21,548 bases of DNA from a virus: positions 1-21,548 of the IMG/VR virus record IMGVR_UViG_3300025086_000300; one strand, written 5' to 3'. Shown piece after piece: positions 1-21,548 of this stretch. Position numbers and translations under genes: made by a program. Position 1 is the first letter of the stretch. Every line of letters starts with the position of its first letter. The notes beneath the pieces are model-generated. The model made no database searches. It was given only the letters and a program-made list of their open reading frames with translations, and was not told the DNA's origin.

Positions 1-1
1 G

Positions 2-88
2 TCTGCGAGGAACAAGCAGAATTTTGTGGTCACTCACGCAAATAATGGTCAGACAGATCGCAATTTTATGTATGTGGTAATTGGATGA
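2..88 (+). CDS. C-terminal end of a virion protein (partial)
   Basis: An open frame enters from the left edge and ends at a TGA at 86-88, giving 28 residues that finish in FMYVVIG. The stop overlaps the ATG of the next gene (ATGA), so it belongs to the same rightward operon. The position just before GNAT-like and ejection-protein genes would suit a capsid or other head protein, but the fragment is too short to identify. The product is inferred only from context. Confidence 0.6.
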   Translation, partial: SARNKQNFVVTHANNGQTDRNFMYVVIG

Positions 89-504
89 AGTTTGTGCCTG
101 TTCCAGTGGAAAAGCTGGACGAAATGTGGTCTGAAATATCTGTTGAGCTTCAAAAGCCGATAGAGATAACACCAAATAAAGTAGATTTAGATTCGGTACT
201 AGATCACGCCAAAAAAGGTGTTTATTTGATCTGGACTGTTCTGGAAGGTGAAAAGGTTGTGTCAGTAGTCACAACCAGAATTATTGATTACCCAAGAGGA
301 AAATCAATGGCTATGGATTTTGTTGGTGGCACTAGAATGAAAGAGTGGTTGCCAATGGTGATGAAGGTTTTAGACGATCACGCAAAGCATAACAAAGTAA
401 AATTTTTAGAAGCCTATGGTCGTGAGGCTTGGCTAAGATATTTAGCAAAATACGGCTGGAATAAAGCATATACAACATTTCACAAGGATTTAGATTATGG
501 GTAA
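85..504 (+). CDS. GNAT-like fold phage protein
   Basis: This 139-residue protein shows features of a degenerate GNAT (acyltransferase) fold: a central strand reading MAMDFVGG (about residues 76-83), then a helix, then a C-terminal segment with LEAYGREAWLRYLAKYGW (about 108-125). That last part resembles the 'GR.gW...l...Gw' ending of GNAT-like proteins found among phage structural genes. Whether it transfers an acyl group is unknown; no acetyl-CoA-binding loop is obvious. It overlaps the upstream gene by ATGA and the next gene by 8 bp, so it is translated within the late operon. It may be a virion-associated or capsid-modifying protein. The fold is a moderately confident guess and the function is unknown. 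Confidence 0.6.
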   Translation: MKFVPVPVEKLDEMWSEISVELQKPIEITPNKVDLDSVLDHAKKGVYLIWTVLEGEKVVSVVTTRIIDYPRGKSMAMDFVGGTRMKEWLPMVMKVLDDHAKHNKVKFLEAYGREAWLRYLAKYGWNKAYTTFHKDLDYG

Positions 505-1336
505 AGGAAGTGGTGGTGGAGTTGAGACTGTAAGGACAGAACAAGTCGTACCTAAATATATTCAGGATCAGACTAAAGAAACTTTTAATATAATCGATGC
601 GTTTAAACCTACAGCTTATAAAGGCGACAGGGTTGCTGGGCTTACTCCTAACCAGATTTTAGCTAATGAAGCTATAGGTGGTTTAGCATTAAACAATCCT
701 CTCATGGGGGCGGCAACACAAGGATTGGGAGATATAATCTCAGGTCAGTTTAACGTATCTGATCCATTACAGACACAGATAAACTCTAATATTGCAAACG
801 CTGTGAATGATGCTTCATCTCTCTATTCAAGAGGAGGCAGACTTGGCTCAGGTGCTTTTGGTGATGCGCTTGGAGAAGGAATTACAAATGCAAGTGCGCC
901 ATTTCTAGCACAGGCATTGGAAAATGATGCGGCTCGTAAGATGAGTGCTATCGGTGCAGTTCCACAGATGCTTCAGGGTGAATTAGGCTTATTGGGAGCT
1001 TTGGGCAATGTAGGAGGTATGGAGCAAGCATTAAATCAGGCTAACTTAGATGCTGGCGCGGCGAAGTTTGGAGAAGGTCTTGCTGGTCAACAGCAACAGA
1101 TTAACAATTTATTGGCGGCTATTGGTCAAGCTCCAAATCTTAGCGGCTCATTGCAGACTAAAACTGGTGGAGGAACACCGCAATTAAATAAAGGTTTAGG
1201 AGGGGCATTGGCTGGCGCAAGTTTGGCAAGCTACCTTCCATCCTCTCTTGCGCCTACTGGAATGTTAAGCAGTCTTGGATTAGGCGGTATGGGCGCTTTA
1301 ATGGGCGGTGGACTTGGATTATTGGGGTTAATATAA
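497..1336 (+). CDS. Putative internal virion / DNA-ejection protein (Gly/Ala-rich)
   Basis: This 279-residue protein is rich in Gly, Ala, Leu, Gln and Asn. It has a polar N-terminus, a central SRGGRLGSGAFGDALGEGI segment (about residues 111-129) and a strongly hydrophobic glycine-rich C-terminus (about 228-279, e.g. GLGGMGALMGGGLGLLGLI). Such small-residue helical segments that could insert in a membrane are typical of podovirus ejection proteins, which leave the particle to form a channel through the envelope. It is the first of three consecutive genes of this kind, joined to the next by a TAATG stop/start overlap. The assignment rests on composition, order and general resemblance, not on a named family. 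Confidence 0.5.
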   Translation: MGKGSGGGVETVRTEQVVPKYIQDQTKETFNIIDAFKPTAYKGDRVAGLTPNQILANEAIGGLALNNPLMGAATQGLGDIISGQFNVSDPLQTQINSNIANAVNDASSLYSRGGRLGSGAFGDALGEGITNASAPFLAQALENDAARKMSAIGAVPQMLQGELGLLGALGNVGGMEQALNQANLDAGAAKFGEGLAGQQQQINNLLAAIGQAPNLSGSLQTKTGGGTPQLNKGLGGALAGASLASYLPSSLAPTGMLSSLGLGGMGALMGGGLGLLGLI

Positions 1337-2457
1337 TGGCTGGTTTATTAGATAATTTTAACGACAAAATTAGTGGTTTAAGTGAGCCAGCAAGATTAGG
1401 CTTACTTTCTACAGGATTAAGCCTTTTAGAAGGACAGCCTATAGCGCAGTCTATCAATACAGGGCTTGGTACATACGCTGGTATAAAGCCTAAAAATAAA
1501 TTTCGTATTATGTCACCAGATGAACTTCCTGAAAGTTTAAGAAATACAGGTGTTCTGTATCAGAAAAATGAAGAAACAGGTCAAATTACTGCTGTGAGTG
1601 GTAGCAGTAATAATTTGGCAAGTATCTTGGCTATGACTAATCCTAATCTTTTTAATCAAACAAGCAGTTCTACAGAACAGTCAGTTAATGAGGATGGTGG
1701 AAATGAATCAAGTTTGACAAAAGGTTATGATTTGCCTGAAGGTTGGACAACAGCAATTAATAGAAAAGACCTTAGTAAGACCTTTATAGTTAATCCTGAG
1801 GGTAAGATACATTCTGTAGTTCCAAGTGTTGGAACTGATAAATATCTTGAAAGGGAAAAAACTAAAAGCCAAACTCAACTAAAATTTAATAGCCTTGTTG
1901 ATAAGAAAAATATGATGGTTCAAAAGGTTAATGAGGCAATTAATCTTATTGATAACGCGAGTTTATATAGTCCTGTTGCTGGATTTTTTGGTAGCAAAGC
2001 AAAAATTCTTGAGGGAACTGACGCTTACACAATGCAGTCAACCTTAAAATTCATCTTATCTAATCTAGGCTTATCTGAACTTATATCGTTAAAAGAACAG
2101 GGCGGTACTATGGGCGCTTTGAATGAGAAAGAATTTGCGGCATTAGAACAGGCTACCACTAACCTAGATCAAGGTTTAAAGCCTGAAGAGTTAAGAAAAA
2201 ACCTTTTAGAAGTTTCTGAAATTTTAACTAAGCAAAGTGGTAAAGCTAGAGAGGCGTTACTACAAGATTATCCAGAATTAACTAAAATTTATGCAGAGCA
2301 AAGCTCTAATGAAGAGAATGGCCGTTTTGTTACTATTCCAAATCCTGAAACCATTACTAGGGCAGAATTAAACCAACTTATTGGTGGCGATTTTTCAAAG
2401 GTAAATAATGAAGATTGGGAAATACTTCGTGGAAGAATTGAAAGCGGAGACCTATAG
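1336..2457 (+). CDS. Putative internal virion protein
   Basis: This 373-residue protein starts with a short helical hydrophobic region (about residues 17-48) and then has a Ser/Asn-rich linker (about 95-130). Its helical C-terminal half contains LISLKEQGGTMGALNEKEFAALEQATTNLD (about 250-280). That 'keqGG.mGaLnekE...L..a..nld' pattern recurs in phage ejection and structural proteins. It begins at a TAATG overlap with the preceding gene and ends two bases before the next start, so the three ejection-type genes are probably made together. The exact role (channel, DNA threading or assembly) cannot be told from sequence. Confidence 0.5.
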   Translation: MAGLLDNFNDKISGLSEPARLGLLSTGLSLLEGQPIAQSINTGLGTYAGIKPKNKFRIMSPDELPESLRNTGVLYQKNEETGQITAVSGSSNNLASILAMTNPNLFNQTSSSTEQSVNEDGGNESSLTKGYDLPEGWTTAINRKDLSKTFIVNPEGKIHSVVPSVGTDKYLEREKTKSQTQLKFNSLVDKKNMMVQKVNEAINLIDNASLYSPVAGFFGSKAKILEGTDAYTMQSTLKFILSNLGLSELISLKEQGGTMGALNEKEFAALEQATTNLDQGLKPEELRKNLLEVSEILTKQSGKAREALLQDYPELTKIYAEQSSNEENGRFVTIPNPETITRAELNQLIGGDFSKVNNEDWEILRGRIESGDL

Positions 2458-2459
2458 TA

Positions 2460-3974
2460 ATGATGAACAGAGAGGAAGCGACTAACTGGATTAGGAGTCA
2501 GTTTTTTAAGGAAGCTACTGGCACAATAAACGAAAGTCGTGATTTAGTTCGTACCGCCGTTGGTCAGGGCTTTATGTATGGGTTTGGAGATGAGGCAGAG
2601 GCTTATGCTAGGTCTGTTTTAGGAGATAAAACTTATGAAGAAAATATAGACCAAATTCGTAAGGAAATCGCTTTTTTTAGAGAGAGAAATCCAAGAACAG
2701 CTATTAGTTCTGAAATTATTGGGTCTCTTCCCACAAGTTACTACGCCGCAGTAAAGTTAGGAAAATATGGAATTAAATCACCAGCGCTTATTGCTGGTAT
2801 TGAAGGATTTGTTTATGGAGCTGGTACTGGTGAAGATGCTGGAGATAGAGTAAGTAACGCATTTTTAGGTACATTGTTATCTAGCGGCATCACAAAGTTT
2901 TTTGGAGTTTTATCCAGAACTCCAGACGCTAAAAAATTAATGGACGAAGGTATCGACCTAACTATTGGTCAACAGCTTGGTGGCGCGACCAAAAAACTTG
3001 AGGACATTTCTGCTGGTTTGCCATTTTCTGGGCAAGCTGTAATTAATCAACAATCAAGGGGTTTAGAACAATTTAATAAACTTATGCTTAATAAAGCTCT
3101 ACAGCCAATTTCTCGTAGAGTTGATGATAGTGCGAGTATGTTTGATGCTCACGCAGAGGCGCAGAAATATATAAATAATGCTTATGAAGCCGCAGTTCCA
3201 AACCTTTCTATTGATGATGCCCCAAGACTTATAGCAGACATTGATGAGTTAGTTGATGATTTTGCCTTGCCAGAGAATATACATAAGCAAGTTCAGAAAT
3301 ATGTTAAGCAGATAATAAAAAGTAGGGTCACCTCAGGCGGTACTCTCTCAGGAGAATCTATTAAAAAGATCGAGGCTGATCTTGGTGCAATATCAAGGAG
3401 TTTGCTTGGTGGGAAAGTTTCAACTCAAAGGGAAGTAGGAAACGCACTTTTTGAAGTACAGACGCAATTAAGAAATGAGTTAATGGCTCAAAATCCAAAT
3501 AAATCAAAACTTCTTCAGGACGCTAATAGAGCGTTTAAAAATCTATTACCAGTTACTAAGGCTATAAACAGTGGCCTCTTAAACGAAGGAAATTTTACGG
3601 CTGGGCAACTTCTTAATGCTATTAAATCTACTGATAGCTCAGTGAGGCGAAAAATGACTGCAAGCGGTCAGGGAGAGTTGTTAGATTTAGCCTTAGCCGC
3701 GCAAAACACTATGGGGAAAAATATGCCTACCTCTGGTACAACTGAAAGGCTTTTAGGAGCTGGTGCTTTATTAGGGCAAGGTTATTATGTAGACCCAGCA
3801 ACTATGCTCTTAGCCCCAGCAATTCAGCGTTCCATATATTCTGATTTTGGTCAGAGATTGGGAACAGGTTTGCTAAACACGACTAAAAATCTTGGCTTAA
3901 TTGCGCCATCTATTGGCGCTCAGTCAAGCCCAGAAGAAGGACTTCTCGGAAACACTTTACCTTTTTATCGATGA
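2460..3974 (+). CDS. Putative internal virion / DNA-transfer protein with FGDE motif
   Basis: This 504-residue protein has the N-terminal signature GFGDEAEAYARSVLGDKTYEENIDQIRKEI (about residues 41-70), followed by FRERNPRTAISSEIIGSLP. This combination is common in phage proteins encoded beside head-tail genes and usually annotated as internal virion or DNA-transfer proteins. Small-residue hydrophobic stretches follow (about 93-140, and near 425-445), with long amphipathic helices in the middle. Two consecutive ATGs (2460 and 2463) are possible starts; a GGAG lies about ten bases upstream. It is the last of three ejection-type genes, and the tail-fibre genes begin right after it. Confidence 0.55.
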   Translation: MMNREEATNWIRSQFFKEATGTINESRDLVRTAVGQGFMYGFGDEAEAYARSVLGDKTYEENIDQIRKEIAFFRERNPRTAISSEIIGSLPTSYYAAVKLGKYGIKSPALIAGIEGFVYGAGTGEDAGDRVSNAFLGTLLSSGITKFFGVLSRTPDAKKLMDEGIDLTIGQQLGGATKKLEDISAGLPFSGQAVINQQSRGLEQFNKLMLNKALQPISRRVDDSASMFDAHAEAQKYINNAYEAAVPNLSIDDAPRLIADIDELVDDFALPENIHKQVQKYVKQIIKSRVTSGGTLSGESIKKIEADLGAISRSLLGGKVSTQREVGNALFEVQTQLRNELMAQNPNKSKLLQDANRAFKNLLPVTKAINSGLLNEGNFTAGQLLNAIKSTDSSVRRKMTASGQGELLDLALAAQNTMGKNMPTSGTTERLLGAGALLGQGYYVDPATMLLAPAIQRSIYSDFGQRLGTGLLNTTKNLGLIAPSIGAQSSPEEGLLGNTLPFYR

Positions 3975-3982
3975 GGGAATAA

Positions 3983-5686
3983 ATGACAAAAGCAAACGTA
4001 ACTCAATACAGCTCAACGGCTGGCTCTAATACTGACATAAATGACATTGATATTGGTGAGGGATGTAGCCCAGCCACCATTAATAATGCAATTAGGGAAT
4101 TGATGAGCCACCTTAAAAATGTGGATACTGGTGCTACCACCCTCACCTCTCCAGCTTCAACAACTCAGACAATTACAACTCTGAAAACTGCGACTGTTCA
4201 ATATACGGACGGAGATGCCGCATTTACGATTAGTGATGGAGGGGCGGTCACTATTCCGAATCTTGTCGCAACTACAGCAGATGTAAATGGCGGCTCTATT
4301 GATGGAGCAACTTTAGGTACGAACTCTGCAATAACTCAGGCGGTAATTGATAACGTCAATATTAATGGCGCAACTATTGGTCATACCTCAGACACAGACC
4401 TGATGACATTGGCAAGCGGTTTGCTCACTGTTGCTGGCGAAGTTTCAATGACAACTTTGGATCTCGGCGGCACAAATGTGACTGCTACTGCTTCAGAGCT
4501 TAACATTATGGATGGCGTTACCGCGTCAACTTCCGAGCTTAATATTATGGATGGGGTAACGGCTACTGCTTCAGAACTTAACATCATGGATGGTGTGACA
4601 GCGACAACTGCTGAATTGAACATTTTAGATGGGGTCACTTCCACTGCTTCCGAGTTAAACATTTTAGACGGAGTAACCTCTACTGCCGCAGAGCTTAACA
4701 TTTTAGATGGAGTAACGGCTACTGCTTCCGAGTTGAACATTATGGATGGGGTTACCTCCTCAACTGCTGAATTAAACATTCTAGATGGGGTTACTTCTAC
4801 TGCTTCAGAACTAAACATTCTAGATGGGGTTACATCTACTGCCGCAGAGCTTAATATCTTAGATGGGGTGACTTCCACTACGGCTGAATTGAATAAGCTG
4901 GATGGCGTTCTTTCAACTACCACAGAATTAAATATTACGGATGGTGATACTTCTGTTGGCACAACGGCTGTGGCTGGTGGTGATGGAATAGTCACAAATG
5001 ACAATGGAACAATGCGGCATACAAGTGTTGATACGTTTGATACCTATTTAGCTGGTACGTCCAAAACGCTTACAAATAAAACACTGACATCTCCAGTATT
5101 GAACACAGGGGTCTCAGGTTCAGCCATACTTGATGAAGATAATATGGCTTCAGATAGTGCAACGAAATTAGCGACCCAACAATCAATTAAGGCTTATGTT
5201 GATGCCAGTAGTGCTGGAAATTTAAGTACAGGAATTTCTTCAGGTAATGTTCCAGTATTTACAAGCGGTGTAGCCGATGATGATTTTCTTAAAATTTCTG
5301 GTACGTCCGTTGAGGGGCGTAGCTCATCCGAAGTATTATCGGACATTGGTGGTCAGGCAAGTCTAACCTTTGGAATTAGCAATACTAATGCAGTTAAAAT
5401 AGATAGTGCCAGTGCTGCATCAGGAGAATACGCAAGGCTAACATCTAGCGGAATAGAGAGCAGAAGTACAGCCGAAGTATTAAGCGATATTGGAGGCCAA
5501 GCCTCTTTAACTTTTGGAATAAGTAACACCAATGCAGTGAAGGTTGACAGTGCAAGCGCGGCATCAGGAGAATATGCCAGATTTACTTCAAGTGGACTAG
5601 AAAGCAGAAATACCGCTGAACTAGCTAGTGATATTGGCGCGGCAACAACCGATGAGGCTACGGCTTTAGCACTCGCCCTTTCGTAA
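3983..5686 (+). CDS. Tail fibre protein with SELNILDGVT repeats
   Basis: This 567-residue fibre protein has three parts. The N-terminus (about 1-95) contains EGCSPATINNAIRELMSHLKN, a segment found in virion-attached ends of phage fibres. The middle has twelve contiguous 13-residue repeats (residues 168-323) with consensus STASELNILDGVT, which probably form a repetitive trimeric shaft. The C-terminal part holds two copies of a 48-residue repeat beginning LSDIGGQASLTFGISNTNAVK (from about residue 452), followed by a partial third SDIG. No S74 or other chaperone domain is seen at the end. A good GGGA ribosome-binding site precedes the ATG. Receptor binding may be carried by separate proteins encoded downstream. 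Confidence 0.85.
   Translation: MTKANVTQYSSTAGSNTDINDIDIGEGCSPATINNAIRELMSHLKNVDTGATTLTSPASTTQTITTLKTATVQYTDGDAAFTISDGGAVTIPNLVATTADVNGGSIDGATLGTNSAITQAVIDNVNINGATIGHTSDTDLMTLASGLLTVAGEVSMTTLDLGGTNVTATASELNIMDGVTASTSELNIMDGVTATASELNIMDGVTATTAELNILDGVTSTASELNILDGVTSTAAELNILDGVTATASELNIMDGVTSSTAELNILDGVTSTASELNILDGVTSTAAELNILDGVTSTTAELNKLDGVLSTTTELNITDGDTSVGTTAVAGGDGIVTNDNGTMRHTSVDTFDTYLAGTSKTLTNKTLTSPVLNTGVSGSAILDEDNMASDSATKLATQQSIKAYVDASSAGNLSTGISSGNVPVFTSGVADDDFLKISGTSVEGRSSSEVLSDIGGQASLTFGISNTNAVKIDSASAASGEYARLTSSGIESRSTAEVLSDIGGQASLTFGISNTNAVKVDSASAASGEYARFTSSGLESRNTAELASDIGAATTDEATALALALS
4484..4951 (+). repeat. Twelve 39-bp coding repeats in the fibre shaft
   Basis: Twelve in-frame, contiguous units of 39 bp encode 13 residues each. 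The invariant core is ELN followed by DG, with SELNIMDGVT and AELNILDGVT as the common forms. The last two units (ELNKLDGVL, ELNITDGDT) are the most divergent and close the array. The DNA copies differ mainly at third codon positions while the protein unit is kept. Confidence 0.95.
5336..5608 (+). repeat. Two 144-bp coding repeats in the fibre C-terminal part
   Basis: A 48-residue unit starting LSDIGGQASLTFGISN occurs at 5336 and again exactly 144 bp later at 5480, with a partial third SDIG near 5627. The second unit matches the first through SSG.ESR.TAE. The protein copies are nearly identical but the DNA copies differ at many synonymous sites. Confidence 0.9.
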
Positions 5687-5707
5687 TACAAAATACAGGA
5701 GTAAAAA

Positions 5708-6052
5708 ATGGCAAATACCTTTAAGGTCGCTACCAAGTCTGGAGTGACCAGTAGTGACGTAATTTACAGCGTGGGTAGTTCCACCACTACTGTGGTCATA
5801 GGTCTGGTTCTTGGTAATACTACAGGCAGTCAAGTAACTGCAACAGTGAGCTTGGTGAGCGATACTGCAAATAGAACTAATGCAAATGATGAGGCTAATC
5901 AGACTGTAGAATTGATTACTAGCGCGCCAATTCCTAGTGGAAGTTCATTGAGTCCGTTGGATGGTAAGATAGTTATGGAAACTACTGACAACATTACTGT
6001 CTCAGCAACAGGCGCAGTAGACGTAATTCTAAGCATTATGGAGATCACCTAA
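5708..6052 (+). CDS. Putative virion/decoration-type protein
   Basis: This 114-residue, Ser/Thr/Val-rich protein is predicted to be nearly all beta-strand. It carries the patterns TTTVVIGLVLGNTTGSQVTATVSLV (about residues 26-50), APIPSGSSLSPLDGKIVMETTDNITV (about 73-98) and a closing VILSIMEI. This set recurs in small virion-associated proteins of marine phages. It has a strong AGGAG site seven bases before the ATG and ends in a TAATG overlap with the next gene. It may be a fibre-associated or decoration protein; the exact position in the particle is unknown. Confidence 0.5.
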   Translation: MANTFKVATKSGVTSSDVIYSVGSSTTTVVIGLVLGNTTGSQVTATVSLVSDTANRTNANDEANQTVELITSAPIPSGSSLSPLDGKIVMETTDNITVSATGAVDVILSIMEIT

Positions 6053-6657
6053 TGGCAGGATATATAGGTTCAAAAGCTGTTCTACTTAGCACAACTGCGG
6101 CAGAGGTTAGTGGTGATGCTGACATTGGTGGTAGTTTATTAGTTGATACGATAAAAGCAGACAATGGTACTACTGCATTAACTATTGATAGTAGTGGGAA
6201 TGTAACTTCGCCTGTAAGCATTGGTAGTGCAGGAAGTGTAATCCAAACAGTAAGCACTACTTCTAGTACCGCAGTAACAGTGGGAGGAGGAGCCAATGGG
6301 ACTTGGACTAATGTAAACCCAACCATAGATATTACTCCTAAGTTTGCTAGTAGTAAGATATTAATAATCCATTCTGGGTCAATGATGTCTTATGCCCAAG
6401 GTCAATCTATTCAAATGCGACTTATTCGTGGTAATTCTTCAATAGCTCACTATGGACGGATGTATACCGACCTTCCAAATAGTGATTGGCAGAGTTGGGC
6501 TATGACTTGGCCTTATATGGATAGTCCAAATTCCACGAGTTCAGTTGGCTATCAGTGCCAAATTTGGATGGAGCAGTCTACTGGTGAATTGAGACATAAT
6601 GCAACTGTATCTAATACAGTAACTGCCGCTATGATTGCAATGGAGATAAAACAATGA
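6052..6657 (+). CDS. Tail fibre / adhesin-like protein
   Basis: This 201-residue protein opens with MAGYIGSKAVLLSTTAAEVSGDADIGGSLLVDTIKAD and the following ALTIDSSGNVTSPVSIG, which is the typical start of phage fibre subunits. The rest (about 70-201) is a beta-rich domain containing ITPKFASSKILI and RLIRGNSSIA, resembling C-terminal globular domains of phage adhesins. It starts at a TAATG overlap and ends in an ATGA overlap with the chaperone-like gene. Its N-terminal MAGY-hydrophobic-G motif is shared with the fibre at 7053. It is probably a short fibre or receptor-binding subunit. Confidence 0.6.
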   Translation: MAGYIGSKAVLLSTTAAEVSGDADIGGSLLVDTIKADNGTTALTIDSSGNVTSPVSIGSAGSVIQTVSTTSSTAVTVGGGANGTWTNVNPTIDITPKFASSKILIIHSGSMMSYAQGQSIQMRLIRGNSSIAHYGRMYTDLPNSDWQSWAMTWPYMDSPNSTSSVGYQCQIWMEQSTGELRHNATVSNTVTAAMIAMEIKQ

Positions 6658-7043
6658 CAGATGTAATCACATCTCTAAGAGAGCTAGGTATAAAAGAATG
6701 GGTTCTTAGAGGAGAAGGAGAGCCAACAACAGAAGCTGAATTTAATGCTATGTTCCGTAAAGTTATTGGGAAAACTTCTAATGATACTGCAATAGAAAGT
6801 GATAAGACTTCCGACTTTGGTGTGACTTGGAAGCAAGTTAGTGATAAGATGAAAGCCTTAAAAGATGCAGAACCAATGAGACTTCTAAGGGCAGAGCGAG
6901 ATAGACTTTTGGCTGAATGTGATTGGTGGGCAAGTTCAGACCTTACAATAACTACAGCTCAGAAGAAATACAGACAAGACCTCAGAGATATAACTAAGTC
7001 AGCTACATCTTTGGATGATGTAACTTGGCCCTCAAAACCATAG
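6654..7043 (+). CDS. Phage tail assembly chaperone-like protein
   Basis: This 129-residue protein has a C-terminal segment LLRAERDRLLAECDWWASSDLTITTAQKKYRQDLRDI (about residues 77-113). This matches the 'R..RD.lL.e.Dw......YR..LRdi' pattern of the phage tail assembly chaperone family (Phage_tail_APC type). Members sit among tail-fibre genes and are thought to assist fibre assembly. The N-terminal part is unremarkable. It overlaps the previous gene by ATGA, with GGAG upstream inside that gene, and is followed by a strong AGGAG site for the next fibre. The family call is fairly secure and the exact role is inferred. Confidence 0.65.
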   Translation: MTDVITSLRELGIKEWVLRGEGEPTTEAEFNAMFRKVIGKTSNDTAIESDKTSDFGVTWKQVSDKMKALKDAEPMRLLRAERDRLLAECDWWASSDLTITTAQKKYRQDLRDITKSATSLDDVTWPSKP

Positions 7044-7052
7044 GAGAATAAC

Positions 7053-8273
7053 ATGGCAGGTTATCTAGGAAACATACCCACCCCACAAGCAACACAGACT
7101 AGAGATACATTTACTGCTACTGCTTCTCAGACTTCCTTTGCTACGAGTGGGTATACTGTAGGTATGCTTGACGTATATCTGAATGGGGTCAAATTATCTG
7201 CGGCAGATATAACGGCAACGAATGGCTCTGATGTGGTTCTTGCTAGTGGTGCTAGTACTGGGGATATTGTAGAGGTTGTGAGCTTCTCAACATTTGATAG
7301 TGCGTCTGGTGCTTTTAGTGTTGATTTAAAATCTGATAAACTTCTTAACAAAAGTGGTGACCAAGATAGTGGCATTGACCTCTCAACCAATGATGTTGTG
7401 AAGGTAAACATTGCAGGGTCGGAGAAGGCTAGGTGGGATTCTTCTGGCAACTTACTGGTAGGCACTACGGCAACAGGCTCAGGCGCACTTGGTTTTAGGT
7501 GGAGGTCAGACTTGAGTGCTATTTCATCTGTGGCTGATGGTGGAATAGCTGGTTACTTTGGTAGACGTAGTAGTGACGGAGAAATTTTAAGATTTAGGAA
7601 AGATGATGCAACTTCAGGGAGTATTGGAACTGCTGAAAGTTCTCTTTATATAGGGGGTAGTGGTAATGGTTCAATTTACTTTAATGGTGTAACGGATGTT
7701 CGCCCTTGGAATAAGTCATCTCAAGCAAATCTTGATGACACTCTGGACCTTGGTTCTTCTTCGGCACGTTGGGATGATGTATACGCAACCAACGGCACAA
7801 TCCAAACATCTGATGAAAATGAGAAACAAAACATATCTTCTTTTACAAGTGCAGAGATTACTGCGGCTACAGCTATTAGTAAGTTATTCAAAACATTTAA
7901 GTGGAAAAGCAAAGTAGCTAAAAAGGGTAATGATGCCAGAACACATAGTGGTGTGGTTGCACAACAAGTACAAACTGCAATGTCAGATGCAGGGCTAGAC
8001 GCAAGCAAGTACGCTTTCTGGTGTTCTAATACTTGGTGGGAAAAAGATGTTGAAGTTGCGGCTGTTGAGGCAGACGAAGAAAAAGGTATAGAAGCAAAAG
8101 ACGCTTACACACGCACTGATACCTATGACACAAAAGACGAAGCACCAAAGGGTGCAACAGAGCGTACACGAATGGGTGTTAGATACCCAGAGTTACTAGC
8201 GTTTATTGGTGCGGCTACAGAGCAAAGGCTAACAAGTATAGAAGCACGACTAACAGCATTGGAGGATAAGTAA
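7053..8273 (+). CDS. Tail fibre with C-terminal S74 self-cleaving chaperone
   Basis: This 406-residue fibre begins MAGYLGNIPTPQATQTRDTFTATASQTSF, a virion-anchor type start, and has beta-rich shaft regions. At residues 230-243 LDLGSSSARWDDVYATN leads into TSDENEKQNI. Ser253-Asp254 correspond to the catalytic dyad of the Peptidase_S74 intramolecular chaperone, which trimerises the fibre and then cuts itself off before the Ser. The chaperone body follows (about 253-406) with HSGVVAQQVQTAMSDAGLD and a closing coiled coil TEQRLTSIEARLTALEDK. Cleavage would leave about 252 residues in the virion. It is preceded by AGGAG, and its stop is immediately followed by the next ATG. Confidence 0.85.
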   Translation: MAGYLGNIPTPQATQTRDTFTATASQTSFATSGYTVGMLDVYLNGVKLSAADITATNGSDVVLASGASTGDIVEVVSFSTFDSASGAFSVDLKSDKLLNKSGDQDSGIDLSTNDVVKVNIAGSEKARWDSSGNLLVGTTATGSGALGFRWRSDLSAISSVADGGIAGYFGRRSSDGEILRFRKDDATSGSIGTAESSLYIGGSGNGSIYFNGVTDVRPWNKSSQANLDDTLDLGSSSARWDDVYATNGTIQTSDENEKQNISSFTSAEITAATAISKLFKTFKWKSKVAKKGNDARTHSGVVAQQVQTAMSDAGLDASKYAFWCSNTWWEKDVEVAAVEADEEKGIEAKDAYTRTDTYDTKDEAPKGATERTRMGVRYPELLAFIGAATEQRLTSIEARLTALEDK

Positions 8274-9347
8274 ATGACCAAAGCCAGAGAATTAGCTGAC
8301 CTCATAGCCAATGTGAACAATGGTAGCTCGTTAGGGTCAAAGAACCTTATCATAAATGGAAATTGTAGCGTTGCACAGAGAGGTGACCAAACTGGTCTTT
8401 CTAACGCATATTGTGGTGTTGATAGATACACATTTATTACAAATAGTTCTGCTCGTGTTACTGGTAAACAGAATGGTTCTAGTGTTGAAAATGGTTTTGC
8501 AAACGCACTTCATCTTGATGTAACTACGGCAGATGCTTCGGCAGGGAGTTCGGATTATGCTTATGTAAGACAATATATAGAAGGTCAAAATCTTCAACAT
8601 CTTAAATGGGGAACTTCCTCTGCTAAACCTTTAACTTTATCTTTTTATGTAAAGTCACCAAAAACAGGAACTCATTGGGTTGAAATATACTCGTATGATG
8701 CGGCTAAATTTAAGTCAGCTTCATATACAGTAAATTCTGCTGATACATGGGAAAAGAAAACATTGTCTTTTTCTGGTGAAACTGGAACTGCGATTGCAGA
8801 TGATAATACTTCAGGGATATTAGTTGGTTGGTGGCTAATGGCAGGAACAACATATACGAGTGGCACACATGGTGGAGATGTTTGGCATACTACGCATGCA
8901 AATAGAGTTCCAAATCAAGTAAATACTATGGACAATACAAGCAACAATTTTTACCTAACAGGAGTGCAACTTGAGATTGGCGAAAAGGTTACGGCATTTG
9001 AGCATGAACCATATGAGACTACACTTAGAAAAGCAAGTAGGTACTATACAGAGATTTCTAGAGCCGATAACAACACAGCACACCTAGTAGGTTATGTTCA
9101 AACTTCAGCCGTTGCAAGATATAGCTTTCATGTACCTATGCGAACTGCACCATCAATTACTGAAACAAATTTTGGTGTAATGTACGCATCTGGGTCAGAA
9201 GAAGCAATAACCTCTGTAGACGATATAACTCAAGATGAGCAATTTGTGTCCTTTAGAGCCAATGTAAGCGCAAACTTAACCGCAGGGCAAGCTGTAGTAT
9301 TATATTCTAATGGTGCGGCTACATTAACTTTTGATGCAGAATTGTAA
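8274..9347 (+). CDS. Tail fibre / receptor-binding protein with CBM-like domain
   Basis: This 357-residue protein has LIINGNCSVAQRGDQTG...YCGVDRYTF (about residues 25-53), the usual opening of phage fibre proteins that carry a jelly-roll carbohydrate-binding-like domain. LTLSFYVKSPKTGTHWVEIYSYD and FYLTGVQLEIGEKVTAFEHEPYETTLRKASRYY complete that domain (to about residue 260). The 'GVQLE.G..aT.FE..p' motif is very characteristic. The last 100 residues form a separate beta-rich domain. It probably recognises host surface glycans. It is the last of the fibre genes and directly abuts the S74 fibre. Confidence 0.75.
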   Translation: MTKARELADLIANVNNGSSLGSKNLIINGNCSVAQRGDQTGLSNAYCGVDRYTFITNSSARVTGKQNGSSVENGFANALHLDVTTADASAGSSDYAYVRQYIEGQNLQHLKWGTSSAKPLTLSFYVKSPKTGTHWVEIYSYDAAKFKSASYTVNSADTWEKKTLSFSGETGTAIADDNTSGILVGWWLMAGTTYTSGTHGGDVWHTTHANRVPNQVNTMDNTSNNFYLTGVQLEIGEKVTAFEHEPYETTLRKASRYYTEISRADNNTAHLVGYVQTSAVARYSFHVPMRTAPSITETNFGVMYASGSEEAITSVDDITQDEQFVSFRANVSANLTAGQAVVLYSNGAATLTFDAEL

Positions 9348-9355
9348 GGATAAAT

Positions 9356-9523
9356 ATGAATATTACAGAAGCAAAATACACGGCAAAAGACAGTGGTAAA
9401 GGTATAAAAATAATTGTAGATGGACATACTATGTATGTACCTATATCAGAAGGCAATCGCCACTATGACGAGATAATGAAACAAGTCAAAGAAGGTACAC
9501 TTACTATAAAAGAGGCGGATTGA
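9356..9523 (+). CDS. Small conserved phage protein (55 aa)
   Basis: A short frame of 55 residues reads MNITEAKYTAKDSGKGIKII and later GNRHYDEIMKQVKEGTLTIKEAD. The ending 'NRHY.EIm.Qv..GtLTI.eAD' resembles small proteins found next to fibre genes in marine phages, of unknown function. A ribosome-binding-like AAGGAT precedes the ATG. Its TGA overlaps the ATG of the next gene as TGATG, so both are translationally linked. Confidence 0.75.
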   Translation: MNITEAKYTAKDSGKGIKIIVDGHTMYVPISEGNRHYDEIMKQVKEGTLTIKEAD

Positions 9524-9714
9524 TGAGTAAGCCTACTTTAACCTCTGTCACAGAGCAAATTCACTCTATTGATACACGCACACATAGGCTCGAAACTGAA
9601 ACCAGTATTCAGTTTAAGGACATTTATAATCGTTTTCGGCGCATTGAAACTATCCTTATTTCTTCTGCTGGTGCTACTCTTCTTTTACTCATAAGTATTA
9701 TCTTCCAACTCTAA
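9523..9714 (+). CDS. XhlA/holin-associated-like small membrane protein
   Basis: This 63-residue protein has an N-terminal amphipathic, coiled-coil-prone half (SVTEQIHSIDTRTHRLETE) and one C-terminal membrane segment (about residues 45-62, ILISSAGATLLLLISIIFQL). This layout matches small XhlA-type proteins that act with holins, and it opens the lysis block. The start chosen is ATG 9523, overlapping the upstream stop as TGATG; a TTG one codon earlier is less likely. The XhlA resemblance is structural rather than based on conserved residues. Confidence 0.65.
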   Translation: MSKPTLTSVTEQIHSIDTRTHRLETETSIQFKDIYNRFRRIETILISSAGATLLLLISIIFQL

Positions 9715-9729
9715 AATTCCGAGAAAATT

Positions 9730-10221
9730 ATGTTTGATCCGATTACAGTCGGCACAGCGCTGTCTGTTGCGTCAAGTGCTATGGGTAATTTGCGTAAGTT
9801 ATTTATGGCTGGTCGTGAACTAGAGTCTATGGGGTCAGACTTATCACGCTGGATGGGTGCTGTCAGTGATATTGATGACGCAGAAAAACGATCCAAAAAT
9901 CCTTCAATGTTGCGCCAAGTTTTTGATAAGCAAAGCATAGAACAAGCCGCTTTGGAAAGCTGGAACGCAAAAAGAAAAGTTCAGGAAATGGAGGACGAGC
10001 TAAAAAATATAATTACATTTCGTTTTGGCACTAAAGCCTACGATGATTTTGTACAGGAAAAAGGACGGATTAGAAAATTAAGAACTAAACAAATTTATGA
10101 AGCTAGAGAGAGAAAAGAAAAGATCATTACTTATGTTTCATTATTTGCAGTTCTTATCATTGGTGGCGGTATTCTTGGCCTTATCGCTTACGGCTTGGTC
10201 GTACTCGATAGAAGCGCATGA
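9730..10221 (+). CDS. Phage membrane protein with C-terminal TM helix
   Basis: This 163-residue protein has a small N-terminal hydrophobic segment (MFDPITVGTALSVASSAMGNLRKLF), a charged helical middle (about residues 50-130, rich in Lys, Arg and Glu) and one strong C-terminal TM helix (about 132-157, IITYVSLFAVLIIGGGILGLIAYGLVVL). I recall similar proteins in the lysis regions of marine phages, without a known role. It is not spanin-like, because an inner-membrane spanin carries its TM at the N-terminus. The last 89 bp overlap the following gene in another frame, an unusual arrangement in which the TM-coding DNA also encodes a signal peptide. Confidence 0.6.
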   Translation: MFDPITVGTALSVASSAMGNLRKLFMAGRELESMGSDLSRWMGAVSDIDDAEKRSKNPSMLRQVFDKQSIEQAALESWNAKRKVQEMEDELKNIITFRFGTKAYDDFVQEKGRIRKLRTKQIYEARERKEKIITYVSLFAVLIIGGGILGLIAYGLVVLDRSA

Positions 10222-10483
10222 ACATTACAGGAGACCCACATTAGATAATGGTGGATACACAATCTGTCGCTTAAAGAAGATTGAGAAAGTTCATGAGTCG
10301 TTCAAAGGAAAGAAAACGAGGCAATACTGGTGTCTCTACGAGGGAGCTAACGGATCAGGAGGCATTGAAATTATGGAAAGTATTGATGCCTGTCCTAGAC
10401 AAATTGTATGCCTCTACGACCCAAAAGACAAAAGAGTTACAATCAAAGACCTGATGAACGCAATGAAGGACGCTTTTAAATGA
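10133..10483 (+). CDS. Secreted, four-cysteine phage protein overlapping the upstream gene
   Basis: The frame is open from an ATG at 10097, but I choose ATG 10133 because it gives a proper signal peptide: MFHYLQFLSLVAVFLALSLT followed by a likely cleavage near SIEA-HEHY (about residue 28). The mature part (about 88 residues) is basic and has four cysteines (45, 67, 87, 93), enough for two disulfides, which suits the periplasm. There is no lipobox Cys, so it is not an outer-membrane spanin of the usual kind. It overlaps the upstream gene by 89 bp in the +1 frame and the next gene by ATGA. I do not recognise the family; a lysis or superinfection role is only a guess from its location. Confidence 0.6.
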   Translation: MFHYLQFLSLVAVFLALSLTAWSYSIEAHEHYRRPTLDNGGYTICRLKKIEKVHESFKGKKTRQYWCLYEGANGSGGIEIMESIDACPRQIVCLYDPKDKRVTIKDLMNAMKDAFK

Positions 10484-10803
10484 CGCAAAAGACTTTCAAA
10501 GGCAAAGCGGCAAAAGAGTTTGCGGCTAAGTTAGATGTAAACGGAGATGAGCAAATAGACGATCTTGAGATTATGGAGAGAAAAATCCGTTTGGAGAACG
10601 ACAATGCCAAACAGGATCAGCAGCGCTACATGGTTTGGTTTAGCGCCATATCTGTTACAGTCTACATTGCTGTGCTTATGACTGATCTCGTTCCTTTAGA
10701 TAGGCTGGATCATTTATCTTCAATCGGTTCTACATGGGTCTTGAGTAACATGGGCATTATTGGAGCTTTTATAGCATCAAGTGCTTTTACAAAGAATGGC
10801 TAA
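10480..10803 (+). CDS. EF-hand-bearing two-TM holin-like protein
   Basis: This 107-residue protein has a soluble N-terminus with a textbook 12-residue EF-hand loop, DVNGDEQIDDLE (residues 19-30): Asp1, Asn3, Asp5, Gln7, Ile8, Asp9 and Glu12 are all in place for Ca2+ binding. A charged helix follows (about 31-48), then two TM helices (about 50-72 and 82-103). Size, two TM segments and position in the lysis block suggest a holin-like protein. If the loop binds calcium, membrane activity could respond to Ca2+. Only one EF-hand is visible, and these usually work in pairs, so dimerisation may be needed. The holin role is inference; the loop is clear. Confidence 0.65.
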   Translation: MTQKTFKGKAAKEFAAKLDVNGDEQIDDLEIMERKIRLENDNAKQDQQRYMVWFSAISVTVYIAVLMTDLVPLDRLDHLSSIGSTWVLSNMGIIGAFIASSAFTKNG

Positions 10804-11077
10804 CGTCAACTTTCAATCTATAGCTCTCGGCGTTTATCTATTTATCTGCCTATTTGATTTTGTGCTTGTGCCTGTCTGGTATGGGGTAAATAGACCTGAA
10901 ATATCTAGTTTTATAGATACGATGAATACAATGGAAAATGCTCAACTTCAGATGGAACTAATGCGAAAAATGACAGACCATCATGACCCATACACTTTGA
11001 TGGGAGGTGGTTTATTTCATCTATCATTTGGCGCAATTTTAACTGGAAGTGTTTTAAATAGAGGTAAAGATGCTTAA
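10796..11077 (+). CDS. Two-TM holin-like small membrane protein
   Basis: This 93-residue protein has TM helices at about residues 8-30 (IALGVYLFICLFDFVLVPVWYG) and 67-87 (TLMGGGLFHLSFGAILTGSV), separated by a polar Met/Glu-rich loop. The 'YLFICLFDFVLVPVWYG' segment is typical of small phage proteins annotated as holins in marine phage genomes. I chose ATG 10796, which overlaps the end of the upstream gene; a GTG at 10781 is in frame but less likely. It overlaps the next holin gene by 8 bp. It may be a second holin or an antiholin. Confidence 0.65.
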   Translation: MANVNFQSIALGVYLFICLFDFVLVPVWYGVNRPEISSFIDTMNTMENAQLQMELMRKMTDHHDPYTLMGGGLFHLSFGAILTGSVLNRGKDA

Positions 11078-11453
11078 AGATTTAATTAACCCTGTTGCTG
11101 GAATACTAGATAAATTCGTAGAGGACAAAGATCAAAAGGCTAAGTTGGCTCACGAAATTGCAACGATGGCAGAAAAGCAAGCTCACCAGTTAGCATTGAG
11201 TCAACTTGAAATCTTAAAGTCTGACGCAAAAGGAAATTGGTTTCAGTCATCTTGGAGACCCCTAGCTGGATATATTGCAGTTCTGGGTATGGGTATAAAC
11301 TTTTTAGTGAGCCCAATTTGTGCTGGATTTGGAGTTACTATTCCACAAGCTGACATGAGCGTTATGATGCCACTCTTATTAGGATTATTGGGAATTGGCG
11401 GCATGAGAAGTTTCGACAAATACGCAAAGACTGACACAAAGAAAGGAAAGTAA
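11070..11453 (+). CDS. Holin, GTA_holin_3TM family
   Basis: This 127-residue protein has an N-terminal amphipathic helical region (1-55), then GNWFQSSWRPLAGYIAVLGMGINFLVSP (about 55-82) and a hydrophobic C-terminal part MPLLLGLLGIGGMRSFDKYAK (100-120). The 'sWRPL.GyI......nFLv.P' signature and the 'LLGlgGmRsfdK' ending define the 3-TM holin family of gene-transfer agents and alphaproteobacterial phages. The protein permeabilises the inner membrane to release or activate the endolysin encoded 112 bp further on. This is the best-supported holin of the block. Confidence 0.8.
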   Translation: MLKDLINPVAGILDKFVEDKDQKAKLAHEIATMAEKQAHQLALSQLEILKSDAKGNWFQSSWRPLAGYIAVLGMGINFLVSPICAGFGVTIPQADMSVMMPLLLGLLGIGGMRSFDKYAKTDTKKGK

Positions 11454-11454
11454 A

Positions 11455-11568
11455 ATGCCAAAGGTGGGAAAAAAGCATTACTCATACACCCCTAAAGGAA
11501 TAGCTATGGCTAAAAATGCCGCGAAAAAAAAGGGCGTTAAAGTTAATTATAAGAAGAAAAAGAAATGA
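11455..11568 (+). CDS. Small, very basic phage protein (37 aa)
   Basis: A 37-residue frame reads MPKVGKKHYSYTPKGIAMAK and ends in VNYKKKKK; 14 of its residues are Lys. Small proteins starting MPKVGKKH.SYTPKG recur in marine phages and are of unknown function; the charge suggests nucleic acid or capsid binding. It starts one base after the holin stop, with GGAAAG upstream, and its TGA overlaps the endolysin ATG (ATGA). Tight spacing and homolog-like sequence make it a likely real gene. Confidence 0.75.
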   Translation: MPKVGKKHYSYTPKGIAMAKNAAKKKGVKVNYKKKKK

Positions 11569-12107
11569 AAAAGAATTTTGATAAATGTCTGGAGATGCTT
11601 CTTCATCATGAGGGAGGCTTTACGGCTGACAAAAGAGACAAGGGTAACGCTGGCGATGGGCATGGAAATCAAGGCTCAACCATGCTCGGAGTTACATCGA
11701 AAGTCTGGGCTGATTGGACAGGAAAGCCAGCTCCAATAGAAGTGATGAGAGCACTTAAAGCTGAAGATGTTGCGCCACTCTATAAAAAGAAATATTGGGA
11801 TCGATTAAAGTGTGATGACGTAAAAAATTCTGGTTTATCTTGGATGCTAATGGATTTTGGTGTTAATTCGGGAACTGGTCGTGCCGCTAAAACATTGCAG
11901 AAAATCGTAGGAGCTGTGCAAGATGGCGCAATCGGTAACAAGACTTTAGATTTGGTTGAAAAGCAAGACCCTAAATATCTGATTGAACAGATGCACAAAT
12001 TGCGTCAGGAGTTTTATGAAAGTCTCAGAGATTTTGAACATTTCGGTAGAGGGTGGACTAGGCGCAATGATGAGACAAAGCGCCAAGCCCTAGATTTAAT
12101 TCAGTAG
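11565..12107 (+). CDS. Endolysin, GH108 muramidase with peptidoglycan-binding domain
   Basis: This 180-residue protein has the N-terminal HHEGGF motif with the catalytic Glu16 of glycoside hydrolase family 108, followed by GNAGDGHGNQGSTMLGVTSKVW (about residues 27-48) and YKKKYWDRLKCDDV. The C-terminal half (about 95-180, VNSGTGRAAKTLQKIVGAVQDGAIGNKTL ... FGRGWTRRNDE) matches the predicted peptidoglycan-binding domain that accompanies GH108. It would cleave the glycan strands of the host wall. There is no signal peptide, so export depends on the holins encoded just upstream. Its last 12 bp overlap the end of the opposing regulator gene. Confidence 0.9.
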   Translation: MKKNFDKCLEMLLHHEGGFTADKRDKGNAGDGHGNQGSTMLGVTSKVWADWTGKPAPIEVMRALKAEDVAPLYKKKYWDRLKCDDVKNSGLSWMLMDFGVNSGTGRAAKTLQKIVGAVQDGAIGNKTLDLVEKQDPKYLIEQMHKLRQEFYESLRDFEHFGRGWTRRNDETKRQALDLIQ

Positions 12108-12314
12108 GCGTATTCCCCTACTCTTTCCAGCCACTATATCTATTAGTTTCTGGTCTTTCAACTTGGATAATATCTTACCCATGTTGCCTTCACTTGTATT
12201 GCCAAGATGCCGAGCCAACTCACTATGCGTTGGCGCTAGACTATTCTCCTGAATATAGCCTTTAATAAAGTCATAGGCTTTTTTCGTCTGAGGGCTATCG
12301 AATACAATACTCAT
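12096..12314 (-). CDS. Small LexA-type winged-helix regulator
   Basis: This 72-residue protein consists almost only of a winged helix like the N-terminal domain of LexA: QTKKAYDFIKGYIQENSLAPTHSELARHLG (recognition region about residues 25-40), GNMGKILSKLKDQKLI and IVAGKSRGIRLL as the wing. There is no C-terminal Ser-Lys autoprotease domain, so it cannot be controlled by RecA-style self-cleavage. It is the last gene of the leftward block, with an ATGA overlap with the YqaJ-type exonuclease gene, and it converges on the endolysin gene with a 12-bp overlap. It probably binds phage or host SOS-like operators. Confidence 0.75.
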   Translation of the reverse strand: MSIVFDSPQTKKAYDFIKGYIQENSLAPTHSELARHLGNTSEGNMGKILSKLKDQKLIDIVAGKSRGIRLLN

Positions 12315-13303
12315 TTTCTTATAATGCTCAGAGAACTCTGACGCACCTTTCTTGCTGGTTTAGCTTGAACGACCTTTTCAGGTTGCGCCTTATAATTTCT
12401 CGTAGGCCAAGAAATATCTACAAACCTTTCCCCATCCTCATCATCAAGAAATCCTCTGGTATGATTGCCGAGCTTGTCCATAATCTTTGGCTCAAGCTCT
12501 TCCTCAATCCGAGACTTTAGAGTTTTGATTGTGTCCTTTGCATCCACCAGCTCAATCAAAGTTTCAGATAATTCGCTGAGGTTTATTGAAGGTAAATCAT
12601 CCTCCCCATTCGCATAAGTTTTTGCGCCATCAGAGCTGGTTCTAACAGGATACCAATCGATGTTATTGACCCTCTCATAAAACTCAAGTGCGAGATCAAT
12701 CAACTTTTGCATCATCTCCTCATCTCTCTTATAGACATAAACGTAATGTGAATAGCCCTGATAGAGAACTGACACAGCCCCCCATTTTGCCCCATGACAG
12801 AGCATTTGCATTTGTAGTTGCCAAACACCCATGTACTCTTCAGGTAACTCTCTTGGAGGTATTCTAGTGTTCTTAGCCTCAATCACTCCATCACCTTCAA
12901 GAACGATTTCAGATTGACCTTTAGGAAATATGATCTGCATTTCCTCCGAAGGCTTAATCACCGAACTTCCCTCATTGAAAACGATGCTATCTAAAGACAC
13001 TTCAAACAAATCTTTATACTTGTAGACCTCTCTAACCTCATCTTCATGCACCAGCTCTTTGCCGATAGATTTAGAGATTTTATCTACCGCCCTCTTTATA
13101 ATTATTGGCTCAACATCATGTGCAATTTGCAAAAATTCACCCTCAGGTTGTGGCGGCTCAGTAGCTCCTTCAACTCCCTGATGGAATAGAATGTAATTCA
13201 TCAAATCATTTAGAGATTCAAACCGATTTACACCAGCTAAGGTTGCGGCCTTTGATCCAGTAATTAGGGTGTTGCTTGTCAACTTTCCAAAATCTTTTCC
13301 CAT
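12311..13303 (-). CDS. YqaJ-type PD-(D/E)XK exonuclease
   Basis: This 330-residue protein has the YqaJ viral-recombinase pattern: LITGSKAATLAGVNRFESLNDL (about residues 13-34), a Glu in HDVEPIII (Glu65), Asp105 in EVSLDSIVF, then Glu142-x-Lys144 in GDGVIEAKNT, and the downstream Gln helix VWQLQMQMLCHG (160-171). These are the metal-binding residues of a 5'-3' exonuclease of the lambda-exo fold, used in phage recombination and repair. The C-terminal 80 residues are a charged extension. No single-strand annealing partner (RecT, Erf or Redbeta type) is visible in the window. It lies in a tight leftward operon. Confidence 0.8.
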   Translation of the reverse strand: MGKDFGKLTSNTLITGSKAATLAGVNRFESLNDLMNYILFHQGVEGATEPPQPEGEFLQIAHDVEPIIIKRAVDKISKSIGKELVHEDEVREVYKYKDLFEVSLDSIVFNEGSSVIKPSEEMQIIFPKGQSEIVLEGDGVIEAKNTRIPPRELPEEYMGVWQLQMQMLCHGAKWGAVSVLYQGYSHYVYVYKRDEEMMQKLIDLALEFYERVNNIDWYPVRTSSDGAKTYANGEDDLPSINLSELSETLIELVDAKDTIKTLKSRIEEELEPKIMDKLGNHTRGFLDDEDGERFVDISWPTRNYKAQPEKVVQAKPARKVRQSSLSIIRK

Positions 13304-13307
13304 GATT

Positions 13308-13553
13308 TTACCCCCAAATCGCAGTGGTAAAAACGAGGAACAAAATGCCGAGTCCTACCATCACTGGTAAGAACAAAATCTCTGACACAATCTCTAGTTT
13401 TTGAAGTATTCTAGTCAGTCTGATCTGACTGACTTGGTTAGTTAGGTGGGTTAGGTAGGGTACTGATGTCACATTATATTTATTATGCGATTCAGATTTG
13501 ATTTTAGAATCGCCACCTTTCTTTAATATGTTATCGTAACTTTTTGAAAACAT
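13308..13553 (-). CDS. Small membrane protein of unknown function
   Basis: This 81-residue protein has a basic, polar N-terminal half (SYDNILKKGGDSKIKSES) and one C-terminal TM helix (about residues 55-79, IVSEILFLPVMVGLGILFLVFTTAIW). It is preceded by GAAAGAGAG as a ribosome-binding site and ends five bases before the YqaJ exonuclease start. I do not recognise the family. A small early membrane protein could be involved in host takeover or superinfection exclusion, but this is only positional guesswork. Confidence 0.6.
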   Translation of the reverse strand: MFSKSYDNILKKGGDSKIKSESHNKYNVTSVPYLTHLTNQVSQIRLTRILQKLEIVSEILFLPVMVGLGILFLVFTTAIWG

Positions 13554-13651
13554 TACTACTCTCTTTCATTTTTGTCGCCACTTGCCTATTTTTTTGTGTC
13601 ATTTCCAAGTAGCGTGGTTATTTTTATCAAACCACAATATATAGTGCCTCT
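13554..13651 (-). other. Intergenic stretch with weak hairpin
   Basis: Between two leftward genes lie 98 bp that hold an inverted repeat GTGGTT/AACCAC (13614-13619 with 13630-13635, 10-base loop). It lacks a clear following T-run, so it may be a weak terminator or an operator. A TATATT that could serve as a -10 box for a leftward promoter sits near 13638-13643, without a convincing -35 box. Confidence 0.3.
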
Positions 13652-14041
13652 TTATTTTGCCCCTCTGTAGTCAAAACTCGGATTCTTAGGCATTAATCTT
13701 GGCCTATCTCCATCCTCTTTTAAACTGGTATGGCAATAATAAATTTCACTCCTCATTGCGCCGATCTTATGTACGGAAGATGCGCCAGAAGATTTAATCT
13801 GTTTCAAGGCTTCTACCAGATGTCCAAATCTCAGAATAGCCGCGTCTAAATTACGAGCTTCAATCGATGGCACAGTAATTCTCATAGTAGATGTGCCACC
13901 ACCTCTTCGCGCATAATCTTGCTGATTCTGAAATTTCTTTTTCTGATAATCCAAACTTGAACGGCGCTCATAAAATGGCTTGTTTAAATTCCAAGCCAGC
14001 TCGTCCATTCTATTTAGTTTTACCTTGCTTTTTTCTTCCAT
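13652..14041 (-). CDS. Hypothetical phage protein
   Basis: This 129-residue basic protein has no family I recognise. Residues 1-50 are charged and rich in Lys, Arg, Asn and Gln (LDYQKKKFQNQQDYARRGGG). The remainder looks like a small alpha/beta domain with TMRITVPSIEARNLDAAILRFGHLVEAL (about 52-79), then KSSGASSVHKIGAMRSEIYYCHTSL. An AAGGAAAG ribosome-binding site lies just before the ATG. It has its own 126-bp upstream gap containing the 14-bp repeat array, so it may be controlled separately from the genes upstream. Confidence 0.65.
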   Translation of the reverse strand: MEEKSKVKLNRMDELAWNLNKPFYERRSSLDYQKKKFQNQQDYARRGGGTSTMRITVPSIEARNLDAAILRFGHLVEALKQIKSSGASSVHKIGAMRSEIYYCHTSLKEDGDRPRLMPKNPSFDYRGAK

Positions 14042-14167
14042 TATCTTTCCTTACCCATTCCTTTTATCTTCTTTTTAAATGCCTGACCACTATAAGCAGT
14101 TTTATTAAAATGATTTACATAAAATGATTTACATAAAATGATTTACATAAAATGATTTTAAATGCTT
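14042..14167 (-). promoter_or_regulatory. Upstream control region of the leftward gene 14041-13652
   Basis: This 126-bp gap precedes the leftward gene starting at 14041. Read leftward it contains the tandem repeat array, then CTTATAGT (about 14089-14096), which could act as a -10 box, and an AAGGAAAG ribosome-binding site. No matching -35 box stands out. The combination of repeats and a possible -10 suggests a regulated promoter, but an iteron-like origin is also possible. Confidence 0.35.
14107..14158. repeat. 14-bp AT-rich tandem repeats (about 3.7 copies)
   Basis: The unit AAAATGATTTACAT is repeated with an exact 14-bp period from 14107, with the fourth copy incomplete at its 3' end. Each unit holds AAATGATTT, a small dyad of AAAT/ATTT around a central G. 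Copies are identical across the shared part, so the array is recent or under strong selection. Confidence 0.95.
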
Positions 14168-14821
14168 TTAAGAATTACCCTTATTTTTGGCATTTTCTTC
14201 TGCCGTATTTAACTGATCTGCAAACGCTTCCGACTTTTTAGGGTTTGCCTTTAACGCGAGCCACCATTTATGAAAGGAGTTTGTGTCATAATCGTTTAAC
14301 ACCGAGTTCCATCCTTCAGCTCGATAAGGAATATATTTTTTTAGGTAGTCGATTGCAATCCATTCCACTGCCGCAATAGCGGTTTTTTCTGATGCGTCAC
14401 CTTTGTTGTATACATAGATATAACCCTCTGCCTCGGCCTCGTTTACGATCTTAGTGACTGTTGGGTAGGTTAAGGCGAGCTTAGACACTATATAGCTGAT
14501 TGCGTAAGATGTGCCAGAAAGTGATCCAATGATTGCGTAATTGAATATCCCTCGATAGTTTGGGCTTTGCATCCAGAATTTTTGGGCTTTAGAGCTATTC
14601 ATATCCCACTTTATTTGTGCAGATCTTTCCTGAATATAAATGTCGTCTGTGACAAGTGCTTTCCCCATATTTAAAAAACGCTGGTCAATGCCGTTTAGAA
14701 AATTTACTTTGTGACTTCCAAAATAAGGAGCTTCAGTTATATATTCATCTTTTGGCTCTTGGTTTATTTTCTTTTTCCCAACCAAATTTGTCATGGGGTA
14801 TATATTCTTATCTTTTGTCAT
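14168..14821 (-). CDS. Winged-helix (MarR-like) DNA-binding protein
   Basis: This 217-residue protein has a central segment GTSYAISYIVSKLALTYPTVTKIVNEAEAEGYIYVYNKGD (about residues 103-142), which fits a winged helix: helix, recognition helix TYPTVTKIVNEAEAEGYI, and wing. The 'vSklAltypTVtkIVneaeaeGyI' wording resembles MarR-type regulators. The N-terminal 95 residues are polar and may unfold or dimerise, and the C-terminus ends in a charged tail. It overlaps the recombinase-like gene by 14 bp and has a GGGAG site. Regulatory function is inferred. Confidence 0.6.
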   Translation of the reverse strand: MTKDKNIYPMTNLVGKKKINQEPKDEYITEAPYFGSHKVNFLNGIDQRFLNMGKALVTDDIYIQERSAQIKWDMNSSKAQKFWMQSPNYRGIFNYAIIGSLSGTSYAISYIVSKLALTYPTVTKIVNEAEAEGYIYVYNKGDASEKTAIAAVEWIAIDYLKKYIPYRAEGWNSVLNDYDTNSFHKWWLALKANPKKSEAFADQLNTAEENAKNKGNS

Positions 14822-15488
14822 TTGACCATCTCCCTTTTAAATTTCGGACGCTTGATAACGCCCACTTTGTTTTTCCTGATCGCGTCAGGATATTATTATC
14901 TTCAAGCCACTTAGCGATTTCTTCCAATGTCTTATCCTCAAAGTCAGGTAATCCCTCTTTAACAAGACAAAACACAGATTTACTGTAGTCTAGGTCAGGC
15001 TTGGCCTTCATTTTTCCCCCTAGAGCCGCCCTTTCTCGATAGAACGACTTAGGACGACCTAAAACCTTTTCGCTCTTTCTCATGCCGTTTTTGGTCTTCT
15101 CAGAGTGTCCTTCATATCTGAGGACAACTTGCTCCATTAAAATCTTCAATAATCGTCTGCGGCGGTTAGGTCGGTCTCCCATATCCATATCGATAGCAAT
15201 GAGATCAACTTTACCAGCTACAAGTGGATTGAGGACTGCCATCTTCTGCATGAACTTGTTGATCTTGGGAGTAACCATTCCGATCCCATGCTCCTTACAA
15301 ATTGATATTGCGTCCTTCAGTTCGAGCTGCCGCATATCTGCAATCGGACTTTTCTCCCTAGACACAAACTCATCCAAAATCTCAAATTGGTTGATGTCAC
15401 AGAAAGTCTGAACCATTTCTCGCTCCCCATCCAAGACATCATCGCCCTCGCCTTTTCGTAAGCGGTAGAAGGCTACTTTATCTTCCAT
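14808..15488 (-). CDS. Serine-recombinase-like protein lacking catalytic residues
   Basis: This 226-residue protein follows the resolvase/invertase layout: VAFYRLR (residues 5-11) in place of YxRVS, MVQTFCDINQFEILDEFVS (25-43), DMRQLELKDAI (Arg53 kept), IGMVTPKINKFMQK (69-82) in place of KLDRLSR, KVDLIAIDM, a long helix with RYEGHSEKTKNGMRKSEKVLGRP, and a C-terminal LEEIAKWLEDNNILTRSGKTKWALSSVRNLKGRW helix-turn-helix. The catalytic Ser is replaced by Arg11, and the Asp-Arg...Arg triad is Asn77, Lys78 and Gln81. It should not cut DNA by the known mechanism and may work as a DNA-binding protein. Start overlaps the upstream stop (TGATG), after GGGAG. Confidence 0.7.
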   Translation of the reverse strand: MEDKVAFYRLRKGEGDDVLDGEREMVQTFCDINQFEILDEFVSREKSPIADMRQLELKDAISICKEHGIGMVTPKINKFMQKMAVLNPLVAGKVDLIAIDMDMGDRPNRRRRLLKILMEQVVLRYEGHSEKTKNGMRKSEKVLGRPKSFYRERAALGGKMKAKPDLDYSKSVFCLVKEGLPDFEDKTLEEIAKWLEDNNILTRSGKTKWALSSVRNLKGRWSNDKR

Positions 15489-15736
15489 CAGTTTTCTCCC
15501 TTAGTTACGTTAATTTTAAAATCTTTTAGGTGGCCTTTCAGAGCTGAAAACTGACTACTAATTCTTTGGCATTTTATAAAAAACTGACCCAGCTCTTCCT
15601 CAAGCGCTCTCTTCTGTTGGTAAAAAGAAAGTCGCTGAACATATATGCTTCCTTCTCCAATCTCTTCACAGATTTCTCTCTGCTCAAAATTTTCCTCAGA
15701 AACATCCAACTCAATTTCCACTTTAATGGTGGCCAT
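15488..15736 (-). CDS. Small coiled-coil phage protein
   Basis: This 82-residue protein begins with a beta-like segment (MATIKVEIELDVSEENF) and continues as a long charged helix with coiled-coil character (about residues 32-70, LSFYQQKRALEEELGQFFIKCQ). It is preceded by GGGAG with good spacing, starts on the last base of the previous gene and shares one base with the next start (TGATG). It is not recognised. It may be a partner of one of the neighbouring DNA-binding proteins. Confidence 0.6.
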   Translation of the reverse strand: MATIKVEIELDVSEENFEQREICEEIGEGSIYVQRLSFYQQKRALEEELGQFFIKCQRISSQFSALKGHLKDFKINVTKGEN

Positions 15737-16077
15737 TAGTATGTCTCCCTTTTTCTCATTCTCACGATCCCATCTTTAGCCATACGGCTACCTTCTCGTA
15801 CTTTTTCAAAATAGTGATCCCAATAAAAATTGTCTGGGTCTTTTCTTATTATTTCCATTGAATCTGCAAAGTCTTTACCCTCCTTAACCCAAGTTTCCAA
15901 TGGCGTGTGGCTTAAAGCATAAATATATACATTTTGTGTTTCAGACCATTCTTCATTAAAATTGTATCGCCAGAAATAATAGCCATCACCTCTGACTAGG
16001 TCTAAGTGAGGACACCCAATTGCCTTGAGTATCCTCTTGGTGGTGATGCCTTTGTATCTCTTTTGCTCATGCATCAT
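15736..16077 (-). CDS. Conserved hypothetical phage protein
   Basis: This 113-residue protein contains IGCPHLDLVRGDGYYFWRYNFNEEWSETQNVYIYALSHTPLETWVKEGKDF (about residues 20-70). The 'L.lv.G.GYyyf.y......ET.sVyv..L....l..Wv.eG..F' pattern recurs in phage early regions as a family of unknown function. Two in-frame ATGs (16077 and 16074) are possible, with AGGAG upstream in a leader resembling those of the next two genes upstream in the operon. Confidence 0.65.
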   Translation of the reverse strand: MMHEQKRYKGITTKRILKAIGCPHLDLVRGDGYYFWRYNFNEEWSETQNVYIYALSHTPLETWVKEGKDFADSMEIIRKDPDNFYWDHYFEKVREGSRMAKDGIVRMRKRETY

Positions 16078-16085
16078 TCTTCTCC

Positions 16086-16805
16086 TTACCTTAATTCCAC
16101 ATAATCTAAATCTAATTCATTAATTGCTAAGTCATGCTCAAACAAATCTAGGCAGTCATCACACTTACAACCCAATGGTCTAAGCGGCTCTCTGTGATCG
16201 TTGGCATCCTTGCCAAAAAGTTCTGCTATGTGAACATCAAGCAGATGATCATTAATAAAGTTTTGACGCACTTTTAGGTCATTGAAATACTTATTTCTAA
16301 GTACCCTATAGATGGCTCTAAAGCCCTCACCATGAGCTTTAAGCATATGCTTCCATCTCTTCCTATCGGCATACCATAAGCTACACTGAATAAAGTGTGC
16401 AAGTTCATGTAAGACCTGAAGCAGTACAGTTGTTTGAACATCCCCAGCATCTACATAAAAGCCACCGATCTCAGGGTCTTTGTCAAAGCTATTATATTCT
16501 TTGTACCAAACTTTTGGCTTGCCCTCAGCAATGGCATTAATAACATTACAGGATTGCCAGTATTGTAAATTGATTATTATTTTTTTATGATTAGCCCTAC
16601 TACAGTTATGACCATTGCCATAATCAACATTTTTGACATCTAAAATATCTAATGCTTTTTGCTTGGTGGCTTTTGGCAAAGAATAAACAGTTCCATCAAG
16701 TTCAGATAAACATTGAGTGATGACAGATTTTGCAAATGCAACTTGATCGTCAACATTCCACTCGTAAGATTTTTTGAGGAGAAATTTCTTAGTAAGTTTA
16801 GCCAT
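16086..16805 (-). CDS. SprT-like zinc metalloprotease
   Basis: This 239-residue protein has the motif VLHELAHFIQ (His133, Glu134, His137), followed 20 residues later by HGEGFRAIYRVLR (His158). The HExxH plus downstream 'HG..F....r.lr' is the signature of SprT-like metallopeptidases, a family that includes the eukaryotic DNA-protein-crosslink protease SPRTN. Upstream, KIIINLQYWQ is the strand preceding the active-site helix. A Cys cluster near the end (CKCDDC, 213-218) may bind another metal. A phage role could be removing crosslinked proteins from DNA or degrading host proteins, but this is inference. The leader resembles those of neighbouring genes. Confidence 0.75.
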   Translation of the reverse strand: MAKLTKKFLLKKSYEWNVDDQVAFAKSVITQCLSELDGTVYSLPKATKQKALDILDVKNVDYGNGHNCSRANHKKIIINLQYWQSCNVINAIAEGKPKVWYKEYNSFDKDPEIGGFYVDAGDVQTTVLLQVLHELAHFIQCSLWYADRKRWKHMLKAHGEGFRAIYRVLRNKYFNDLKVRQNFINDHLLDVHIAELFGKDANDHREPLRPLGCKCDDCLDLFEHDLAINELDLDYVELR

Positions 16806-16820
16806 TATTCTTCTCCCTAT
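16803..16820 (-). promoter_or_regulatory. Repeated translation-start leader (copy 1)
   Basis: Read leftward, the 18 bases are ATAGGGAGAAGAATAATG, ending in the start codon of the SprT-like gene. An identical 18-mer precedes the gene starting at 17272, and a closely related one precedes the gene at 16077. GGGAG is the Shine-Dalgarno core; the AGAATA spacer is also kept. Confidence 0.75.
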
Positions 16821-17272
16821 TTTACATTAATAATTGTACGCTGGTGAAGGCATTGCACATTGTAGCCCCCAGCAAATATTGTATTGATTTTGACAATATG
16901 CCCATCAATAAGAAAAGTGCCTTCATAGCCATCGCTAGTTTGCTTAAGCTCAAAGTCACCAATTTCGGTAATACCCTTCTTATTAAGAGCCTTAATAATT
17001 CTATCGTTACGATGCGAAATTAACTCATCGATATTTTTTCTAATGATCTGCACCAAACCCTTTTCTCCAGCAAGATCAAAATAATTAAGCCACTTCTTGC
17101 CGCCAGCAATTTGAACTTTCCTTTGAAATTTAGTTTCAATATGCATTTTCTCTTTACGAGCTTCCTCATCAAATTTTTGCAAGGCTTCCTTACGACCCTT
17201 TGCCCACTCTAGCTGACGCTCAAACATAAGAGCGTCAACCTGAGTAAATGCTTTTTGGATTTGCTCTAGCAT
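16817..17272 (-). CDS. Hypothetical phage protein with coiled-coil N-terminus
   Basis: This 151-residue protein has a long charged helical N-terminal region (about residues 1-55, FERQLEWAKGRKEALQKFDEEARKEKMHI), a middle helix pair (60-100) and a C-terminal beta-rich part (about 103-151, IGDFELKQTSDGYEGTFLIDGHIVKINTI). The closing strands could form a small beta domain. No family is recognised. It is the second gene in the leftward block, between the DUF3820-like and SprT-like genes, and may be functionally tied to them. Confidence 0.6.
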   Translation of the reverse strand: MLEQIQKAFTQVDALMFERQLEWAKGRKEALQKFDEEARKEKMHIETKFQRKVQIAGGKKWLNYFDLAGEKGLVQIIRKNIDELISHRNDRIIKALNKKGITEIGDFELKQTSDGYEGTFLIDGHIVKINTIFAGGYNVQCLHQRTIINVK

Positions 17273-17287
17273 TATTCTTCTCCCTAT
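17270..17287 (-). promoter_or_regulatory. Repeated translation-start leader (copy 2)
   Basis: This 18-mer is identical to the leader at 16803-16820 and contains GGGAG followed by AGAATA and the ATG at 17272. Together with the related leader at 16072-16089 (catcattcttctccttac on the + strand) it shows a shared ribosome-binding design across three adjacent genes. Confidence 0.75.
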
Positions 17288-18078
17288 ATAAATTTTGGTC
17301 TATTAATTATTGTCTGGGAAATTCCTTCCCACTCGGTATGGCCTTTCACAGTGGCTTTAAGATTAACTGTGTCACCCTTTTCACCTAAGCAAGCACTTCC
17401 GACATATTTGAAAACATTACCATCTGTGGTTTCCAATATTGTGAAAAAAGAAATGCCATAAGTTCCATCAAAAGATTTAATCACTCCTATCTTTGCAATG
17501 ATGTCGATACGCTCACCAACCTGACCGACATGACGAGATGCGTTACGCTTAATCTCACGCTCTGCCTCTGCCTTAGCTTTCTTGGCATTAATCTCTTCTA
17601 CATAAGCCATAAAATCAGATCGTCTGTATTCTAGAATTTGCAACCTAATCTTTTCCCTAATGTGACTAGACTGCTTCTTATCAATGTCACCATCAAAGAA
17701 CCAAAATAAATAACTGACAGGAACTAAACTAATAGGATGATTATAATATTTACCAAAAGGCATAATTCCATGCTCAACTCTAGAAATATTATTTTGATAC
17801 TCAGGGTCACACTCGCCCCAATTTGTTAGAGGTGCAGAAGCCTCTGGGTCAAAGCTACCTAATACTTTTACAGTATCACCCTCAAAAAAACCATCAGGGT
17901 CATGCCCTTCAGCTTTCACATATTCTCTAGCTTTCTCTAAAGCCTTATGAGGATTACGAGCTAGGGTTTTAACGTATGAGAAAATTTCATTATCATCTCT
18001 GTCGTATCCAGTGAAGCTACGCAACGTATACATTCCGTTGCCCTGTCCTCTGCAAATTTCAAACTGTGCTTCAATCAT
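17284..18078 (-). CDS. DUF3820-like / OB-like domain fusion protein
   Basis: This 264-residue protein carries IMPFGKYYNHPISLVPVSYLFWFFDGD (about residues 105-131), which matches the 'mPFGKykG..l.dlP..YL.Wl' core of DUF3820, a small domain often found in phage and nuclease-linked proteins. A charged helix (140-182) leads to a C-terminal beta-rich domain (about 184-262, VGQVGERIDIIAKI ... VNLKATVKGHTEWEGISQTIINRP), an OB-like module seen in many phage proteins and possibly binding nucleic acid. The N-terminal part (1-95) is a separate region of unknown fold. It is the first gene of the leftward block, directly behind the divergent control region. Confidence 0.65.
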   Translation of the reverse strand: MIEAQFEICRGQGNGMYTLRSFTGYDRDDNEIFSYVKTLARNPHKALEKAREYVKAEGHDPDGFFEGDTVKVLGSFDPEASAPLTNWGECDPEYQNNISRVEHGIMPFGKYYNHPISLVPVSYLFWFFDGDIDKKQSSHIREKIRLQILEYRRSDFMAYVEEINAKKAKAEAEREIKRNASRHVGQVGERIDIIAKIGVIKSFDGTYGISFFTILETTDGNVFKYVGSACLGEKGDTVNLKATVKGHTEWEGISQTIINRPKFI

Positions 18079-18203
18079 TTTTTAACTATCCTTCTAAATC
18101 TCTTCTCAATTTCTTCTATACAGATATCACCTATCAATATAGATTACAAGTGCTAAGGCTACCTTTTTACAATTATTTTACAATTATTAGGCAATTATTA
18201 GAA
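18079..18203. promoter_or_regulatory. Divergent control region between leftward and rightward blocks
   Basis: These 125 AT-rich bp separate the leftward gene starting at 18078 from the rightward regulator starting at 18204. Leftward, a TTGTAA...TATCTG pair with a 17-bp spacer (about 18122-18150) is a possible promoter, and AAGGA lies ahead of the ATG. For the rightward gene no clear Shine-Dalgarno sequence is present. The three 11-bp repeats lie at the right end. Confidence 0.5.
18170..18202. repeat. Three 11-bp direct repeats (putative operator)
   Basis: CAATTATT starts at 18170, 18181 and 18192, giving three units with an exact 11-bp period (CAATTATTTTA, CAATTATTAGG, CAATTATTAGA). That spacing is about one helical turn, so bound proteins would lie on the same face. 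The array ends one base before the ATG of a ribbon-helix-helix gene. Confidence 0.85.
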
Positions 18204-18407
18204 ATGACAGTTCGACAACAGCAATTATATTTATCAGCAAACGCCTGTAACTACTTGAATAAGCTGGCTAAAACTGATGGAAAGTCGATGTCTAAGTATG
18301 TGGACGCGCTCATAATAGAAACATGGAAAAATCGTAAAAAAGACGCGGTAACCTTAGAAAATATATCAAATCACTTAGAAAAAATTTCAAAGGTTATTGG
18401 AACATGA
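18204..18407 (+). CDS. Ribbon-helix-helix (Arc/CopG-like) regulator
   Basis: This 67-residue protein reads MTVRQQQLYLSANACNYLNK with KLAKTDGKSMSKYVDALIIETWKN following. This is the ribbon-helix-helix layout: a short N-terminal strand (VRQQQLYL), helix A, a Gly turn and helix B. I start it at ATG 18204, not at an upstream GTG at 18066, because the extension is low-complexity, overlaps the start of the opposite gene and adds nothing of the fold. Three 11-bp repeats end just before this ATG and are likely its operator. Its end overlaps the nuclease start (ATGA). It probably switches the divergent promoters. Confidence 0.75.
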   Translation: MTVRQQQLYLSANACNYLNKLAKTDGKSMSKYVDALIIETWKNRKKDAVTLENISNHLEKISKVIGT

Positions 18408-18742
18408 AGGGCAATAAAAAGCGTGGATACGTCCTAGAGCATGAGGTTGTAACCTTCTGGAAAAACTTTGGGGCTAACGTCAGAAGGGTCTTTGCTAGTG
18501 GTCAATACAAGCACTTAGGAGAGGACTTTGAAGGAGATGTCGAGCTTGAAGGATTAACCATTGAGTGCAAGCGCCGCAAAACTGGATTTAAGGAATTATA
18601 CAAGTGGCTTCAGGACGCAGACATTTTAGTTGTGCGCTCCGATAGGAATAAAAGGCTCTACGTTTTCTCGGAAGAGCTTTTTTCAGAATTTGCGTCTAAG
18701 GGCGCAGATAAATCAGAAACAGAAATAGATAAGGAGAAATAG
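18404..18742 (+). CDS. Holliday-junction-resolvase-like PD-(D/E)XK nuclease
   Basis: This 112-residue protein has KKRGYVLEHEVVTFWKNFG (about residues 5-23), then ANVRRVFASGQYKHLGEDFEGDVELEGLTIECKRRK (24-59). Glu14, Asp45, Glu54 and Lys56 are the metal-binding residues of the PD-(D/E)XK fold. The layout matches archaeal-type Hjc resolvases and related phage nucleases, with the RVFASG segment near the first strand. It would cut branched recombination or replication intermediates. It is co-translated with the regulator upstream (ATGA) and lies next to the likely ssDNA-binding protein, which fits a replication role. Confidence 0.7.
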   Translation: MKGNKKRGYVLEHEVVTFWKNFGANVRRVFASGQYKHLGEDFEGDVELEGLTIECKRRKTGFKELYKWLQDADILVVRSDRNKRLYVFSEELFSEFASKGADKSETEIDKEK

Positions 18743-18746
18743 AAAG

Positions 18747-19265
18747 ATGGAATTAGGACTTACAAACGAAGGTGGTGGCGAATTTATTCGCTTTAAGCCA
18801 AGAGATAATGTCTGGGTTCTCGATGGTGAAGAAACCAATTTAAAGGGGTTCATTCTAGACCCAAGTTCCCTAAAAACTGGCTGGGGGCTTATACAAGCTG
18901 GAGAAGCTCCAGATTGGCAGTGGGATCAGAACTTAGGCGTAAAAGGTCAAAAGCCTGAGGGCGACTATAAGCGCGGCTTTGCCATTGATGTCTTTGTTAA
19001 GGATTTCGGCTGGAGAGAATGGAGTTCAAATGGCTTTGGTGTCAACAAGGGTTTCCAAACTTTGTGGGGTAACCTTCAGGGAGGCATAGCCGAGAATAAA
19101 GATAAATGTGTCCAAGTGATTTGTGAAGAGGCAGTGAATGAAAATCTTGGGAAAGGAAGAACTACAAGAATACCTATGTTCAAAATAGGGAATTGGGTGG
19201 AATCCCCAAAGATGGCTGAACAGACCACTCAGAAGTCTGAGCCAATTGCTGAAAATATATTTTAG
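18747..19265 (+). CDS. Putative ssDNA-binding protein
   Basis: This 172-residue protein has GGGEFIRFKPRDNVWVLDGEE (about residues 9-29), LKGFILDPSSLKTGWGLIQAGEAPDWQWD (32-60) and GDYKRGFAIDVFVKDFGWREWSSNG (72-96), followed by a Gln/Ser/Glu-rich C-terminal tail ending in acidic and hydrophobic residues (PIAENIF). An acidic, flexible, hydrophobic-ended tail is typical of phage ssDNA-binding proteins. The family recurs next to primase-helicase genes in phages. AAGGAG precedes the ATG with good spacing, and a strong terminator follows. The ssDNA-binding role is inferred from context and tail. Confidence 0.5.
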   Translation: MELGLTNEGGGEFIRFKPRDNVWVLDGEETNLKGFILDPSSLKTGWGLIQAGEAPDWQWDQNLGVKGQKPEGDYKRGFAIDVFVKDFGWREWSSNGFGVNKGFQTLWGNLQGGIAENKDKCVQVICEEAVNENLGKGRTTRIPMFKIGNWVESPKMAEQTTQKSEPIAENIF

Positions 19266-19277
19266 CTGAGGTGCAGT

Positions 19278-19306
19278 AGGGAGGGGTAATTCCCTCCCTT
19301 TTTTTT
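19278..19306 (+). terminator. Rho-independent terminator before the primase-helicase
   Basis: GGGAGGG (19279-19285) pairs with CCCTCCC (19292-19298) around a 6-base loop, extended by an A-T pair, and is followed by a run of T to 19306. It lies 13 bases after the upstream stop and 12 bases before the start chosen for the primase-helicase gene, so it can reduce but not wholly block expression of that gene. Confidence 0.9.
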
Positions 19307-19318
19307 ATGTGGGGCAGA

Positions 19319-21193
19319 ATGTACGAAATTAAAGACATAGCATTAGAGTTATTAGGAGAGCCAAATAAACGGCTCAGTAATAATAACGAACTGCGATTTG
19401 GTAGTTATGGCTCAATGTCAATTGATCTCGATAAGAATACATTTTTCGATCATGAGGCAAATGAGGGAGGCGGCGTTGTAGACCTCCTAAAGAGATTTGA
19501 TAAAGACCCAAAAGATTATTTACCTCCTATGGAGAAAAAAGGCATAGGGAAGCTGGTCGCTCGGTATCCCTACCTGAATGAAAATGGCGAAGAGATTTAT
19601 GAAGTCTGCCGATTTGAGCCAAAAACATTTAGACCGAGACACAAGAATGGTAATGGGTACATTTATGGGTTGAGTGGCATCACTCCCCTTCCCTACAGAT
19701 TACAAGATATAATTAAAAACCCCAGCGAACCAATTTGCATTGTGGAAGGGGAAAAAGACGCAGACTTATTAGCAAGTCATGGGTTGGTCGCCACTTGCAA
19801 TAGTGGTGGAGCTGGCAACTGGAATAAAGCGCTTAATGAATATTTCAGAAAGCGTAATGTTATTATTATACCTGATAATGATGCGGCTGGGTCTAAACAC
19901 GCCGAAATAGTAATAGGAAATCTTCAGGGGGTAGCCTCAGCTATAAAGCTGGTGAAGTTGCCAGTAGACGAAAAAGAAGATGTCGCCGACTTTATCTCCA
20001 AGAACGATATTGGCGACCTTAAGGAAATAATGAAAAGGACAGGCATCCTAAAGACTAAGGTTACTCCTGTATCTCTCTTCTCTAGCTGGGAAGTTGTCAA
20101 TCCTCTGAGCATCGAGCCAAGAGACTTTATATATAGTAACCACTACATCCGAAAATTTGCGTCTACAACTGTCAGTCAGGGCGGTGTTGGTAAATCCACA
20201 CTGGTACTCACAGAATGTATAGCCATGTGTACTGGACGCGACCTTTTAGGTGTAGAGCCAAAGTCCACAAGTAAAGTCGTATATTTTAATGCCGAAGACC
20301 CAAAAGAAGAAATAGAACGCCGCGTATTATCTGTATGCTCCCATTTCCAAATCCCTCAGGAGGAGCTGGTGGGTCAGCTCTTTATCGCCTCAGGTAGAGA
20401 TGAGGATATTGTTTTAGCTGAAGGGAATGACGGAATTATTAATGAGGCGGCATTTGAAAAGATAGAGCAGTTTTGTCTCGATCACAGCATAGATGTTTTC
20501 GCCGCCGATCCACTGGCAAATATGACCAGTAGCCCAGAGACTAATGAAGTCTTTAAGATGTTAGGAAAGCGCATTTCTCAGCTTGCTGACAAGTGTAATT
20601 GTTCAGTCGAAGTTGTACATCACACGAGAAAATTAAATGGGCGTGTCGCTGAGGTGGAAGATGCAAGAGGTGGCTCAAGTCTCGTAGCTTCAGTGAGAGC
20701 CGCTAGAAGTCTTAATGCCATGTCTCAGGATGAGGCACTAAAGGCTGGGCTGGACACTCACATTAATCATTTCAGGATTGAGAGTGGAGGTAAGAATAAC
20801 CTCTCGAAGCCTCTTGAAAAGGCTATGTGGTTTGAAAAGGAAGCCATACAGCTCGATAATGGAGATTGGGTTGCAGTCATTAAGCAGTGGGAATTTCCAG
20901 ACGCTTTCAGTGGAATTACAAAGACTGACACCAGAAAAGTACAGTTAGCAGTGGACGATACAGACACGCCGTACAAGTACCATCACGCCAGCTCTAATTG
21001 GGTTGGGAAAGTTGTGGGCGAAGTCTTGGGTCTCAATGCCAATGACAAGGGCGACAAGTCTCGGATCAATACAATAATCAAGACATGGGTCTCAACAGAT
21101 GTGCTGACTGTCGATGAGGAACACGATGGGAGAAATGGGCGTGTCGTCAAGGTCGTAAGAGCTGGCTCAAATAATGTGATGGTGGAGAAATGA
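19319..21193 (+). CDS. TOPRIM primase / RepA-type helicase
   Basis: This 624-residue protein has an N-terminal primase-like part (FGSYGSMSIDLDKNTFFDHEANEGGGVVDLL) without the zinc-binding cysteines usual in such domains. A TOPRIM domain follows: IVEGEKDA (Glu143) and IPDNDAAGS (Asp-Asn-Asp 186-188). A RecA-like helicase follows with Walker A QGGVGKST (about 287-294), VVYFNAEDPKEE and Walker B DVFAADPLANM. This is the RepA-type hexameric helicase layout. It would prime and unwind phage DNA. I start at ATG 19319, which has GGGG upstream; the earlier ATG at 19307 lies right on the terminator T-run. It overlaps the next gene by ATGA. Confidence 0.85.
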   Translation: MYEIKDIALELLGEPNKRLSNNNELRFGSYGSMSIDLDKNTFFDHEANEGGGVVDLLKRFDKDPKDYLPPMEKKGIGKLVARYPYLNENGEEIYEVCRFEPKTFRPRHKNGNGYIYGLSGITPLPYRLQDIIKNPSEPICIVEGEKDADLLASHGLVATCNSGGAGNWNKALNEYFRKRNVIIIPDNDAAGSKHAEIVIGNLQGVASAIKLVKLPVDEKEDVADFISKNDIGDLKEIMKRTGILKTKVTPVSLFSSWEVVNPLSIEPRDFIYSNHYIRKFASTTVSQGGVGKSTLVLTECIAMCTGRDLLGVEPKSTSKVVYFNAEDPKEEIERRVLSVCSHFQIPQEELVGQLFIASGRDEDIVLAEGNDGIINEAAFEKIEQFCLDHSIDVFAADPLANMTSSPETNEVFKMLGKRISQLADKCNCSVEVVHHTRKLNGRVAEVEDARGGSSLVASVRAARSLNAMSQDEALKAGLDTHINHFRIESGGKNNLSKPLEKAMWFEKEAIQLDNGDWVAVIKQWEFPDAFSGITKTDTRKVQLAVDDTDTPYKYHHASSNWVGKVVGEVLGLNANDKGDKSRINTIIKTWVSTDVLTVDEEHDGRNGRVVKVVRAGSNNVMVEK

Positions 21194-21351
21194 AAACAGT
21201 AGTTCTGATGGTTTTCTATACATTTGGATCAGTCGAGGAATGCAGGGAAGCTAAGGAGATAATTGGAACTCCGAATAAATGCGTTGTGATGCAAGATTTC
21301 GTAGTCGATATGCCATTGCCTGACGCTAGGCCAGAGGAGCTTGAGGAATGA
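21190..21351 (+). CDS. Small hypothetical phage protein (53 aa)
   Basis: A 53-residue frame reads MKTVVLMVFYTFGSVEECRE and later CVVMQDFVVDMPLPDARPEE. It begins with a short hydrophobic segment that could be a weak signal or membrane-proximal helix, and it has two cysteines (18 and 31). It overlaps both neighbours by ATGA, which supports real translation. It is not recognised. Confidence 0.65.
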   Translation: MKTVVLMVFYTFGSVEECREAKEIIGTPNKCVVMQDFVVDMPLPDARPEELEE

Positions 21352-21548
21352 ACCGAGCAATGAAAATTGTCGGAGTTAGTGACACAAGGCAAAAGGATGA
21401 TTTTTATGCAACTCCATCTGAGGCAACTTGGAAGTTACTGGATGTAGAGAATTTCGTAGGGAATATCTACGAGCCATGCTGTGGGCAAGGTCATATCTCC
21501 AAAGTCCTAGAGGACGCAAAATATAATGTGGAAAGTAGCGATCTGGTG
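21348..21548 (+). CDS. DNA methyltransferase, N-terminal part
   Basis: The frame runs off the right edge with 67 residues visible. DFYATPSEATWKLLD (residues 18-32) followed by IYEPCCGQGHISKVLE (40-55) is the SAM-binding motif I of a class I methyltransferase, in a form common to phage adenine methylases. The N-terminal 'YaTP' segment is also typical. GAGGAG precedes the ATG by eight bases. Target and specificity cannot be told from this part. Confidence 0.75.
   Translation, partial: MNRAMKIVGVSDTRQKDDFYATPSEATWKLLDVENFVGNIYEPCCGQGHISKVLEDAKYNVESSDLV

Follow-up and report, generated by a model that had tools for sequence, protein, structure and literature searches.

A small serine recombinase homolog with predicted loss of catalysis in a tailed-phage fragment, and evidence for repeated losses among its relatives

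The window, a 21,548-base IMG/VR virus record analysed over its whole length, is a fragment of a tailed phage with tail and lysis genes at the left and a replication module at the right. The gene under study is an intact open reading frame of 226 codons with zero internal stops (Table 1). The operon around it is tight: at 15488, the stop of the upstream gene and the start of this one overlap, and its 3' end overlaps the winged-helix/HTH-like gene by 14 nt. Elsewhere in the window, 39-bp tandem repeats (ELNILDGVT-type) at 4481-4936, within a 567-aa gene, are typical of phage tail fibre repeats, and a 239-aa protein with a HELAH motif and no Pfam match (16086-16805) is perhaps a SprT-like zinc metalloprotease.

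Table 1. Features of the window that bear on the recombinase homolog and its operon
Feature	Position	Strand	Evidence or remark
Small serine recombinase homolog, predicted catalytically dead, 226 aa	14808..15488	-	HMM of active relatives only, hhalign, AlphaFold, Foldseek, table of catalytic residues
Residues 9-13 (RLRKG), where YxRVST is expected	15450..15464	-	R8 present as Arg9; V-S-T lost by deletion
Residues 75-81 (KINKFMQ), equivalent to K[LI]DRLxR	15246..15266	-	D67>N77, R68>K78, R71>Q81
Long E-helix, residues 107-143	15060..15170	-	Retained in the model; sequence drifted, about 23% identity
C-terminal helix-turn-helix, residues 186-221	14826..14933	-	50-53% identical to intact relatives; WALSSVRNL common to L103
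Winged-helix/HTH-like gene, 217 aa	14168..14821	-	Homolog of the L092/L101 gene after the recombinase (E=6e-7, 2e-5)
Tandem array, 14-bp TAAAATGATTTACA x3.8, 100% identical	14106..14158	.	Between the winged-helix gene and the 129-aa gene
129-aa gene, no function assigned	13652..14041	-	Syntenic in L265 (42%) and L102
Small putative membrane protein	13308..13553	-	Same operon slot in L102, L103, L265
YqaJ/RecE-like exonuclease	12311..13303	-	phrog_434 E=4e-25; anchor for finding relatives
LexA-like DNA-binding domain protein, 72 aa	12096..12314	-	PF01726 E=5e-7
Primase/helicase, divergent replication operon	19307..21193	+	Used for synteny

The 226-aa protein is seen weakly by family databases, with Pfam Recombinase at E=0.0096 (below the cutoff) and the phrog_95 integrase at E=0.001, while the Pfam search did not reach PF00239 (Resolvase). 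A PDB search with its sequence gave no matches, exact peptides found no close homologs in viral contigs, and the phage and plasmid collections returned only distant intact recombinases. An HMM built from intact relatives only nevertheless matches it over nearly its full length (E=2.5e-23), the best of 2000 shuffled versions reaching E=0.24 with the same HMM, and hhalign against eight intact relatives gave a probability of 99.6 (E=4.9e-24). The AlphaFold model, based on 35 homologs, has a mean pLDDT of 87.8 and keeps the catalytic-domain fold and the long E-helix, with the elements in resolvase-like order: a catalytic-like domain, the E-helix, a further helix (residues 147-179) and the helix-turn-helix (HTH). 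All Foldseek matches of this model in the PDB at E<=0.001 are serine recombinases; they include the TP901-1 integrase domain as well as complexes of serine integrases and domains of the resolvase family. The leading named matches in a library of predicted viral structures are serine recombinases too. The resolvase fold, which had been proposed from the letters alone, is thus borne out, both profile-profile comparison and structure prediction having led to serine recombinases.

The catalytic residues tell a different story from the fold. Among 116 distinct intact homologs, the equivalents of resolvase Y6, R8, S10, R45, D67, R68 and R71 are invariant; the corresponding residues of the window protein are F, R, none (deleted), Q, N, K and Q, respectively, and R8 (as Arg9) is the sole survivor of the six catalytic residues. 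In profile alignments, Ser10 of the YxRxS motif falls inside a 3-residue deletion (YRVSTkrQG versus YRL---RKGEG), and there is no serine before position 43. The sequence-only reading had recognized the loss of the nucleophile correctly, but its substitute, Arg11, is not strictly equivalent to the missing serine. The same reading had placed Asn77, Lys78 and Gln81 at the Asp67-Arg68-x-x-Arg71 positions, which the homolog alignment confirms, and had regarded Arg53 as a retained catalytic arginine. This last assignment is off by one: the invariant R45 (RPxL) aligns with Gln54, so that the catalytic loss is more complete than had been stated. The protein shares the fold order, the E-helix and the C-terminal HTH with the small serine recombinases of PF00239 (Tn3/gamma-delta resolvase, Sin, Hin/Gin), but unlike them it has lost Ser10, Arg45, Asp67, Arg68 and Arg71. 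To judge by its residues, it originated from these enzymes yet lacks the catalytic features that define them; it is predicted to be unable to cut or rejoin DNA and should not be classed as a recombinase.

Relatives of the locus (L numbers) were found by anchoring on the neighbouring YqaJ/RecE-like exonuclease. From a divergent primase operon, their common layout runs through early genes to a small serine recombinase, frequently followed by a winged-helix gene, and then to a 129-aa-like gene, a gene for a small membrane protein, the exonuclease, a LexA-like gene and, in many cases, a lysin; L102 and L103 are good examples with an intact enzyme. At 104 distinct loci, the recombinase is encoded upstream of the exonuclease and in the same orientation, and intact orthologs in this slot match PF00239 (L264, E=3e-29). 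The window gene is the positional ortholog of this small serine recombinase, which is shared by a large phage group. A tyrosine integrase is encoded between the recombinase and the exonuclease at 8 of these 104 loci; in those phages, integration is unlikely to be the task of the serine recombinase, and we therefore gave up the view that the intact enzyme generally serves as the phage integrase. In two loci whose exonucleases group with that of the window and whose primases are the closest found to its own (L010 and L012), no recombinase match was found in the interval, which indicates that the gene is dispensable there and can be lost.

The two ends of the window protein have diverged to very different extents. 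Its HTH is 50-53% identical to those of L092, L093, L103 and L104, with the string WALSSVRN common to L103 and L104, whereas its catalytic half is 25-29% identical to those of the same four proteins. In pairs of intact recombinases with equal HTH identity (n=252-360), the catalytic half never falls below 42% and averages 57%. The E-helix is the dimer interface in resolvases; in the window protein it is no better conserved than the catalytic domain, and the ability to dimerise may have changed as a result. Marks of a pseudogene (stops, frameshifts) are absent from the 226-codon frame. When neutral drift was simulated from the window gene or from L092 to a protein identity of 0.57, 0 of 300 genes remained stop-free, indels not being counted. 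Taken with the intact frame and the contrast between HTH and catalytic half, this makes it most likely that selection acted on the window gene after, or during, the loss of catalysis. The earlier preference for repurposing over decay is favoured by these results, and is further backed by L265, a related phage that keeps a dead ortholog in the same slot.

Besides the window protein, four more fully dead homologs were identified (L265, L035, L142 and L137). A scan by the intact-motif pattern undercounts dead forms, and the exonuclease-anchored scans are free of that bias. Trees built with FastTree suggest at least four separate events of catalytic loss, the window and L265 being counted as one. 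The L265 recombinase (3935-4579, frame intact) groups with the window protein with a support of 0.96, although long branches could inflate this join. The two share seven derived residues in the catalytic half, versus 0-3 in other dead pairs, and the g172-like and 129-aa-like genes of L265 are the best matches of those of the window (52% and 42%).

The dead recombinase of L035 (4722-5411) faces an intact allele at the same slot in L036 (1311-2015). Identity between these two genomes is 99.6% across the 6.2 kb that follow the gene and 91% just ahead of it, and their recombinases are sisters in the tree (support 1.0), the proteins being about half identical; the difference suggests either that alleles were swapped or that divergence was very fast. 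L142 and L137 each carry a dead paralog plus an intact copy. In L142 (4989-6286), the genes of an intact small serine recombinase and of the dead paralog after it overlap, and their C-terminal HTHs are similar, the identity between the two proteins being 0.51 in the HTH and 0.20 in the catalytic half; the model of the dead copy has a pLDDT of 92.9, and its best fold matches are the Sin, gamma-delta and Tn3 resolvases. Scans with the dead proteins of L035 and L142 returned these proteins alone. In L137 (3581-8064), one recombinase-type HTH occurs in the dead recombinase, in the intact recombinase and in a third protein, which has an HNH-like N-terminal half and carries an identical 80-bp stretch of this tail.

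The direct repeats of the window were also compared among the relatives. L102 has an array of three 12-bp units at the place equivalent to the 14-bp array, and in L092 and L101, whose winged-helix proteins are homologous to that of the window, the palindrome GTGAAACGCGTTTCAC or a close form of it occurs on both sides of the winged-helix gene (L092:5715-6288 and L101:1782-2300). Four sites were observed in L092, with 0.09 expected, and this locus has two pairs with 22-bp spacing. In six loci with an intact recombinase but no winged-helix gene, as judged from the following gene (L103, L105, L096, L098, L108 and L006), no comparable array was found beside the recombinase. Since the arrays track the winged-helix gene and not the recombinase, they are more likely operators of the winged-helix protein, and the 14-bp array of the window probably serves the adjacent gene in this way. 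We accordingly dropped the assignment of the 14-bp repeats to the dead recombinase, since arrays in this slot accompany the winged-helix gene that separates recombinase and exonuclease; the suggestion that the protein is an accessory of the nearby repeats is unsupported for the same reason. No crossover palindrome common to the loci was found when the surroundings of the recombinase genes were searched, and many relatives are operon-packed with no room upstream.

For the window gene, the reading that we prefer, and to which we give about an even chance, is that of a pseudo-recombinase retained for DNA binding, as a regulator or as a pairing protein. The earlier description as a DNA-binding protein derived from a recombinase holds for the origin, the lost catalysis and the conserved HTH; its retention as a DNA binder is what we infer from them. 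With its conserved HTH, the dead protein would recognize the former crossover half-sites, perhaps as a dimer through the E-helix, and would act by occupying or pairing these sites; early or lysogeny transcription would be regulated as a result, or DNA sites held together. Such a role is plausible because binding of Tn3 resolvase at res autoregulates tnpR and tnpA (PMC7157771), and because an activated Tn3 resolvase carrying the S10A change remains able to bind and to assemble stable synaptic complexes, at more than 80% yield and with no cleavage (PMC4499144). Both results imply that a dead recombinase can occupy or pair sites.

Other fates of the gene were weighed against this regulator or pairing role. 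A dead protein could act as a dominant-negative inhibitor that, by site occupation or through mixed dimers, blocks intact recombinases encoded by related phages that co-infect the cell or by its own genome. Such inhibition would fit the coexistence of dead and intact copies in L142, where they are adjacent with overlapping frames and similar HTHs, and in L137, as well as the dead and intact alleles held at one slot by the near-identical L035 and L036, and the resemblance of the window HTH to those of intact relatives such as L103. However, no intact copy was found in the window or in an extra ~10 kb of the same phage (contig L083), and the drifted interface residues of the catalytic half argue against mixed tetramers; for the window, we consider inhibition rather unlikely. 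A broader version, which we regard as quite improbable, is that resident serine recombinases of phages are converted time and again into dead DNA-binding antagonists or immunity factors against the intact recombinases of competitors, dead and intact alleles swapping at one locus.

Simple decay, in which the enzyme was dispensable, lost its activity and left the frame as a relic on its way out, would agree with the recombinase-free intervals of L010 and L012 and with the strong drift of the catalytic half in the window. It is unlikely, given a frame free of stops and frameshifts at a divergence where none of the simulated neutral genes survives, the conservation of fold, HTH and tight operon overlaps, and the likewise intact frame of the dead ortholog in L265. 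Finally, the protein might still be a recombinase, by way of a shifted nucleophile or a partner subunit: Arg9 is left, fold and HTH are kept, and pseudoenzymes can have migrated residues. We hold this to be highly improbable, as the N-terminal stretch before residue 43 offers no serine, and Asp67, Arg68, Arg71 and Arg45, each invariant in the intact homologs, have been replaced together.

Regulatory roles taken on by catalytically dead relatives of transposon or phage enzymes are a topic of current interest. TldR, which is nuclease-dead TnpB, resembles the role proposed here in being a mobile-element enzyme kept in phages as a non-catalytic regulator. TldR proteins are RNA-guided transcription factors of phages (PMC13418256). 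They differ from the window protein in their unrelated fold, in being RNA-guided and in having a function shown by experiment, whereas the role of the window protein is a proposal. The nearest precedent by kind is F16 (OPG061) of poxviruses, described as an inactivated serine recombinase: it is predicted to be catalytically inactive (Senkevich 2011, as cited in PMC4304020) and is the sole inactive serine recombinase that we found cited. Like the window protein, F16 is a viral serine recombinase homolog that has lost catalysis, but it belongs to a eukaryotic virus and is nucleolar, whereas the window protein is from a phage, has a conserved HTH and has intact orthologs in sister phages; OPG061 is a weak fold match to our model (E about 0.18). 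The open literature searched, which leaves out most subscription journals, held no report of dead small serine recombinases as phage regulators. Here, in one phage group, the same recombinase gene appears to have lost catalysis several times, and the allelic pair of near-identical phages, together with the dead and intact neighbours in one genome, provides natural pairs for testing a dead recombinase.

A fifth group, consisting of L245, L247, L252, L253, L259 and L260, has lost only Asp67, which is replaced by Ser (KIDR to NISR), and keeps Ser10. Pairs with dS >= 0.17 in this clade have dN/dS values of 0.07-0.20, that is, purifying selection, and the clade may represent an intermediate or an altered enzyme. 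In addition, we observed unannotated serine recombinase remains in the Ti plasmid pTi1D1609 (L089:1266-2288), in two adjacent pieces with a stop or frameshift between them, located between an integrase and repC.
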